DNA of 64,000 nucleotides, taken from positions 310,001 to 374,000 of the forward strand of contig MSDW01000002.1 of NCBI GenBank assembly GCA_001914405.1, given 5' to 3'. The notes below the pieces were generated by a model. It had not been told where the DNA came from and did not search any database. It saw nothing but the letters and a program-made list of their open reading frames with translations. Position 1 is the first letter of the stretch; each line of letters begins with the position of its first letter. Source of the DNA: Candidatus Methanohalarchaeum thermophilum. Its GTDB lineage: Archaea; Halobacteriota; Methanonatronarchaeia; Methanonatronarchaeales; Methanonatronarchaeaceae. This document shows positions 1-64,000 of this stretch, piece by piece. The position numbers and the translations under genes are program-made.

Positions 1-166
1 CTAAATACTCCAATAAAGCCTGTTTGCTATCTATTGGTTTAAGTAAAATATGTGGTGGCTCTGCTTTTATCAATAACTTGGTTCCTGGTTCCAAGTCAAA
101 TTCCTCTCTCACTTCCTGAGGAAGCCTAATTTTGTTTCCCTCATCCACCTCAATTATTTCATTCAT
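1..166 (-). CDS. AbrB/MazE-family antitoxin-like DNA-binding protein, 3' part outside window
   Basis: I read an open frame starting at the ATG at 164-166 and running off the left edge (55 codons visible). The product begins MNEIIEVDEGNKIRLPQEV and continues with a swapped-hairpin AbrB pattern (a basic/proline strand, REEFDLEPGTKLLI, then an LLKP strand). Such proteins are usually the DNA-binding antitoxin of a VapBC/MazEF pair; a toxin would lie off the window. It lies just downstream of, and on the same strand as, the HepT/MntA pair. The C-terminus cannot be judged. Confidence 0.6.
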   Translation of the reverse strand, partial: MNEIIEVDEGNKIRLPQEVREEFDLEPGTKLLIKAEPPHILLKPIDSKQALLEYL

Positions 167-219
167 AGAAACCAAATTAGTGAAAGACCATTCATTTTGG
201 GTTTTTATTGTTTCTTTAT

Positions 220-636
220 TCAATCTTCTTCCATGTAATCATAAATTTGCTCTAAAAAATCCTTGAGGTCCTTTAAGTCGTTTTCTATTATTTCCTTTAT
301 TTCCCTATCACTTAATTCTCCATATCGGTGAATTAATACATTTCTAAATTTAGACATCTGAGCTAATCTCTTACCTAACTCATCTGACAAAATATCTTCT
401 TTTGATAACTTAAGAAATAAATCAGAATAATTATTTGGTCTCTTATATCCTTCTTCAGAAATTATATGACTAGCAATATCTATACTGGCCTGAATTGCTT
501 CAAACAAACTATGTCGAATTGCTTGAATAACACGAAAACTCGATTCTCTAGGACTGAACTCTTCTTCTTCCAAATAATCCAAGTTTTCCTTAATAACCTC
601 TATTTTTGACTTAATTGTCTCTTTTTCTTCATTCAT
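220..636 (-). CDS. hepT: HepT-like HEPN toxin of a HepT/MntA module
   Basis: 138 aa, all helical in pattern, with the HEPN motif R-x4-H-x-Y near residues 97-104 (RNVLIHRY). In HepT this motif forms the RNase centre, and the tyrosine is the residue AMPylated by MntA (family knowledge). It overlaps the upstream nucleotidyltransferase gene by 8 bp, so the two are translationally coupled in the order antitoxin then toxin. Length matches DUF86/HepT proteins. No defect is visible. Confidence 0.85.
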   Translation of the reverse strand: MNEEKETIKSKIEVIKENLDYLEEEEFSPRESSFRVIQAIRHSLFEAIQASIDIASHIISEEGYKRPNNYSDLFLKLSKEDILSDELGKRLAQMSKFRNVLIHRYGELSDREIKEIIENDLKDLKDFLEQIYDYMEED

Positions 637-1036
637 TTTTTATCTCCCTCTTATTTCTTTCATCGAATTTCTCAATCATTGGCTTCATATCAAGATACTT
701 AATTAATGTCTTAGCCTCGAAATCTTTTCTATATCTTTCATCTCTGGAAAATAATAACTTGGAATTATTTAGTACGTTGTTAACGAACCTGATATCGTTA
801 TTGCTTAGTTTACGTAAATCTACTTCTCTATTTAGTTCTTTTTCCAATTCCAGTGCTATTTTAGCCAAATCCCTTAGATCCAAGTCATCTTTTTTACCCA
901 ATAATAGGGCTAGGTCTATGTCGCTTCTTTCATCTTCTCTATCTTTTGCAAAGGAACCGTATAAGTAAACGGCTTTTATTTCCTCATATTTTTTTAATTT
1001 GGTCTTTATTGTTTTGATTTGTTCCTCAGAAAGCAT
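629..1036 (-). CDS. mntA: MntA-like minimal nucleotidyltransferase antitoxin
   Basis: 135 aa. The nucleotidyltransferase signature GS-x10-DID lies near residues 26-40 (GSF...SDIDLAL), which supplies the metal-binding aspartates of the pol-beta fold. In this family the enzyme adds AMP groups to the HepT tyrosine and neutralises it. It overlaps hepT by 8 bp. The C-terminal tail after residue 110 is basic and less conserved. The stop/start overlap argues for a functional two-gene operon. Confidence 0.85.
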   Translation of the reverse strand: MLSEEQIKTIKTKLKKYEEIKAVYLYGSFAKDREDERSDIDLALLLGKKDDLDLRDLAKIALELEKELNREVDLRKLSNNDIRFVNNVLNNSKLLFSRDERYRKDFEAKTLIKYLDMKPMIEKFDERNKREIKNE

Positions 1037-1201
1037 TAATTTAATTTTTGTTTTGATTAAAGAAAAAACTTACTTTAAAATTTCTTGATTTGTCTTATTT
1101 GGTTGAGAAGATGTCTTTTTATTTCTGTTAGGGAAAAATAATTCAGGATTTTGTTTTTTCGAAAGAATTAAGTACGTGTATGTGTATTTGTATGTGTATT
1201 T

Positions 1202-1432
1202 ATGCCTTCTAAAAATATATCTATTAAAGAAGAAGCATACAAAAGACTCAAAGAACTAAAAGACAAAGAAAAAAGCTTCAGCGACGTGATCCTTGAACTC
1301 ACCGAAAAAAACAAAAAAGATTTCTCAAACATCATTGGAAAAAACATCGACATAAGCTGGGAAGAAATTAAAGAGACACGAAAAAGAACTGAAGAGGACG
1401 AAGACCGTGAAAAATTACTTTTTAGACACTAG
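1202..1432 (+). CDS. vapB: VapB-type antitoxin (DUF217-like)
   Basis: 76 aa, beginning MPSKNISIKEEAYKRLKELK, a ribbon-helix-helix-like start followed by an acidic, charged tail. Archaeal VapB proteins of this class carry an N-terminal DNA-binding unit and a C-terminal toxin-binding segment. The last 26 bases overlap a PIN-domain toxin reading frame that starts at GTG 1407, the usual vapBC arrangement. The partner is frameshifted, so the antitoxin may now be an orphan. Confidence 0.7.
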   Translation: MPSKNISIKEEAYKRLKELKDKEKSFSDVILELTEKNKKDFSNIIGKNIDISWEEIKETRKRTEEDEDREKLLFRH

Positions 1433-1767
1433 TTTTTTAATTGATTTAATTAAAAAAAGAAACAAAGGCATTAAAAATACATGAAAAAATAAAGGGAAAC
1501 GAAATCACTGGAACACCATGCATATATGAATTAAACAAATTCATTGACTCAAAAAAACTATCAGCGCTCTCAAGAAACAAAATAATCTCCCTCAATATCC
1601 AGGATGCTCAAGCAACAGGAAAACTATATTATAAACTAAAAAAAGAAGGAGAAACCGTCTCCGAAATCGACACAATAATAGCAGGGATGGTAAAAAACCG
1701 GAACCTTGAATTGGTAACAAGGGACAAGGACTTCTCAAAAATCCAAGAAATACAAAAAACAATCTAA
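1407..1767 (+). pseudogene. vapC: vapC PIN-domain toxin, frameshifted in an A7 run
   Basis: Starting from GTG 1407 the frame gives a PIN start (NYFLDTSFLIDLIKK) and then hits TGA at 1482. The next frame (from about 1468) continues with a normal PIN body: a conserved E in IYELNKF, EIDTIIAGMVKNR, and LVTRDKDFSKI near the end, stopping at TAA 1765. Removing one A from the seven-A run at 1452-1458 joins the frames perfectly (LIKKETKALKIHEK). Either a +1 frameshift has killed the toxin or the run length is a sequencing error or a phase-variable tract. Confidence 0.75.
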
Positions 1768-1788
1768 AAAACAAAGAACCAAAATTAA

Positions 1789-2076
1789 TTAAATCTTTAT
1801 CTCTTCTCTGACTTTTTCAATTGTTTTTTCCGCATCTTTAATTATTTCTTCCGCATCTGATTGGTTGAACATTTCATGAGGGACATTTATCTCGTCTCCT
1901 CTAATATCCACATACTGGGAGTTGCTTCTCTTTCTTAGCCATTTAAACAATGAGTTTCTTAGTTCTTCACCAATATTTAGAGATTCTACGAAGGATTTTA
2001 TCTTTGCTGGGTGGTCTCTTGGAATTTTTTGGTTGCTGGCAGCTATTCCAGCTGAGGCAGCCTGTTCTATAGCATC
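1789..2076 (-). pseudogene. HEPN-domain protein, C-terminal fragment cut off by an IS
   Basis: The reading frame from about codon DAIEQ (2076) to the stop at 1789 encodes the C-terminal two thirds of a HEPN protein: AIEQAASAGIAASNQ, a helix pair, an R-x-Y-type segment (RSNSQYVDIRG) and a final DAEEIIKDAEKTI helix. Residues upstream of this in the open frame (about 30 aa up to 2163) are translated IS end sequence and not part of the original gene. The missing N-terminus is at 3432-3564. The parent gene was the likely partner of the nucleotidyltransferase at 3561-4199. Confidence 0.75.
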
Positions 2077-2159
2077 TTGACATACTCCCATTGGCCTGAA
2101 GGCCAAGGGATTCTTCAAGGTCGTCTCGCTGGTATCGATGAAACGGTAGAAAAGTTTCA

Positions 2160-3344
2160 TCACGAAACCACCTCTGGACGTGTCATCGCCCTATTAATGA
2201 CTTCCGAAGGGATGTTACATCCCTCAGCAAGCCCTATATTCAAAGCACCTACAGCATCTCTATGAGCTTCTATACCACATTCCTTGCACTTGTACAACCT
2301 ACCTCTACGGACTTTAGCTTCAGAACCACAACGTGGACACTTACTGCTCGTTCCTCTCTCATCTATCAACTTAAGCTCCATCCCGTAGTTCTCCGCTGTC
2401 CACCTAAGTCTATCCACAAGATACTTATGAGACCAGAAGTTGTGTATCATACTGTTACTCTTTTTGTTATAGTTGACGTTATCTCTTATACCATTCAAGT
2501 CACCTGCTACAATCGTATCTACACCTGCCTGATAGCACCGCTCAACGAAGTCGTGCATTATCTTCCGAATCCTGTCTTTGAACACTCTCTTACGCTTCCT
2601 GAACATACGCTCTAACCGTTCAGAACTGTATCTATCGTTTTCTTCCTTCAACGTACTCTGTGTATTTTCTATCTGCTTGTTGTACAACCACCATTTGGAC
2701 AATAGAGGTCTGCCGTTGTATGCCACCGTTGTCTCCTCACCTTCGATATAAGCTGTTACAGGGTATATTACTCCCAAATCTACATAGGCTGTTTTTTGCC
2801 CACTTGGTTGATGTCGAGGTTCTACCTCTACTGATTGATAGGCTCTCCAGCAATCTTCCAACCTATCGTAGATTATTTCGAGTCTGCCCTGTTTACCTTC
2901 CCAGTGAGGTTGTCCAACAACTTCACCTTTAACTCCAAACGGCAGTTTTACAGTACCATCTCCGATGCTATAACAATCGTTCCTTATCAATATCTTCAAT
3001 TCCTTCTCATCCTCATCTCTATCTTTCCAATATCCTACAGGCGACGGTTTATCTACCTCCTCTTTGTTGTCTTTCCATTCATCTAACAGTGAGAAGAATG
3101 ATTTCCAAGCCGAGTTATTCTTCCTGATAATCTGTTGAGCAGTAGCACTTCCAACCCACCCTTTGAAGTCATCATACAGTTCATCAGATGACCAATCAAA
3201 CTCCTTATCCTCATCAAAAAAAGATTGTCTTCTCTTATGAGTTAGTTTGTTCCAAAGAGTAGAACATCCTAACGCCAAATCTCTCGCGTCTTCAGAGTCA
3301 TCCCACACTATATTGAACCTGTTCGTCCGCTTCATCGATACCAT
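2160..3344 (-). CDS. tnpB: TnpB RNA-guided nuclease (IS1341-type)
   Basis: 394 aa. RuvC-I aspartate in YVDLGVIYP, zinc ribbon CPRCG...CKECG, and RuvC-III aspartate in HRDAVGALNIG. The RuvC-II position reads AGDLNGIRD, so the usual glutamate (ED/EDL) is glycine; a glutamate appears instead in the following helix (WTAENYG). TnpB nicks DNA under guidance of an RNA from the element's right end. The region from about 2077 to 2300 should encode that RNA. A TATA box GGTTTATAAACC lies at about 3363-3374, 20-30 bp upstream. Start could be 3344 or the ATG three codons on. Confidence 0.85.
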   Translation of the reverse strand: MVSMKRTNRFNIVWDDSEDARDLALGCSTLWNKLTHKRRQSFFDEDKEFDWSSDELYDDFKGWVGSATAQQIIRKNNSAWKSFFSLLDEWKDNKEEVDKPSPVGYWKDRDEDEKELKILIRNDCYSIGDGTVKLPFGVKGEVVGQPHWEGKQGRLEIIYDRLEDCWRAYQSVEVEPRHQPSGQKTAYVDLGVIYPVTAYIEGEETTVAYNGRPLLSKWWLYNKQIENTQSTLKEENDRYSSERLERMFRKRKRVFKDRIRKIMHDFVERCYQAGVDTIVAGDLNGIRDNVNYNKKSNSMIHNFWSHKYLVDRLRWTAENYGMELKLIDERGTSSKCPRCGSEAKVRRGRLYKCKECGIEAHRDAVGALNIGLAEGCNIPSEVINRAMTRPEVVS

Positions 3345-3362
3345 ACCACCATTCTCAACACG

Positions 3363-3376
3363 GTTTATAAACCTTT
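3363..3376 (-). promoter_or_regulatory. BRE/TATA promoter of tnpB
   Basis: Minus-strand sequence AAAGGTTTATAAACC, a near-ideal archaeal BRE plus TATA box, sits about 20-30 bp upstream of the tnpB start. Confidence 0.6.
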
Positions 3377-3431
3377 CTATCGGAATTCATCTTCACCCCT
3401 GAAGAAGGGAAGCCTCCTCCCTGATTCCAAT

Positions 3432-3564
3432 GTAAGCGTTTTTAACTACTTGTGCCCACATCTCGTTTTTTTCTGTTAGAGCTTTCTAAGATTGTTTTAG
3501 CTGATTCAAGTGTGAGTTCAGCTTCTTTGAGATACGCTAGAGCTTGTTCTTTTCTATTCTTCAA
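3432..3564 (-). pseudogene. HEPN-domain protein, N-terminal fragment with a frameshift
   Basis: The frame starts at TTG 3564, overlapping the stop of the upstream nucleotidyltransferase (ATTTGA), and gives KNRKEQALAYLKEAELTL, a typical HEPN first helix. In a seven-A run (about 3464-3470) the frame shifts; with one A removed it continues KNEMWAQVVKNAY and reaches the IS junction at 3432. The remainder is at 1789-2076. The gene therefore carries two lesions, an insertion and a homopolymer frameshift. Confidence 0.7.
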
Positions 3565-4199
3565 ATTATCTCCTCCGGGTCATATATAGGTACTATTTCT
3601 TCTCTTAAAGTAGATAAAAAATCGCTTTCATGAGCTAAACTGTTCTGATATTCCTTTAATGTGTAAGTCTTGGTCATAATTAGTTTGCTTCTTTTTTCTG
3701 TTTCAATTATTTTAGACCCGTATTTTTCCTCTAATTCTTCTTTTTTGTTTGTTGTTATTAGTAGGATGTCTATGTCGCTATCTTGATCTGCTTCTCCTCT
3801 TGCTACTGATCCATAAACTCCAAAAGCTATTATTTCGTCTTCTTTTTTTATTTTGTACCATAACTCTTCGAGGTATTTATGGAATTCTGGTTGAGGAATA
3901 GACCATATTTTAAAGAAGGCTTTTTTGTTGTCATTTAGTTTTAGTGATTTGATAGTTAAGTCGCCAGGTAAGGCCGCTATGTATTGTACAAATCCTTTCC
4001 CTATACTGTACTGGGTTTTTGGCCTTGTTTTGGCTTTTATCTTCTTTTTTTCTAGTAAGCCTTTTTCTTCGAGTTGTTTCAAGTGGTTGTAGGTGGTTTG
4101 TGTGGTTTGGTTGAGTTCTTCAGCTAGTTCTGTTGGTGTCCAATCTTTTTGGACAAGTTTCTTTAGGATTTTTTTCTTGGCCTCATTAACAGCAAACAT
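3561..4199 (-). CDS. wHTH-nucleotidyltransferase fusion (MNT antitoxin-like)
   Basis: 212 aa. Residues 1-65 form a winged helix (LVQKDWTPTELAEELNQTTQ), and residues 120-150 hold the nucleotidyltransferase motif GS-x10-DID (YGSVARGEADQDSDIDILL). Such fusions are usually autoregulated AMPylating antitoxins paired with a HEPN toxin. The start of the HEPN partner overlaps its stop codon, but that partner is split by an IS. The nucleotidyltransferase itself looks intact. Confidence 0.8.
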   Translation of the reverse strand: MFAVNEAKKKILKKLVQKDWTPTELAEELNQTTQTTYNHLKQLEEKGLLEKKKIKAKTRPKTQYSIGKGFVQYIAALPGDLTIKSLKLNDNKKAFFKIWSIPQPEFHKYLEELWYKIKKEDEIIAFGVYGSVARGEADQDSDIDILLITTNKKEELEEKYGSKIIETEKRSKLIMTKTYTLKEYQNSLAHESDFLSTLREEIVPIYDPEEII

Positions 4200-4449
4200 A
4201 CTTAGATATTCATATGAATATTTAAATATCTTTGTTTAAATATCTTTGGAGTGAAAGATGAAAAGAACCTTACAATGCCCATTTCTACATAAAACACATC
4301 CTTCTTCCAGTACACAAAACCACCCCAACTCATCACCCACCTAAAACAAAAAATTCAGAAAAGAAACTCCTTAAGCAAAGAATTAAGTTGTTCTATTGTT
4401 ACAGAAATCTTTTTTAGTTACATAATTATTTAGTTATGTGGTGATGTAG

Positions 4450-4677
4450 TTGAGTGAATACAAAACAATTTCGGTTCCCGCTGAAGTAAAAAAAGAACTC
4501 AAAAAAGCTAAAGGCGACAAAGAATGGGGCGAATTCCTACGAGATCTCTACAAAGAAGCAACAGAAATAAAGAAAAAGAAATCATTCAAAAAACTAACAA
4601 ATGAATTAAGCGAAGAAGAACTCGAAAACATAAAAGAATCAAGTAAAGAATTTAGAGAAAACTTCAAATTAAGATGA
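4450..4677 (+). CDS. vapB: VapB-like antitoxin
   Basis: 75 aa from a TTG start. It begins SEYKTISVPAEVKKELKKAK, an RHH-like start, and ends in a charged helix. Its TGA overlaps the ATG of a PIN-domain frame (ATGA overlap at 4674), the standard vapBC coupling. The toxin partner carries a nonsense codon, so this antitoxin is probably orphaned. Confidence 0.65.
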   Translation: MSEYKTISVPAEVKKELKKAKGDKEWGEFLRDLYKEATEIKKKKSFKKLTNELSEEELENIKESSKEFRENFKLR

Positions 4678-5039
4678 CACAGAAACTCCCAGACACTAAC
4701 GTAATAATTGATTAACTCCAAGAAAAACAATACCAAAAAGGCAAAATCTCCATAATAACCCTAATAGAAGTTCTTAGAGGTACAAGCAAAGAAAAAAGAC
4801 AAAAAATCAAACAATTACTAGAAAAAACATACAAAGTCATAGAAATAGACAACAAAACAATCCTAACATACTCTAAGCTCTATAACGAAACAAAAAACAA
4901 AGGAAAAACCTTGCCTGACGCCGATTTATTGATAGCGTCTACAGCAATATCTCACAACCTAACCCTCATAACCAATGACCAGCACTTCCAGAAAATAAAA
5001 AACAAAGACCTAGAAACCAAAAACACAGAAAATAAATAA
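4674..5039 (+). pseudogene. vapC: vapC PIN toxin with early TAA codon
   Basis: From ATG 4674 the frame reads MTQKLPDTNVIID and then TAA (4713-4715), after which the same frame stays open to TAA 5037. The downstream part has the PIN landmarks: a glutamate in TLIEVLRG, an aspartate pair in LPDADLLIASTA and LITNDQHFQKI. One nonsense mutation in codon 14 thus explains the loss. No start codon close after the stop would restore the first catalytic aspartate. Confidence 0.75.
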
Positions 5040-5071
5040 AATTGTAATTCATTTAAAGAAAATCTTTTCTT

Positions 5072-5482
5072 TTAACTCCGCTTACCTAGGATTTCCAGTA
5101 ACTCTTTTGCATTCACTATTTTGGTTCCTTTGAATTCTTCTATTTTCAACAAATGTTGGTCTCCTGAAACTATGTAATCCGCTTCTCCTTCTTTTGCACA
5201 TTCAAGGAACTTGTTATCTGAAGTGTCTTCTTTTATTATATCCAAATCTTGTTTTGGAGATATAGTTTCTGCTAAAAAAAGAATGTATTCTATTAAGTTA
5301 TTTATCTCCTCTTCATCTAGTCCAAATTTATCATAAGAAAGTACCTTTCTCAGTTCATTCAGAATAGGGGGTGAGGTAATTAACTTTAGTTCTCCTTCTT
5401 CTATCAATTCAATGATCTCTGACTCATTTCCCTCCCAAAAAATAGCTGAAACTATGACATTTGTGTCAGATACGATTTTCAT
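5072..5482 (-). CDS. PIN-domain toxin (TIGR00305-like)
   Basis: 136 aa. Acidic PIN residues appear in IVSDTNVIVSA (residue 6), LNELRKV, TSDNKFLECA and VSGDQHLL near the C-terminus. PIN toxins of this type cleave RNA and pair with AbrB-type antitoxins. I start it at ATG 5480-5482, since the 12 codons upstream in the same frame are IS terminal palindrome. An IS sits directly before this ATG; on its far side is an AbrB antitoxin on the same strand, so the two were one operon. Confidence 0.75.
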   Translation of the reverse strand: MKIVSDTNVIVSAIFWEGNESEIIELIEEGELKLITSPPILNELRKVLSYDKFGLDEEEINNLIEYILFLAETISPKQDLDIIKEDTSDNKFLECAKEGEADYIVSGDQHLLKIEEFKGTKIVNAKELLEILGKRS

Positions 5483-5603
5483 CTTATCAGTTGGCTGGAA
5501 ACACCTTCCTAAATCCAAAATTTAGGTAGGTGAGGAAAGCCAACATTTGTTCTTATATGGAGCAAGGTTTAAGTAGTTTAGGTAATTTAATGAATATGTA
5601 GGT

Positions 5604-6803
5604 ATGCGGAGAACAGTAAAAATCAAACTAAGCCTAAACCAAAACCAACAGAAACTATTACAAGAAACGATAAAGCAATTCAAGCAAGCCTGCCAAAGAG
5701 TAGTTGACTACGGATGGAACAGAAATGGCTTAAAGACCTATCAAAAAAACAAGCTACACAAAGCCACTTACAGCGAAATACGGGAAAAAACTGACTTACC
5801 AGCTAACTTGGTGATTAGAGCAAGAGACAGAGCATCAGAAACAATAAAAGCCTGCGTAAAAAAAATCAAAAACGGAGAGAAAGCCAGCAAACCAACCTTC
5901 AAATCCGATTCAATAGTCTATGACAAAAGAACACTAACAGTTTGGCTAGAAGAAGAAAGATGTTCTATTGCAACAACTAATGGCAGAATCAAAGCAGATT
6001 TTGTATTGCCAAATGAATACAACGATTATTATGACAAATACCTAAACAATGGTTGGAAAATCACTCAATCCACGATAGAAAAACATAGTTATGAAGACGA
6101 TGAACCATTTTATCTGCATCTCGGACTAGAGAAAGAAATACAAAAAAATCAGTCAGTTAACCCAACCATCATGGGAATCGACCTAGGGATAGAGAACCTA
6201 GCAGTTACTTCTACAGGTAGATTTTATTCTGGAACCGAATTGTTTAGCAGAAGAGAACGCTACGAGGAGGTGCGTGGAAAGCTACAGGCAAAAGGCACCC
6301 GCAGCGCTCACCTAACAATAAAACAGATGAGTGGGCGGGAAAACCGCTTCGCCTGTGACACGCTCCACCGCATCTCCAAAAAAATCGTAGAAGAAGCAAT
6401 ATCTAAGGATGTTGATGTAATAGCTATGGAAGAACTAGAAAAAATAAGACAAAAAATATCAAACAACAAGAAGTTCCAGACATGGGCGTTCAAGAAACTA
6501 CAAGAATACATCGAATACAAAGCTAACGAAAGAGGGATAGAGGTAAAGTTTGTTGACCCAAAATACACTAGCCAACGCTGCTCACGATGTGGAACCACAC
6601 TAAAACAGAATCGAATTAACCAACATTTTGAATGCAAAGACTGTGGTTACAGAGTTGATAGTGATTATAATGCCGCTAAGAACATTGGATTTAAAACTAT
6701 CCTTGACGGGCAAATGTCCCAGTCAAGGATGGGCAACGGTCAACTTGCCCTAAAGTCAGGAGTGTTGAAACCGAACGGGAACTACTACTCCTACCCAAAT
6801 TAA
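5604..6803 (+). CDS. tnpB: TnpB RNA-guided nuclease (IS1341-type)
   Basis: 399 aa and full length. RuvC-I GIDLGIENLA, RuvC-II glutamate in VIAMEELEKIR, zinc ribbon CSRCG...CKDCG, and RuvC-III aspartate in DSDYNAAKNIG are all present, so the nuclease could be active. The 3' end (about 6690-6835) is likely the start of its guide RNA scaffold: GGGCAAATGTCCC and GGGCAACGGTCAACTTGCCC can fold there. It runs opposite to the toxin-antitoxin genes it interrupts. Confidence 0.88.
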   Translation: MRRTVKIKLSLNQNQQKLLQETIKQFKQACQRVVDYGWNRNGLKTYQKNKLHKATYSEIREKTDLPANLVIRARDRASETIKACVKKIKNGEKASKPTFKSDSIVYDKRTLTVWLEEERCSIATTNGRIKADFVLPNEYNDYYDKYLNNGWKITQSTIEKHSYEDDEPFYLHLGLEKEIQKNQSVNPTIMGIDLGIENLAVTSTGRFYSGTELFSRRERYEEVRGKLQAKGTRSAHLTIKQMSGRENRFACDTLHRISKKIVEEAISKDVDVIAMEELEKIRQKISNNKKFQTWAFKKLQEYIEYKANERGIEVKFVDPKYTSQRCSRCGTTLKQNRINQHFECKDCGYRVDSDYNAAKNIGFKTILDGQMSQSRMGNGQLALKSGVLKPNGNYYSYPN

Positions 6804-6871
6804 AATGGGTTTGAGGTGGAGCTCACTGACAAGCCCCTTCCCTAATCAAAGATTAGGAAGGGGTAGTTGAC
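6690..6871 (+). ncRNA. Predicted TnpB guide (omega) RNA region
   Basis: In IS200/IS605 elements the guide RNA overlaps the tnpB 3' end and finishes at the right end, using the flanking chromosome as guide. This stretch has two G/C-rich self-complementary blocks and the right-end palindrome. The guide would read the antitoxin 3' end from 6872 on. The assignment is by position and fold only. Confidence 0.45.
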
Positions 6872-6873
6872 TT

Positions 6874-7131
6874 TTAGTCTTCTCTGGCTTCATTAATCGC
6901 TTCTTCAATATCCTCTTTTTCGATTCCAAGTTTTTTAATTTTCTCTCTTATAGGTTCAGTTATCTCTGAAAAAATTCCTTTTTCTGGTTCAGATAATTTC
7001 TTCAAGACAATTCTATCTCCGGTGTTGTAAGTCAAGAGTAACGTTCCTTTTTCTAATCCTAGTTCATCTCTTATTTCTTTAGGGATTACAACTTGTCCTT
7101 TTGATGAGGTCCTAGTTACGGAAAGAGGCAC
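6874..7131 (-). CDS. AbrB/SpoVT-family antitoxin
   Basis: 85 aa. Starts MPLSVTRTSSKGQVVIPKEI, a classic AbrB swapped-hairpin DNA-binding domain, followed by LGLEKGTLLLTY and an acidic helical tail that should bind a PIN toxin. The IS right tip lies two bases from its stop codon, and the cognate PIN gene lies beyond the IS. Antitoxin and toxin are thus separated by 1.39 kb. Confidence 0.8.
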   Translation of the reverse strand: MPLSVTRTSSKGQVVIPKEIRDELGLEKGTLLLTYNTGDRIVLKKLSEPEKGIFSEITEPIREKIKKLGIEKEDIEEAINEARED

Positions 7132-7230
7132 AACAAACCACCAAAGTAAGATTAATCTTACTCCTTTAAAAAATTACCTAAAAACCCACAAAAATCCCCC
7201 AACAATCAAAGAAAAAACTAAACAAAAAAA

Positions 7231-7366
7231 GAAACAAACCAAAAAAAATTCCTAAATACATTAATTTCTCCTTATCTCTATTATTTAAGCTTTTTTAGAA
7301 GTTTTCTAGTTTTTATTAAATTGATTTTTTCTCTAATCCTTGGCTCATCAAAGTCTTTCTCCCCTG
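7231..7366. repeat. Direct repeat copy 1 (136 bp flank of the IS605 element)
   Basis: Essentially identical to 8368-8503. On the minus strand it encodes the end of some protein (DFDEPRIREKINLIKTRK... then TAA), so it is the 3' end of a lost gene. Both copies are followed on the right by the same IS end, so the duplication included the IS. Confidence 0.75.
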
Positions 7367-7765
7367 GTGAACTACCCGCTCGGCGGAGTCGAGGGGCTTC
7401 CCGAAGATAAACACGACATCTGAATGATGTCTTCGGTCGGCCTGTTCACAAGGCCCGATGCCATCCATCTCACCTTCCTGAAAGAAGGAAAATTCTTGAG
7501 AGATGGCACATTTCCTAAAAAGTTCTTCATGCCTCTTAAACCAATATTTAGACTCGCATTCCTATCCCTATGATCCTGGTGACCACATCTATGGCATTCA
7601 AATCTCCGCCCATTCTTGTTTTTCTTCTCTATATCACCACAAACGGGACACATCTGTGAAGTATCCTCTGAAACCATCAAAGAATACATCAATCAAGTCG
7701 AAAAATTATAAACACGGCATCCACCCCCATAGCAGAGCCATGAGGTTCTCTGCCTTAAAATATAT
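7367..7765 (-). mobile_element. Internally deleted IS605 copy (about 400 bp)
   Basis: It has the same ends as the complete element at 8504-10273, but the tnpB 3' part (to 7658) is joined directly to the tnpA 3' part (from 7670). The junction GAAGTATCCTCTG is shared, with one mismatch, by tnpB (8795-8807) and tnpA (10168-10180) of the complete copy. The 1373-bp deletion therefore happened between 13-bp near-identical repeats. The product is a non-autonomous element. Confidence 0.85.
7372..7670 (-). pseudogene. tnpB: tnpB C-terminal fragment
   Basis: Encodes the zinc ribbon (CPVCG...CHRCG) and RuvC-III HRDRNASLNIG of a TnpB almost identical to the one at 8509-9768. The RuvC-I and II parts are missing because of the internal deletion. 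It could still donate or encode guide-RNA sequence, since the right end is intact. Confidence 0.85.
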
Positions 7766-7777
7766 AGATTCTTATTT

Positions 7778-8068
7778 TCAGATGTCTCCGTATTCTTTAT
7801 GGGCTCTTTTTATCGTCATCACTTTATGGACCTTAATTTCCTTTTTTTCTTCATTTATTGAATAAAAAGCTGTCCAACTCCTTCCAATATGTAATCTATA
7901 TAATTCTTTTCCTTTCCATTTAATTTTCTCTTTATCTCCCTTACCTTCCCCCGGATACGGGTGTTTATTTAGTTTCTTTAAATTATCTTTTATTATTCTC
8001 GCCGATTTTTTATCTAAGTCCTTGACTAATTCATTTACTTCATCAGAAACCAAGATATCATATAACAC
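7778..8068 (-). CDS. RelE/ParE-superfamily toxin
   Basis: 96 aa. Features of the RelE fold: VNELVKDLDKKSARIIKDN at the N-terminus, HPYPGEGKGDKEKIKW, then LYRLHIGRSWTAFYSI and a basic C-terminus VMTIKRAHKEYGDI. RelE-type toxins cleave mRNA on ribosomes. The gene follows a 62-aa antitoxin with a five-base gap and is bracketed by two copies of the same IS in direct orientation. Confidence 0.75.
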   Translation of the reverse strand: MLYDILVSDEVNELVKDLDKKSARIIKDNLKKLNKHPYPGEGKGDKEKIKWKGKELYRLHIGRSWTAFYSINEEKKEIKVHKVMTIKRAHKEYGDI

Positions 8069-8073
8069 GACTC

Positions 8074-8262
8074 CTAGACCTCTTCGAGTTCATGATATTC
8101 TTGATTTTTTTTAATTTCCTCAATATCCTCAAACAATTTCTTCTTTTTCTTCACTTCCACCAATTCTTTTAGTAAATCATCATATGTCTGACCGGGTTCC
8201 TTAAGGCTAGAGAGTTCCTTCCATCTTTCCTCGGAAACAGGTATTCTTTTATTCAACCCCAT
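8074..8262 (-). CDS. Small antitoxin paired with the RelE-like toxin
   Basis: 62 aa. Begins MGLNKRIPVSEERWKELSSL with a helix-turn segment and a charged lysine-rich tail (VKKKKKLFEDIEEIKKN). Position upstream of and close to the RelE-like gene defines it as the antitoxin. It resembles short archaeal VapB/RelB-like proteins, but I cannot assign a precise family. Confidence 0.65.
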   Translation of the reverse strand: MGLNKRIPVSEERWKELSSLKEPGQTYDDLLKELVEVKKKKKLFEDIEEIKKNQEYHELEEV

Positions 8263-8367
8263 GATTTACAACTCTTACAATAATGTAAGCCCTTACAATA
8301 AATAAAATTTACCAAAAAAATATCCCCACCAATGAAATCATCTCCCAAGTCACTTAAAAAAAGAAAA

Positions 8368-8503
8368 GAAACAAACCAAAAAAAATTCCTAAATACATTA
8401 ATTTCTCCTTATCTCTATTATTTAAGCTTTTTTAGAAGTTTTCTAGTTTTTATTAAATTGATTTTTTCTCTAATCCTTGGCTCATCAAAGTCTTTGTCTC
8501 CTG
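8368..8503. repeat. Direct repeat copy 2 (136 bp flank)
   Basis: Same sequence as 7231-7366, again ending where the IS right end begins (GTGAAC at 8504). The RelE-like module between 7766 and 8367 is thus enclosed by two direct repeats of flank plus IS end. Confidence 0.75.
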
Positions 8504-8508
8504 GTGAA

Positions 8509-9768
8509 CTACCCACTCGGCAGAGCCGAGGGGCTTCCCGAAGATAAACACGACATCTGAATGATGTCTTCGGTCGGCCTGTTCACAAGGCCCGATGCCA
8601 TCCATCTCACCTTCCTGAAAGAAGGAAAATTCTTGAGAGATGGCACATTTCCTAAAAAGTTCTTCATGCCCTTCAAACCAATATTTAGACTCGCATTCCT
8701 ATCCCTATGATCCTGGTGACCACATCTATGGCATTCAAATCTCCGCCCATTCTTGTTTTTCTTCTCTATATCACCACAAACGGGACACATCTGTGAAGTA
8801 TGCTCTGGATCTATCTCTTGGACGAAGATTCCATCCCATCTAGCTTTATACTTAATATACTTTCCAAGCTTAGCAAAATTCCATGAATGCAATCTACGGT
8901 TCATCTTTTTAGAATATCTAATCTCCTTTCTTATGTGTGCTAAATCTTCAAGGCAAAGTATTGGATCATTAAATTCTTTGGCAAATTCAACGATTATTCT
9001 TGATATCTTATGTACGAAGTTATTAGTTCTGTGTCTTTCCTTATCAAATCCTTTTAGGTTTTTGTCATTATCCCTCAATCTCTTTCTGATGATGAAGTGT
9101 TTATGTTTTATTTTCTTCAAAGGAGAATAATCTAACATCAATGTCCTTAGCACTTCACCACCTGTATTTATAGCAGTAGCAACTATGTTTCCTTCATTTA
9201 TGTCTATACCTATGTATGTACTCTCCTCTTGGTCTTGAACGGTTGGAGTGTCTTCGCTTTCGATGTGGACGTGGAGGTAATATTCACCGCTTTTTTTGAC
9301 TACTTCAGCAGTACCAAAGGAATATTCACCATTCAAAGCTTTCTCTATGTACCTCATGTCTTTTTGGCTTCCAGAGACTTCTGAATATACTCTGTCTCCT
9401 GCTCTTACAGATATTCTGACGGATAAGTCACCTCTGAACACATATCCATCCCGATAGTTTAACTTCGCTGTCATCGGTTCATCCTTGGGTGAGGGAAACG
9501 TGGCTTCATCATCGAATTTTTTTATCTCGAAAAAAGATTTAACGGATTCCCGTGCTTTATCACGTGCACATTGGCGTGTGTTTTCAAGTAAGTTATGTTC
9601 GACTTTCTTTTCTTCCAGTCGTTGTCTGTTTGTAGTTCCCAGTTCCTTGATGTGGTTGATGTATTGATTCCATGTTTCACGAAAATTTTTTCTTAGTTCA
9701 TCAAGGAGATGGGGTTTGTCTGGATGCAGTTTTAGGCACACTGTTCTAACAAGTTTATCCGTCATCAC
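8509..9768 (-). CDS. tnpB: TnpB RNA-guided nuclease
   Basis: 419 aa. RuvC-I YIGIDINEGNIVA, RuvC-II glutamate in ILCLEDLAHIRKE, zinc ribbon CPVCG...CHRCG, and RuvC-III HRDRNASLNIG are all intact. The C-terminal extension (about 50 aa) overlaps the right-end palindrome, which will also form the guide RNA end. It diverges from tnpA with a 51-bp shared promoter region. Confidence 0.88.
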   Translation of the reverse strand: MMTDKLVRTVCLKLHPDKPHLLDELRKNFRETWNQYINHIKELGTTNRQRLEEKKVEHNLLENTRQCARDKARESVKSFFEIKKFDDEATFPSPKDEPMTAKLNYRDGYVFRGDLSVRISVRAGDRVYSEVSGSQKDMRYIEKALNGEYSFGTAEVVKKSGEYYLHVHIESEDTPTVQDQEESTYIGIDINEGNIVATAINTGGEVLRTLMLDYSPLKKIKHKHFIIRKRLRDNDKNLKGFDKERHRTNNFVHKISRIIVEFAKEFNDPILCLEDLAHIRKEIRYSKKMNRRLHSWNFAKLGKYIKYKARWDGIFVQEIDPEHTSQMCPVCGDIEKKNKNGRRFECHRCGHQDHRDRNASLNIGLKGMKNFLGNVPSLKNFPSFRKVRWMASGLVNRPTEDIIQMSCLSSGSPSALPSG

Positions 9769-9819
9769 ATAAATAGTAGGTAGAAAAATCTATAAACCTT
9801 TTGTCATATATACTATACT
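9769..9819. promoter_or_regulatory. Divergent promoter between tnpB and tnpA
   Basis: 51 bp between the two start codons. The minus strand reads AAAGGTTTATAG (BRE/TATA-like) about 25 bp before tnpB. The plus strand has CATATATACTATA just before tnpA, implying a very short or absent leader for tnpA. Confidence 0.5.
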
Positions 9820-10221
9820 ATGTCAGTCAAGAAAAGTAGTCACTCGGTATATCAAATAAATTACCACTTCGTCTTTGTGCCCAAATATCGGAAAAAAATA
9901 CTCGTTGGAGGTGTTGAAACAAGAGTGAGAAAAGAAATAAGGAAGGTGTGTAAAGGATATGGATACGAAATAATTTCTCTGGATATACAACCAGACCATG
10001 TTCACCTATTCATATCATCAAAACCCACCTCCGCACCATCTGAAATCGCTCGAACCATAAAGAGTGTCGTGGCAAAAGAGACATTCAAAAAATTCCCTGC
10101 ATTAAGAGATGATGAGTTTTGGGGTGGTAAATTTTGGACCAACTCCTACTATGTTGGAACAGCTGGCGAAGTATCCTCTGAAACCATCAAAGAATACATC
10201 AATCGAGTCGAAGAATTATAA
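9820..10221 (+). CDS. tnpA: TnpA Y1 transposase (IS200/IS605)
   Basis: 133 aa, the usual length. The HUH motif is seen as PDHVHLFIS (about residues 64-72), and a nucleophilic tyrosine lies in ETIKEYINRVEEL near the C-terminus. It opens with YQINYHFVFVPKYRKKIL, typical of the family. Y1 transposases cut and rejoin single-stranded ends at folded hairpins. This is the only intact tnpA in the window. Confidence 0.92.
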   Translation: MSVKKSSHSVYQINYHFVFVPKYRKKILVGGVETRVRKEIRKVCKGYGYEIISLDIQPDHVHLFISSKPTSAPSEIARTIKSVVAKETFKKFPALRDDEFWGGKFWTNSYYVGTAGEVSSETIKEYINRVEEL

Positions 10222-10288
10222 ACACGGCATTCACCCCCATGGCAGAGCCATGAGGTTCTCTGCCTTAAAATATATAGATCACTTCCTC

Positions 10289-10342
10289 GTGAACCACCCC
10301 TACCTGATCGAAGATTAGGAAGGTGTTTTCTCAGTCAAATAG
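10289..10342 (-). repeat. Solo terminal hairpin (mini-IS) 1
   Basis: Reads GTGAACCACCCCTACC, then a palindrome, then GTGTTTTCTCAGTCAAATAG. The first half matches the IS right-end tip and the second half the left-end tip of the tnpB elements at 48239 and 62451. It is followed by ATAAA (TTTAT target in antisense). Confidence 0.8.
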
Positions 10343-10401
10343 ATAAAAAACCAGAGACGTGGAAACCAAAAACATAGAAAATATAGATTAGAGGTTTTTG
10401 T

Positions 10402-11820
10402 TTATTTTTTGTATTTTTGGTTGTTTTCTTGGTCTTCTTCCGTTAATTTATAGATTATATAGGTTATTGTTGCTGTTAGTAGGGTTAAAAAGGATATTAG
10501 GTATATTCCAAAGTATGGGCCTACCTGTGTATTTGGTTGGATTTCTAGGGTTGTTTTTGTTGGTTGGTAGTTAATTACTTTTGTTTTTGTTGTTTTTTGT
10601 TGTTTTGTTGCTGTTAAGGTGTAGTTTCCTGGTTCTTCGAAGTTTATCTTGGTTTCTCCAGTTGAATTCGTAGTGTAGTTTACTCCATTAACTTCTACTC
10701 TTGCATCTTGGATTGGTTTTTGTTTTGTGGTTATTTGTACAGTTATGTTTGTGTTTGTTTCTTGGTTTTCTTTTTGGGTTGTTGTGTTTATTTGTAGTTT
10801 TTTAGTTATTTCCTGTTTTTTTACTGTTATTGATGTATTTGATGGAGTGTAGTCTATTTTTTTGGTTTCTGTGGTTTTTTGTGGTTTTGTTGCTGTTGCA
10901 GTGTATTTTCCCGGTCCAAGCATTAATGTTGTTTTTCCATTTGACCCAGTTTTACTTGTCTTATCATTTATTTTTACAGTGGCATCTTCAACTGGTTTGT
11001 TACCTGTTTTTACTGTGAATGTTATTTGTGTGGTTGGTTCGGTTAGGATCTTGGTTTGTTGGGGTGTGGTTATTTCTAGGTTCTTGGTTATTTCCTGTTT
11101 TTCTATTGTAATTGATGTATTAGTCGGTTCGTAGTCTATTATTTTAGTTTCTGTGGTTTCTTGTGGCTTTGTAGCAGTAATATTATATGTTCCATTTCCA
11201 AGTTGAATAGTTATTGTTCCGTTTGAGTTCGTGGAATAAACTTGTTCCCCTACTTTTATCGCTGCGTCTTTAACTGGTTCCTGGTCTGCAGTTACCAGTA
11301 AACTTAGGTTTTTACCTGGTAAACGTTTATTTAGAGGAGTAATTACATCTATTTCTAGTTTCTTAGTTACATACCTTTTATCTACCTTTAGAGTTGTGTT
11401 ACCTGCAATGTACCTAATTGTTTTAGTGTCCATTTCTTTGGTTGCTTTTGTTGCATTTATCGTATAAGTTCCAGGTTCCGTAAACTCTAGTTCAACTCTT
11501 CCATCCACCCCAGTTTCCTTTGTTTTCCCATCTACTTCAACTGACGCATTTGGTAAGGGATCACCATCCGCCTCCACGAGGTAAGTAACCTCAGTGAGAT
11601 AAGTTGATTCCTCACCTGGAGCTACCTCAACAGGGCCAACAACCTCAATCTGCCTAACAACAACATCTCCCTCGACCTCAGCCACCAAATCCTGGTCTTG
11701 TACCTCTCCTTGAACTATACCCAAACCAAATACACCTAAAAACACAAAAACTAGGAAACACAAAACAAAAACCCTAAAAACAAATCCAAAATCCAACTCA
11801 ATATTCATCTTAACAACCAC
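10402..11820 (-). CDS. Secreted or membrane-anchored surface protein with Ig-like/CNA-B-type repeats
   Basis: 472 aa with an N-terminal signal helix (residues 10-35) and a C-terminal membrane span (about 440-460) before a charged tail. Between them are at least four repeats of about 85 aa, each with a variable-domain pattern V-D-A-x-V-x-V-N-x-x-x-x-T-x-x-x-G and an NYT/NTS-I-T-V-x-K-Q-E-I-T-K-L linker. These resemble carboxypeptidase-regulatory or bacterial Ig-like folds of archaeal cell-surface proteins. Several N-x-T/S sites could be glycosylated. The start may be GTG 11820 or ATG 11808. Function is unknown. Confidence 0.7.
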   Translation of the reverse strand: MVVKMNIELDFGFVFRVFVLCFLVFVFLGVFGLGIVQGEVQDQDLVAEVEGDVVVRQIEVVGPVEVAPGEESTYLTEVTYLVEADGDPLPNASVEVDGKTKETGVDGRVELEFTEPGTYTINATKATKEMDTKTIRYIAGNTTLKVDKRYVTKKLEIDVITPLNKRLPGKNLSLLVTADQEPVKDAAIKVGEQVYSTNSNGTITIQLGNGTYNITATKPQETTETKIIDYEPTNTSITIEKQEITKNLEITTPQQTKILTEPTTQITFTVKTGNKPVEDATVKINDKTSKTGSNGKTTLMLGPGKYTATATKPQKTTETKKIDYTPSNTSITVKKQEITKKLQINTTTQKENQETNTNITVQITTKQKPIQDARVEVNGVNYTTNSTGETKINFEEPGNYTLTATKQQKTTKTKVINYQPTKTTLEIQPNTQVGPYFGIYLISFLTLLTATITYIIYKLTEEDQENNQKYKK

Positions 11821-12035
11821 AAAAACCTACCACACCTAAAAAAGTTTCCCAGAAACCAAAAAACCACCTACCAACAAACCACCAAACAAAAACAAAACCA
11901 AAGACCACAACAAAAAAAACACAAACAAAAACAAAAAAACCAACATCAACCAAATTAATGATACAAAATCGATGGCTATTGGAGGATATTTTCAGGAAGC
12001 CTTCTATCTGGGATCTAGACTAGTTCCATTTTTCT

Positions 12036-13085
12036 TCAGCGGTTCCATTCGACTTCTTCGACTTCTTCTGTTTCTCGAAGTATGAATGGTCCAATCGAAA
12101 GAGTGTGTTTGGTGATTGTCGCGATTCTCAAGACATATGATAGGAGAATTAAAAAGGGTAGTAATGAGACAGTTGCTGCAGCTGCTATAATTACTATAAA
12201 GGCTCCAAAATAGGAGATAACTAAGTTGTAGGTGTTGAAGTTGAAAAAGATAATCATGTATGTGGAAACTAATAGTGCTGGGAGAGCTGATATAAGTATT
12301 CGCCGAGAGAGGTCAATAAGGTCTCTTTGAAAGAATAGTGTTTTGAAGTGCTCACGTGTCGGACCGAACAACCGTAGCACCTCGATCAATTTTTCGAGTG
12401 CTTCTTCTCCTTCTTTAGTAAAGGCTTCACTATACTCTTCATGTATGCGTCGGGCAGTGAAGATCTTCCAAGAGTAATTAAAGTTGAGTGCAGAAGATAT
12501 TACATCAAACTCACCAAAGCACGCATCATCAAGTCCTTCAGCCACCTGATTAGCGTTCTCAATAAGGCTGTCAGTGAAAGTTTTGATTTCCTCTATGAGG
12601 TTCTCGTCGGAGGACTCGGAAACTGCATTTCGAAACTCCATCGCCCGCTCGCCAGATACTTGAACAAGTGCACGAAGAAACTGTGCAGGACGTGAAGGAC
12701 TTACCTGGGCTTGTATTACATCCGCAACATCTTGACGGAACTCCATCGCCCCCTCCATACGCTCACGCTGATCCTTAACAGCACCAAGCTCTTGAGAAAG
12801 AACCAACTGATTAAGTGTAACTACAATAGTTACTCCAGTTATCGTAGCCGTTAGAAGCGCCTGAAAAAGAGTATCAACCGAGTCACTAGCTCTGATCGCA
12901 GCTTCCGTTCCAGGATAAAGATACCCAGCCACGGCTATTGCTAGAAAAACAACCACTAAAAGAATACCAGTCAAAAGCCAGCGATCTCCCTCCATCAAGA
13001 TCCATAACTTCACACGATTTTGATCCAATCTTTTACGTAATCTATCACTAGGCGTTTCTTCCTCTCCAACCAAAATAAAAACCAC
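12036..13085 (-). CDS. Multi-span membrane protein of a haloarchaeal type, function unknown
   Basis: 349 aa. Two spans near residues 38-58 and 75-105 are followed by TVTLNQLVLSQELGAVKDQR, then a long cytoplasmic-type helical domain (about 120-260), and two or three more spans (265-325). I recognise similar uncharacterised membrane proteins from haloarchaea. The middle of the gene looks less A/T-rich and less skewed than its neighbours, which could mean transfer. Single gene, ending near the MBL gene. Confidence 0.6.
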   Translation of the reverse strand: MVFILVGEEETPSDRLRKRLDQNRVKLWILMEGDRWLLTGILLVVVFLAIAVAGYLYPGTEAAIRASDSVDTLFQALLTATITGVTIVVTLNQLVLSQELGAVKDQRERMEGAMEFRQDVADVIQAQVSPSRPAQFLRALVQVSGERAMEFRNAVSESSDENLIEEIKTFTDSLIENANQVAEGLDDACFGEFDVISSALNFNYSWKIFTARRIHEEYSEAFTKEGEEALEKLIEVLRLFGPTREHFKTLFFQRDLIDLSRRILISALPALLVSTYMIIFFNFNTYNLVISYFGAFIVIIAAAATVSLLPFLILLSYVLRIATITKHTLSIGPFILRETEEVEEVEWNR

Positions 13086-13104
13086 TCTTATCTTTGGTTT
13101 TTGT

Positions 13105-14001
13105 TTATTTTGGTTTTAGTTTTAGTTTTAGTTTTTTGCCTGCGTGTAGTTTGTTGAAGTTTTGTTTCCATTGTTTTTTGAATTGGCATTCGGCTTGTAG
13201 TCCTGTGCAATGTCCTGTGTGTAATTGTTTTGTGTTTAGTTTTTGTAGTTTTTTGTTTGTTTTTTGGATTTTTTGTTTGTTGGAGTTTATTAGGTGGAAT
13301 CCTCCTATGATGGCTTTTGTTTTGGTTTTATTGGTTATTCTTTGGGTTTTTCTGGTGATACTGGCGATTCCAGCGTGGGAACAACCAGAAACCACAATCA
13401 CTCCATCCTGTAAATTGATTGCGAGAGACATGTCGTCCATCATCCAATCTTCCACAACCTCTCCATCCCTTCTCGTGTAGAAGTTAGTTGAATCTTGTTC
13501 TTCGAATCCATATCTGTCTGTTATTTCCCCAGTTGAACAAACTCCCGTAACAACCTCAAAAGGTGACTTAGATAATTTAAAGGCTGCTCCAGCGTCTTCA
13601 AGTTCTCTTCTACCATAGGGTAATCCAATATCTCTCCTACTTGGTTCTTTTTCTTTAACAAAGTGGGGTCTGAATATTGATGGATGCCCAATAACTGGAA
13701 TATCGTCTCCAGGTATTCTCTCAAGCATTTCCCTAAGCCCACCAGTATGATCAAAGTGGCAATGAGATAGAAAAATCAAATCTATGTCTTCAGGCTCCAG
13801 ACCCAGCAACTCCATATTATAGGAGATAGGTTCCAGGGATTGGCCAACATCAAACAGGATCCCAGTTCTATCCCCATCACAAAAAACCTCAATCAAAAAA
13901 GAAACACCATGCTGCCCCAAAAACACAGTATCATAACCAGAGTAATCCTCAACCAAAGTATAAACAGTAACCCCATCAACAACACCAACATCCAAAACCA
14001 C
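13105..14001 (-). CDS. Metallo-beta-lactamase-fold enzyme (COG1237; DHPMR-P synthase-like)
   Basis: About 298 aa. The metal-binding motif HCHFDHTGG is clear, with later ligands in VVSGCSHAGI and IIGGFHL. This is the COG1237 pattern, whose archaeal members include an enzyme proposed to join dihydropterin to ribofuranosyl-aminobenzene phosphate in methanopterin synthesis. That role is inference. I start at GTG 14001, because GGGAGG lies eight bases upstream and the homologous part begins there; the frame is open 32 codons further but encodes only hydrophobic low-complexity sequence. Confidence 0.75.
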   Translation of the reverse strand: MVLDVGVVDGVTVYTLVEDYSGYDTVFLGQHGVSFLIEVFCDGDRTGILFDVGQSLEPISYNMELLGLEPEDIDLIFLSHCHFDHTGGLREMLERIPGDDIPVIGHPSIFRPHFVKEKEPSRRDIGLPYGRRELEDAGAAFKLSKSPFEVVTGVCSTGEITDRYGFEEQDSTNFYTRRDGEVVEDWMMDDMSLAINLQDGVIVVSGCSHAGIASITRKTQRITNKTKTKAIIGGFHLINSNKQKIQKTNKKLQKLNTKQLHTGHCTGLQAECQFKKQWKQNFNKLHAGKKLKLKLKPK

Positions 14002-14121
14002 AACAAAAACCTCCCAACTACCCACTAACCCCACACACCCTAAAAACCAACCCACACCCAAAAACACAAAAAACACAGACAACAAACCACAACACAAGAA
14101 ACAAACATCCTTTTATTTACT

Positions 14122-14178
14122 CAGTAAACTACCCCTACCTAATCAAAAGATCAGGAAGGTGTCTTCTCAGTCAAATAG
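14122..14178 (-). repeat. Solo terminal hairpin 2
   Basis: GTAAACTACCCCTACCTAAT...AGGAAGGTGTCTTCTCAGTCAAATAG, a right-end half plus a left-end half around one palindrome. It lies upstream of the DUF2250 gene in the inter-operon gap. Confidence 0.8.
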
Positions 14179-14489
14179 ATAAGAGTCAAAAAAAAACAAT
14201 TAAAATCTATTCTCAGATCCACCCTAAGAAATAGAGTTCTTATAAAGAGTTAATTCAGTATTAAAAAACTTAAATTACTTTAAATAAAATGTATAGCCTA
14301 CAATTAAGTTTATTTAGAGTTTATATTTGGTTATTTTTCTCTTTATTTCTTATTATTCTTTTATTTGATTTACGTTGGTGTTCATGTCTTTTTTTTTTGG
14401 TTTTTTTGTTTTGGTTTGTTGGTTGGTTGGGTTATTTTTTGGTTTTTTCCGTAATTTCTTTGGTTTTTGATTCAGTATTTATTTATGTG

Positions 14490-15347
14490 ATGGTTTTTAG
14501 TGGTAGCCATTTAGAGGATGATAGTGGAATGAGTAGGGTTGAGCGCTTGAGGAGGGAGGCTGATACTATTTTTTGTAGGCTTGAAGAGGTTGAAGAGAGG
14601 TTGGAGGAGGCTAGGCATAGGGAGGGAAGTCACTGGGAGGATAATACATTAGAGATTTCTTTAGGTAGTGTTGATGGCGATGAAATTGATTTGTCGCTTG
14701 ACTTGGATCTGAGTGCGGTTGAGAATGCTCAGAAGAGGTACGATAAGGCAAATGAAGTAGAGGAAAAACTAAAGAAAAAGGAGAAAGTTAAAGGTGAATT
14801 AGTCGATGCACCAAGTGACCCAGTTTCAATCTTAGTCTTAGCTCATTTAAAAAAAGCTAAGGGTGACTATCCAAAAAATATTGCTTTAACCCTGAATCAA
14901 GATATTGGAGTTAAGAGATGTCGGCGCTGCTGTCAAGCTCTAAAAGAAAATGGTTTACTCGAAAAGATCCCATCCGGGATGTTGAAAAGAAAAAATGTCA
15001 AACTAAAGAGATCCCTCGAAACACACCAACACCACACCTACTACACCTTAAGTGACACAGGAAGCCATCTATTGAGAAAACTAGGACAGAAAGAAACCAA
15101 AAAAAGCTATTTATACAAATACCCTGAATCCAGGAAAATAGCCAAAAAACTAAAACAAAAACCACATAACCCAAGAAAACTACAAAACAAACTAAAAACA
15201 AACAAAAAAACAATCAAAATCCATCTAAAAGCAATGAACATCGCAGGCCTAATCAAAACAAACAAACCAAAAAACCATGACACAAACCAACAAACAACCT
15301 ACAAAACCACAGAACAAACCAACAAAATACTCAAAAAAATAACCTAA
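14490..15347 (+). CDS. DUF2250-like winged-helix regulator with N-terminal coiled coil
   Basis: About 285 aa. Residues from about MSRVERLRREADTIF form a coiled coil. Next comes a stretch (HWEDNTLEI, DLSLDLDLSAVENAQKRYDKA) that resembles the NFACT coiled-coil entry motif. A winged helix follows (DPVSILVLAHLKKAKGDYPK to SDTGSHLLRKLG) and a second HTH-like C-terminus (KLQNKLKTNKKTIKIH). The frame is open upstream to 14289, but that part is T-rich leader, so I start at ATG 14490 (14529 is the alternative). Probably a transcription regulator; targets unknown. Confidence 0.6.
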   Translation: MVFSGSHLEDDSGMSRVERLRREADTIFCRLEEVEERLEEARHREGSHWEDNTLEISLGSVDGDEIDLSLDLDLSAVENAQKRYDKANEVEEKLKKKEKVKGELVDAPSDPVSILVLAHLKKAKGDYPKNIALTLNQDIGVKRCRRCCQALKENGLLEKIPSGMLKRKNVKLKRSLETHQHHTYYTLSDTGSHLLRKLGQKETKKSYLYKYPESRKIAKKLKQKPHNPRKLQNKLKTNKKTIKIHLKAMNIAGLIKTNKPKNHDTNQQTTYKTTEQTNKILKKIT

Positions 15348-15494
15348 CCCCAAAAACTCCCAAAAACCAGAGACAAACCCCAACAAATAGAACCCAATTA
15401 AAACCCTCCATTCAATTTAGATCTAAACAAATTCCCGTACCTAATGCATCATTCAATAGATAAACTTTTTTTAAATAACCAACTCATTTTTTAT

Positions 15495-15549
15495 CTATTT
15501 GACTGAGAAGACATCTTCTTAACTCTTTGATTAAGTAGGGGTAGTTCAC
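15495..15549 (+). repeat. Solo terminal hairpin 3
   Basis: Preceded by TTTTAT, it reads CTATTTGACTGAGAAGAC, a palindrome, then GTAGGGGTAGTTCAC. Inverted with respect to solo hairpin 2; together they flank the DUF2250 gene. Confidence 0.8.
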
Positions 15550-15641
15550 AGGGATATTGGTTTGGGGGATGGGTTTTACTTGGATGATTGGTTATGTTTT
15601 TTTTTGGTTGGGGTGGGGTGAGGTAGGTTTAATTTGTTTGG

Positions 15642-17129
15642 ATGAGTAGAGGTTTGGTGTGGTATTGTTGTGTTGTTAGGGTTTTTGTGGGGTTTTTTGG
15701 TTTGAGGATTGCTAAGTCTTCGGTTGGTGTTTTTTCGGTTAGTATTTTGGTTACTGTTGTTGGGTTTGTTGGGACGATTTTTGCGGCTAGAGTTGTTGGT
15801 GCTGATGGTTTGGGTGTTTTTTATTTGTTTACTGCTGTTGTTTCTCTTGTTTCTTTTTTCACTAAGTTTGGTGTTGGTGGTGCAACTACTAAGAGGGTGA
15901 GTGAGGGTAGGCGCCAGGGTGAACTACTAACTGCGTCTCTGATAATTAGTTTTGTCTTGTTTTTGGTTACTTCGGTTTTTTTGTATTTTTTTGGTGGTGG
16001 GGTAGTTGATTATATTGGTAGTAAGTGGGGTTTTTATCTTGTTTTTCCTTCTCTTTTGCTGTTATCGATTAATCAAGTAGTTGGAGCTGGGTTAAGCGGT
16101 GAAAAGAAGGTAGCTCTAAGTCATTCTCTGTCTCTTGGTGGCGATATTGTCCGGGTTAGTGCCTGGGTGTTCTTACTTTTACTTGGAACTGGTGTGGTTG
16201 GCCTATTCTTCGGTTACTTACTTGGATTGGTTACTTCTGTCGTATTGGGTTTTGTTTTTTTGTCTATAAGGCTTAAGAAGCCATCTAGAGGTGATTTTCG
16301 TAGTCTTTTTTCTTATTCAAAGTTTAGTTGGCTTGGTGGGGTGAGAGGCCGGGCGTGGTCGTGGACCGACACAATTGTACTCGGTTTCTTTGTGTCATCG
16401 TCCTTTGTTGGTGTCTATGAGGCGTGTTGGAAGATATCGGCGTTATTTTACTTTGGAGCAACTGCCATAAGCGAATCAATCTTCCCTGAAATAAGTGAAT
16501 GGGCAGCCAAAAACCAAATAACTAAGATAGAAGATATACTGGAAGAATCACTGGTCTGGGTAGGGTTAATATCAATACCAGGTTTCTTAGGTGCTTTAGT
16601 TCTAGGAAGAAGCGTGTTAAGCGTTTACGGAAAAGAATTCACAATAGGGTACCTGATATTAGTTGTTTTGGCTTTTGCTAGATTATTACATAGCTACGAA
16701 ACTGGATTCAGTCGAATAATAAACGGCTTAAATCGACCAGACCTAATGTTCAAAGTAAACCTAGTATTCTTAACACTAAACATAGGTGGAAACATCATAC
16801 TAGTAAGCTTATTAGACTGGATCGGAGCAGCTATAGCAACCACAGCCTCAATGGCCATAGGACTAACCCTAACAACCTACTACACAAACAAACTAATAAA
16901 AATCACAGTCCCCTGGAAAGAAATAACCAAAGAATTCATAGCAGCAACACTTATGGCCACCCTAATCTACCCAATCCACCTCAAATTCAAACCCCTAGAC
17001 TTCATACAGACACTACTAGCCGTCTCACTAGGAACCACCATATACCTAACAATCTTACTAACAACCAGCAAAAGAATAAGAACAAAAATACAAAAACTAA
17101 TCAAAGAAATAACCACCAAAACAAACTAA
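15642..17129 (+). CDS. Oligosaccharide flippase (MOP/Wzx-like)
   Basis: 495 aa with about 12-14 membrane spans. The N-terminus has the polysaccharide-flippase pattern IAKSSVGVFSVSILVTVVGF then FAARVVGADGLGVFYLF, and GVGGATTKRVSEG follows span 2. Such proteins move lipid-linked sugars across the membrane for glycan or glycoprotein synthesis. ATG 15642 is used; TTG 15702, with GGGG eight bases upstream, would also give a normal flippase start. No glycosyltransferases are nearby. Confidence 0.8.
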   Translation: MSRGLVWYCCVVRVFVGFFGLRIAKSSVGVFSVSILVTVVGFVGTIFAARVVGADGLGVFYLFTAVVSLVSFFTKFGVGGATTKRVSEGRRQGELLTASLIISFVLFLVTSVFLYFFGGGVVDYIGSKWGFYLVFPSLLLLSINQVVGAGLSGEKKVALSHSLSLGGDIVRVSAWVFLLLLGTGVVGLFFGYLLGLVTSVVLGFVFLSIRLKKPSRGDFRSLFSYSKFSWLGGVRGRAWSWTDTIVLGFFVSSSFVGVYEACWKISALFYFGATAISESIFPEISEWAAKNQITKIEDILEESLVWVGLISIPGFLGALVLGRSVLSVYGKEFTIGYLILVVLAFARLLHSYETGFSRIINGLNRPDLMFKVNLVFLTLNIGGNIILVSLLDWIGAAIATTASMAIGLTLTTYYTNKLIKITVPWKEITKEFIAATLMATLIYPIHLKFKPLDFIQTLLAVSLGTTIYLTILLTTSKRIRTKIQKLIKEITTKTN

Positions 17130-17311
17130 AAAAACAAACCACTCTAACTTCTATCATCAACCAATAAAAACAAAAAACCATCTGTAAATACTCCAAGAAA
17201 CAACTAAAAACCACAAAAAACCTATATAAATTAAACCACTAGCTCAAATCAACCAATATCTTAAATAAACAGATAAAACTAACTTCAAAATAATTAATAC
17301 CTATTCTCTAT

Positions 17312-17737
17312 CTAAATAGTTGAGAGGACACCTTCCTAAATCTTTTGATTTAGGTAGTGTGATGAATCAACCATAATAGTTAAGTAGTTTTTAAACTAAT
17401 TAAAACTAAATTAGCAGTTGGTTGGTTTGTCTGCCTCTTAAACAAAAAGCAATCCCATCTCTAAAGACAAAATCCTTAGGTAAGCCCGAAACAACTTGGA
17501 AGTAGGGGTTCTAGTGGTTGGTGTGGAGCAACCATTGAGAAATAAGAGGAACCATTTAGGGTTAGTATATGGGAAAACTGTTCCCTAAGTCCAGGCTTCA
17601 CTCAGAGCAATAGATTCCCTGCTGACGGTGTAAATGAGACAAGCACCATGGAAAACAAACTCCCTTCGAGGATAAGGTCACAAGGAAGCCTCTCTTCCTC
17701 ACCGAACGGAAGTGAGGTTAGGCAGGGGTCACTTCAC
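17312..17737 (+). mobile_element. Gene-free IS-derived element with RNA-like interior (type 1)
   Basis: The left tip CTAAATAGTTGAGAGGACACC follows TCTAT, with a left palindrome CCTAAATC/GATTTAGG as in the tnpB elements. The right end is CCTCACCGAACGGAAGTGAGG with GGGGTCACTTCAC. Inside, GGTAAGCCCGAAAC...GGAAGTAGGGGTTCTAGTGG matches the 3' end of the tnpB element at 62451-63933 (about 63766-63800), so it retains a guide-RNA-like scaffold without any nuclease gene. Confidence 0.7.
17480..17737 (+). ncRNA. Omega-RNA-like scaffold in a nuclease-less element
   Basis: G/C-richer than the surroundings, with paired blocks such as GGTTGGTGTGGAGCAACC and CTTCCTCAC/GTGAGG. The start resembles the tnpB 3' region of another element in this window. 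If transcribed, its guide would be copied from 17738 onward, the 3' end of the nitroreductase gene. Prediction by similarity only. Confidence 0.4.
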
Positions 17738-17751
17738 TTCCTTATGTTATG

Positions 17752-18291
17752 TTATTTTTTGTTTTGTTTTTTGGGTTTGTTGCCGTGTTTTTTTCTGTAT
17801 ATTTCTCTTTTTTGGAGTTCTTTTTTTGTGTGTGGTTGTTTTTGTTTTTTTGGGTGTCCAATAGCTATGGCGCAAAGCACTCTATAGTCTTCTGGTATCT
17901 CTAGGAGGTCTTTGATTTTTTCTTCTGATTGTTTATCGTCTTCCGTTTTGTGGTCTCTTATCTGGATCCAGCATGCGCCTAAGCCTTGATTTGTTGCCTC
18001 TAACTGGATGTGTTCTGCGACAATAGAAGCGTCTTCAATCCATTCCCCTTCTTCTTTTGACGCTACCACGAATACTACTGGTGCTTCCGCTGCAAAATCA
18101 GCGTAAGGTGTTGCCTTCGAAATCACTTCCCTCTTCTCCGGGTTCTCTACCACAGTTATGGACCACGGATATAGTGCTCTAGCAGATGGAGAAAAAGCTG
18201 CAGCAGTTAATATCTCCTCAATCTTCTTCTCCTCCACTCCATCATCACTAAAACTTCTTACACTCCTCCTCTCCCTAATAGATTCAATCAT
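17752..18291 (-). CDS. Nitroreductase-family flavoprotein
   Basis: 179 aa. RRSVRSFSDDGVEEKKIEEIL at the N-terminus is the FMN phosphate-binding pattern, SPSARALYPWSITVV follows, and GACWIQIRDH and AIAIGHPKK are also family features. It uses FMN and NAD(P)H to reduce an unknown substrate. I start at ATG 18289-18291; six codons upstream in frame would reach into the right tip of the adjacent element (GTTGAC). Confidence 0.8.
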   Translation of the reverse strand: MIESIRERRSVRSFSDDGVEEKKIEEILTAAAFSPSARALYPWSITVVENPEKREVISKATPYADFAAEAPVVFVVASKEEGEWIEDASIVAEHIQLEATNQGLGACWIQIRDHKTEDDKQSEEKIKDLLEIPEDYRVLCAIAIGHPKKQKQPHTKKELQKREIYRKKHGNKPKKQNKK

Positions 18292-18304
18292 ACAAAATAC
18301 ATTT

Positions 18305-18741
18305 GTCAACTACCCCTACCAAAATCAAAGATTTTGGAAGGGGCTTGTGTATGATAGGACCAGACCACATGTACAATTTAATTATCGGTTTCCTCGGAGA
18401 ACTTCCGTTACACACAGAGAGGTTCTCGCTCATCTAGAACCGATTCCAAGGGCCAGTTGACCGTGACCCATCCACTTCTGGGAACCGAACATGGTCAGTG
18501 GTTCCGTCGGCTCTCGCGAGCACGCTTTTGCCCGAAGCGGAAAAGTTCAGGTTCTCAAGCATGGTAGCGTTCCCCGAAGAAGCGGTTTTCTCTCCTTTAA
18601 GAGAGTGCCTTAAACCAGGAGCCAACCATTCAAACCTATTGACTTTGACCAAAAATATGTGTTCTATAGCCATCTAAGCATTACCTCAATTCCTCTCCCA
18701 CCTAATCAGAGATTAGGAAGGAGTCTCCTTGAGGTGAAAAG
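18305..18741 (-). mobile_element. Gene-free IS-derived element with RNA-like interior (type 2, copy 1)
   Basis: On the minus strand: target TTCAT, left tip CTTTTCACCTCAAGGAGA with palindrome CCTAATC/GATTAGG, about 370 bp interior, then the right palindrome CCAAAATC/GATTTTGG and GGGGTAGTTGAC. The interior aligns with 42245-42629 (shared GGCACTC, GAACCT, GGTCAACTGGC, AATTAAATT blocks) while intervening bases vary, as in a structured RNA. A 79-codon open frame inside (18434-18673) is probably fortuitous. Confidence 0.75.
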
Positions 18742-18784
18742 ATGAAAAAAACATCTTAAAATTAATGTTTAAAACTAAAAGAGG

Positions 18785-19327
18785 TTAGATTATTGTTTTT
18801 ATGGCTATTAGGATCAGGATTATTCCTCCTATTGCTTCTGATTTGTCTTCGAATAGGTTTCCGAATGTGTTGCCTAGGTGGAATCCTGTTAGGGACATAA
18901 TAAATGCTGTGATTCCTATTGTTGTTGCTGGTCCTATTATTGTTTTGGTTAGAAGAGGTAGTGTAGTTCCTATTGCTAGTGAATCGATGCTTGTGGCTAT
19001 GGAGAAGAGGAATAGAGCTCCGATTCCGGATACATCTATCAGGTTTTTGTCGCATTCTTTATATGATTCTTGGATCATTTTGATTCCTATTGCTGTTAGT
19101 ATTATTGCTGCGATCCATTTGCTCCCAGTTTCAATAAATTCTTGTACTCCTGTACCAAGGTACCATCCTACAAGCGGTAATCCAAAGTGAAAGAATCCAA
19201 AGGCCGAAGCTATTTTCAATGAATTAATTACTTTGTTTTTGTGGCAGATTATTCCATTTGCAATAGAGACTGCGAAGCAGTCCATCGCCAACGCCAATGC
19301 AATAGAAAACAGAGTGAAAACCCAGAT
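18785..19327 (-). CDS. mntP: MntP manganese efflux pump, apparent ATC start
   Basis: 180 aa with six spans. The MntP signature LAMDCFAVSIANGI and its internal repeat SIATSIDSLAIGTTLPLL carry the paired aspartates of the transport site. From the first normal start (TTG 19297) the protein would lose most of span 1. The frame is open to a TGA just upstream, and AGGTGA lies six bases before ATC 19325-19327, giving a start (WVFTLFSIALALAMD) of family length. MntP exports Mn(II) when it is in excess. Confidence 0.85.
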   Translation of the reverse strand: MWVFTLFSIALALAMDCFAVSIANGIICHKNKVINSLKIASAFGFFHFGLPLVGWYLGTGVQEFIETGSKWIAAIILTAIGIKMIQESYKECDKNLIDVSGIGALFLFSIATSIDSLAIGTTLPLLTKTIIGPATTIGITAFIMSLTGFHLGNTFGNLFEDKSEAIGGIILILIAIKTII

Positions 19328-19945
19328 AAACTCTCACCTACCATTCAGATAACAAAAACATACTTACTTCCTAGGCACCTAATCTAAAAAACCGTCAATA
19401 GGTTCTTATTTATTATACAAATCCTGTATAAGTTGTTTTGGCCACAATTACATATTTTTTTCTTTGTTCTCTATCTATGTTACTTCTTAAACCAAATTCC
19501 CTGATAGATTTGTCCCACTTATTTGTTTCTAAATTTTTTAGAGAACAGTGTAGAAGTTGTGAACTACCCCTACCTAATCAAAGAGTTAGGAAGATGTCTT
19601 CTCAGTCAAATAGATAATCTCTGAAGCAATATATTAGAGATACCTATTGTATTTGACTAAAATCAAAGACTTTGAAATTTATTAAATCAATTAAATCTAC
19701 TATAGTATGGTAGATCTAAGTTTGTTTTATGTTTTTTCTAAATAGGTTTTTTGGCCTTAAATAGTTTTTTATGGTGTTTAGAGGGATTAGGTGTTTTTTG
19801 GTGGCTTTTATTTGGTACTTGTTAGAAGAGTTATTTGTTTTTGTTTTTGTTTTTGTTTTTGTTTTTAGGTGTCTTTGTCGAGTTCTGTTTATGTGGTTTT
19901 TCCTTAAGTTTTATGTTGTCTTTTACATATTTTCTGTTGTTAGCT
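19328..19945. other. Intergenic region without a gene
   Basis: 618 bp between divergent mntP and trkA. It holds solo hairpin 4 and, from 19680 on, T/G-rich leader sequence including a (GTTTTT)n stretch at 19835-19866. I see no other gene. Confidence 0.5.
19559..19613 (-). repeat. Solo terminal hairpin 4
   Basis: GTGAACTACCCCTACC, palindrome TAATC...GTTAG, then GAAGATGTCTTCTCAGTCAAATAG, the same mixed right/left structure. Confidence 0.8.
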
Positions 19946-20608
19946 ATGTATGTGATTGTTGTTGGTGCTGGTTTGATTGGGAGTAGTTTGATTGAGATTG
20001 CGGTTGGTGAGGGTAATGAGGTTGTGGTTGTTGAGAAGGATAGGGAGGTTGCTAAGGATATTGATTCGAGTTTTGATTGTTTGGTTATTAATGCTGATGC
20101 GACTGATAGGGAGGCTTTGGAGGATGCGGGGATTGAAGACGCTGATGCTTTGATTACTACTACTGAGAGGGATGTTGTTAATTTGGTGGTTGGGTTGTTT
20201 GCTAGTGAGTATGATGTTGAGCATGTTGTTAGTTTGGTTCATGATGTTAAGAACCGTGATTTGCTTGAGGATATGGGTATTACGACTATTGAGAATCCGG
20301 AGAAGTTGATTGCTCAGAATTTATATAATTCTGTTAAGTTGCCGAGTGTTGTTGACTTTATGAAGGTTGGTGGGGAAGCAGAGATATTTGATATTTATGT
20401 GGAAGAAGGAGCTCCTGTTGATGGTAAAACTATTAGAGATGCGGCTTCGGAGAATTTGATTCCGGAGGATATTAATATTGTTTCAGTTTCTAGGGATGAT
20501 GAGGTTATTATCCCTAAGGGTGATGCAAGATTAAGTGAAGGTGATTTGGTTACGGTTTTATCCTTGGAGAAAGCGACAGAAGAGATATTAAATGTATTTA
20601 AGTCTTAG
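19946..20608 (+). CDS. trkA: TrkA potassium-uptake regulator (RCK-N plus RCK-C)
   Basis: 220 aa. The Rossmann motif GAGLIGSSL follows MYVIVV, an acidic residue ends strand 2 (VVVVEKD), and residues 140-220 form the RCK-C/TrkA-C domain (VGGEAEIFDIYVEEGAPVDG). It binds NAD(H) or ATP and gates TrkH. I start at ATG 19946, because upstream codons are low-complexity FLFLFLF. trkH follows 77 bp later on the same strand, so they form an operon. Confidence 0.9.
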   Translation: MYVIVVGAGLIGSSLIEIAVGEGNEVVVVEKDREVAKDIDSSFDCLVINADATDREALEDAGIEDADALITTTERDVVNLVVGLFASEYDVEHVVSLVHDVKNRDLLEDMGITTIENPEKLIAQNLYNSVKLPSVVDFMKVGGEAEIFDIYVEEGAPVDGKTIRDAASENLIPEDINIVSVSRDDEVIIPKGDARLSEGDLVTVLSLEKATEEILNVFKS

Positions 20609-20685
20609 TGGAGTTAAGTCTTAGTCTAATTAGAGGTGGTTGAGGTAGGTTTTTTTGTGTTTTGGTTGTTGTTCGGGTGTTTTAG

Positions 20686-22206
20686 GTGAATAGGGGTGCT
20701 GTTGCTAGGGATGTTGGTAGTTTATTGGTTATTTTGTCTTTATTGTTTTTTGTTTCTTGTTTGGTTTCTTTGGGCCTTGGTGAGTTTTATGGCTTGGTTT
20801 GTTTTTTGGTTCCTGGGGGTTTGGTTTATCCGGTTGGTTATTTTTTTAGGAGGTATTTTAGTGAGGCTGGAGCCCCAGATAAGGTTGATTCTATGGCTAC
20901 GGCAGCTGTTGGCTGGTTTTTGGTTTCCTTGTTTGGTGGGTTGCCATTTTGGATTTTAGCTACTTTAATTAATTATGATCTTGGTTTTTTAGGTTTACCT
21001 GAGTTGTCTAAGACTTTGGCTGTGTATTCTAATCCGGTTAATGGGTTTTTTGAGAGTGTTGCAGGTTTTACGGGAACTGGTTTAACCGTTACTTTAAATG
21101 AAAGTAGTTTACCTGGGTGTTTGCAGTGGTGGAGGTCTTTGACTCAGTGGGTTGGTGGGGTTGGTGTAATTGTTTTAACTACTGCGATCCTGAAGAGACC
21201 TGGCAGCGGTTCCTTTACATTATATGAAAGTGAGGCTAGAAGCGAGAAGATACATCCTAGTGTAGTATCTACTGTTAGGTCGATCTGGTGGATAATATTG
21301 GCTTACACCATCTTAGGAGTCTTAGTCTTTTATTTTGCTGGTATGCCTCCTTGGGATGCAGTTAACCATGCAATGACTGGCATAACAACAGGTGGATTCT
21401 CAGTTAAAGATCAAAGCTTAGCAACATACAATAGTCCCTTAATAGAAGCAGCAGCTATTCCTATTATGGTATTAGGGGGGATTGCGTTTACCACCCATTA
21501 CAAGTTACTTGGTGAAAAAAATCCAAGAAAGTTCATAACGGATGTTCAAACCCAGTGGTTCCTCCTGATCATCTCTATTGGAGTAACAGCTTTAATGGCT
21601 ATATTCTTTCTGAAAAACACATATAATGGGTTTCTAGGTATTTTAAGGGTTTCAGTGTTTCAGTTTATTTCTGCGGCCACATGCACCGGGTTCCAGACAG
21701 CAACAGATCTAGGGGTTAAGTGGCCTATAGCTTCTCACTTAGTCATAACTGTTGGAATGATTGTAGGAGGGGTTGCAGGTTCAACAGCAGGTGGAATAAA
21801 AGTAATAAGATCAATAACAATAATAAAAGGACTAAGATATGAACTGAACAGCTTAATTTATCCAAAAACAGCTATAAGAAAACTAAAAATAGGAAAAAGA
21901 AAACTATACGATGAACAAGCAACCAAAGAAATACAAGAAGCCCTAACCATAACCTTCCTCTGGATCCTGCTACTATTCATCGGAATAATAATACTATCCC
22001 TAACAACCAACACACAACAATTCACACTCCAAAACATCATATTCGAAGTAGTAAGCGCACAAGGAAACGTAGGACTAAGCACAGGGATAACAACCCCACA
22101 ACTACACCCAATACCCAAACTAACACTAATAGCCAACATGCTAATAGGAAGACTAGAAATAATACCAATCATCATATTCATCCAAGCATTACTCACCAAA
22201 AAGTAA
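20686..22206 (+). CDS. trkH: TrkH potassium channel/transporter subunit
   Basis: 506 aa with four M1-P-M2-like repeats. Selectivity-filter-type segments are ESVAGFTGTGLTV, HAMTGITTGGFSV, SAATCTGFQT and EVVSAQGNVGLST. It takes up K+ with the cytosolic TrkA encoded just upstream. GTG start. The gene begins very T/G-rich and ends A/C-rich, so codon use changes along it. Confidence 0.92.
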   Translation: MNRGAVARDVGSLLVILSLLFFVSCLVSLGLGEFYGLVCFLVPGGLVYPVGYFFRRYFSEAGAPDKVDSMATAAVGWFLVSLFGGLPFWILATLINYDLGFLGLPELSKTLAVYSNPVNGFFESVAGFTGTGLTVTLNESSLPGCLQWWRSLTQWVGGVGVIVLTTAILKRPGSGSFTLYESEARSEKIHPSVVSTVRSIWWIILAYTILGVLVFYFAGMPPWDAVNHAMTGITTGGFSVKDQSLATYNSPLIEAAAIPIMVLGGIAFTTHYKLLGEKNPRKFITDVQTQWFLLIISIGVTALMAIFFLKNTYNGFLGILRVSVFQFISAATCTGFQTATDLGVKWPIASHLVITVGMIVGGVAGSTAGGIKVIRSITIIKGLRYELNSLIYPKTAIRKLKIGKRKLYDEQATKEIQEALTITFLWILLLFIGIIILSLTTNTQQFTLQNIIFEVVSAQGNVGLSTGITTPQLHPIPKLTLIANMLIGRLEIIPIIIFIQALLTKK

Positions 22207-22377
22207 AACAACCCACAACCTACCATCACACTCAAGTTCACTTGAGAAAAAAAGAAGAAACCACCTCTACCACTAGAAACAAAAAATGTGGTTTGTGGAA
22301 GAGAAGACAACAGTCTAAGTCTTTTTGGTCTCTTGGTTTTTGGGTAGGTTTCTTAGCAGATCGGGTTCTATTTTTAA

Positions 22378-23397
22378 TTGGAGTTAACATGGAACATGGT
22401 TTTTCCTAAGATTGGGTTCAGAGGATCTTCTGCACCGGATGTGTTTGTTTCACGTAAAATTAGAGAAGAGGCAGTAGATCACCTAGAATCCAATGGATTA
22501 AAGGTCGAGGTTAATGAAATTGATAGTAAGTTACCTAAGGACGTCTTAATCGAGAGAACCAAAGGCAAAAAGGGACTAATCTGTCTATTGAACGATGAAA
22601 TCGATAGAGAATTGATCGAGGAATGCGAGAAACTTGAAGCTATTTCCAATATCGGTGGAGGCGTTGGTAACATAGATATAAATGCAGCTAAAGAACACAA
22701 CATAACCATAACATACACTCCTGGTGTAATGACAGAAGCAACAGCCGACCACACATTTGCCCTACTATTAGGTGCATCAAGAAAAATCCCAAGAGCCGAT
22801 GAAGTCGCTAGAAACGATGAATGGGGAAGCTGGGAAGTACTAAAATCACCAATGGGAATCAACGTACATGAAAAAACACTAGGAATTGTTGGCCTAGGCC
22901 AGATCGGCCAAGCCGTAGCCAAAAGAGCTGACCAAGGATTCGACATGGACGTAATCTACATAGACAAAAAAAGAAAAAGCGACATGGAAAGAGAACTCGG
23001 ATGCAAATACACCGAATTCAATGAATTATTACAGGAAAGCGATTTTGTTACAATACATGTTCCTCTAAACCCTGAAACCAAACACATGTTCGGAGAAAAA
23101 GAATTCAAAAAGATGAAAAAAAATGCAATACTGGTTAATACAGCAGACGGTGGAATAATAGACGAAAAAGCATTAGCCAAGGCCCTAAAAAACAACGAAA
23201 TCAGAGCAGCAGCAATAGACACATTCGAAAACGAACCAATAATAAACTCAGAACTAAAAGAAATAAAAAACAAATTGATTTTAACTCCACACATAGGAGC
23301 CGCAACCAAGGAAACAGCCCACGAACTATCCATGATGGCAGCCAAAAACCTAATAAAAGCCCTAAAAGACAAAAAAACCTCAGACAAAATAAACTAA
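22378..23397 (+). CDS. D-isomer 2-hydroxyacid dehydrogenase family protein lacking the catalytic arginine
   Basis: 339 aa (TTG start; ATG 22396 is as likely). The NAD motif GLGQIGQAVAKRA is present, as are the catalytic glutamate (DTFENEP) and histidine (TPHIGAAT). The block normally N-x-S/A-R-G reads NTADGGIID, so the arginine that binds the 2-oxo carboxylate is aspartate. Family members reduce glyoxylate, hydroxypyruvate or oxidise phosphoglycerate; with this change activity or substrate is doubtful. Confidence 0.85.
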   Translation: MELTWNMVFPKIGFRGSSAPDVFVSRKIREEAVDHLESNGLKVEVNEIDSKLPKDVLIERTKGKKGLICLLNDEIDRELIEECEKLEAISNIGGGVGNIDINAAKEHNITITYTPGVMTEATADHTFALLLGASRKIPRADEVARNDEWGSWEVLKSPMGINVHEKTLGIVGLGQIGQAVAKRADQGFDMDVIYIDKKRKSDMERELGCKYTEFNELLQESDFVTIHVPLNPETKHMFGEKEFKKMKKNAILVNTADGGIIDEKALAKALKNNEIRAAAIDTFENEPIINSELKEIKNKLILTPHIGAATKETAHELSMMAAKNLIKALKDKKTSDKIN

Positions 23398-23534
23398 AAA
23401 CAAAAAAACCAAAACAAAGAAACAAAAATTAACCAAATCAACAAGAAAAAAGATCCATTAAAGCTAAATAAAAAAATAAACTAAAATTTGTTGTTTTTTT
23501 GTTTTTATTTGTTTTTAGTTTTGTTCTATTATTC

Positions 23535-24443
23535 TTAGTTTTGTTCTATTATTGTTACTGTTATTATGCCTATTGTTAATGCTATTATTGTTATTGTTGT
23601 GGTTTGGGGTGTCCAGTTGTAGGTTGGTGTGGTTTGTGGTGCGGTTAGTATTTTGGTTGCTGGTAGTCTTAGTGCTCCTAGCATTAGGCCGGTTAGGGAT
23701 GCTAGAGTTGGTTTTCTGTATTTTTTTAGTATGTTTGAGAGTATGTTGGTGAATGTGAAGAGTGAGATGGTTGCTCCTGTTAGGAATAGTATTAGGTCGA
23801 TGTATTTTGTGTTTATGTTATGTAAAACGCTTAACATATATTTGTATTGTCCAATGGCTAGTAAGATGAATGATCCAGATATTCCTGGTAGGATCATTGC
23901 TAGTATTGCCAGTGCACCTGATAGGAATATTATTGGTGGTGTGTGGGTTATGTGGCTGGATGTTATTCCGGTTACTACGAATCCAGTTATGGCTCCTATG
24001 GTTAAAGTAACTAGGGTCTTGTAGAATGCTCCTTCTTCTATTCTTTGGTATATTTTTACGGCAGAAGCAGCTATTAGTCCAAAGAAAAATGAATAAGTGT
24101 AGACAGGGAATTTATCTAATAAGAGTAAGATAAATCTAGAAGCTACTAAAAAAGAGGTTATAACACCTAGACCAAGTATTATTAGAAAGATGTAGTTTAT
24201 TTGTTTTATTGATTGAATTAATTGGTTTTTGTTTCTTTTTATTAGGTTTTTTATTATTTTTGTTGGGTTAGCTGAGTTTATCGAAAAAATTAGTTCCTCG
24301 TATATTCCGGTTATTAGCGCTATGGTTCCTCCTGAAACGCCTGGCACGACATCGGCTAAACCCATTAGAACTCCTTTAATAAAAAGCTTTACCTTATCCA
24401 GTAGATTTCTATCTTTTTTTTTATTCGTTTCTCCTTCGACCAC
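23535..24443 (-). CDS. DUF368 membrane protein (polyprenyl-phosphate translocase family)
   Basis: 302 aa with 8-10 spans. The family signature GLADVVPGVSGGTIALITG is at residues 32-50, and a second related segment is ALAILAMILPGISGSFIL. Bacterial DUF368 proteins (PopT) recycle undecaprenyl phosphate; in archaea the substrate would be dolichyl phosphate for glycosylation, which is inference. GTG start. Converges with the dehydrogenase gene. Confidence 0.85.
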   Translation of the reverse strand: MVEGETNKKKDRNLLDKVKLFIKGVLMGLADVVPGVSGGTIALITGIYEELIFSINSANPTKIIKNLIKRNKNQLIQSIKQINYIFLIILGLGVITSFLVASRFILLLLDKFPVYTYSFFFGLIAASAVKIYQRIEEGAFYKTLVTLTIGAITGFVVTGITSSHITHTPPIIFLSGALAILAMILPGISGSFILLAIGQYKYMLSVLHNINTKYIDLILFLTGATISLFTFTNILSNILKKYRKPTLASLTGLMLGALRLPATKILTAPQTTPTYNWTPQTTTITIIALTIGIITVTIIEQN

Positions 24444-24610
24444 TCCAACACCCCAAGCAAGTTTATTTTTCTCTTTCTATAGGCATTTAATAGGTATGTC
24501 TCTATTTTTCAGGTTTAGATATTCTCTTCTCTAATAGCTATAGATATCCTTTCTTATGTCCTGACTTCTCCCATGGCTGAAGCATGTGGGGTTCTCCAGT
24601 CGAACACCGT

Positions 24611-25722
24611 TCAACATTTGGCTTCACCTTTCTCTGCTGGAGTTCTGGGCACAGCCAGTAGCGCCCCCGCCTCGGATAGAGGTCTTCGAATAGACTTACC
24701 CAAAGCTCGTTTAGCAATATTAGATGCTCCATTTTTGTCCGCATTATCTTCCAAACCACAATCTCTACAAACGAACTTTCCTTGTCCAACCCTCTTTGTG
24801 TTTTGACTTCCACACCTATTGCAAGTCTTCAAGGTATCCCTCTCATCCACTTCAACAACCCTAATTCCTTCCCACTCGGCCTTATATTCGATGAAACGCT
24901 TCAGTTTGTCGAAAGGGAACTTGTGAAGTTTACCGTTGAACCTTCTACCCTTATCCTCTTGTTCTCTAATCCCCCTCAAATCACCGATAGCGATTATAGC
25001 ATCTCTCTCCTTCGCATCTTCAACTATTTCTCTGCTTATCTTGTGCAGACGATCTTCCACTTTCCTCGATTCCTTATTTCCTATCCTCTTGATTACTTGT
25101 TTCCCTTTTCTAACCTTTTTCTTTCCAATTTTCTTACGGAGCATCTTATAGTGCTCTCTAATCTCCCAGACCTCCTCGCCATAAAACTTCGTCTCACAAT
25201 TCAATAACACCACAGACGTTGCAATCCACCGAACACCCATATCTATAGCGATTACATCCGAAAAAGAAGAAGGACAATCAGGACAAATAGGTTCGATTTC
25301 AATTTCCTTCTTGATGACGAGATGAACAAACCAGTTCCCATCCTCCTTAACCTAGTTCAGAATCGCCAAACTCACACTCTTCAACATCCCCCCTATCCTT
25401 TCGGGGAATTATCACCGAACACCATATCGATTCACCACGGCCCTTTTCAGGGTTATAGACAGGAATTTTCACCCAATAACTGGAAATCTCCGTAGTCCTG
25501 CTCTTCCAATTTTATAACGTCATTTCTAAGTCTTATTGGCTGTTTGTTCTTCGGATTGTTTTGAATTACAACTCTTCTCGCTTGTTGCTTTGTGGCAGAA
25601 TACAGTTGAGAATTTTTCCCTTTTACAGCTTCTTGAAATGCTTCATACTCTCTTTCTAATAGTTTTTCTTTGATATTTGTTAAGTGATGAAGTTTAACTC
25701 TAACAGTCCTTTTAGCTTTCAT
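24611..25722 (-). pseudogene. tnpB: tnpB with at least two frameshifts
   Basis: The N-terminus (MKAKRTVRVKLHHL from ATG 25722) runs to about 25480. The middle part (SYWVKIPVYNPEKGRG) is in the next frame, and the rest from about 25353 (VKEDGNWFVHLVIK) in a third. The last part holds RuvC-I IAIDMG, RuvC-II reading IAIGDLRGIR (glycine in place of glutamate), zinc ribbon CNRCG...CRDCG and DNADKNGASNIA. A glutamate is present in YKAEWEGI, as in the other glycine-type TnpBs. Confidence 0.8.
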
Positions 25723-25723
25723 A

Positions 25724-26100
25724 TCAAACACCTGTTTGAGCCTCAACATATTCCTCGATGGTTTCACTCGAAACATTACCTGCTGAAGAAACAAAATAAC
25801 TCCTCGTCCATAACGCAGGCAAAGAACTGAAACCAAATTCCTCATTTAACAATCTTGAAATATATCCCTTCATATGTTAAATTATCTTATTTAGAGCAAT
25901 AGTAGAATCCCCTTCTACAAATAGATAAACATGATCAGAACTTATTGAAAGCTTAAGAATATCAAGACCTAACTCGTCAGCCTCCTCTTAAATCAATTCC
26001 CTCAACCTCTCCTCAACCTCTTCCTTGAGAATCTTCTTCCGATACTTAGAACACCAAATGAAATGATAATTCAAAAGATGGACAGAGGTTTTCTCACGAC
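25724..26100 (-). pseudogene. tnpA: tnpA with two stop codons and altered HUH motif
   Basis: The frame reads REKTSVHLLNYHFIWCSKYRKKIL, then LRELI-TAA, EEADELGLDILKLSISSDHVYLFVEG, a second TAA, and ALWTRSYFVSSAGNVSSETIEEYVEAQ. The HUH histidine pair is HVY instead of HVH. Two TAA codons and the lost histidine make it inactive. Confidence 0.8.
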
Positions 26101-26393
26101 TACACCCCCCTTGACAATATATAAACCCCACACACACATATACAGAGACCAAACACCTATTAATTCTTCCCATTTTGCCATTCATCCAACCACTAAAGAT
26201 AGTAGGCTTTCTGGCGATATTTCTGTAATGGAAAAAGGGTTTTTAGACTTAAGTTTTCTGGTGAGCTACTTACTTCTTAATTAGATATATATCCTTGGAT
26301 ACCAACGAAAAAGATAAAAGATAAAGGAAATGTTTTTTTTCTTGGTTTTCTGTGTGGTCTTGTAGTTATTTTTTGGGTTTTGTTTTTGGTTTT

Positions 26394-27134
26394 TTAGAGT
26401 TGTGTTTTTACTGTCCATAGTAGTATTGCGATTATTACTCCTAGTGCGAAGGAGAGTATTCCGTATTTTTTGCTTTCTCTTTCTGCTTCTGGAAGTAGGT
26501 GTGCTGCTCCTACATATGCGAGGACGCCTGCTGAGATTCCTAGCATGAGTCCTAGGTGGGGTCCTGTTAGTTGTGATATGAATGGGTAGCTTACTATTGC
26601 TCCTATTGGCGTTGTTGCGGCTGCAACTAGGAAGGCATAGATAAATGATTTTTTGGTTCCTAGTCCTCCTTTCATGAATAGGGAGAATGTTACTATTCCT
26701 TCTGGGTATTCGTGGAAGATCATTCCTAGTGTTGATGCTACTCCTAGGAAAAATGACACGCTGTAGGTTGTTGCGTAGATTACTCCGTCTACGAATGAAT
26801 GTACAGCTATTCCTAGGCCTGCAACGATTCCTATTCGGAGGTTTCTTTCGTTTTCGTCTTCATGGCATACATATACATCTATGAATCTATCGACTAGGAA
26901 GATACCGAGGAATCCGGCTAAGAGATACATTGGTCCATGTGGGTTCATTTCAAAGGCCTTTGGCGCGGCTATTAAAAAGGCTACAGATAAGAGGATTCCT
27001 GCTGCGAAATACATGAAGTAGTTCATCGAATTCTTAGCCCATTCCTTGAAGTTGTATATTGAAAGAATACCTAATGTACACAAGAGACAGGATAGTAGCC
27101 CAGCACCAAGTACAGATAAAAAGGTTATATCCAA
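26394..27134 (-). CDS. ZIP-family metal transporter
   Basis: 246 aa with eight spans. Metal-site motifs are HSFVDGVIYA in span 4 and HEYPEGIVTF in span 5. TTG start with GAGGTGG seven bases upstream. It follows the DtxR-like gene by 24 bp on the same strand, so expression is probably set by that metal sensor. ZIP proteins carry Zn, Fe or Mn into the cytoplasm; which metal is not clear here. Confidence 0.85.
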   Translation of the reverse strand: MDITFLSVLGAGLLSCLLCTLGILSIYNFKEWAKNSMNYFMYFAAGILLSVAFLIAAPKAFEMNPHGPMYLLAGFLGIFLVDRFIDVYVCHEDENERNLRIGIVAGLGIAVHSFVDGVIYATTYSVSFFLGVASTLGMIFHEYPEGIVTFSLFMKGGLGTKKSFIYAFLVAAATTPIGAIVSYPFISQLTGPHLGLMLGISAGVLAYVGAAHLLPEAERESKKYGILSFALGVIIAILLWTVKTQL

Positions 27135-27158
27135 GTTAATGCCACCTCAATTATTTTT

Positions 27159-27578
27159 TTAACTCTTTTTTGGGTTTTTAAAGATGTATTTTCCGCAGGG
27201 ACATTTTTCCGGGTGACCTAATAAGCTGCAGATTGAATTGATTACGTTCTCGGATATGTGATAATCTAAGGTACAAGCTTCTTGACATGCTTCAACTTCC
27301 TTATAATCTAGTAATCCAACCAAGAAGGTTTCAAGGATTCGGTGCTTCCTTAATAGTTTTTTGGATTTCTCTTTTCCTATTTTGGTTAATTTAACTCCGT
27401 GGTATGGCTCGTAGTTTAAGTAATCTTTTTTATCTAGCTTCTGCAGGGTTTCAGTGACAGTACCAGGACTTACATCTAAGGAATCAGCTAAACCAGTTGT
27501 ATTAACTTCTCTACCTTCCTCATGTTTTTTTCTGTAAATAATCTTCAGATATCTAGCTTCAGTTTCAGTTACATCCAA
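27159..27578 (-). CDS. DtxR/MntR-family metal-dependent repressor
   Basis: 139 aa. Winged helix TETEARYLKIIYRKKHEEG...DSLDVSPGTVTETLQKL, then the metal-binding/dimerisation helices (RHRILETFLVGLLDYKEVEA, CTLDYHISENVINSI). The C-terminal HPEKCPCGKYI is the usual end of the short forms. I use TTG 27578, with GGGGTGGA seven bases upstream, which gives the family start. The upstream open frame to 27680 is low-complexity leader. It heads a two-gene operon with the ZIP transporter. Confidence 0.82.
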   Translation of the reverse strand: MDVTETEARYLKIIYRKKHEEGREVNTTGLADSLDVSPGTVTETLQKLDKKDYLNYEPYHGVKLTKIGKEKSKKLLRKHRILETFLVGLLDYKEVEACQEACTLDYHISENVINSICSLLGHPEKCPCGKYIFKNPKKS

Positions 27579-28041
27579 TCTAGCATCCACCCCAAACCAA
27601 ATATTTTGGCATCCCCTAAAAATTCTTTGGCACCACCAAAAAAACCAAACAAACAACCAAGCAACCAAACAACCAAACAATCAAAAAAAAATAAAAACCA
27701 CAACAAAAACAAAACCAACCAAAACCACATACACAAACCAAAACTCAAACCCAAGCAAAAAAAAAGAAAACCATAAAACTCCCAAAAACCCCAAAAAACC
27801 AAGAAAAAACACAAAACCAAACACATCTATACTAAGTAATCAAAAAACAATCAAAACTAAAAAAAAGAGATAAATAAAATAGTTTTTTATCTTTAGGTGG
27901 CTTTTCTTGGTTATCAATTCCTTATAGACCTAGATAATTAAGACAGGATCCCGTACTCTTTTGTTATAGTGGTCTTTCATTTTGTAGGCCACAATGGGAT
28001 TTTCTTAATTTCCGTTTTTATTACTTAGATTGCTCCCTAGA
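27579..28041. other. Intergenic region, no gene seen
   Basis: About 460 bp, A/C-rich on the plus strand (leader of the DtxR gene in antisense) to 27830, then mixed. A pair of partly complementary blocks (GTGGTCTTTCAT...GTAGGCCACAATGGGA, 27968-28002) could be a 3' structure of the DUF5667 transcript. Nothing else is supported. Confidence 0.35.
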
Positions 28042-29706
28042 TCATTCTTTTTCGATTTCCTCATTTCCGTTGTTGTCTTCTTTATCTTTTATTGGGTTGT
28101 TTCCCATTCCTGGGTTCTGTTTTTGGTTTTGGTTTTGTTGTTGGCCTGGTGGTAGGTTGTTGTTTTCCCATTTTTGTTTCATTTCTTTGGCCCATGGTGG
28201 CATTCCTTTTTCTATTTGTTCTGCTTTTTCTGGGTGTGTTTGTTTTAGGTGTCCTAGGGCTCTTTGTTGTCCGTTCATTGAGGTGTTCATTGCGTGTATT
28301 AATGAGTTTTTAGCTGGTTCTGGTGCTTTGTTGTATGCATGTACTAATGCGTTTAAGTTGTTGGATGTTGAGTTTGCGAGCATCATTTGGAACCTAGTTG
28401 TGTTCATTCCTATTTCGTTGGCTCTTTCAAGTAGTTCCGTAGTTACATTTATTTCTTTGGTAAATTGGTTTGCTTTTTGTCTGAAGTATTCCAGTTCTCT
28501 TAATTCGTTTTTAACTGTGTCTTTAGTTAGATTTGTTCTTTCTGATATTTCCTGCATAATGCATCCTGGTGCAGTGTTGTTCACGGTGAAGTTGATTGTT
28601 TTTTCTCCTACTGTTACATTGACTGTGGTCTTGTTTTCGGTTTTGGTTAGGTTTATTTGTATGTTTCTTTCATCATCTATCTCTAGGTTCTTGTATATTT
28701 CAGGTGGGTTAAGTTGTGTTCTCTGGGTTATTTCTCTGACAATTTCTTTTCTATCGGTTGTATTTAATGTAAAGGTTTGTTCTTCTCCGTCTAATTCAAC
28801 TGTAACTGTTGTTAGATCCATTTCTATAGTTGCTGTTATCTCGATCTCGGTTTCATGTTCTTGGGTTGGTTCGTATTCTAATTCGATGTATGTCTTTACT
28901 TCTTCGATAGTTAATTCAGTTCTTTCAGCTGTTTCTTCTACTATGGTTTGTACGTCAGTAGTTTCTAATGTGAAGGTTCCTTCGGTGTCGTTGTATTCGT
29001 AGGTTACTGTCGTATTGCCTGATGTTGTGTTTATTTCTGCTTCTATTTCTATGTCTAGTGCTTTTTTCTGTAGTTCCATTGCTATGTTGTTAGCGAATTG
29101 GTAGCGCATTTGCATTGCTTTATCCGGAGCGTTTTCTGATAGTTGGCCTAATGCTTTTTCTCTTCCGTTGTTGGATTGGGTGAAAGCGTTTTCAATGGCT
29201 TCTCTAGCTTGGCCTGGTACCCTATTCATAACATGTTCTAGGACCTCAATGTGATGTGTTGTTTGGGTTGCTATTCTTTCCTGGAGCTGGGTTCTCTCTT
29301 GTTCCTGTGCTATTTCCTGGGTTGTTTCTAGGGATTGGTCTACATTCTTGTTGTATTGTTCGGTCATTTGGTCGGCTAGTTTGTTATTTCCTCTGTAACC
29401 CATTTCTACTCCTTCTGATAGTCTTTCTTCTGCGAGTTTGAGATGTAGTTTTGCTTTATTTTGTTCTCCATTAGTTATTGCTAAGTGAATTGATTCCATT
29501 GCTCTATCTAGGCCATATAGATAACTATCTGGGGTTATTCCTGGGTTTGGTAATTTATCTTCGTTTTTGATCTTTATTTGGTCTTGGATTTGTTCTTGGG
29601 CTTGAACGGTGCCTGGAGTAACTAAGAACAAACTGAAGCTAATTAACCCGATGATTAAAGGAATTAATAGTAGTTTCTTTGAATTTGATAAAAGAGGTTT
29701 TTTCAT
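28042..29706 (-). CDS. Exported DUF5667-domain protein with three internal beta repeats
   Basis: 554 aa. Signal helix at residues 12-36, with cleavage likely after VQAQ. DUF5667 at about 53-220: PDSYLYGLDRAMESIHLA, KAKLHLKLAEERLSEG. Then three repeats of about 60 aa with the pattern TVTVE...FTLNTTD...I-V-x-E-x-x-x-R-T, a second partial DUF5667 helical unit (ELLERANEIGMNTTRF), and a Q/N/E-rich tail. Start ATG with GGAGG nine bases upstream. Role unknown; possibly envelope or adhesion. Confidence 0.75.
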   Translation of the reverse strand: MKKPLLSNSKKLLLIPLIIGLISFSLFLVTPGTVQAQEQIQDQIKIKNEDKLPNPGITPDSYLYGLDRAMESIHLAITNGEQNKAKLHLKLAEERLSEGVEMGYRGNNKLADQMTEQYNKNVDQSLETTQEIAQEQERTQLQERIATQTTHHIEVLEHVMNRVPGQAREAIENAFTQSNNGREKALGQLSENAPDKAMQMRYQFANNIAMELQKKALDIEIEAEINTTSGNTTVTYEYNDTEGTFTLETTDVQTIVEETAERTELTIEEVKTYIELEYEPTQEHETEIEITATIEMDLTTVTVELDGEEQTFTLNTTDRKEIVREITQRTQLNPPEIYKNLEIDDERNIQINLTKTENKTTVNVTVGEKTINFTVNNTAPGCIMQEISERTNLTKDTVKNELRELEYFRQKANQFTKEINVTTELLERANEIGMNTTRFQMMLANSTSNNLNALVHAYNKAPEPAKNSLIHAMNTSMNGQQRALGHLKQTHPEKAEQIEKGMPPWAKEMKQKWENNNLPPGQQQNQNQKQNPGMGNNPIKDKEDNNGNEEIEKE

Positions 29707-30316
29707 CTATTTTTACCTCCTATACCATGACATTGATATCCTGATTTGGTTTTTTGTTTCAGTTCTATTGGTTTTCGCCTTGAAGTTCTCCTACTCTTGT
29801 TTTTTGGTGATTTAGTCATCTTTAATTTATTCCTCCTTTTTTTGGACTAAGAGTGAATCAAATTATGTTTTTATTGCATATTCACATCTATTAATGAGTT
29901 ATTTAGGGATTTAAAGGTTTTTAATGTTTTTATTTTTTATTTTAGTTCATTCTAGTTTATATTTGTTCAAAAAAGTTCCTAATAGTTTAAAATTGTTCAA
30001 AAAAACTTTAAAAACAACCTAAACAAAATAAAAACCAAATAAAATAACTATAACCAAAAAAATTAACATAAACAACCTTTAACTAAATAAAAAACCCATA
30101 AATCAACAAAATAAACCAATTACAACCAATTAAACCAATAAAGAGCCCAATAATTAATTTAAACCGACTTAATTTTATAATAATTTAATAGAGTTACGAC
30201 CTTAGAATCTTAGATTTTCAATTTTTTTAAAAAAAATAGGAAAAGAATAGTTGTTTAGTTTGGTTTGGTTTGGTTTGGTTTGGTTTGGTTTAGTTGTCTT
30301 GGTCTTTGTTTTCTTT
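29707..30316. other. Intergenic region with pentamer repeat
   Basis: 610 bp, A/T-rich, no open frame of note. It holds the promoter area of the DUF5667 gene (to about 29900), an A/C-rich part and, at 30258-30293, six to seven tandem TTTGG units just beyond the thermosome stop. Confidence 0.5.
30258..30293. repeat. (TTTGG)n tandem repeat downstream of the thermosome gene
   Basis: Five-base units read ACCAA on the thermosome sense strand. They begin about 25 bp after the stop codon and could be part of an A/C-rich 3' untranslated region. Confidence 0.7.
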
Positions 30317-31900
30317 TTATTCTGTTGTTTTTGAGGATAGTACATCATCGATTCTTAGGACCATCTCGGTTGCTTCGGTTGCGGATTTCATTGCTTGTTT
30401 TTTGATTTTTATTGGTTCTAATACTCCTTTTTCTGTCATGTCTGTTATTTTTTCTTCGTATCCGTCTATTCCTGCGTTTTGATTGTCTTCTTCGTGTTGT
30501 TTCTTTAGGTTAACTAGGGTGTCCATTGGGTCTAGGCCTGCATTTTCTGCTAATGTGAGGGGTATTGATTCTAGGGCGTCTGCGAATGCTTCTATTGCTA
30601 TTTGTTCTCTTCCTCCTATTGTGGCTGCGTAGTCTCTTAGTTTGAGCGATAATTCTGCTTCAGGAGCTCCTCCTCCCGCTATTGTATCTCCATCATTTAT
30701 TGCGGTTGCCACGACATCTATTGCGTCATCTAGTGTTCTTTCGGCTTCTTCTACTAATTGTTCGGTTCCTCCTCTTAGGAGAACCGTTAGAGCTTTAAGT
30801 TCTTTGCAGCCTTCTATATAGGTTACTTTGTCTCCTGCTAAGGCTTCTTCTCTTACAGTTTCTGCTTCACCTAGATCGTCTTCTGTTAATTCATTGATAT
30901 TTGATACTACTGATGCTCCAGTTGCTTTAGCTATTTTATTTATGTCTGATTCGTCTACTCTTTTGAGTGCATGAATTCCTTTGTTTACTAGGTATTGTTG
31001 TGCCACATCGTCTATTGCCTCTTCGCAGAAAACTACATTTGCACCGGTTTCGTTTATCTTTTCTACTTTTTCCTTTAGTTGTTTTTCTTCTCTTTCTAAG
31101 AATTTCTGTCTCTGTCCTGGACTATCTATAGTAACTTCTGCATCGGTTTCTGTTTCTCCTACCTCTATTTCAGTGTCTAATACAGCTATTTTAGTATTCT
31201 CTATTTTGTCTGGCATTTCTGGATGTGGCTTGTCCTTGTCTATGACCATTCCTTCTATTAGCTGGGTATCAGAGATATTTGCACCGGTTTTGGTCTCCAT
31301 TTTTATGTTGTCGAGTTTCGCGTTGTAGCCATCCTCTGTTTCCTTTGTTACATATGTTACTGCATCCACTGCTGTTTTTGCTAATATGTCTTTGTCACCT
31401 ATTACTCCTTTTCCAGTCATAGCAGTTTTAGCTACATTTCTTAGTATTTCTTTGTCATCTGCTATGGTTATATCTTGCTTCATTTCATCTAAAATTTCCA
31501 TTGATTTTTCTTCTGCTTCTCTGTATCCTTCAGCTATTATTGTTGGGTGAATATCTTGATCGAGCATGTCTTCTGCTTTTGAAAGGAGTTTGGAGGTAAG
31601 TAGTACAGCCGTAGTTGTTCCATCTCCCACTTCTTCGTCTTGAGTCTCTGAAACTTCTACAATCATTTTTGCAGCTGGATGATCTATATCCATCTCACCC
31701 AGTATTGTTGAGCCATCGTTGGTTACTATAACATTGCCAGTAGAGTTTACTAGCATTTTGTCCATTCCGCTTGGGCCTAAAGTTGTTTTTATTGTTTCTC
31801 CTACCGCTTTTGCTGCCTCTATGTTGTTTGATTGTGCATCCTTACCTTTTGTTCTTTCAACATCTTCATCCATTACGAAAACTGGTTTTCTTTCTGCCAT
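30317..31900 (-). CDS. Thermosome subunit (group II chaperonin)
   Basis: 527 aa. ATP-binding signatures TLGPSGMDKMLV and VTNDGSTIL, the catalytic GDGTTTAVLL, and GGGAPEAELSLKLRDYA near the C-terminus are present. It forms a double-ring cage that folds proteins. The apical region is acidic, as in halophiles. Start ATG with GAGGTGAGATAAA upstream; TATA-like CTTAAAAATC at about 31943-31952. Confidence 0.95.
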   Translation of the reverse strand: MAERKPVFVMDEDVERTKGKDAQSNNIEAAKAVGETIKTTLGPSGMDKMLVNSTGNVIVTNDGSTILGEMDIDHPAAKMIVEVSETQDEEVGDGTTTAVLLTSKLLSKAEDMLDQDIHPTIIAEGYREAEEKSMEILDEMKQDITIADDKEILRNVAKTAMTGKGVIGDKDILAKTAVDAVTYVTKETEDGYNAKLDNIKMETKTGANISDTQLIEGMVIDKDKPHPEMPDKIENTKIAVLDTEIEVGETETDAEVTIDSPGQRQKFLEREEKQLKEKVEKINETGANVVFCEEAIDDVAQQYLVNKGIHALKRVDESDINKIAKATGASVVSNINELTEDDLGEAETVREEALAGDKVTYIEGCKELKALTVLLRGGTEQLVEEAERTLDDAIDVVATAINDGDTIAGGGAPEAELSLKLRDYAATIGGREQIAIEAFADALESIPLTLAENAGLDPMDTLVNLKKQHEEDNQNAGIDGYEEKITDMTEKGVLEPIKIKKQAMKSATEATEMVLRIDDVLSSKTTE

Positions 31901-32524
31901 TTTATCTCACCTCTAAAATACCTACAAGAATAGTAAGTTAGATTTTTAAGTTTTTGATCAATCTTTTAGGTATCTGCTGTTTACATGTTCTGATCTCTAT
32001 TTACTTTTAATTTTTTATCTTAATGGTTGAGAAAAACCCCTCCAAAATCTCTTGATTTTGGTAGGGTAGGAAGTCACAAATTATGTTGGTTTGGGTTAAT
32101 TGGTTTTTTGGGGTTTTTTGTTTATTTAGTTTGTTTTAGACTGGTTTTTTTGTTTTTTTGGTTTTTGATTCGTTTTTTGTTGATTTTGGTGGTTTCTTTT
32201 TGTTTTTGTTTTTTTGTTTTTTGTTGTTTTCTGGGTTTTGTTTTTTTGTGGTCTTTGGTTTTTTTGTGTTTTTGGTTTTTGGAGAAAAACCTTTATATGT
32301 GTTTAGTAATATGTTATTAATAAATGTATAGTAAATGTCTTGTCCCAGGAACAAAGAAAACAAAAAAACCAATACTAAAACACAAACACAATTACAAAAA
32401 ACAAAAAAACCATAAAAAAACAGTTAATAACACCAAAAACACAAAAAAACAGTACATAAATCTACTAAATAACCAAAATAGATATTAAAAAATACTAAAT
32501 ATATCTAACTTATGGGTGTAACAT
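31901..32524. other. Intergenic region with solo hairpin and G/T-to-A/C switch
   Basis: After the thermosome promoter and solo hairpin 5 (32019-32076), the plus strand is extremely T/G-rich to about 32280, then A/C-rich from 32340 to 32470. Elsewhere in the window this switch marks a plus-strand transcription unit, yet no reading frame longer than about 97 codons fits. A short noncoding transcript is possible. Confidence 0.35.
32019..32076 (+). repeat. Solo terminal hairpin 5
   Basis: After TTTTAT: CTTAATGGTTGAGAAAAACC, palindrome CCAAAATC/GATTTTGG, then GTAGGGTAGGAAGTCAC. A diverged member of the solo hairpin family, most like 51924-51983. Confidence 0.75.
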
Positions 32525-32740
32525 ATGACTAAAAAATATATGGAATTTGATTCAATCGTATTTCACTTCAAAGACGGAAGAACCAAAACACTCAGAAAAA
32601 CTAACCTCCAGAGATGGAACACCAAACGAGATATAATCATATTCAAAAGAGAAGGAAGAAAGATAGCAATAAACCTAAAAAATGTATTATTCTGGAAAGA
32701 AACCAAAAAAATCAAAATAAAATCAAAAAACCAAAAATAA
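32525..32740 (+). CDS. Small basic protein, unknown
   Basis: 71 aa with a beta-rich, basic sequence (FDSIVFHFKDGRTKTLRKTN, KIAINLKNVLFW). It starts 21 bp before the ParB-like gene. No family is recognised; the alternating strands suggest a small nucleic-acid-binding or regulatory protein of the cassette. Confidence 0.5.
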   Translation: MTKKYMEFDSIVFHFKDGRTKTLRKTNLQRWNTKRDIIIFKREGRKIAINLKNVLFWKETKKIKIKSKNQK

Positions 32741-32761
32741 ATATCTTAAAGGAGTCATTAA

Positions 32762-33007
32762 ATGAAAAAAATTAATCTAACACAAATAAAAAACAAACAA
32801 AACCCAGAAATCAATCTCAAAGAAATGGACCAACTTGCTAACAGCATCCAAGACATAGGACTAAAAAACCCAATAAAAGTCAAACAAACAGATGGCTCCT
32901 ACATCCTCAAAGACGGAAAAATTAGACTAGAAGCGTACCAACTACTAGGAAAACAAAAAATACCCGCAGAAATCGAAGAAAAAACAACAAAAACCAAAAA
33001 CAAATAA
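32762..33007 (+). CDS. Mini ParB-like nuclease-fold protein
   Basis: 81 aa. The pattern NPEINLKEMDQLANSIQDIG, LKNPIKVKQTDGSYILKDGK and IRLEAYQLLGKQKIPAEI follows the ParB/sulfiredoxin N-terminal domain (L-A-x-S-I-x-x-x-G, PI-x-V, DG-x-x-R, LG-x-x-x-IP). There is no helix-turn-helix part. It may act in element maintenance or regulation. Confidence 0.7.
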   Translation: MKKINLTQIKNKQNPEINLKEMDQLANSIQDIGLKNPIKVKQTDGSYILKDGKIRLEAYQLLGKQKIPAEIEEKTTKTKNK

Positions 33008-33046
33008 CAAAAACCAACTAAATCCAATAAACCAAAATAAAACCTC

Positions 33047-33058
33047 TTTTATATATTT
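33047..33058 (+). promoter_or_regulatory. TATA box of the virus-like operon
   Basis: TTTTATATATTT. A start 25-30 bp downstream would fall in the 5' arm of the hairpin at 33069-33130. Confidence 0.45.
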
Positions 33059-33068
33059 CTAGAGTTCA

Positions 33069-33130
33069 AGCAGAAAGCGGGAAAGCTGTATTCCCCTCAA
33101 AATGACTTAAATATAGCTTTCCCGCCTGCT
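33069..33130. other. Long G/C-rich hairpin in the virus-like cassette
   Basis: Arms AGCAG..GCGGGAAAGCT and AGCTTTCCCGC.CTGCT with flanking TATT/AATA pairs make a stem of about 20 bp and a 15-17 nt loop. It lies between the ParB-like gene and the spike gene and is unlike the IS palindromes. It may be a replication origin, an operator or a structured leader RNA. Confidence 0.65.
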
Positions 33131-33171
33131 AACCAACTAAATAAAACCCAAAAAAATAGAGGTGATATGAT

Positions 33172-34758
33172 ATAAGATATAAAGAGTTTTTGTTTAAGTT
33201 TTTGGCCGTATTTTTTTGTCTGATCTTGGTGTCCGGTGGTCTTTCAGGGTATTTTGTTGGCTCTGATGTCCGAGGAGCTAGAGCTAGTAGTGACTGGGGA
33301 AGCAGCTTATTGGAAAAAGGATTCTTATCTCCCTCCAATCCCGCAGGGTTAGCGGTTAGAGGTTGGAGTTATCTATTTGGTGAAACATTGGATTTTGTAG
33401 GTGGCTTCGAACTACAAAAAACTCTAAATAGTAGCAAAGAACAGAATTCTGCTTCAATCCTTGGCCACGCATTAACACTAAGAGAAACTAACAAAAGGAT
33501 CCTCGATATCCAATCAAACCACATTAGAGATGCTAGAAACCTAGTTTGGGCTAAAATCAAGGAAACAACGGTATCCAATCTAAATAACGATAACACTAAA
33601 CAGAGTACCATAATAGAAGCTAAAGAAGAAATTAGAGATTATTATTCCTCGATACAGTATAATTTAAATTCTCAGTTATCTGCTAATACTCTTTCTATTA
33701 AGCACTTGGTTGAGAAAAACACTAATACTTCCACTAAATTTAAGGAACCATTTTATTTAGAGGGAAAGGTGAGGTACAGGACCTATGGTGACTGGTGGAC
33801 GAAAACTAAGACATCGGATGGCTTGAGTTTTATTAAAAAAAATGTTTCGCTTTTAAATAAGAGTAAACAGGTGGTTTGGGATATAAAAGAGGTTAAGATT
33901 CCTAAGGAAGCGTATTCTCATGGCAGCACCCGGATCGATCCCGTTGTTTACAGTGGAGAGACTCCGGTCTCTGGTGATGGAAAAACTGTTTCAGTTAAGT
34001 TATTTGCCAAGGGAGTTGATTCCAAGGATCAAGCAGTTATCAATTCTCTCAGATGGAACGGGATCTATTCTGAGGTAAATAAAGAATGTAGTAGAATGGA
34101 AAAAAATGCTGAAAAATACATAGAAGAGGTTTACAGTAAGTACGAGCAGGGTGAATTAAATATATCTGGTTTAATTGATGCTGAAACACTGGTCACTAAT
34201 TTAAATACGCAGATAAATGAAACAGGATATTACGCTTACGCTGGAGTAAAACTCAGCTTATTAGGAATAAACACATCTTTAGATAGTAACTTCAAGCTCA
34301 AGCTATTAGAATCGAATAGGACTGAAGAGGGTATGTTGTTCACAGATCATGTACCACGAACCAATGGTAGTTTCGTTGTAAATAGAACCTACTATCCAGG
34401 TAACTGGTCCGAGAGCTGTTACCTAGTTGGTTCCTTTCATGTAATAGATGAGCCCTTCAGGGTATTGGAGATTAGAGACCACGATGGCAACATTCAGCAA
34501 GAAGTTGGTTTAAGTAATTATAATAGGCAGACATCTGATCCAAGTGAATTAAAAGAGGAACTAGGTCAATTACAGGAGATATACAATCAAACTAATGATT
34601 TTTCCGTTAAGTCCGGAGGAGTATCAGGGAAAGAAGATTCCGTTGACGTTGGCGATGTATTCGGTGGCTTAGGTGAAACTTGGTTTGGTGTACCTATATG
34701 GGTGGTTTTGTTTATCTTTACAGTTTTGGCTTACGCTTACCTAGTGGAGGAAAAATAG
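33172..34758 (+). CDS. Spike-like envelope protein, apparent ATA start
   Basis: About 528 aa. N-terminal signal peptide (FLAVFFCLILVSGGLSG), a large ectodomain with many N-x-S/T sites and a coiled segment (AKEEIRDYYSSIQYNL), and one C-terminal span (PIWVVLFIFTVLAYAYL) with a short charged tail. This is the layout of haloarchaeal virus spike proteins. The first normal start is TTG 33190 with no ribosome site; GAGGTGA lies six bases before ATA 33172, which gives RYKEFLF ahead of the signal helix. Stop is TAG. Confidence 0.65.
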   Translation: MRYKEFLFKFLAVFFCLILVSGGLSGYFVGSDVRGARASSDWGSSLLEKGFLSPSNPAGLAVRGWSYLFGETLDFVGGFELQKTLNSSKEQNSASILGHALTLRETNKRILDIQSNHIRDARNLVWAKIKETTVSNLNNDNTKQSTIIEAKEEIRDYYSSIQYNLNSQLSANTLSIKHLVEKNTNTSTKFKEPFYLEGKVRYRTYGDWWTKTKTSDGLSFIKKNVSLLNKSKQVVWDIKEVKIPKEAYSHGSTRIDPVVYSGETPVSGDGKTVSVKLFAKGVDSKDQAVINSLRWNGIYSEVNKECSRMEKNAEKYIEEVYSKYEQGELNISGLIDAETLVTNLNTQINETGYYAYAGVKLSLLGINTSLDSNFKLKLLESNRTEEGMLFTDHVPRTNGSFVVNRTYYPGNWSESCYLVGSFHVIDEPFRVLEIRDHDGNIQQEVGLSNYNRQTSDPSELKEELGQLQEIYNQTNDFSVKSGGVSGKEDSVDVGDVFGGLGETWFGVPIWVVLFIFTVLAYAYLVEEK

Positions 34759-34760
34759 AT

Positions 34761-35273
34761 ATGGCAACCAACCTTAAGCGAGTTGGCCTAGTACTATCCA
34801 TACTCTTCATCTTAACCTCCACAGCCCAAACCGTTCACGGAGACATAGACCATAAATTCCGAATAGATAAAAACACCGAAATAATAGACTACCAGTACAA
34901 GGAACATGAAGAAGTCTTCCAAGTAACGATCAGATCCAGCTACAGACAACAAATAGCTGCCCACGAACTACCACATACCCTAAACGATGGAATAAATAGA
35001 ATAGAAAAAAAGACTAGGACACTAAAACCAGGAATAAACAAATACAGTTTCCAGGTAAGCGATGGAAGAAAAGTTGGGTTAACTATCTCCACCAACCTCG
35101 GAACCGTTAGCATAGTCAAAGCCCAGGAACCAGAAGTAATAGAAGAACCAGCTACCTGGCGTGATGTACAGACCTCAGCAATAGCCGGCTTAATAACCGG
35201 ATTAACAATGCCCTTTGTTTTAGCCTTAGCTAAAAAACACGAAAAACCAATAAAACCAAAGAGATGGATCTAA
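34761..35273 (+). CDS. Exported membrane-anchored protein of the virus-like cassette
   Basis: 170 aa. Signal peptide (VGLVLSILFILTSTAQTVHG), a beta-rich domain with paired charged strands, and a C-terminal span (SAIAGLITGLTMPFVLALA) followed by a basic tail. Start ATG with GGAGG ten bases upstream, inside the end of the spike gene. The two proteins probably form one envelope complex. Confidence 0.65.
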   Translation: MATNLKRVGLVLSILFILTSTAQTVHGDIDHKFRIDKNTEIIDYQYKEHEEVFQVTIRSSYRQQIAAHELPHTLNDGINRIEKKTRTLKPGINKYSFQVSDGRKVGLTISTNLGTVSIVKAQEPEVIEEPATWRDVQTSAIAGLITGLTMPFVLALAKKHEKPIKPKRWI

Positions 35274-35274
35274 G

Positions 35275-35490
35275 ATGATCTTAAAAACCCAGATAAAATA
35301 CATCAAAGAATTAATTAAATTCATTTTATTTGTTTTTATCTTGATGACATTGATTCCATTGGTTCTAGGACAAATAGAAATAACAACCACAACCCCGATC
35401 CTAAAGATCCCTCTCTTAGCTTTTGATTGGTGGATAAATGTAGTTCTAGTTAAATTAAAGAGGATAATATGGAGATACTACCTAACATAG
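35275..35490 (+). CDS. Small membrane protein
   Basis: 71 aa. One clear span (LIKFILFVFILMTLIPLVLG), then a short outside part and an amphipathic tail. It starts two bases after the previous stop and overlaps the next gene by 22 bp, so translation is coupled. No family recognised. Confidence 0.55.
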   Translation: MILKTQIKYIKELIKFILFVFILMTLIPLVLGQIEITTTTPILKIPLLAFDWWINVVLVKLKRIIWRYYLT

Positions 35491-36122
35491 ATCTAAATTC
35501 CATAAAAGAGATTAAAGACAGAATCATCGTCAAGGCAGCCAATAACCTACTTTATCTCACTGGACTCTTTTATCTCCTAGTCGCTTTAATCTCTGCAAAG
35601 GTAAGCAACCCTAGTTGGGTCAAAGTCTTTCTGCTTACATCATTAATTAGCAGCGGAATAGCATATTTACCAAGTAAAAAACTTGTTAATTGGCTCTATG
35701 ATAGACAAAGAATCTTTTTACTTCAGTTAAAGGCCGAAGAAAAAGGTATTCGTCTATGGGAGTTAACCCCACGACAATAGAAGGAAACAGAAGTAGTTGA
35801 GGGTGAAGTAGGAAAAGAGGAAATGGAAGAAGGAAAACTACTTATATGCAGAACCTATGACCCAGTAGAGCAAACAGCAACCGGAACCTGGAAGGCATCA
35901 GCCAATGACCTAGAACTCCTAAGAAACAAAGAAAAAATAAGAGATCTCCGTGAAAAACTAGAAGAACAGGCAAAAAAAGGTTTAAAGGTTAGAGCACTAC
36001 TTCCTTCATTAGTCAGAAACAGCGTAAACGAAATCGCATCCGATTTAATCAAATCAATCGAAGAAGAAGCAATCTACAACGGAGAAAAAATAAACAAAAA
36101 CACTATGGAGGAACTAAAATAA
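35469..36122 (+). CDS. Membrane protein with in-frame amber codon
   Basis: The frame from ATG 35469 encodes two spans (NNLLYLTGLFYLLVALISA, FLLTSLISSGIAYL) and RLWELTPRQ, then TAG (35778-35780). The same frame continues open for 113 codons: KETEVVEGEVGKEE, TYDPVEQTATGTW, LRNKEKIRDLREKLEEQAKK. Base composition and coding character do not change at the TAG. Homologous virus proteins, as I remember them, run WELSP..W..LEVVEGE without a break. It is a single gene broken by a TGG-to-TAG change, or read through; a separate start at ATG 35823 is the alternative. Confidence 0.55.
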
Positions 36123-37204
36123 CTGAAGGACTAAGCTACTCCGCAACCGAATTAAGAGAATATGTAGAAAACAACCTAAAAAAAGAGAACAACATACTCT
36201 ACCCACACAACGGACTAATAGAAAAAGAAAAAACACTAGAACTATTAAATTACTTTGAAGCCAATTGGCAGCAAATAAATACACAAAATGACCTAAACCT
36301 ACCAAATGAATTCAAAGAAACAGAACTAGCAAAAACCATAACAAAAAAAGAAGCCACAAAAAAGGGAACAAAAGCAATCGAACAAGGCAACAAATCCCTC
36401 ATAAATTACCTAACCGGAGACACCAGAAACAAAAACGACTTCTCCGGAATAAAATCATATCAAAAACTAATAAATCGCGTCACCCAATCAGGTTACATAG
36501 TCTACATCCTCGGAAACATGGGAAACGGTAAAACAGACTTCGCTCTACTACTAGCCGAACTATGGAAACAAAACAAAAACGGAAAAATAGGATCCAACAT
36601 AGAAAGCTTCAAACAAAAAGACAGATCAATAAAAAGCTTTCCACAGCTAAAAAAATGGATAAACAAAAACCAAGAAAACATAACCAATAAACTATTCGTA
36701 TTCGATGAAGCAAGCCAATACGCAACCGGCCAAGGAAAAAAAGGATACCTAACCCAGAAATACTTCGGAAAACTCCTAAGAGAATTCAGAAAAAAACAAA
36801 CAACCCTAATAATCATCGGACACACAGGAAAAGACATACATCCAGACATCAGAAGCAATGTAGACGACATAATAGAAAAAACATCTAAAAAGAAAGCCAA
36901 GATATGGAACACACTAAAAAACGGAGAACCAAAAGAACTCCAAACAACACTAAAAAACATACCAAAAACCACATTCAAATACAACACAAAAGAAATCACC
37001 AAATGGAAATGGAAAAAACAACAAAACCAAGAAAAAAACCAACAAAGCAAACCAAAAAAAGAAATAAAAATAGCAAATAAACTAAAGAAAAACCACAACC
37101 TAACAAACCAAGAAATCGCAGACATCATCAACAAAAGCAAAAGAACAGTAACACGATACCTCAACAAAAACCAAAACCAAAACCAAAAAAACAAACAAAA
37201 ATAA
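36119..37204 (+). CDS. P-loop NTPase of haloarchaeal virus type, apparent ATA start
   Basis: About 361 aa. Walker A GNMGNGKTDFALLLAELW, Walker B KLFVFDEAS, then REFRKKQTTLIIIGHTGKDIHPD, all typical of NTPases of haloarchaeal viruses and proviruses. The C-terminus has an HTH-like tail (LTNQEIADIINKSKRTVTR). The frame is open for 133 codons before the first ATG (36518), which lies inside Walker A. GGAGG lies seven bases before ATA 36119, just across the stop of the preceding gene, and is the best start. May drive packaging or assembly. Confidence 0.65.
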   Translation: MTEGLSYSATELREYVENNLKKENNILYPHNGLIEKEKTLELLNYFEANWQQINTQNDLNLPNEFKETELAKTITKKEATKKGTKAIEQGNKSLINYLTGDTRNKNDFSGIKSYQKLINRVTQSGYIVYILGNMGNGKTDFALLLAELWKQNKNGKIGSNIESFKQKDRSIKSFPQLKKWINKNQENITNKLFVFDEASQYATGQGKKGYLTQKYFGKLLREFRKKQTTLIIIGHTGKDIHPDIRSNVDDIIEKTSKKKAKIWNTLKNGEPKELQTTLKNIPKTTFKYNTKEITKWKWKKQQNQEKNQQSKPKKEIKIANKLKKNHNLTNQEIADIINKSKRTVTRYLNKNQNQNQKNKQK

Positions 37205-37370
37205 CCACAGAAAAAAAATAAAAACAAAACAGAGAACAAAACAAATCAAATCAAATCAAATTAAGCTAAGTTACCCAATTTACTATTCCCTATTTTTTCC
37301 CTAAGATCTATTTAAGCCCTTATCCTGTTAGTTCCTTGTTTTTTGTTTGTTCTAAGATCTATTTAATTCT
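37205..37370. other. Convergent gene-end region
   Basis: A/C-rich tail of the virus-like operon with an (AAATC)n stretch at 37243-37262, then T-rich 3' region of the MFS gene containing one arm of a tandem duplication. Confidence 0.4.
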
Positions 37371-37396
37371 TTATCTTGTTAGTTCCTTGTTTTTTG
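37301..37396. repeat. Tandem duplication (two 45-bp copies, 51-bp period) of the MFS gene 3' end
   Basis: CTAAGATCTATTTAA...CTGTTAGTTCCTTG at 37301 recurs at 37352 with few changes. The second copy includes the MFS stop codon. The copies are adjacent, so this is not an attL/attR pair around the cassette. Confidence 0.7.
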
Positions 37397-38567
37397 GTTT
37401 TTTGTTTTTTCTCTGGGTTTGTATTGCTGCTATTATTGCTCCTGTTATCCCAATTAATCCTGATACTAAGAATACGGTGTTTAGGTTTGTGGATATTAGT
37501 ATCCATCCGAAGAAGAGTGGTGCTGCTGTTTGTCCAACATATTTCATTGTGTTATATATGGAGGTTGTTGTTCCCACGGCTGTATCTGGAGCTAGATCCG
37601 TTACCACATCGTTTAATAAAGGCTGTATTAGGCCCATTCCAGCTCCGAAAATCAATAAAGATGGAATAATCTGTTTAATAGTTGGTGAGATTGAAAGCAA
37701 TATCACTCCTGAACCAGTTAAGAGAAAACCAAGTGAGATCAGTGGCTTAAATGATGATTTTGGCGAGATCTTTTCTATATTTAGTGCTACTATTGCACCT
37801 GTTAAAGCTAAAGCAGCTAATATTATTCCTGCCTCCATTTCAGTGTACCCTAATTGGTTTACTAATTTCATTGGAAGAAAAGTGACAATAGTGTACAAAA
37901 GAAAGAAGATAAGAAACGCAGAGGCAAGTATCGCTATTAAATCAACTTTCATTAGACATGACTTTAGTTCAGATGCCCGGTTCAGTCCTTTCTCTGGTTC
38001 ATCATCTAAATTGGTTTTATTTCTGTCTGGTAGATAACTAATTGAGGCTATTGCAACCGGTATTGAAAGACCGTAGAAGTAAAATGGATATCTCCAGTTA
38101 AGAAAAGCTAGAGATCCTCCAAGTAATGGAGCTAGTACTCCTCCTACAGCTGTAGTAGTGCTTAATCTACCCATCGCCCGAACCTTTTCCTCTTCTTGAT
38201 ATAAATCATCTATCAGAGTCATAGCAACAGGCATCAATCCAGCTATACCAACTCCTTGCACAGCTCTAAAAACCAATAGAACCACAAAATTAGATGCAAT
38301 AGAGCAACCTACTCCAGCAAATCCATTCACAACCAAACAAATAAAAGCTACCTTTTTCCTACCAAAAGAATCTATTAAAGAACCCACAAATGGCATTGTT
38401 ACAGCCGTAAAAAAAGTGTAAACCCCAAGAACCAAGCCAACCCTTGACTCCGTCACACCAAAGGGATCCATTAATGCTGGTAAAACTGGCCCCATCAACG
38501 CGCCACCCATCATTCCAAAAAAAGCAATTAAAAGAATTAAGTAAAGAGATTTATTCCAGAAACCCAT
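37371..38567 (-). CDS. MFS transporter (DHA1-like drug exporter)
   Basis: 398 aa with 12 spans. The loop 2-3 motif GSLIDSFGRKKVAFI and GRLSTTTAVGGVLAPLLGG (motif C-like) mark an antiporter-type exporter. A second half follows a charged central loop (PDRNKTNLDDEPEKG). Substrate unknown. Single gene facing the virus-like cassette. Confidence 0.85.
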   Translation of the reverse strand: MGFWNKSLYLILLIAFFGMMGGALMGPVLPALMDPFGVTESRVGLVLGVYTFFTAVTMPFVGSLIDSFGRKKVAFICLVVNGFAGVGCSIASNFVVLLVFRAVQGVGIAGLMPVAMTLIDDLYQEEEKVRAMGRLSTTTAVGGVLAPLLGGSLAFLNWRYPFYFYGLSIPVAIASISYLPDRNKTNLDDEPEKGLNRASELKSCLMKVDLIAILASAFLIFFLLYTIVTFLPMKLVNQLGYTEMEAGIILAALALTGAIVALNIEKISPKSSFKPLISLGFLLTGSGVILLSISPTIKQIIPSLLIFGAGMGLIQPLLNDVVTDLAPDTAVGTTTSIYNTMKYVGQTAAPLFFGWILISTNLNTVFLVSGLIGITGAIIAAIQTQRKNKKPKNKELTR

Positions 38568-39114
38568 AGAATTATTTTCCCCAGTAATCTAAAAACCACC
38601 ATTAAGTACTCTTACTCTCACGCTTAAAAAACTAAAATTAAAACTAAAAATAAAAATAAAAGATGTGACATCCTCTCAGACCTAAATGGGCACGGGTTTC
38701 CTGTCTCTAACCCTCTAATGTCAGAAAGGAAGTTCATGTCCTTTTTGCCTATCGCTTCTGCACTTGTCTATAGAAACTCGAATTTGCTACGAGTCCACTA
38801 AAATTAATTTGGTTTATATAACTTAGATATGAGAAGGAGTTCGTGTATTCTTTTCTTAAAAAAGAGGCCTTATTAATTTCTTATAACTCTATAAGGAGAT
38901 TAAAAAGATAGAAGTTATGAATTTTTTTGTTTGATGTTTAGAAATCAAAAATGAATTTTTTAGTTTGGTTTCTTGGTATTGTTGTTATTTTATTTATTTT
39001 TTTATTTTATTCGTAATATTTATTTTTTTATCGTAATATTTTTATGTTGTTATGGATTTAGTTTTGTTTTAGGTTTTCTTAACTTAAATTACTGATAGGA
39101 GGAATTAATTCTGT
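38568..39114. other. Intergenic region with a probable element remnant
   Basis: 547 bp between divergent genes. 38662-38810 is G/C-richer with self-complementary blocks (GGGTTTCCTGTCTCTAACCC, ACTCG...CGAGT) and starts with GTGACATCC, like an IS right tip in antisense, suggesting a decayed gene-free element. The rest is T-rich leader of the ABC operon, with a TATA-like region before 39090. Confidence 0.4.
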
Positions 39115-40185
39115 ATGAACAAAAAAGGTATTGGTTTTTTAGGTTTGGCATCTAGGATCTGTCTATTGGTTATTTTGGTAACTTTTCTGGTTGGAGCTAG
39201 TGGTTGTATGGAGCAGCCCGGTGATAATGACGTAGATGGGACTGTTAATTTGGTAGATTCTGCTGGTAGGAATTTAACTATTGAGCAGCCGGTGGAGAGG
39301 ATTGTTACTTTGACTAGTGATTCAGCTGAAGCTGTTAGGGCGTTAGATTCTGGTGGGAAGATAGTTGGTGTTACCAAGTACATGAAGGGTACTGATTTTT
39401 GGGGGAATATCTCGGATCAGCCTGCGGTTGGTAGTTGTTTTTCTCCTAATTATGAAAAAATAGCTGAATTAGATCCTGATTTAGTTATTACTTATTCTAA
39501 GTGGGCTGAGGACTTAGAAGATAAATTAAGGCCTTTTAATATAACTGTTGTGAGGTTAGATTTCTATAAGATGGATTCTGTTGATACTGAGTTACAGAAG
39601 TTAGGTAAGGTCTTAGATAAGAGAGAAAGAGCTGAAGAACTACTTGATTTCTATGAAACACAGAAAAACAAGATTAAAAGTAATTTAAGTGAATTACCTG
39701 AAGAGCAAAGATTAGATGTATATATTGAGGGGCATGAGCCGTATAGTACGGCTTCAAGGGAGTCTGGATGGCACCAGGTCCTTGAGCTTGTAGGAGCAGA
39801 TAACATAGCCGAAGACCTTAATGCTACTTATCCTGATGTGAGTTCTGAATGGGTTTTGGAAAATAACCCAGATGTTATAGTCAAAGTGGTAACCGGAGAT
39901 GCATTTGGTTATAATATAGATAATAGCACGAGAGCAAGTGAAATATACGGTGAAATAGTAAATAGAGAAGGATTAAGCGAGGTAGATGCTGTTAAGGATG
40001 GAAAAGTGATATTGATTTCAGAGGATGTTTTATCGGCTATGAGGCATCCGGTAGGCGCTACCTATCTTGCAAAAGGGCTTTATCCAGAAAAACTAAAGGA
40101 TCTTGAGCCGGGAGAGATACATGAAACATATCTTGAAGAATTCCAAAACATAAGATACGATGGAAATTGGTTCTACAGAAAATAA
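39115..40185 (+). CDS. ABC transporter substrate-binding lipoprotein (iron/cobalamin type)
   Basis: 356 aa. Signal peptide with lipobox-like GASGC (residues 27-31), then the class III binding-protein pattern: [64 protein letters not shown]. Captures a metal chelate such as a siderophore, haem or a corrinoid. First gene of a three-gene import operon; the permease overlaps its end by 26 bp. Confidence 0.85.
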
Positions 40186-41251
40186 TGCTGAGGAAAGCGA
40201 ACACCATTACGATGAGTTCGCAAGTAAAAAAGTATCCTTTATCTTTTTTTCTTTAATTTTATTATTAGCAGTTGCATTGATATCGGTTTCGGCTGGAAGT
40301 GAACTGGTTGGGCCTGTTGATGCTTTAAAAGCTATAATAGATAGGTTTTTTCCAGAAATCTTTGAAATAAGTCACTTAAAGTCAACTATAGTCTGGCATC
40401 TTAGGCTGCCCAGAGTTTTTATGGGCGTGATAGCTGGAGCTGGATTAGCGATAGCTGGCGTGGTAATGCAGAATATATTGAAGAATCCGTTGGCTTCTCC
40501 TTATACCCTTGGAGTTGCTTCTGGTGCAGGATTTGGTGCTGCATTAGTTATAGTCTTAGGATCTGGACTTGGATACAGCTTTTTCTTAACTCAGGACTTA
40601 TTACTGGTATTTAATGCATTTATTTTCTCTTTAGCTCCTTCTTTCTTAATAATTGGAATAACTAGAATAAAGGAGGCTGACTCTTCTACCCTTGTCTTAG
40701 CAGGTATCGCGATGATGTACCTCTTTTCAGCTGGGCTTTCACTCCTCCAGTACCTAGGTGGTGAATCTGAGGTAACTGCCGTAGTTTATTGGCTTTTCGG
40801 TAGTTTATCAAAATCAAACTGGATTAACACAGGTATCGTAGCAGTAGTAACCCTAGTCATGTTAATTCCCTTAGTCTTTTGGACATGGGATTTTAATGCC
40901 TTAATGCTAGGAGATGAAACTGCCTCAAGTTTGGGAGTAGATGTAGAAAAAATTAGGATAAGTGGAATGGTTGTAGCATCTCTTATAACTGCTTCAGCAG
41001 TTTCTTTCCTTGGAACAATCGGTTTTATTGGATTAGTAGCTCCACATATAGCTAGAATAATATTTGGAACAGACCACAGGTTCTTGATACCTTCCTCAGG
41101 TCTACTAGGAGCAATACTCCTTTTATCATCAGATACTGTTGCTAGAACCGTGCTCTATCCCCTTGTACTACCTGTAGGCATACTAACTTCTTTCCTCGGT
41201 GTTCCTCTGTTCCTCTACTTAATAATCAAAAGGAGGCAAAAAAACTGGTAA
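40160..41251 (+). CDS. FecCD/BtuC-family ABC permease
   Basis: 363 aa with about ten spans. Family motifs are [59 protein letters not shown] and [22 protein letters not shown] 40160 lies inside the previous gene in another frame. The end of the gene holds the AGGAGG that serves the ATPase gene. Confidence 0.9.
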
Positions 41252-42039
41252 AACTAGAAATAAAAAACCTAAGCTATAGTTACAAAAACATAAAAGCACT
41301 TAAAGACATAAGCTTCAAAGTACCCGAAAACACATTAGTCGGCCTAGTCGGACCTAACGGCAGCGGAAAAACCACCCTACTCAGATGCCTAAACAGAGTT
41401 ATCGAACCAAGCAAAGGAGAGATACTACTAAACAACCAACAACTAAGAGAAATAAACAAACAAGAGGTAGCCAAACTAATAGGATACTTACCCCAAATAA
41501 ACGAAGCCAAATTCTCAATTAAAGTATACAACGCCGTCATGATGGGAAGAAAACCCTACCTCGGCTGGAGACCCAACAAAAAAGACAAAAAAATAGTTTC
41601 ATCAATACTAAAAGCCTTCGATATCAACGACCTGGCAATGAGAAACCTAAACGAACTAAGCGGAGGCCAAAGACAAAAAGTCTCACTAGCAAGAGCCTTA
41701 GCACAAGAACCAGAAATACTCCTACTAGACGAACCCACAAACAACCTGGACCTAAAACACCAAATCGAAGTACTCGACATAACCAAACAACAAATTAAAA
41801 ACGAAATGTCAGCCATACTAGCCATACACGACCTAAACCTAGCATCAAGATACTGCGACAAAATAATAATGCTAAAAGAAGGAAAAATATACGCAAAAGG
41901 AGGAAAAGAAATACTAAAACCACAAAACATAGAAAAAGTCTACGACATAAAAGTAAAAACAAAACAAATAAACGGAAACACACTAATAATCCCACAATCC
42001 AACAACAAAAAAATCCCAGAAATATACAAAAAAACCTAA
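41245..42039 (+). CDS. ABC transporter ATPase (FepC/BtuD-like), apparent CTG start
   Basis: 264 aa. Walker [13 protein letters not shown], signature [17 protein letters not shown], Walker [14 protein letters not shown], switch [11 protein letters not shown]. The frame has no ATG/GTG/TTG before Walker A; the first ATG (41539) would remove it. CTG 41245 overlaps the permease stop and lies eight bases after AGGAGG, giving [12 protein letters not shown], a normal family start. Confidence 0.88.
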
Positions 42040-42244
42040 AAAACCAAAACAAGAAAAAACCAAAATAAAAAACCCAGAAAAAACCAATAAACCAAAAACC
42101 ACTCTATTTCAGGATATAACACTACCTTGTTGTTTTTAACTGTTTTTTAGAAATTGATTTGTCTTTTGTCCTTTGTTCTTTGTTCTTTGGCAAAAATTTT
42201 CGTAATCTATTTACCTCATTTTTTACTTATATTAAATTGAGTAG

Positions 42245-42629
42245 GTCAACTACTCCTGCTATAATCAAAGATTTTGGAAGGGGCTTATATATGGTACTGC
42301 CAGACAATAGAGATAATTTAATTGTCTGTGTACTAAAATCAGCTTACACACCTATGTGCAGCGGTTGGATTCAACATCCCAGACTTAAGAGCCAGTTGAC
42401 CATGGCTCAACCCAGAGAAAAACTGCATAGCAGAACAACAAGGCAACCGCTCAAGGTTCCTAGCCCCTTAGTAAAGCTCAAAGGCCATTAACAGTTTTTT
42501 CCCACAAGGGAGTGCCTTTGGACCAGGTGTTACTATGTTAAAGAAGATACTAAGACTTTGGAGGCCTCAAACCTCAATTGCTCCTCTACCTAATTGGAGA
42601 TTAGAAAGGGGTTTCCTAGAGGTGAAAAG
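42245..42629 (-). mobile_element. Gene-free IS-derived element with RNA-like interior (type 2, copy 2)
   Basis: Minus strand: target TTCAT (antisense of ATGAA at 42630-42634), left tip CTTTTCACCTCTAGG, left palindrome CTAATC/GATTAG, interior alignable with 18305-18741, right palindrome ending in GTAGTTGAC. In antisense the left tip reads GAGGTGAAAAG, which is the ribosome-binding site of the oxidoreductase gene starting at 42630. Confidence 0.75.
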
Positions 42630-44345
42630 ATGAAGGATATTTGTATTTTGGTTGGTGGTAAGGCTGGTGAGGGGGTTAGGGCTTCTGGAGAAGTTATTGG
42701 AAGGGCTTTGAATAAGGCTGGCTATTATGTATATATTAGAGATGATTATCCGTCCTTGATCGAGGGAGGCCATAATTTTTCTCAGGTTCATGCTTCTGTT
42801 GAAGAAACTTTTAGCCAGAGGAAAGAGATAGATTTAATTGGAGCTTTTGATGAAAGAACGGTTTTTGAGCATCGTGACGAATTTAAGAGTGATTCAATTT
42901 TAGTTGTTAATTCGAATAAGGTTGAAGTTGATTCTGAGTTGAGGGAGGAGGTTAAGGATGTTGTTGGTTTACCGATTTCCGATTGGAGGAAGGAGGTTGG
43001 TGGCCCTGAAATAATTGAGAATACTGGTTTTGCCGCAGCAATAACTTCTCTAATTAGTTTGGATCCAGATTATTTAAATGAAGTTTTTAGACAGGAGTAT
43101 GGGGATAAAGCTGGTATTAATATAAGTTTAGCTGAAAAAACAATTGGAGAATGTAAAGATAGGTGTAAAGAGTTATTTGAATTAGATGAAGTTGATGAAG
43201 GTGGTAAAGCTCTTTTGTCTGGTAATCAATCTATTTTACTGGGAGCTGTTTCAGCGGGACTTGATTTTTATGTTGCTTATCCTATGACTCCTGCTACTTC
43301 TATACTGCATTTCGCTGCACAGAATCAAGAGGAATTAGGTCTTGATGTTATGCAACCTGAGAATGAGATAGCCGTAATTAATATTGCATTAGGAGCTTCT
43401 TTTGCTGGAAAAAAGAGCATGGTAGCTACTTCTGGAGGAGGATATGACCTGATGCAGGAAACTATCTCATTAGCAGGGATGAGTGAAACTCCCATACTGT
43501 TAATTGAAGCACAGAGACCTGGTCCAAGTACTGGAGTACCAACCTATACCTCACAGGCAGACCTTAAGTATGTGTTAGAAGCTGGGCACGGTGAATTCCC
43601 CCATATTGTTATAGCTCCTGGAGATGTAAGGCAAGCTTTTTATCTAACGGGAAAGGCACTCAACCATGCTTGGAGATATCAGACACCGGTTACTGTATTG
43701 GTGGATAAGCACTTGAGTGAAAGCCTAAAAAATACAGAAATAGATCCAGACAAGATAGAGGAAACAGAGCCCAAGAAACTACCTAAAGAACAAAATAATC
43801 GATTAGAACATAATAAAGAGACATATAATAGATATTTTTTAACTGAAGACGGTGTTTCTCCATTAAAGTTTCCTGGTAACGATGTAATAGTTAAAAACAG
43901 CAGTTACGAGCACTTAGAAAATGGTTTGACCACTGAAAAACCAATAGAAGTAGAAAAAATGCAGGAAAAAAGACTTAAAAAAACACAAAAGATCAAGAAG
44001 CAACTAAGAAATGAGCAAAGAGTTTGGTCAAAAGAAACAGGATCCGATACCTCGGTGATCACTTGGGGATCCACCAAGGGAGCCGTGATCGAAGCTACAA
44101 AAGAGATAGAAGACCCAATATCAGTTATTCAACCACTTTATATGTGGCCATTTCCAATTAAAGAACTTAAAAACAAATTAAGTAACAAGAAAACAGTAAT
44201 TTCAGTTGAAGCTAACTCTACAGCACAATTAACTAGCCTAATTAAAGAAAAAACAGAGATAAACATCGATAACACAATATTAAAATATAATAGTAGGCCT
44301 TTTTATCCAAAAGAATTAGCAAAGCAGATAATGGAGGTGATCTAA
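42630..44345 (+). CDS. 2-oxoacid:ferredoxin oxidoreductase, fused gamma-alpha subunit
   Basis: 571 aa. Residues 1-190 are the gamma-type domain (GGKAGEGVRASGEVIGRAL, RDDYPSLIEGGHNFSQVH). Residues 195-end are the alpha domain (YPMTPATSI, PENEIAVINIALGASFAGK, TSGGGYDLMQE, QRPGPSTGVPTYTSQADL). Oxidatively decarboxylates a 2-oxoacid with CoA and ferredoxin; which acid is not decidable. ATG 42630 is chosen, preceded by GAGGTGAAAAG. The beta subunit follows directly. Confidence 0.9.
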   Translation: MKDICILVGGKAGEGVRASGEVIGRALNKAGYYVYIRDDYPSLIEGGHNFSQVHASVEETFSQRKEIDLIGAFDERTVFEHRDEFKSDSILVVNSNKVEVDSELREEVKDVVGLPISDWRKEVGGPEIIENTGFAAAITSLISLDPDYLNEVFRQEYGDKAGINISLAEKTIGECKDRCKELFELDEVDEGGKALLSGNQSILLGAVSAGLDFYVAYPMTPATSILHFAAQNQEELGLDVMQPENEIAVINIALGASFAGKKSMVATSGGGYDLMQETISLAGMSETPILLIEAQRPGPSTGVPTYTSQADLKYVLEAGHGEFPHIVIAPGDVRQAFYLTGKALNHAWRYQTPVTVLVDKHLSESLKNTEIDPDKIEETEPKKLPKEQNNRLEHNKETYNRYFLTEDGVSPLKFPGNDVIVKNSSYEHLENGLTTEKPIEVEKMQEKRLKKTQKIKKQLRNEQRVWSKETGSDTSVITWGSTKGAVIEATKEIEDPISVIQPLYMWPFPIKELKNKLSNKKTVISVEANSTAQLTSLIKEKTEINIDNTILKYNSRPFYPKELAKQIMEVI

Positions 44346-44346
44346 C

Positions 44347-45177
44347 ATGGATGAATTTGATACCTCTGCCACAAACACTTGGTGCCCTGGCTGCGGTAAT
44401 TTCGCTATCCTAAGAAGCTTTAAAGACGTCTTAAATAACTTAAATAAGGAAGAAGTTAAAAAGGAGGATATAGCAATTACCACAGGAATCGGATGCCACG
44501 GAAAGATCTTTGATTACCTAGATGTAAGCGGCTTCTACTCTATCCACGGCAGAGCAGCTGCAACCGCAACAGGAATAAAAATAGGTAACCCAGATCTAGA
44601 AGTAATAAGCTTCGAAGGAGATGGAGACGCATACAACGAAGGAATAAGCCACCTAGTCCACGCAGCAAGAAGAAACATAGATATAACCGTACTAGTACAC
44701 GACAACAAGATCTACGCTCTAACAACCGGCCAGTTCACGCCAACAACTCCAATCGGATACAAAGGAAAATCAACTCCAAAAGGAAACATAGAACCACCAC
44801 TAAACCCAATAGAATTCATGATCGCAAGTAAAGCATCCTTCGTAGCCAGAGGATTCGCAGGAGACAGAAAACACCTAAAAAACCTCATACACAAATCAAT
44901 AAAACACAAAGGATTCTCCATAATCAATATACTACAACCAACAGTAGCATTCCAAAACACATGGAAATACTTTAGAGAAAGAGTCTACAAACTACAAGAA
45001 ACCAAACACGACCCAAAAAACAAGATACAGGCCATAAAAAAATCCAAAGAAAACGAACAAAAAATCCCAATAGGAATATTCTACAAAAAACAAAGAAAAA
45101 CATACCAACAAGCAATAAACGAACAAACAACCAACAAAAAACAAAACATACACAAAGTAATCGAAAACCTAAAATAA
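44347..45177 (+). CDS. 2-oxoacid:ferredoxin oxidoreductase, beta subunit
   Basis: 276 aa. TPP-binding subunit: WCPGCGNFAILRSF, GIGCHGKIFDYLDVSGF, HGRAAATATGIKIGNPDLEV, and the Mg/TPP motif GDGDAYNEG with DNKIYALTTGQFTPTTP. A perfect GGAGGTGATC precedes the ATG, inside the end of the alpha gene, so the two are coupled. The two-subunit form (gamma-alpha plus beta) is common in halophilic archaea. Confidence 0.92.
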   Translation: MDEFDTSATNTWCPGCGNFAILRSFKDVLNNLNKEEVKKEDIAITTGIGCHGKIFDYLDVSGFYSIHGRAAATATGIKIGNPDLEVISFEGDGDAYNEGISHLVHAARRNIDITVLVHDNKIYALTTGQFTPTTPIGYKGKSTPKGNIEPPLNPIEFMIASKASFVARGFAGDRKHLKNLIHKSIKHKGFSIINILQPTVAFQNTWKYFRERVYKLQETKHDPKNKIQAIKKSKENEQKIPIGIFYKKQRKTYQQAINEQTTNKKQNIHKVIENLK

Positions 45178-45306
45178 ACCAAAAAAAAGAAAAAACCCAA
45201 AAAAACCAGCAAAAACCTGTCTTACTTATCAACCACCACATAAAAACCTTATTTCACCAATAAAACAATTAAATAAAATAAAGAAGGACTAAAAAAAGTT
45301 TTTTAT

Positions 45307-45362
45307 CTATTTGACTGAAAAAACACCTTCCTAAATCTTTTGATTAGGTAGAGGTAATTCAC
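45307..45362 (+). repeat. Solo terminal hairpin 6
   Basis: After TTTTAT: CTATTTGACTGAAAAAACACC, palindrome CTAAATC...GATTAGG, then AGAGGTAATTCAC. Its last bases supply the TGA stop of the small protein at 45359-45535. Confidence 0.8.
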
Positions 45363-45535
45363 TCTTCTTCTAGAAGGTCTTTAGTATTTTCCTTAGATGT
45401 ATCTAGATCTTGGTCAAAGGCTTCTCCAGCTGCCTCAAATGTTTTAGTGGTAATAGCCTTTCCATCAGGATCAACTCCAGCGTGACCCATACCATGGTCC
45501 TCATCAGACATACCACAACCACAGTTATAACACAT
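45359..45535 (-). CDS. Small Cys-rich acidic protein (MCYNCGCG type)
   Basis: 58 aa. Starts MCYNCGCGMSDEDHGMGHAG and ends in an acidic helix (FDQDLDTSKENTKDLLEEE). I recall short proteins with this CxxCxC start in haloarchaea; function unknown, possibly metal binding. ATG 45535 is chosen because GGAGGTG lies seven bases upstream. Confidence 0.7.
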   Translation of the reverse strand: MCYNCGCGMSDEDHGMGHAGVDPDGKAITTKTFEAAGEAFDQDLDTSKENTKDLLEEE

Positions 45536-45661
45536 CAACACACACCTCCATTAAATTATATTATACCATTCCCTCCTATAACAAATATGAGGCTTAGAAA
45601 AAACCACCAAAAAGACCAACTTTTTTTAGAAATCTATATAAAACAGTTTGACCTATTTTAT

Positions 45662-45973
45662 TTTAGTAGTTGAGAATGCTTCCTTCTAATCTCTGATTTT
45701 GGTAGGAGGGATGAGTCAACTCCTCTTAGGGCTTAAATGATTCTGTGTTTTAGGTTTTGGGTGTGGGACAAAGGTTTTGGCCGAAGGCTAAAGCCCGTGG
45801 ACAGATTGAGAGTTCTGGTTACCAAGCTCGCTGGATGAATCGGGAACCTCCCCATAGAAAGCTTCCTAGATAAGGGCCGCCTGGGACTGAGATTGGATGA
45901 CGGCGGTAGGAGGTAGACCTCTTTGACTCTGGAGCACTCTTCCTGATCTCTGACTTTTGTAGGGGGGAGTCAC
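45662..45973 (+). mobile_element. Gene-free IS-derived element with RNA-like interior (type 3)
   Basis: Left end GTAGTTGAGAATGC with a palindrome of the family (CTAATCTCTGATTTTGGTAG), right end CCTGATCTCTGACTTTTGTAGG and GGGGAGTCAC. Interior 45740-45930 is G/C-rich with pairs GGCCGAAGGCTAAAGCC and GCCGCC...GGCGG. Different in sequence from types 1 and 2. No coding frame. Confidence 0.6.
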
Positions 45974-46090
45974 TTCTTTCATAGAGGAGGGTAAAGTTTA
46001 TGGGAGAGCCCGTGCGCCCTTTTCCATCTAATGGAAAGAGAGTTACTGCTTTCTCAAGCCCTTACAAAGCAAAGGTTAATGTATTTTATC
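45740..46090. ncRNA. G/C-rich structured region, possible RNA
   Basis: The most G/C-rich noncoding stretch of the window, inside and just beyond the type 3 element. Contains TTTCCATCTAATGGAAA and several G/C stems. It lacks the landmarks of RNase P RNA (GAGGAAAGTCCG) or SRP RNA. Strand and function uncertain. Confidence 0.35.
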
Positions 46091-46227
46091 TTATTTAGAG
46101 GGAAAGTGAAACCACTTTTTCTTTAGATATAGAAAACCTAGGCTTGGTTTTAGGTGTATTAAATTGTTTTAACTCTATTTTTAGGTTTTAATTTGGTTTA
46201 ATTTGTTTTTTTTTTATGTTTTTTGTC

Positions 46228-48090
46228 TTATTCTTTTTGTGGTTCTTGGAAGATTTTTTGGGCTTCTTGAACGGCTTTTTCTTTTCCTAGTATTGTTAAT
46301 CGGTCTCCTTTTTGGAATTCTAGGTCTCCGTGTGGGATTAGGTCTTTTTCTTTTCTTTTTACTAGTACTATTAGGCTTTCTCTTGGGAAAACTTTGCATT
46401 TCTCTATGCCTGGCCCGCAGATGTTTTTTAGTTTTTTTCCAATTATTTCTTCGTTTTGGATTTCGATTTCGACTATGTCTCCTTTTCTTCCTATTTCCAT
46501 CATGTTGAAGATTTCTGGTCTTTCTATTAGGTTTTCGAGCATGACTGCAGATGATAGGTCGGGGTTCATTGATCTTATTCCTAGGTCTTCGAAAGCTTCG
46601 AAGTTTTCATCGTTGTTTACTCTGGCTACTATTCTGTCTTCGTCTACATTGAATTTAGTTTTTGCTATTTGACAGGCCATTAGGTTTGCTTCATCGTCAT
46701 TAGTTGCAGCGACTAGGTATTTTGTTCTGGATAGGTTTGCTTCCTCTAATATTTTTTTATTGCATGCACTTCCTTCTATGTATCTTATTCCTTCTTTACG
46801 TAATTCTTCTCCTAGTTCTTCTTTCTGGTCTATTACTACGACATTTTCTCCTCTATTGTTTAATCTTCTTGCTAGTGTTCCTCCTACTCCTCCTCCACCT
46901 GCTATAACCATCTCCATTGGTATCACATCAAAGTACTCAGCTAATCTATTTGCCGTTATTCCCGTAAAGATAACGGCTATAATTATTGTTAAAAATACGA
47001 GACCTAAAATCGTTCCCCCATCATTCATCTGTAGGGAAAAGTATGTGGCCATTGCAGCAGGTACCACTCCCTTTGGCCCAATTAATGAAACGAATCCTAT
47101 TTCATTTCTTTCTAAAGAAGACCCTAGCGTTGATAAGTAAACTGCTAATGGCCTAATTAAGAATAAGATGAGTAAAACTATTATTATACCGCCAGGGATT
47201 ATTGACATTATCTCATTAAATCCTAACAAACTGGGTAACAAAATAAATATGATCGAAATCAGGATTATTGAAACATCTTCCTTAAATTCTAATACTGCCT
47301 CTTTATGCCTAAAATCGTGGCTACCAACTATTATAGATGCTATCGCTATAGCCATTATTCCAGTTTCCTCTAAAAAATAATCAGCTGATATAAATATAGC
47401 TAAAGCAAAGATTATAGATGAAAAACGAATGTATCTCTCATCGAAATCGGCTAACTTAAAGAAGTAGACCATGCCGAAACCACCAACCAGGCCCATAAAG
47501 ATACCAAAACCCAGATGTGCCACGAAATTATGTAATCCTGTTAAAGATAGCCCCCCGGAAACTATCATGCTGAAAACAGCCACAGCTAGTAATGCACTTA
47601 TAGGGTCATTTAGAACTCCTTCAAAGTCAAGCAAAGAAGAAATATCTTCTTCCACATGTATTTGTCTCAAAAGAGGTCTTGTTACAGTAGGACCAGTAGC
47701 TGTGATCAGAGCACCAAATAACATAGAAACAGCAAGACCTAAGTCTAAAATTAAGAAAGTGATTAACGAAGCTAAAACAAATGTAACAGAAACACCTACT
47801 GTCACTAAACCAAAAATTGGCCTAGAGAGATGTCTTAACTCCCTTAAATCAAGATTAATTCCGCCTTCAAATACAATAATAGCAACTGATAACGCAACCA
47901 AGACCTCTAAATAAGACATGAAGCCACTTGGATTAATAACACCAAGAACCTCAGGCCCCAAAATTATCCCAAAAGACAACAAATACACTATACTCGGTAT
48001 TTCAGTCTTCTCAGCAATCAACTGACTAACAAACCCAACCACTAAAATCAAAACTATAATCCCTAACTGCGTCGTCGGTTCACTCACCAT
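46228..48090 (-). CDS. Cation:proton antiporter (NhaP/CPA type) with C-terminal TrkA-N and TrkA-C domains
   Basis: 620 aa. Residues 1-395 form the 12-13-span antiporter core with GGINLDLRELRH, TATGPTVTRPLLRQI and FEGVLNDPISALLAV, in which D is the ion-site residue. Then a Rossmann TrkA-N (GGGGVGGTLARRLNNRGENV) and TrkA-C. Probably expels Na+ or K+ under nucleotide control. GGAGG precedes the start; GTG one codon in is an equally good start. Confidence 0.88.
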   Translation of the reverse strand: MVSEPTTQLGIIVLILVVGFVSQLIAEKTEIPSIVYLLSFGIILGPEVLGVINPSGFMSYLEVLVALSVAIIVFEGGINLDLRELRHLSRPIFGLVTVGVSVTFVLASLITFLILDLGLAVSMLFGALITATGPTVTRPLLRQIHVEEDISSLLDFEGVLNDPISALLAVAVFSMIVSGGLSLTGLHNFVAHLGFGIFMGLVGGFGMVYFFKLADFDERYIRFSSIIFALAIFISADYFLEETGIMAIAIASIIVGSHDFRHKEAVLEFKEDVSIILISIIFILLPSLLGFNEIMSIIPGGIIIVLLILFLIRPLAVYLSTLGSSLERNEIGFVSLIGPKGVVPAAMATYFSLQMNDGGTILGLVFLTIIIAVIFTGITANRLAEYFDVIPMEMVIAGGGGVGGTLARRLNNRGENVVVIDQKEELGEELRKEGIRYIEGSACNKKILEEANLSRTKYLVAATNDDEANLMACQIAKTKFNVDEDRIVARVNNDENFEAFEDLGIRSMNPDLSSAVMLENLIERPEIFNMMEIGRKGDIVEIEIQNEEIIGKKLKNICGPGIEKCKVFPRESLIVLVKRKEKDLIPHGDLEFQKGDRLTILGKEKAVQEAQKIFQEPQKE

Positions 48091-48238
48091 TATCCTCCAA
48101 TTAACCCAAACACACCATACCCAACCAAAAAATCTAAAAAACCTATAGAAACCTCACACACCAAAGAAACCAAAAATCAAATTTATATCATAAACACCAA
48201 AAATGTATCAGTTATATTCAATTTCAGCCTCGATGCAA

Positions 48239-49592
48239 GTGAACTACCCCTACCAAAATCAGAGATTTTGGAAGGGGCTTCCCTGTTCAACCACATGACT
48301 TACTGGAACCGAAGTTCCAGCAGAGGTCATTGTGTCTGAGGGCTTAACTTCGGACAGTCCCTGCCCTACCAAACTTATAGCCTTATTTAGGATGTTTATG
48401 GCTGCATTCAAATCTCGATCTATCTCTAAACCACATTCTTTACATTTGTGGGTTCTATCTGTTAATTCTTTATCTACTTTATTATCACAATTTGGGTTTG
48501 AGCAACTTTTTGTGGTGTTTTTTGCTTCTACCTCTATAACTTGCTTACCAGCTTGTGAAGCTTTGTAAGCAAGCATAGACACGAATTCATTCCAAGCATG
48601 ATTAGCTATATGCCTATTTAGGGCACTACTCTCCCCCTCCGATAAGTTCTTAGTATCCAAATCCTCTACCGCTATCACATCGTATCTATCAACATATGCT
48701 CTTGATAATTTATGCAAAAAATCTCTTCGTGCATCTCTTAGTTTCTTGTATGCTTTTGCCAGCCTCTTTTTTTTTGTTTCTTCCAATTGTTGCTTCCTTT
48801 CTCTTTCCTCGATAACTTCTTTTGTTCTTTTTTAATTCTCTCGTATTTCTTTTCCAACAAATTTTTTAAGTCTTGTATCTCTCTCCCTTCGCTATCAACC
48901 AAGAAGTTGGATACGTTTAGGTCTATTCCTATTATCTCGCTATCTTCTGTGATTGGTTTCTTGTCGGATTTCTCTATCTCCAACTGGAGAATAATTTTCC
49001 AGTCACCACAACTGTATTCTTTTATTATTACGCCCTTGACCTCACCACCTTCTGGAACTGGTCTATGGAAGTTTACGGGTATTTCTCCTATCTTAGATAA
49101 ATAGATATATCCTTCTTCTTGGTTTATTTTGTAGCCTGATTGGCTATATTCGATGCTATTTATTGAATTCTTGTACCGTAGTTTTCCAACTTTTTCTCCC
49201 TTCTCTTTCTTCGTGTTTAAGGATTTGATTGCGTTGTATATTCTCCCAACTGTTTGTTGAGCCGCCTTTGAGTGAACATTTTGGAATTCTGGGTTTGATG
49301 TTTTCTTCCATTTTGGTAAATTGTTGTACATCTCGTATTTCTTTATCCAATTATCTGATTTGTTTAGTGTTTCTAGTGCTTTGTTGTAGATGTTTTTGTG
49401 TATCTCGAAGTGCTTTTTTAACTCTTCTTTGTTTTCTTTTGTTGGGTTAGCATCGTATTTGTAAGAAAGTGATTGTGTACTCATTTGTTATATATCCATT
49501 TATGGGTTTATGTTTTAAATAGTTCCCCTTTAACTTGATTCATCACCCACCTAAACCAAAAGGTTTAGGAAGGTGTCTTCTCAATTATTTAG
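48239..49592 (-). mobile_element. IS200/IS605-type element with frameshifted tnpB
   Basis: Minus strand: target TTTTAT, left tip CTAAATAATTGAGAAGACACC with left palindrome CCTAAACC/GGTTTAGG; right palindrome CCAAAATC/GATTTTGG, then GGGGTAGTTCAC. No tnpA. Length 1354 bp. It defines the family ends used to recognise the solo hairpins. Confidence 0.85.
48259..49484 (-). pseudogene. tnpB: tnpB with a -1 frameshift in a poly-A run
   Basis: The first frame (ATG 49484) runs through RuvC-I IIGIDLNVSNFLV to about 48770. The second holds RuvC-II VIAVEDLDTKNL, zinc ribbon CSNPNC...CKEC and DRDLNAAINIL. The sense strand has nine As at the break (about 48770-48778); ten would join the frames as NWKKQKKKRLAKAYKK. 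All catalytic residues are otherwise present, so a sequencing error is possible. Confidence 0.8.
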
Positions 49593-49724
49593 ATAAAACA
49601 ACCAAACAACTCTAAAAATAAAAAAAAGAAAAAAACTATCTTAAACTAAGTTAAAGAGTTATTCGAGGCATAGAGAGGCTATCAAGAAATAATAAAAAGG
49701 ATTGGTGTTATTTTGGTGGTTTAT

Positions 49725-50051
49725 TTATAGTTTTTTGTTTATTTGTTCTAGTTGTTCTGTTATCTTAGTTAGTTGGCTTTTCATTTCTTTTATTTCTTTC
49801 ATTAATTCTTTATTAACTGTTTCTTTTTCTCTGGATCTTGAGTGCTGGCCCATACTCCCCAGCATCTGGGCTAATGGGTTTCCTCCTCCAAGTGGAGACT
49901 TTCTTTCTCCTTTATCTTTATCCATTTTTTCTTTCATCTTTTGTCTAAGCTCCTCTGCTCTCTCTTTCACTTCTTCTTTTTCTTTCTCTTTTTCTTTCTC
50001 TATTTCTTTATTTTTATCAAATTTGTTTTCTTTATTACTTTCTTCAACCAT
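49725..50051 (-). CDS. Charged coiled-coil protein, unknown
   Basis: 108 aa. K/E-rich N-terminal helix (EKEKEKEEVKERAEELRQKM), a glycine/methionine break (SPLGGGNPLAQMLGSMGQ), and a C-terminal coiled coil (MKEIKEMKSQLTKITEQLEQ). I see no known family. Single gene, divergent from the KhtT-like operon. Confidence 0.5.
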   Translation of the reverse strand: MVEESNKENKFDKNKEIEKEKEKEKEEVKERAEELRQKMKEKMDKDKGERKSPLGGGNPLAQMLGSMGQHSRSREKETVNKELMKEIKEMKSQLTKITEQLEQINKKL

Positions 50052-50206
50052 AATCAATCAACCAATCAAATAATTAAGTTTGTTTTCAAAAAACCTTCAC
50101 CAAAGAAATACTTTGAAAAATAGAAACCATGGATTTAGTTGAATTTTATTTTATTTTTGCTAAAAATTATATATTGGTTGTTTTATTATTTTATTATTGA
50201 TTTGAG

Positions 50207-50686
50207 ATGTCTGTTAGGGAAACGGATCTGCCTGGAGTCGGTAAGAAGTTTGTTGTTGATTTATCTGGTGACCTGGAGTTGGTGATAGTTATTCATTTAT
50301 CGGGGAAGAGAGAAGTTTTTCTTAATGATGACCCTGAAGAGGATAATAAGAAATTATTTGAAGCTTCTGATGAGGTTTCAAGGAAGATTGGGTCTATTTT
50401 AGAGGGAGCTTACTTTGAACCTGTTTCTTCTGAGGAAACTGAGGCAAAATTGGGTGGTGAAGTCTTTATTGAGTGGTATGATATTGAAGAGAATATGAAT
50501 GTAGCTGGTAGAGAAATTAGTGAACTCAAGTTGAGAGAGGAGACAGGTGCTACTATTATAGCTATTCAGAGAGATGATATGTGTATTGGTTCTATTGGAC
50601 CGGATACAGAAATCAGATCTGGAGATATTTTAGTGGTGGTTGGGACCAAGGAAGCACAAGATAAGTTTAAAGATGCTTTAAATTGA
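50207..50686 (+). CDS. KhtT-like antiporter regulatory subunit (RCK-C domain)
   Basis: 159 aa. N-terminal beta domain (ETDLPGVGKKFVVDL) and C-terminal TrkA-C domain (NVAGREISELKLREETGATI...RSGDILVVVGT). In KhtT-type proteins this domain binds a nucleotide and opens the K+/H+ antiporter. It ends six bases before the antiporter gene, clearly one operon. Confidence 0.85.
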   Translation: MSVRETDLPGVGKKFVVDLSGDLELVIVIHLSGKREVFLNDDPEEDNKKLFEASDEVSRKIGSILEGAYFEPVSSEETEAKLGGEVFIEWYDIEENMNVAGREISELKLREETGATIIAIQRDDMCIGSIGPDTEIRSGDILVVVGTKEAQDKFKDALN

Positions 50687-50692
50687 TTTAGA

Positions 50693-51889
50693 ATGGCACT
50701 TGATTCGGCTTTGCTAGAGATTGGGCTAATGTTTACTGCTCTGGCTGGTGGAGGAGTCTTATCTAGGTACTTAAAGAAATCAGTGATCCCTTTTTATATT
50801 CTCCTAGGAATCACCCTAGGCCCCTATGCCCTAGGACGATCTAGTTTTATCTATGTAGGTGAAACAGAGATCACTTCGGTTTTTCTTGAAGTTGGAGCAG
50901 AATTAGGAGTTATTTTTTTACTTTTCTTCCTTGGTCTTGAGTTTAGTTTTGAGAAACTACTCTCAGGGAAGAAAACAATTTTAAAAGCTGGTTTCATTGA
51001 TCTATTTAATTTAGTCATCGGTTTTGCAGTTGGATTCTTGTTCTTTGGTGGATTGCTTGCAGCTGCCTTGATAGGTGGCATAGTCTATATATCCTCCAGT
51101 GCTATTATAACCAGATCTCTAATTGACCTTGAATGGATTGCAAACGATGAAGCAGAATCAATTCTAGGTATATTAGTTTTCGAGGATCTCTTCATTGCTA
51201 TTTACTTAGCATTAATAACAGCTTTTTTACTTGAAGGAACCGGGAACCTAAGCAATGTGGTTTATTCTATAGTTATTGCTGTTGCTTTTATTTTGTTTCT
51301 GTTAGCTTCCGTTCACTGGGGATCAGGTTTTTTTGAGAGAATACTAGATATCTCCTCCAATGAAATGCTATTAATCAGAGCTACAGGAGTTACTATCTTA
51401 GTATCAGGTTTAGCTTTATCTTTTGGAGTGAGCGCTGCTGTCGCAGCTTTCTTTATCGGAATGGCATTTGGTGACACAGAAAATAGCAATAGACTTGAGG
51501 AGATCCTAGAGCCCATTAGAGACCTATTTGCTGCTGTATTTTTCTTCTACATAGGTTCTCAAACGGATCCAAGTTTGTTACCAGCAGTTGCTGTTCTCAT
51601 CTCCGGTGCAACATTGGCTACAGGTATTTCAAAACTATTTACCGGATACTTTGGTGGTAAAATATACGGACTAAATAAGAGAAGACGCATTAGAGTTGGA
51701 CTAAGTTTGACTACAAGAGGAGAATTCTCTCTAGTTATAGCTACAATAGCAGCCTCAGCAACTGGAGCTATGGCCAATTCAACTATAACAGAAACCATAC
51801 CAGCATTTACCGTAGGATACGTACTCGTAATGAGTATACTTGGAACATTGTTAATGCAATACTCTAGTAAAATAGAAACCAAAATCTAG
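50693..51889 (+). CDS. Potassium/proton antiporter (KhtU/KefB-like, CPA2)
   Basis: 398 aa with 12-13 spans. LGITLGPYALGR, FLLFFLGLEFSFEKLLSGKK, YISSSAIITRSLIDL, FFIGMAFGDTENSNRLEEIL and TTRGEFSLVIATIA match CPA2 antiporters without the C-terminal TrkA domain, which is supplied by the upstream gene. Likely exports K+ or Na+. Stop is TAG. Confidence 0.88.
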   Translation: MALDSALLEIGLMFTALAGGGVLSRYLKKSVIPFYILLGITLGPYALGRSSFIYVGETEITSVFLEVGAELGVIFLLFFLGLEFSFEKLLSGKKTILKAGFIDLFNLVIGFAVGFLFFGGLLAAALIGGIVYISSSAIITRSLIDLEWIANDEAESILGILVFEDLFIAIYLALITAFLLEGTGNLSNVVYSIVIAVAFILFLLASVHWGSGFFERILDISSNEMLLIRATGVTILVSGLALSFGVSAAVAAFFIGMAFGDTENSNRLEEILEPIRDLFAAVFFFYIGSQTDPSLLPAVAVLISGATLATGISKLFTGYFGGKIYGLNKRRRIRVGLSLTTRGEFSLVIATIAASATGAMANSTITETIPAFTVGYVLVMSILGTLLMQYSSKIETKI

Positions 51890-52291
51890 ACTCCATCCTA
51901 CGATAAACAAAAATCTTCTTTATCTTAATGGTTGAGAAGATCCCTCTCCAAAATCCCTTGATTTAGGTAGGGTAGAAAATCACGTCTCCTCTAGGTTTAT
52001 CTTTTATTAGAGCTAAGACCTCTTTTACGTAAAAAGAAGAGGATAGGATTATATTTTCTGCTCCTTGGTTCTTCCTTTTGTTTTAGCCCTATGTAAATTT
52101 GGCTAAAAGCAGTATTTTTCTATTATATCTATTCTATTTTTGGTTTTTGGGTTTTGTTTCTTGGTTTTTGTTTTTTGTGTTTTTGTTTTTTTAAAAAATA
52201 TGTTTTGAAAAGGGGTTTTGAAGCCCTTTTGTTGGTTTTGGGTTTGGGGGTTTGTTGTTTTTTTCTTGGTTTTTTTGGTTGTTTTTTGTTT
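51890..52291. other. Intergenic region, no gene
   Basis: Holds solo hairpin 7, then T/G-rich sequence that is the A/C-rich 3' end of glnA on the sense strand. Confidence 0.45.
51924..51983 (+). repeat. Solo terminal hairpin 7
   Basis: After CTTTAT: CTTAATGGTTGAGAAGATCC, imperfect palindrome CCAAAATC...GATTTAGG, then GGGTAGAAAATCAC. Closest to solo hairpin 5. Confidence 0.75.
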
Positions 52292-53629
52292 TTAGTATTT
52301 TTCTAGGTATTCTTTTGTTTCCCATTTTGATACGTGTGCTTTGTATTGGTCCCATTCGTGTTTTTTGGCTTCGATGAATTTTTGGGCTACGTGTTCGCCT
52401 AGTGCGTTTAGTATTACTTCGTCGTTTTCTAGTGCTGTTACTGCTTGTTTTAGGTTTTCTGGCAGGGTTTGGATTCCGTATTCTTCCATTTTTTGTTCTG
52501 TTAGTTCGTAGATGTTTTCTTTAACTGGGTCGGGTGGTGTTAGTTGTTTTTCTATTCCGTCTAGTCCGGCCTGCAGTAGGACTGATAGTGCGAGGTATGG
52601 GTTGCAGGATGGGTCTGGTGATCTGTATTCGAGTCTTTTTCCTTCTGATTTTTCTACGCCTGGGATTCTTATTAGGGCTGATCTGTTTACATCGCTCCAG
52701 GCCATGTATATTGGTGCTTCGTATCCTGGTATTAGTCTCTTGTATGAGTTTACTATTGGGTTTGTTATGGCTGTTATTGCTGGTGCATGTTCTATTAGTC
52801 CTGCTAGAAAGTGGTATGCTGTTTCTGATAGACTGTATTCGTCTGTTTTATCGTAGAATGCGTTTTCTCCGTTTTTGAATAGTGAGATGTGGGTGTGCAT
52901 TCCGCTTCCGTTTATTCCTGCTATTGGTTTTGGCATAAATGTGCCGTGGAGGTTGTTCATTTCTGCTATTGCTCTTACTACCATTCGAAATGTTGCTATA
53001 TTGTCGGCTGTTTTTAGTCCTTGAGCGTATTTGAAGTCGATCTCGTGTTGGCCTTCGGCTACTTCGTGGTGGCTGGCTTCGATTTCGAAGCCCATATTTT
53101 CTAATGTCAGTATTATGTCTCTTCTTAGGTCTTGAGCTAGATCTTTTGGGGCTAGGTCAAAGTATCCTCCTGCATCATGGGTTTTTAGTGAAGCTGATCC
53201 GTTTTCTTTTTCGAAAACGAAGAATTCTGGCTCTGGACCGGAATAAAATTTGTATCCCATTTTTTTGGCTTTTCGTTCTGCTTTTTTCAATACATATCTT
53301 GGGTCGCCTTTGAATGGGTCTCCGTTCGGTCTTTCTACATCACATATTAATCTTGCGGTCATTGGTTCGTCTTCGCCATTGTTTCTCCATGGTAGTACTG
53401 CAAATGTGTTGGGGTCAGGATTTAGCCTCATATCGCTTTCTTGTATTCTCACGAAGCCTTCAATTGAGCTTCCATCAAACCATATTCCTTCGTCTAAGGC
53501 CTTCTTTAATTGGTCTATTGGTATTGATACATTTTTAACTATTCCTAATATATCCGTAAACTGTAGTCTTATGAATTTCACATTTTTTTCTTCTGCTTCT
53601 TCTAGTACCTGTCTTTTTGATTTACCCAT
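52292..53629 (-). CDS. glnA: Glutamine synthetase, type I
   Basis: 445 aa. [81 protein letters not shown], and the adenylylation-loop region [15 protein letters not shown]. Makes glutamine from glutamate, ATP and ammonia. GGTGAAAAA precedes the ATG. Confidence 0.97.
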
Positions 53630-53985
53630 TTTTTCACCATTTCATTAATTATCACATATTAATTGAACATATATCCTATAAATGTTTCGTATAATTAAAA
53701 AAATAACAAAAAAATAAACCAAAAATAAAGAATCCCTCAAAAAAATTAAGAAAAAATAACAAAAAACCATAAAAAAAACAAAAAACCAAAACAACCCCAC
53801 CCCCCCAACACCCAAAGAAAAAAATCCGCTGCAACCACTAAAAACCACAAAAAACCCTCAACCAATAAGAAACCATAAACAAAAAACCAACAAAAAAGCA
53901 CTAACAGGAAAAAACAACCAAAAACCCTAAAAAATAAAACCCAACTTAACACTTACCTATGTTTTAAAAGAGTCTTTAAATTAAA
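53630..53985. other. glnA promoter and A/C-rich leader; no gene
   Basis: On the minus strand CATTTATAGG (TATA-like) lies about 53675-53684. Two near repeats ATTAATATGTGATAATTAAT make a possible operator. I do not see the methanogen NrpR site GGAA-N6-TTCC. The rest is homopolymeric A/C. Confidence 0.4.
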
Positions 53986-54282
53986 TCATTCTTTTTCAGG
54001 CCTAAATTCAATTCCATCTTCGGTTTTCCTTATCTCGTATCCTTCTCCCTTTTCGATTACTTTTGTTTCATCACCTGTATCTTTAAATTTCATGGTGTCT
54101 TTAAATTTTTCCCTTTCATGAAAGTATTCTCTAAGAGCATCCTTTATTAGTTCGGTTCTACTGCTAAATCCCTCTGCAGGATTTTCTTCTATGTATTTAT
54201 CTATTTTATCGGCAACCTTTTTAGGTAACTTTATCGTAGTATACTCTTTTCTACCCAACTGAACCCGCCCATTAGTAATCAA
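53986..54282 (-). CDS. Ribbon-helix-helix (CopG-like) regulator
   Basis: 98 aa. YTTIKLPKKVADKIDKYIE, GFSSRTELIKDALREYFHE is the RHH fold, followed by an acidic tail (IRKTEDGIEFRPEKE). TTG start at 54282; TTG nine codons in, after GGGCGGG, is also possible. No toxin is next to it; it may be an independent regulator. Convergent with nothing, divergent from the ECF operon. Confidence 0.7.
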   Translation of the reverse strand: MITNGRVQLGRKEYTTIKLPKKVADKIDKYIEENPAEGFSSRTELIKDALREYFHEREKFKDTMKFKDTGDETKVIEKGEGYEIRKTEDGIEFRPEKE

Positions 54283-54498
54283 TTACTATATCATTATTTA
54301 CTTCTTTATACACTTTAATTAATTTCCCTCTTCCCATGGGACCCAAAAAGATCATTTTCGGAGTATGATAATAGAAACGCTATTATATCATCTTATAAAG
54401 CATGATACAACAACTATCCAGTACAGTATTACGTGTGTTTTACTCTGAAGCAGGTATAAGTGGGTTCTTCCTGAAAAATGATGTTGATGTGATAAATA

Positions 54499-55005
54499 AT
54501 GAGTTCAAAAAATAATTATTGGAACACTAAAAGAGTAGCACGAATAGCAATTTTCACATCTATAGCAATACTTGGATCATTCTTAAAGCTTCCAAGCCCA
54601 ACTGGAACAGTAGCGCTAGACTCTGCACCCGGTTTTTTTGCCGCCGCAGCATGGGGATACCTCGAGGGAGGTTTAGTAATATCAGCTGGCCATCTCATAT
54701 CCAGCGCAATAGTTGGATTCCCACTTGGAGTATTACACCTCCCAATTGCCCTAATAATGATCTTTGCAGCAGCCCTATTCAGAGCAGGCATCAGAAAAAT
54801 ACCAGAAAAATACAAATTAAACCAAATAACAGGTACACTTACAGCTGGTTCCTTCAACGGACTAGCCGGTATAATACTAGCACCAGCCCTAGGATGGGGT
54901 ATGGCCATAGGAATAACTCCATCTCTAATAGTAGCCTCATTCATCAATGTAATAGTAGCAATAACCGTCTACAACATCCTAAAAGAAACAAAATACATCA
55001 AATAA
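54499..55005 (+). CDS. ECF transporter S component
   Basis: 168 aa with five to six spans. Pattern ARIAIFTSIAILGSFLKLPS, TGTVALDSAPGFFAAAAWG, EGGLVISAGHLISSAIVGFP of vitamin-type S components. The substrate is not certain; the LDSAPGFFAA-type N-terminus reminds me of corrinoid-precursor carriers. The energising module (EcfA-A fusion, EcfT) follows 450 bp later. Confidence 0.75.
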   Translation: MSSKNNYWNTKRVARIAIFTSIAILGSFLKLPSPTGTVALDSAPGFFAAAAWGYLEGGLVISAGHLISSAIVGFPLGVLHLPIALIMIFAAALFRAGIRKIPEKYKLNQITGTLTAGSFNGLAGIILAPALGWGMAIGITPSLIVASFINVIVAITVYNILKETKYIK

Positions 55006-55457
55006 ACAATCAAACAACTCAAAAACCAAACAACCATATAAACAAAACCATAAGCCAAAATTAACCACCATACACTAAAAAAACCAAAAAAAACACAATA
55101 TAAAACTGCTCCACCACTCCAACTAGAAAGCCCTAAAACCAGGCCCAACCTCAAAACCAACACCCAATAGAACTCCTAATAGATCAAATAAACCAGACAA
55201 ACCAAACATCAACCACATACAAATCACTTGGATTCATGGCCCTGAATTTTAATTTAAAAACGTTCTTAAGAGGTTGTGTATTGGGTTAAGATGGTTTGAA
55301 GGTGGAGCCTCAGGCAATTTAAATTTTTCTAAGGCCATACTCTAGATTAAAGTTAGAATCCTTAGACATTTATAAGGAAGGTGTAATTAGTTCACTGGTT
55401 CCATGGACAGGACAGGTTTCTAATTGAATTTCTGGTTTTTGAAGTTGTTGGAGTTAG
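55006..55457. other. Intergenic region with a decayed element
   Basis: 452 bp. 55240-55410 has mixed composition and ends in AAGGAAGGTGTAATTAGTTCAC, a right-tip-like sequence, so it is probably a worn gene-free element. No riboswitch I can name. Confidence 0.35.
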
Positions 55458-57149
55458 ATGGTTATTATGTATTTGATAGAGGTAAATGATCTTTCTTTCG
55501 CCTACGAGGGTAGTTGTGAGCCAGCAATTAAGGATATTAACTTTAGGTTAAAGGAAGGAGAGATACTTGCTATCGTTGGTGGAAAGGAATCTGGTAAGAC
55601 GACTCTTTGCCAAGCTATTAATGGTTTAATTCCTCATTATCACGAGGGAGAGTATAACGGCAGCGTCAAAATAAATGGAGTTGATTTAAGAGAGGTTTCT
55701 TTTGATGAATTAAGTAAAAAAGTTGGTTATCTTTTTCAAGAGCCCAGTGATCAATTGATAGGAAGAACCGTTGAGGAGGATGTTTCGTTTGGAGCGATTA
55801 ATCAGGGATTTGGAAAAGATGTGGTTGCTAAGAGAGTAGGTGAATCTCTTTCTTTAACTAACTTAGAGGGCTACGAAGAACGGGATGTGGATAAACTTTC
55901 GGGTGGTGAAACGAAGAAGTTGGCTTTAGCTGGTTTGTTGGCTACAGGAAATGAGATATTAGTGATGGATGAGCCTACTCGTGAACTTGATCCCGAGGAA
56001 AGAAAGAATCTAGTGGAAGTAATCAAGGATCTGAGAGAAAGAGGGAAGACCATAATTTATTCTACTAAAAAAATAGAGCTAATTGAGCATTCAGACAAGC
56101 TATTATTATTAGATAATGGAGATATCGTGGATAAGAAACAAACTGACAGATTATGTTATGACTTAAATAAATTAATGGATCTTGGTTTAAGACCTAACCA
56201 GAAACATAGGACATTAAGCTATATATGTTCTAAGGACGGGGAAAAGCGGGGAATAGATTTTTTAAGTGATTTTGAAATTGCTTTAAGGGAATTAAATGAT
56301 ATGAAAACCGATTTTAGTTTTTCCAGTTTCGGAGACAGGGGAAGTGGTAAAAAGAGGGTTATTGAGGTTAGTGGCTTGGAATACAGTTACAATAGTAAGA
56401 GGGTGTTGGATGGAGTTCATCTCGATGTCTATGAAAGTGAATATCTTGGTTTAGCTGGTAGTAATGGTTCGGGTAAGACTACATTTGCTAAATTACTTGC
56501 TGGTTTATTGGATCCTGATAAAGGAGTTATAAGATATAATACCCAAGATATTGGTGAATTAGGACAGGAAGAGTTATCTAAAAGGATTGGTTATGTTTTT
56601 CAGAACCCGGATGACCAGATATTTAATAGAACGGTTGAAGATGAAGTTATTTTTTCATTAAGGCGTAGAAAGGATATTGAAGAGGATGTTCAGGAAAAAT
56701 CAGAGTCCTTACTTAGGGAATTTAATCTATATCAAGTTAAAGAAGAGTTTCCTTTTAATTTATGTTTTAGCGAAAGAAAGAGATTAGTTACTGCTGCTAT
56801 CGCCGCGATGGATCCTAGGGTAATTGTATTGGATGAGCCTTTTTCTGGACTGGATCAAAACGAAAAAGAGAACATTGAAGAGATCTTAATCGAGCTAAAG
56901 AGAAAAGGAAAAACTATTGTGCATATAAGCCACGATTTAGGTTATTTAGCTAAGAGATGTGATAGATTAGCTGTATTTAATAATGGAAAAATAGACCTAA
57001 AAGAAGACATCCGAGAAACCTTCGGAGATGAAGAACTACTAAGCGATTCAAACTTAAAACAGCCTTTTGCACCCAAGTTATCATCTTCAATTGGAACTAA
57101 AGAAATAATTTTAACAACTAAAGAGATTAAGAAATCAATTAACCTATAA
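55458..57149 (+). CDS. ECF transporter ATPase, two domains fused
   Basis: 563 aa. Domain 1: Walker A VGGKESGKTTL, LSGGETKKLALAGLL, LVMDEPTRELD. Domain 2 from about residue 295: AGSNGSGKTTF, a signature reading LCFSERKRL where LSxGE/Q is expected, and VIVLDEPFSGLD. Both Q-loops are present (FQEPSDQ, FQNPDDQ). Works with the T protein 39 bp downstream and an S component. The altered second signature suggests one weak ATP site. Confidence 0.88.
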   Translation: MVIMYLIEVNDLSFAYEGSCEPAIKDINFRLKEGEILAIVGGKESGKTTLCQAINGLIPHYHEGEYNGSVKINGVDLREVSFDELSKKVGYLFQEPSDQLIGRTVEEDVSFGAINQGFGKDVVAKRVGESLSLTNLEGYEERDVDKLSGGETKKLALAGLLATGNEILVMDEPTRELDPEERKNLVEVIKDLRERGKTIIYSTKKIELIEHSDKLLLLDNGDIVDKKQTDRLCYDLNKLMDLGLRPNQKHRTLSYICSKDGEKRGIDFLSDFEIALRELNDMKTDFSFSSFGDRGSGKKRVIEVSGLEYSYNSKRVLDGVHLDVYESEYLGLAGSNGSGKTTFAKLLAGLLDPDKGVIRYNTQDIGELGQEELSKRIGYVFQNPDDQIFNRTVEDEVIFSLRRRKDIEEDVQEKSESLLREFNLYQVKEEFPFNLCFSERKRLVTAAIAAMDPRVIVLDEPFSGLDQNEKENIEEILIELKRKGKTIVHISHDLGYLAKRCDRLAVFNNGKIDLKEDIRETFGDEELLSDSNLKQPFAPKLSSSIGTKEIILTTKEIKKSINL

Positions 57150-57188
57150 AAGTAGTTTAAGAAATGAAAATACCCTAGGTGAATTACA

Positions 57189-57935
57189 TTGTTGGATAGA
57201 TTAAGTTTTTTTGACAGAATTGATATTAGGTATAAGATGTTTTGGCTAGTTTTAGTCATCTCATTCTCGATCTTCTTCAATGGCTTGAATCAGTTATCAC
57301 TAATTTTGGTTGGAGTATTTGCCTGGTCGCTTCTTTCTAGTCCACCCACTTATGCATTATTAGGCAAGCTCAAGGCCATTTCACCTTTCATATTGATCAT
57401 ATTAATTTTCACTATGTTGATTAGACCAGGAAAACCTATTTTCGCCTTCTATGGTATAAGTTTTTCAAGTACTGGATTAAAGCATGGTCTAACCTACACC
57501 ATTAGATTAATAACCTTCGTCTCATCCTTTTCCCTAGTTACATCTACATCTAGTTCAAGTGAGTTTTTAGAGTTGCTTAAAAAAATGAAATTACCTTATC
57601 CATTAATAATAGCCTTTTTAATTACCCTAAGATTTGTTCCTACCATGAAAAAAAAGCATCATAAATTAATAGAGGCCCAAAGAACACGTGGAATCAACCT
57701 AAATAAACTAAACTGGTTAAAGAAATTAAAAATCGAGATTAAGTCCCTAATCCCAGTTTTCATAGACGGAGTAATGAAATCCGAAAGACTAGCAATGGCA
57801 TTACTCACAAGAGGATTCAGCGGATTCAAAGAAAAAACCAAATTCCACAAACTAAAAACAACCAAAACCGATCTAATATTCATATCAATAACCCTAACAC
57901 AATTTAGCCTACAAATATACCTCAAAATAAACTAA
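57189..57935 (+). CDS. ecfT: ECF transporter T component
   Basis: 248 aa. Five spans and the two coupling motifs EAQRTRGI and ALLTRGF (A-R-G type) that contact the ATPases. TTG start six bases after AGGTGA. Last gene of the ECF operon; its 3' half is strongly A/C-rich. Confidence 0.88.
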   Translation: MLDRLSFFDRIDIRYKMFWLVLVISFSIFFNGLNQLSLILVGVFAWSLLSSPPTYALLGKLKAISPFILIILIFTMLIRPGKPIFAFYGISFSSTGLKHGLTYTIRLITFVSSFSLVTSTSSSSEFLELLKKMKLPYPLIIAFLITLRFVPTMKKKHHKLIEAQRTRGINLNKLNWLKKLKIEIKSLIPVFIDGVMKSERLAMALLTRGFSGFKEKTKFHKLKTTKTDLIFISITLTQFSLQIYLKIN

Positions 57936-57939
57936 AATA

Positions 57940-58001
57940 GACTAAAATAAACCAAAACAAACTAAACTAAATTAAATTAAATTAAATTAAATTAAACTAA
58001 A
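57940..58001. repeat. Pentamer repeats (AAACT/AAATT)n after ecfT
   Basis: A run of five-base units drifting from AAACT to AAATT, ending about 50 bp before the kinase gene. Together with 30258-30293 and 37243-37262, pentamer repeats occur just after operon ends three times. Confidence 0.65.
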
Positions 58002-58055
58002 AAAGACTTAACTAGGTTATCTTAATATGGTTTTTTTATTTAGGGTTGATTGAGT

Positions 58056-59027
58056 ATGTCAGGTTATGAAGTTATTGCTTTAGGTAATGTTCATTTGGAT
58101 AGAAAACTGGTTGTGGGTGATTTTCCTTCAGAAGAAAGAGCTGTAATTCCAGAAAAAGCTAAAAGGGTTGTTGGAGGAAGTTGTGGAAATTTTATTATAT
58201 CTTGTAGCAGACTGGGAATAAAAACAAAGTCAATTGCGGCAATAGGAAAAGACAGAAATGGTAATTATATAAAAAATATTTTAAGTGAAGAAGGTATCGA
58301 TACAAGCGATTTATTGATGAAAGAAAACCAAGAAACAATTGAAGTAATATGTTTAAACAAAAAAACTCGTGGAAAAGGATATCTTGGACCAATAAACCAA
58401 GATATAGCAATACTAAGAGAAAAAGATATCAACAAAAATATGTGCTTAAATGATGTTTCTACGAATCTATTATATGTTTCCGGATACAGTTTATCCAAGA
58501 TGCCTCTCAGCTGGGAGAGAAAAGCAGTTATAAAAGCAATAAACGAAATAGATTACGGTAAATTGATGTTTGACCCCGGACCAAGAGCCCACCAAATACC
58601 AGAAAATACACTGAAAAACGTCCTTAATTTAGCTGAAATAATAACATTAAACGAAAGAGAAGCAAAATCCATCATAAAAAAGAAAAAAATAGATTACAAA
58701 GCATTAGCAAAAGAAATACACAAGAAAGGCCCAGGCCCCAAAGAAATTTTTATCAAACTAGGCAAAAAAGGTGCCTACTTATACAGCAAAAGAAAAAACA
58801 AGAAAATAACTGCCAATGATGTTGAAGTAAGAGACGAAAACGCAACAGGCGATGTCTTCAACTCAGGAATAGCCTACGGCCAGATAAACAACCTAGAAAA
58901 AACAAAACAACTAAAACTAGCTAACAAATTAGCAGAAAAAAAAGCTCAAACCCAAGGTAGCGGCCAAAAACTACCAAACAAAAAAGAATACCAAAAAACA
59001 ACAAAAAAGATCAAACAAAGAACCTAA
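58056..59027 (+). CDS. PfkB-family sugar/nucleoside kinase
   Basis: 323 aa. VVGGSCGNFIISCSRLGIKT at the N-terminus and the catalytic/anion-hole motif DENATGDVFNSGIAYG (the aspartate base is present). ATG 58056, with TTG 58050 as alternative. Phosphorylates an unknown sugar or nucleoside. The 3' end is A/K-rich. Confidence 0.82.
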   Translation: MSGYEVIALGNVHLDRKLVVGDFPSEERAVIPEKAKRVVGGSCGNFIISCSRLGIKTKSIAAIGKDRNGNYIKNILSEEGIDTSDLLMKENQETIEVICLNKKTRGKGYLGPINQDIAILREKDINKNMCLNDVSTNLLYVSGYSLSKMPLSWERKAVIKAINEIDYGKLMFDPGPRAHQIPENTLKNVLNLAEIITLNEREAKSIIKKKKIDYKALAKEIHKKGPGPKEIFIKLGKKGAYLYSKRKNKKITANDVEVRDENATGDVFNSGIAYGQINNLEKTKQLKLANKLAEKKAQTQGSGQKLPNKKEYQKTTKKIKQRT

Positions 59028-59049
59028 AAAAATAATTTAACTTTTTTTG

Positions 59050-59098
59050 GTGATTCATCCCTATCTTTAATCTTTGATCTAGGTAGAGGTCACTTCAC
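59050..59098 (+). repeat. Remnant terminal hairpin
   Basis: GTGATTCATCCC, a weak palindrome around TAATCTTTGATCTAGG, and AGAGGTCACTTCAC, whose end overlaps the stop of the aldo/keto reductase. Worn member of the IS-end family. Confidence 0.5.
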
Positions 59099-60268
59099 CT
59101 GTTTCTCTTTGTTGAAGTATCTAGTTATTTCTTCCATTTTTTCTGGTATATCTATATCTTGTGGGCATTTTGTTTTACACTCACCGCAACTTACACAATT
59201 TTTTGGTTTTTCCTTTTCCGGTAGTTTTATGTATTTTTTTTTCTGTTTCTCGAATTCTCCATGGACTTCAGATTTATTATATAATTCAAAGACTCTAGGA
59301 ATGTTTATTTCGTTTGGACAGGGCATACAGTAGTTACATCCAGTGCAATCAACTGGAGAGATAGCCAAATACTTTTTCCTTGCTTTTTCTAGGCTACTTA
59401 GCTCTTCTTCAGTTATCTCATCTTTTTTGTAGCTTTCAGCTATTTCAATATTCTGTCTAACCTGTCTCAAATTAGACATCCCACTTAAAACAAGAGAGAC
59501 CCCAGGTTGATTCCATAGCCATTTAAGCGCTAACTCAACTGCTTGTTTACTGTTATCAGCATCTAATATTTCCTTTACCTCATTAGGCAATTTTTTAGCT
59601 AATTCTCCTCCTCTCAAAGGTTCCATAACTATAACTCCTAGACCCTTATCTGAAGCATATTCTAGTCCTTCTCGCCCAGCTTGATGCTCTAAATCAACAT
59701 AATTGTATTGGATCTGACAAAAATCCCATTCGTAGTAATCTACTATCTCTTTAAAGAGATCTAGGTCATCATGAAAAGAAAAACCAATATAATCTATTTT
59801 TCCAGCTTCTCTTAATTCCTCCAACCAATCAAATATCCCAGATTCTTTGTATCTGCTCCATTTACTCTTATCTAAACTATGAAGCAAATAAAAGTCTATT
59901 TTATCAGTCTTCAACCTATCTAATTGCTCATCAAAGAGAAAATACCAGTCATCCCTATCTTCTAACGATACATCCAATTCATTTTCAACATAGGGCCAAC
60001 TAAACTTAGTTGCTATCTTTACCTTCTCCCGGTATCCATCTTCCAGTGCTTTTCCAACTATCTTCTCACTTTCACCACTATGATAAGGCCAAGCAGTATC
60101 AATGTAATTAATTCCCCTATCCACAGCCTCTCTAATTAACTCTATAGCTTCCTTCTCTTTAACATTAGATGAAAAAGGCTTTTCATCCTCAGTTGGTAAC
60201 CTCATCGCCCCAAAACCAAGAGCAGACGGTTCAAATCCTATTTCATCTCCAAAATCCCTGTAGATAAT
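59090..60268 (-). CDS. Aldo/keto reductase with C-terminal ferredoxin domain, apparent ATT/ATC start
   Basis: About 392 aa. AKR barrel with catalytic pattern DTAWPYHSGESEKIVGKAL, KIATKFSW and the H in YLLHSLD, then two 4Fe-4S motifs (CTGCNYC-x3-C, CVSCGEC-x3-C). The first ATG (60205) cuts off the conserved first strand YRDFGDEIGFEPSALGFGA, which is open upstream. No ATG/GTG/TTG exists before the in-frame TAA; GGTGG lies six bases before ATT 60268 and nine before ATC 60265. Probably a ferredoxin-linked reductase. Confidence 0.82.
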   Translation of the reverse strand: MIYRDFGDEIGFEPSALGFGAMRLPTEDEKPFSSNVKEKEAIELIREAVDRGINYIDTAWPYHSGESEKIVGKALEDGYREKVKIATKFSWPYVENELDVSLEDRDDWYFLFDEQLDRLKTDKIDFYLLHSLDKSKWSRYKESGIFDWLEELREAGKIDYIGFSFHDDLDLFKEIVDYYEWDFCQIQYNYVDLEHQAGREGLEYASDKGLGVIVMEPLRGGELAKKLPNEVKEILDADNSKQAVELALKWLWNQPGVSLVLSGMSNLRQVRQNIEIAESYKKDEITEEELSSLEKARKKYLAISPVDCTGCNYCMPCPNEINIPRVFELYNKSEVHGEFEKQKKKYIKLPEKEKPKNCVSCGECKTKCPQDIDIPEKMEEITRYFNKEKQVK

Positions 60269-60371
60269 TAAGAACCACCAACAAAGTTATTTTAATTCTC
60301 AGAATAAGTTTATTTTTCTATAATAGAGTAAGAGAGAAACACCCACAGCTAATCGTAGGAGAATAGTTCAC

Positions 60372-60429
60372 GTGAACTACCCCTACCTAAATCAAAGATT
60401 CGAGAAAAGAGGACTTCTCACCAAATAAG
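60372..60429 (-). repeat. Solo terminal hairpin 8
   Basis: GTGAACTACCCCTACC, palindrome partly destroyed (AAATC...GATTCGAG), then GGACTTCTCACCAAATAAG. Diverged copy. Confidence 0.65.
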
Positions 60430-60560
60430 TTAATCTTACGCAGTGAAAAAGACCTAAAGATACATAAAGAGATAGCAAAAAGTATATTAACCAGGATTAA
60501 CATATATCCTATTTTAAGGAAGAGATCTCTGGTTTTCGAAGAAAAGAGGATGACCTAAGC

Positions 60561-61040
60561 ATGGAATATAGAGATTATTTTTATTTAATTGTGTTTATCG
60601 TTGGATGTGAGTTAGTAGGTATAATTGGGGCGTTAGTGACATCAGATGCTTTTGTAAGCTGGTATCCTTCTCTGGAAAAACCCTGGTTCACTCCACCAGG
60701 TTACGTATTCGCACCTGTTTGGACATTACTTTACGCTCTCATGGGAATCGCCCTCTATATCGTATGGAAAAAAGGCTGGCCCCAGAAAAAAGCTAAATAT
60801 GCAGTTTCAGCTTTCGCAATACAATTAACACTAAACGGAATCTGGACTCCACTGTTCTTCGGACTCAGAAACCCATTACTAGGCCTAATAGACATAATAC
60901 TGCTATGGATAGCAATCCTAGTTACTATAGTATTATTCACAAGGATCAGTAAAAAAGCAGGTGCATTACTAATACCATACATAATCTGGGTAACAATAGC
61001 AACAGCCTTAAACTACAGCATATGGGCCTCAATCGCATAG
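60561..61040 (+). CDS. tspO: TspO/MBR-family membrane protein
   Basis: 159 aa with five spans. WYPSLEKPWFTPPGYVFAPVW, LLYALMGIALYIVW, LTLNGIWTPLFFGLRNP and LNYSIW follow TspO. Binds tetrapyrroles and is linked to stress or light responses in other microbes. Single gene; the stop is TAG. Confidence 0.92.
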   Translation: MEYRDYFYLIVFIVGCELVGIIGALVTSDAFVSWYPSLEKPWFTPPGYVFAPVWTLLYALMGIALYIVWKKGWPQKKAKYAVSAFAIQLTLNGIWTPLFFGLRNPLLGLIDIILLWIAILVTIVLFTRISKKAGALLIPYIIWVTIATALNYSIWASIA

Positions 61041-61184
61041 CATACACCAAAACCCCTAAATCATTTTTATCCACTAATAAATAAGATTAAAAAACCAGAA
61101 AATATAATAATTTCCTTTCAAAGACGTTTAATCTAAATTAAAAACCAAATAAAGAATTTAAAGAAACTAAAAATGGAGTTAGAT

Positions 61185-61239
61185 GTGAACTATTCCTATC
61201 TAATCAAAGATCTTGGAAGGGGTCTTCCCAGCCAAATAG
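61185..61239 (-). repeat. Solo terminal hairpin 9
   Basis: GTGAACTATTCCTATC, palindrome TAATC...GATCTTGG, then GGGGTCTTCCCAGCCAAATAG, followed by ATAAA. Confidence 0.75.
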
Positions 61240-61280
61240 ATAAAATTAAATGGGTTTTTATTTTTGGTTTTTTTAAGAAT

Positions 61281-62282
61281 TTAATTATATGTTTCCCATG
61301 GTACATTCATTACCGCTGTTCCCGTTTCGGATTCGTAGTAGGATAGTGTTCTTAGGGTGATCTCTTCTGGATTGTTTAGTTCTGATAGGTTAATTGACAT
61401 CTTTAGTGTATTTGATTCTACTTGGTAGGAGGCATCGGGGTTATCTAGGTATGTTTGTCCTTCAGATACCATGAATTCAGCTTGACTAAGGTTTCCAAAT
61501 AGGTAGTATCCCATGCTATAGTCTGATTCTTGATCTGCATTGGTATCTATGCCCAAGGAATATAAGATATTTTCATCATTTTCTAGGTTTTGTACATCTG
61601 GTATTTCGCCTTCAAAGGTTATCGTTGTCTTCAATGTACCCTGTTTTGTTTCATATTCTAGTTCTTGGATACGAATATTTGATTTGACGGATTCTTCAAC
61701 TGTTCCTTCTTCATTTATATTAATTCCTTCTTCTTCAGGAGTAATCTTTTCTTCAAAATATAGTCCTTCTGCCTCTGCTGTGAATGTTTCTGTGAATGTT
61801 TTTTCCTTTTCTCCTATTTCATCAACTATCCGGTATTCTATTGTGTGTTCTCCTGGTTTCCATCCTTCTTCAGATGGCCATATATTTGATGTAATCCAGA
61901 CATTTCCCCAGTCCTTGTCTCCGGCAACTTGAGTTTCTCCATCATCTAGCGGTAGATCGTCTAAGCCAGGTATCACTTGGTCATCAGGTCCATAAACAGT
62001 TACATATGCTTTCCAATTAATTTTGTCGTTTTCACTTATTTTGAATCCATTTACATCGAGGTAAGTATATATCTGTTCATTTAAGGAGTAAACTGAATCT
62101 ACTTCTTCTAGATCAGACTTATCTTCAACATCTAAGGTCTCTACAAACATGTGTTCGCTTTTCTCAAGTTCCCTGGTTTCTTCTTCTTGGACACATCCAG
62201 AAACAAAGGCCAGAGAAAATATCACTATTCCAATAACTATTACCTGAAATACTCTTACTGAATCAAGATAATCTTCTTTCAT
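61281..62282 (-). CDS. Secreted lipoprotein, unknown
   Basis: 333 aa. Signal helix with lipobox FVSGC (about residues 27-31), then acidic beta-rich sequence: DVNGFKISENDKINWKAYVT, WKPGEHTIEYRIVDEIGEKE. No catalytic motif is seen. The acidic character fits a protein facing high salt. Single gene. Confidence 0.65.
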   Translation of the reverse strand: MKEDYLDSVRVFQVIVIGIVIFSLAFVSGCVQEEETRELEKSEHMFVETLDVEDKSDLEEVDSVYSLNEQIYTYLDVNGFKISENDKINWKAYVTVYGPDDQVIPGLDDLPLDDGETQVAGDKDWGNVWITSNIWPSEEGWKPGEHTIEYRIVDEIGEKEKTFTETFTAEAEGLYFEEKITPEEEGININEEGTVEESVKSNIRIQELEYETKQGTLKTTITFEGEIPDVQNLENDENILYSLGIDTNADQESDYSMGYYLFGNLSQAEFMVSEGQTYLDNPDASYQVESNTLKMSINLSELNNPEEITLRTLSYYESETGTAVMNVPWETYN

Positions 62283-62560
62283 TGCCTAAAAATAAGAACC
62301 ACAAAGTATAAATCTAACCCATATTTTTCCAAGTTTAGAAAGTTCATAGAAGAGATTAATTCAAAAGCTTTTGATAATTAGTTATTTTATCTATTAAATC
62401 CTATTATTTCTTGTTTATTAGTATTAAAAAGATTTTTGGTTATTATTTATCTATTTGACTGAGAAGACACCCTCCTAAATCTCTGATTTAGGTGGGTGAT
62501 GAATCAGTCTTCTGGAAAAACTTTAAATATAATCAGAAATATATGCTATATGTTAGGAAA

Positions 62561-63841
62561 ATGAAGAAGACATTGAGACAGAACCTACAAGGACTAACCA
62601 AACAAGAATACAAGATATTGAAAAAAATGAGCCACAAATCCAAAGACCTATACAACGAAACACTCTACAAAGTAAGACAATACTTCTTCAACAACGGAGA
62701 ATACCTAAGTTACTACGATAACTACGAACGACTTAAAGGAGAAAGCGAAAACTACAAAGTCTTACCCTCACAAATAGCTCAACAAACAATGAAACACGTA
62801 GACAAAGCCTTCAAATCATTCTTTAACTTAATCAAAGAAAAAAAGAGAAGGAAAATACGACAACGAAGCACACCCACCAAACTACCTAGAAAAAGACGGA
62901 CACTTTTCACTAATCTATCCAAACCAAAGCTTCCAAGTCAAAGAAAACCACATAAGAATCGGTGTCCCAAAAAATTTCAGAGAAAAATATGAGTACACCA
63001 AAAAAGAAATCCAGATAGATTTCACTTACGAAAAACTAAAACAAAGCCACATAGACATCAAACAACTACACATAATTCCAAGAAAAAAAGCACAATACTT
63101 CGAAAACAGAATAATTTACGAAGAAGAAAAAAAACCAATTGAGACAAAAGAAGATACTTGGTTAAGTATCGATTTAGGATTAGATAACCTAGCTACTTGT
63201 GTTGACCACCTTGGACGCTCATTCATCTTAGATGGGCGATTACTCAAATCGTACAACAAGTGGTGGAACAAAGAAGTAGATAAATTAAGTTACAATCCAT
63301 AAAAGACAAACAAGGCATCAAAGAGAATACTAAGAGAATAAATAAATTGTTCCGAGACCGAGATAACTACATACACGATTACTTAAATAAAGCAACCAAG
63401 GCAATCGTTGACTATTGCAGAGAAAATAAGATTGAAAAAGTATTTTGCGGAGATGGAAAAGGTTGGAAACAAGAAATCAATTTAGGTGATAACAACAACG
63501 AAAAATTTGTCCAAATACCCTTCGATAAGTTCAAGCAAAAACTCAAGCATAAACTAGAGTTCTATGATATAGAGTTCAAGTTAGTTAATGAATCCTACAC
63601 CAGCAAGTGCAGTTTCCTCGATAACGAACCAATAGAACACCACGAAAACTACACTGGTACAAGAATGGAAAGAGGCTTATTCAAAACAAATGACGGAGCC
63701 CTAATAAATGCTGACATAAATGGAGCACTAAACATCGCTAAAAAAGGATCAAAAGAAATAGATAAGGGTAAGCCCGAAACTTCGGGAGTAGGGTCTAGTG
63801 GCGTTGTAGACACGCCAAGGAGAATAAGAAAACCCCTATAG
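62561..63841 (+). pseudogene. tnpB: tnpB with two frameshifts, zinc-less type
   Basis: Frame 1 from ATG 62561 to about 62838 ([16 protein letters not shown]). Frame 2 holds Ruv[16 protein letters not shown] to 63300. Frame 3 from about 63290 has [10 protein letters not shown] and [14 protein letters not shown]. The first break is in seven As (one fewer joins [13 protein letters not shown]). The RuvC-II glutamate position is glycine, with a glutamate in HKLEFYD. The zinc-ribbon cysteines are replaced by [11 protein letters not shown]...RGLFKT, a known TnpB subgroup. Confidence 0.8.
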
Positions 63842-63933
63842 GTTAAGATACGGCTCAAACATAAGCGAGAACCTAATTCAAACTTCTCCTGAACCCCCCT
63901 ACCTAATCATTTGATTAGGAAGGGGTAGTTCAC
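63765..63933 (+). ncRNA. Predicted omega RNA region
   Basis: GGTAAGCCCGAAACTTCGGGAGTAGGG and the following G/C stems lie over the tnpB 3' end and run to the right tip. The same start recurs in the gene-free element at 17312-17737. Guide would be copied from 63934 on. Confidence 0.45.
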
Positions 63934-64000
63934 TGAATAAGATGTGTTTGTTTATGTTGGGGGGGACTTGGTTTTTGCCGTATAATTATTTGTTAACTGG

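Follow-up and report, generated by a model that had tools for sequence, protein, structure and literature searches.

An element of 426 bp at positions 17312-17737 (+ strand), in a stretch of 64,000 nucleotides from Candidatus Methanohalarchaeum thermophilum (hereafter, the window), has the ends of an IS200/IS605-type transposon, lacks a nuclease gene, and encloses a structure homologous to the RNA found at the 3' end of tnpB genes, followed by an RNA domain that is confined to nuclease-less copies. It belongs to a large and old family, and did not arise simply by deletion from the tnpB element located elsewhere in the window. By the features tested, the element is classed as a PATE, and it appears to work like an omega RNA gene, a likeness that we do not extend to full functional identity. 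We consider it probable that this non-autonomous PATE acts as a mobile gene for a guide RNA, with TnpA and TnpB supplied in trans.

Ends, insertion sites and copies of the element

Searching the organism's own genome (2.14 Mb in four contigs) with the DNA of the element returns 52 matches, approximately 40 of which are full or near-full elements with 70-91% identity. The motif TTTAT, whose background frequency is ~0.3%, precedes 33 of 40 copies; in the window copy the corresponding 5' flank, a counterpart of the transposon-adjacent motif (TAM), is TCTAT (17307-17311, +). When the copies are read in one orientation, their first base after TTTAT is C and nearly all end in TTCAC, a pattern that upholds the boundaries 17312 and 17737 proposed in the initial annotation. 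In addition, the joined flanks of one copy (L034) are ~79% identical to an unoccupied genomic site, and the match is unbroken across the TTTAT/TAA junction. This clean, empty paralogous site shows that the boundaries are correct and that insertion did not duplicate the target. Given precise ends, a flanking motif, and an empty site without duplication, these are therefore IS200/IS605-type elements.

Both ends belong to the same family as those of a related tnpB element at 62451-63933 (+), whose tnpB frame is disrupted, and the relationship postulated at the outset thus stands. The left-end subterminal hairpin CCTAAATC..GATTTAGG (17329-17359, +) is of a type shared by the two elements, with ~88-92% identity over ~50-60 nt, and the right end (17691-17737, +), which comprises a CCTCAC..GTGAGG hairpin and the terminal TCACTTCAC, shows the same GGGG..TTCAC arrangement. 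Subterminal palindromes occur at both ends without terminal inverted repeats, the short 5' target motif is not accompanied by a target duplication, and the 426 bp contain no conserved ORF and cannot encode a transposase. The combination of terminal inverted repeats and target duplication that is typical of classical MITEs was sought in the copies and is missing from them. PATEs are reportedly discussed for Geobacillus by Meers et al. 2023. They are an established class in Haloquadratum (PMC3119063), and share with our element IS605-type hairpin ends and the lack of inverted terminal repeats, target duplication and protein.

A model of the extra RNA domain (R1) finds 123 genomic places that correspond to copies or relics, and decayed copies such as L041, L046 and L055 suggest that the family has long been active. 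The genome (G000) is very rich in IS200/IS605 elements: its 2.14 Mb hold 89 matches to the TNB domain of TnpB and 24 to the Y1 transposase, many of them broken.

A second nuclease-less IS200/IS605-type element resides at ~18305-18746 (-), just past a nitroreductase gene, which is thereby flanked by two nuclease-less elements. The four copies of this second element that were checked follow TTCAT and end in GTTGAC. Its six genomic copies are 98-100% identical, and it has therefore moved recently. In part, its interior can be matched to the 3' ends of a different tnpB family (L053/L054), with scores barely above those of shuffled sequences.

Conserved RNA structures and homology to tnpB 3' ends

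The window contains exactly two occurrences of GGTAAGCCCGAAAC, at 17479 and 63767, where shuffled sequence would be expected to have none. These sites begin the scaffold core of the nuclease-less element (17479-17604, +) and its homologue at the 3' end of tnpB in the 62451 element (63767-63892, +), which has no extra domain. Our covariance model R2 had as its training set only the 3' ends of nine tnpB copies from the related family, that at 63767 among them. Over the whole window, R2 gives two matches below E 0.1. One is the 3' end of tnpB (63767-63892, E 1e-32); the other lies in the nuclease-less element and spans model positions 1-125 (17479-17604, E 2.9e-7). R2 also matches all 40 nuclease-less copies. 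The element thus has the homology in sequence and structure to the RNA at the tnpB 3' end that is expected of an omega RNA. The initial annotation had described an element that lacks the nuclease but retains an omega-RNA-like scaffold, and had proposed to abandon this view if no transcript existed and the similarity were confined to two short blocks. Because a model built from tnpB copies alone matches the full 125-nt scaffold, the similarity extends well past those blocks, and the description is borne out by this match and by compensatory changes. The absence of tnpB from the element is also confirmed. The further claim that the interior continues like the tnpB 3' end holds for the 125-nt scaffold but fails beyond it, where the ~88-nt extra domain is found instead.

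Compensatory changes indicate which property of the scaffold is conserved. In an alignment made with R2, which leans towards the model, and drawn from related copies of one genome, 10 of 20 core pairs are altered on both sides (5.5 in shuffles), and there are 49 two-sided cells as opposed to 15.8 in shuffles; the signal is lost when pairing partners are slid. Alignment A4 was fitted to the structure, and the covariation of the extra domain described below likewise comes from related copies of one genome. Helices are nearly invariant within the tnpB copies alone, so the evidence of covariation comes from the nuclease-less copies. In 39 of these 40 copies the tnpB frame has a stop within the scaffold, and selection is therefore not on the protein. 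What is conserved is an RNA (or single-strand DNA) structure. Group I introns, RNase P and other Rfam families were rejected as identities for it, since Rfam matches are nil even at relaxed thresholds. Like the RAGATH-18-derived reRNAs of IS607 TnpB, this is a TnpB-associated structured RNA family; unlike them, the window element has no Rfam match, and those reRNAs adjoin TnpB (PMC11061315).

A second conserved structure, missing from the earlier description, lies 5' to the scaffold. This hairpin (17413-17435, +) pairs GCAG with CTGC around a loop that begins with TTGGTTGG, and is followed by AAAAAGCAATCCCAT. Across copies the pattern GGCAG-TTGGTTGG..-CTGCC with AAAAAGCAATCCCAT is nearly invariant and the preceding stretch is variable. 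A search of viral contigs for the hairpin pattern gave no match. Upstream of it, about where a tnpB promoter would sit, is a TATA-like stretch, TTTTTAAAC (17388-17396, +), which is a putative archaeal-type promoter.

An RNA domain confined to nuclease-less elements

Between the scaffold core and the right end, the nuclease-less element carries an extra domain of ~88 nt (17603-17690, +) that is absent from the tnpB element. The domain consists of three helices: a closing stem, TTCCCTGT..ACAGGGAA, encloses two hairpins. Hairpin 2 takes the forms GACGGTG..CACCGT, ACCGAA..TTCGGT, TCAAG..CTTGG and CTGGG..CCCAG, and its loop, TGNATGAGACAAG, is nearly constant across these stem variants. RNAalifold produced a poor consensus from an unguided alignment of 43 sequences, and we therefore evaluated explicit structures with slide and shuffle controls. 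Among 24 distinct sequences, both sides are altered in 26 cells, where shuffles give 9.0. The covariation score reaches 0.227, compared with 0.117 in shuffles and 0.05-0.09 when partners are slid. Hairpin 2 is broken in copies L005 and L006, where it looks like a mispaired chimera of two subfamilies (GACGGTG with GCTTGGTGG), which suggests gene conversion between copies. The window copy has a C-A mismatch at the base of hairpin 2 and, with TCTAT in place of TTTAT, may be weakened.

The distribution of the extra domain divides the scaffolds of this genome. It directly follows the scaffold at 56 of 77 loci, and none of these 56 has a TNB domain of tnpB within 300 nt upstream, so the overlap with a tnpB gene that is usual for omega RNAs is absent from them. 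The other 21 scaffolds have no extra domain; in 15 a TNB domain is directly upstream, and at least 3 of the remaining 6 overlap tnpB fragments. Three R1 matches located 329-647 nt downstream of a TNB domain were examined as possible parts of tnpB elements and rejected: two are independent elements, one in each class (I and II), and the remaining one, L060, appears to be a partial relic. In this genome we found no tnpB that carries the extra domain. Because the domain occurs only in elements without the enzyme, these elements probably borrow TnpB. The tnpB elements also have no counterpart of the 5' hairpin, and we therefore rejected an origin of the element by simple deletion from the window's tnpB element.

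The same split is observed in a second genus of the same family (G001), in which the scaffold of a tnpB on contig C122 lacks the extra domain, whereas several nuclease-less elements have it. In a further 391 genomes of the phylum the extra domain had no match, and searching 39 relatives besides G001 at the DNA level likewise returned nothing.

These observations bear on the simplest reading, in which the element is an ordinary PATE that needs only its ends and the segment between them is a passive leftover from tnpB. Precedents exist for nuclease-less elements in which, as in ours, a 3' segment of tnpB is retained (HqIRS71, PMC3119063; a PATE-like element in Halanaerobium, PMC7290912), and many tnpB copies in this genome have decayed. 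However, a passive remnant is expected to decay evenly, whereas here compensatory changes and constant loops persist across diverged copies, the 5' hairpin and the extra domain are conserved and are found in no tnpB copy, and the type is common to two genera. We regard this reading as unlikely. Unlike the PATEs described previously (PMC3119063, PMC7290912), the present family, with more than 100 copies and relics, has its tnpB-derived segment under RNA-level constraint and possesses two structures absent from all tnpB elements.

A separate group of nuclease-less elements, class II (L083 and L098-L105), is 352-369 bp in length, follows TCTAT or TTTAT, and has the right-end hairpin CCCACAGCTTGCTGTGGG. 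Its members have the extra RNA domain in common with the elements described above, and their core is strongly different. One of them, L098, is inserted in a tnpB copy, and its rejoined flanks match relatives of that tnpB across a clean TCTAT junction.

Candidate partners and possible action in trans

The tnpB family whose 3' ends match the scaffold comprises ~18 loci, one of which is fully open (C2 143846-145180) and encodes 445 amino acids with OrfB_IS605 and TNB domains. The other loci, including that in the window, have stops, frameshifts or truncations, and the 3' ends of the other tnpB families sampled in the genome do not match R2. Genes for tnpA are present, at least some of them open, and therefore both proteins could be supplied in trans. 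The open TnpB (L043, 947-2284) reads through its own scaffold, such that its C-terminal tail (...SPEPPT) is encoded by the omega-RNA region. Its putative RuvC-II motif reads GDGKGW where other TnpBs carry Glu, and its zinc-finger cysteines look incomplete, with one evident by eye.

The scaffolds of nuclease-less copies score mostly 22-75 bits with R2, versus 125-160 for that of the open TnpB. This clear divergence means that the actual partner could be a different TnpB, or one that has been lost. One version of this idea is that the extra domain belonged to the omega RNA of a nuclease that is different or has been lost, and that the copies are fossils of its system. The divergence of the core agrees with it, as does class II, which shares the domain and lacks a strong match to sampled tnpB 3' ends. 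Yet no tnpB with the domain exists in the genome, and the domain is unmatched outside the family among the 391 other genomes of the phylum, which leaves this history quite improbable.

The scheme that we favor is modeled in part on ISDra2, whose TnpB RNA derives from the tnpB 3' end and the right end and takes ~16 nt of the flank as its guide; its TnpB has been proposed to cut the donor joint (TAM plus flank), after which repair reinstates the element (PMC8612924). TnpA acting in trans on the left and right hairpins would move our element to sites 3' of TTTAT-like motifs, as its ends and flanks suggest. An RNA of ~320 nt, starting near 17413 and extending through the right end, would fold into the 5' hairpin, the TnpB-type scaffold, the family-specific extra domain and the right-end hairpin, and its last part would be a guide transcribed from the 3' flank. 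After excision, TnpB in trans and this RNA would cut the empty donor site, and repair of the cut would restore the element. The candidate nuclease is the open TnpB, whose scaffold matches. Use of TnpB in trans would account for the RNA fold kept in copies without the protein, and an RNA made from the element's own promoter together with a resident TnpB would likewise explain the conserved ends and scaffold, the TTTAT/TTCAC logic and the high copy number.

From the length of the ISDra2 reRNA (PMC8612924), the guide of the window copy is predicted to be the 16 nt at 17738-17753 (+). The spacer had been proposed to be the 3' end of the neighboring nitroreductase gene. The nitroreductase ORF stops at 17752-17754, and a guide of 16-20 nt (17738-17757) would therefore touch only the last bases of the ORF and be mostly intergenic. 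As with the ISDra2 reRNA, the scaffold corresponds to the region of the tnpB 3' end and terminates at the right end beside the flank, and the element lies 3' of a TAM-like motif (PMC8612924). It differs from ISDra2 in that it has no tnpB, its scaffold is ~88 nt longer, and it is predicted to require action in trans.

The same components could be turned against TnpB. As a decoy or inhibitor, the RNA would use the shared core to bind TnpB and the extra domain to prevent productive cutting, such that the element escapes or suppresses the nuclease. The location of the domain between the core and the right-end hairpin, and its presence only where tnpB is missing, are compatible with this, but nearly all full copies keep the right end and the TTTAT/TTCAC logic of a usable guide and target, and we judge inhibition very improbable.

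A mobile guide-RNA gene served in trans is our preferred reading. We put forward more tentatively, though as a serious possibility, that the family is a promoter-driven set of guide RNAs that has split from its nuclease, in which dozens of dispersed guides with the extra domain are served by one or a few TnpBs in trans. On the same tentative footing, the element would be a parasite of TnpA and TnpB that homes by RNA guidance without coding for anything. Beyond the PATE papers, the literature searched, in which subscription journals are incompletely covered, yielded no description of nuclease-less elements forming a class with a longer omega RNA of their own.

Cleavage of the vacated donor site by TnpB is thought to prevent the loss of IS200/IS605 elements. 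Should a functional guide RNA persist in elements that lack TnpB, this means of retention would be open to hijacking in trans, and a single nuclease could act for guides dispersed throughout a genome. The extra domain, which is found only in nuclease-less copies, offers a handle on what an omega RNA needs for action in trans. For tool building, the family may provide a guide RNA that is longer, separate by nature, and equipped with a candidate promoter of its own.

Follow-up and report, generated by a model that had tools for sequence, protein, structure and literature searches.

Palindrome-associated transposable elements (PATEs) of Haloquadratum walsbyi lack a transposase, have near-terminal palindromes, are related to IS605 and insert without target duplication, and end-only remnants of them arise by repeat-mediated deletion of the core (PMC3119063). 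Neither 'TTCAT' nor 'start codon' occurs in the main text of that report. For IS200/IS605 elements, insertion on the 3' side of a fixed target of four or five nucleotides has been described (PMC7290912). The element analyzed here lies directly upstream of a gene for a 2-oxoacid:acceptor oxidoreductase, in a 64,000-nt window (C2:310001-374000) of the 2.14-Mb, four-contig genome of Candidatus Methanohalarchaeum thermophilum (Table 1). Like the PATEs, it is transposase-free, has a near-terminal palindrome and shows no target duplication; what differs is that a TTCAT target and a tip resembling a Shine-Dalgarno (SD) sequence belong to the element here. Like IS200/IS605 elements, its family inserts 3' of a pentanucleotide, has subterminal hairpins and has tnpB partners in the genome, but the element itself carries neither tnpA nor tnpB. 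We consider it likely that this is a PATE-like element that landed at the antisense of a start codon, that the number of landings at starts involves no preference for them, and that the SD-like tip derives from a hairpin that masks it in fresh insertions and opens by decay.

Table 1. Features of the oxidoreductase locus and of related insertions in the window.
Feature	Coordinates	Strand	Basis and remarks
Non-autonomous IS200/IS605-type element (PATE-like)	42245-42629	-	Left end 42629, right end 42245; copies, family alignment, flank comparison
Right end and omega-RNA-like 3' scaffold (putative)	42245-42430	-	Shared with the tnpB element (5483) and with a further five copies
Left-end subterminal imperfect palindrome	42571-42623	+	Outer arms ACCTC...GAGGT can pair the SD; inner stem decayed
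Left-end tip, antisense GAGGTGAAAAG, SD-like	42619-42629	+	GAGGTG ends 5 nt before ATG; sequence, spacing distribution, anti-SD
Target TTCAT (+ strand ATGAA, oxidoreductase start codon)	42630-42634	-	Sequence, BLAST edge
2-oxoacid:acceptor oxidoreductase subunit alpha, 571 aa	42630-44345	+	TIGR03710 5.6e-165; PF01855/PF01558; homologue N-termini
Oxidoreductase beta subunit, next gene	44347-45177	+	PF02775, PF12367
437-bp relative with intact left-end hairpin	18305-18741	-	No gene starts at the flanking ATGAA (18742-18746)
PIN-domain toxin, ATG abutting element	5072-5482	-	PF13470 1.6e-19; tip CAACTGATAAG, no SD
tnpB-carrying element, target TTCAT (5478-5482)	5483-6871	+	tnpB 5604-6803; PF07282 2.5e-25, NF040570 2.3e-57
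MazE-like antitoxin gene	6874-7131	-	PF04014 2.3e-10; tnpB element separates it from the PIN gene

At 385 bp, the element is too short for a transposase. BLAST recovered one full-length copy (C2:196435-196824, 92%), and both ends are common to seven further, more distant copies. The ends are homologous to those of these relatives, and the 3' part is homologous to that of the tnpB-carrying element; that is, IS605-like ends occur without a transposase gene, as in PATEs. We regard it as an unexceptional representative of a type already known. In the aligned family copies and in the tnpB-carrying element, the internal block GGTCAACT is invariant, and the right end reads GTTGA(C), with a terminal AGTTGAC. 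This shared 3' region is as expected of a right end that would bear an omega-RNA, and TTCAT would be the transposon-adjacent motif of that TnpB system. The conservation with a tnpB element recalls the described TnpB omega-RNA systems; unlike in these, the omega-RNA here is putative, and Rfam gave no match at the gathering threshold. A covariation between a right-end GTTNAC and an upstream GTNAAC block, which fits five cases, was dropped, the block being absent in the copy at the oxidoreductase.

The Y1 HUH transposase TnpA, absent inside the element, is represented elsewhere in the genome by 24 PF01797 matches, 17 of which contain stop codons. Together with 89 TnpB-domain matches, they make up a genome that is unusually dense in IS605-type relics. 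A larger second class of left ends has TTTAT followed by CTTAGTGGTTGAGAAGAC, and two near-identical minus-strand right ends with a GACCGAAGACATCATTCAGATGTCG block, belonging to a different element type, lie about 1.1 kb apart in the window, at 7367 and 8504.

When the element and its flank were used as a query against the genome, with no target imposed, TTCAT was found at the left boundary of all 9 copies, and every left-end similarity stopped exactly at its outer edge (query base 7). The bases outside ATGAA, the complement of TTCAT, differ between insertions; the right flanks contain no TTCAT duplicate, and no target duplication appears in the joined flanks. From these observations we conclude that TTCAT is the target. 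The coincidence of element boundary and TTCAT exceeds chance, and the IS200/IS605 family inserts in this manner, on the 3' side of a constant short motif that is not duplicated. These results confirm a proposal of the first-pass annotation of this DNA, namely that three elements in the window use TTCAT.

The same annotation had described the tip of the element as directly preceding the oxidoreductase ATG. This is correct: the tip ends at position 42629, and ATGAAG, the beginning of the gene, follows immediately. The homologues of the alpha subunit begin at about the same residue (MQEYSLLIGGKAGEG, MNDYSICIGGQAGEG), in support of this start. In the search for an empty site, the available genomes of the same family and the same class yielded no orthologue of this gene (the best match elsewhere is 44% identical), and a scan of genome contigs yielded no close homologue. 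The tnpB-carrying element likewise abuts the ATG of the PIN toxin gene, as had been noted, with the complement of its target providing that ATG. Once the flanks are joined, the antitoxin stop codon TAA is followed by AA and then by the PIN ATG; the insertion therefore interrupted a toxin-antitoxin operon where its two genes meet. In the same-family and same-class genomes, PIN homologues appear to overlap or directly follow the upstream gene. At the 437-bp relative, the tip is as at the oxidoreductase (18731-18741) and is followed by ATGAAAAAAACATCTTAA, a frame of five codons. Thus, of the three window insertions, those at 42630 and 5482 sit at gene starts, and that at 18742 does not.

Two further convincing starts lie outside the window. 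The insertion at C1:186534 precedes a MarR regulator (PF01047) whose element-free orthologue in the same family starts at the same residue. The insertion at C1:1319098 precedes a 273-aa hydrolase-like gene with homologues in the same-family genome. The latter insertion is a 56-bp end-only element (C1:1319048-1319103), in which the left tip is fused via one hairpin to a right-end-like GGGGTAGCTGAC, and which places GAGGTGAGAAG before the ATG. It appears core-deleted, as in the Haloquadratum PATEs. The gene on its other side we take, by eye, to be endonuclease V-like.

Genome-wide, BLAST, pattern and profile searches yielded 17 left ends of the TTCAT class, including six near-identical copies. 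Four of these insertions are at convincing gene starts (oxidoreductase, PIN, MarR and hydrolase-like), while the other 13 have no convincing gene behind ATGAA. The expectation was derived from 464 kb of sequence, consisting of 20 stretches (400 kb) and the window, with genes called by a simple home-made caller; this sample is slightly biased, as one stretch (L148) holds one of the insertions. It contains 367 called genes, 86 of which start with ATGAA, and 1761 TTCAT sites, of which 86 are at starts, 464 lie between genes and 1211 lie within them. Starts therefore make up 4.9% of all sites (86/1761), and 15.6% of those outside gene interiors (86/550). Relative to random landing, 4/17 is an excess (P = 0.008). 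Relative to the non-disruptive sites it is not (P = 0.27), although a moderate true preference for starts would be compatible with this result, because there are only 17 insertions and six are near-identical. The proposal that frequent landing before start codons is a particular trait of the element therefore finds no support, and the comparison suggested along with it gives a start-codon excess against one background only. Since 4/17 does not significantly exceed the fraction expected for landing where genes survive, no preference is needed: the purge of gene-disrupting insertions accounts for the landing pattern. Both ends are defined for eleven insertions, and in their joined sites any ATG-initiated frame across the junction is at most 77 aa long.

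We now turn to the tip. A 16S tail, GGATCACCTCCT, was found once in the genome and is complementary to GAGGTG, which is therefore a proper SD sequence. The distance from the end of native GAGGTG motifs to the start is mostly 5-9 nt, and at the oxidoreductase it is 5; the tip thus combines complementarity to the 16S tail with native spacing, and it ranks among the strongest SD matches of the sample. The reading of the tip as an antisense SD sequence is in this respect well founded. When the flanks are joined to restore the site before insertion, no SD precedes the oxidoreductase (AAATTGAGTAG ATG). In relatives without the element, the tip is absent before the oxidoreductase and MarR homologues (where proteins of only 39-50% identity were available), in agreement with the proposal that the element supplies it. 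A leaderless promoter in the joined site was considered and set aside: the TATA-like stretch leaves too little distance to the ATG, and the TATA profile rises only weakly. A GAGGTGA tip at good spacing is found at the oxidoreductase and at the hydrolase-like gene (C1:1319 kb), and the MarR gene has GAGGCGA. The tip at the PIN gene contains no SD.

The left-end hairpin of intact copies has GAGGT as its outer (3') arm. The arms are ACCTCAA/TTGAGGT at 18.7 kb, GTTGGCT/AGCCAAC at 5.5 kb and GTCGCAA/TTGCGAC at C1:95 kb. That is, the subfamily hairpins share an architecture but differ in their letters, and the arms still pair; each stem alone is modestly significant (P 0.02-0.04). Because subfamilies with the same target and other hairpin letters carry non-SD tips (CAACTGATAAG, CGACAATTAAG), we attribute the SD-like letters to the hairpin of a single subfamily. 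As in IS200/IS605 elements, these family hairpins are imperfect and subterminal, and they take the place of terminal inverted repeats. The intact ones at 18.7 kb and 5.5 kb give DNA folding z-scores of -3.6 and -5.4; in the oxidoreductase copy, where the hairpin is decayed, the z-score is 0.3.

The predicted consequences for the mRNA, which leave aside cell salt, temperature and translation coupling, differ accordingly. The SD is predicted to be unpaired with a probability of 0.001-0.03 in six intact copies (97-99.9% paired), and of 0.25-0.38 in the oxidoreductase copy, which is within the normal range for genes with a native SD (28th-37th percentile). It is predicted to be 39% unpaired in the MarR copy and 0.80 unpaired in the 56-bp remnant. 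Some decayed copies not before genes give 0.27-0.36, so that decay is not specific to gene-proximal copies. The earlier suggestion that the tip can keep the gene translated is thus doubtful for a fresh insertion. At the oxidoreductase, the sequence match is real and the ribosome may use it; on the predicted folding, the present ribosome-binding site of the gene is probably this tip or includes it.

The reading that we favor can be laid out as follows. A transposase-free, PATE-like element inserted 3' of TTCAT, as the IS200/IS605 family does. The TTCAT that was used is the antisense of the oxidoreductase start codon, so that the coding sequence stayed intact. Insertions inside genes would be purged, and the remainder would fall on the available TTCAT sites, giving the observed level at starts. 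The GAGGTG tip would be fixed by its role as a hairpin arm in transposition, its resemblance to an SD being coincidental. After a fresh insertion, the SD would lie inside a strong mRNA hairpin and translation would probably be reduced; in the oxidoreductase copy, with its hairpin decayed, the tip is probably usable.

Alternatively, target and tip could be an adaptation, whereby the element lands before starts, the gene stays translated and the cost of insertion is lowered. The organism's anti-SD, the tips at the oxidoreductase, hydrolase-like and MarR genes and the excess over all TTCAT sites would fit this idea. We nevertheless judge it quite improbable, given that the excess disappears against non-disruptive sites, that intact tips are predicted to be almost fully paired, that same-target subfamilies have non-SD tips, and that most insertions have no convincing gene behind ATGAA. 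It is also unlikely, though less so, that the SD match is decorative and the oxidoreductase is translated otherwise (leaderless, by re-initiation or from another start). As many as 154 of the 367 sampled genes show no SD, so that SD-free initiation is likely to be common, but the strength of this match and the conservation of the start argue for a role of the tip.

Exaptation by the host is a somewhat better possibility, if a tentative one: the position of the insertion would be neutral, and selection at the oxidoreductase would have kept the SD tip while the masking hairpin decayed. In line with this, the oxidoreductase copy has a consensus tip and a decayed hairpin, its 92% sister, which is not before a gene, has GAGATG, and at gene starts the hairpin is open or decayed in each of the three copies whose tip has GAGG. 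Against it, there is one such pair only, age is a confounder in that the intact copies are the recent ones, and decayed copies that do not lie near genes are open to much the same degree; for this last reason we discarded hairpin decay as proof of exaptation. The more general scheme, in which a transposon end masks the SD when fresh and frees it upon decay or core deletion, such that translational brakes mature into host ribosome-binding sites, we regard as doubtful.

Insertion sequences are known to bring promoters to neighboring genes; that they may supply a ribosome-binding site is considered less frequently. In this family, the TTCAT target explains how such insertions can spare the coding sequence, and the hairpin explains why the supplied SD may at first be hidden. 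As to the counts, they indicate that the apparent targeting of start codons needs no special mechanism.
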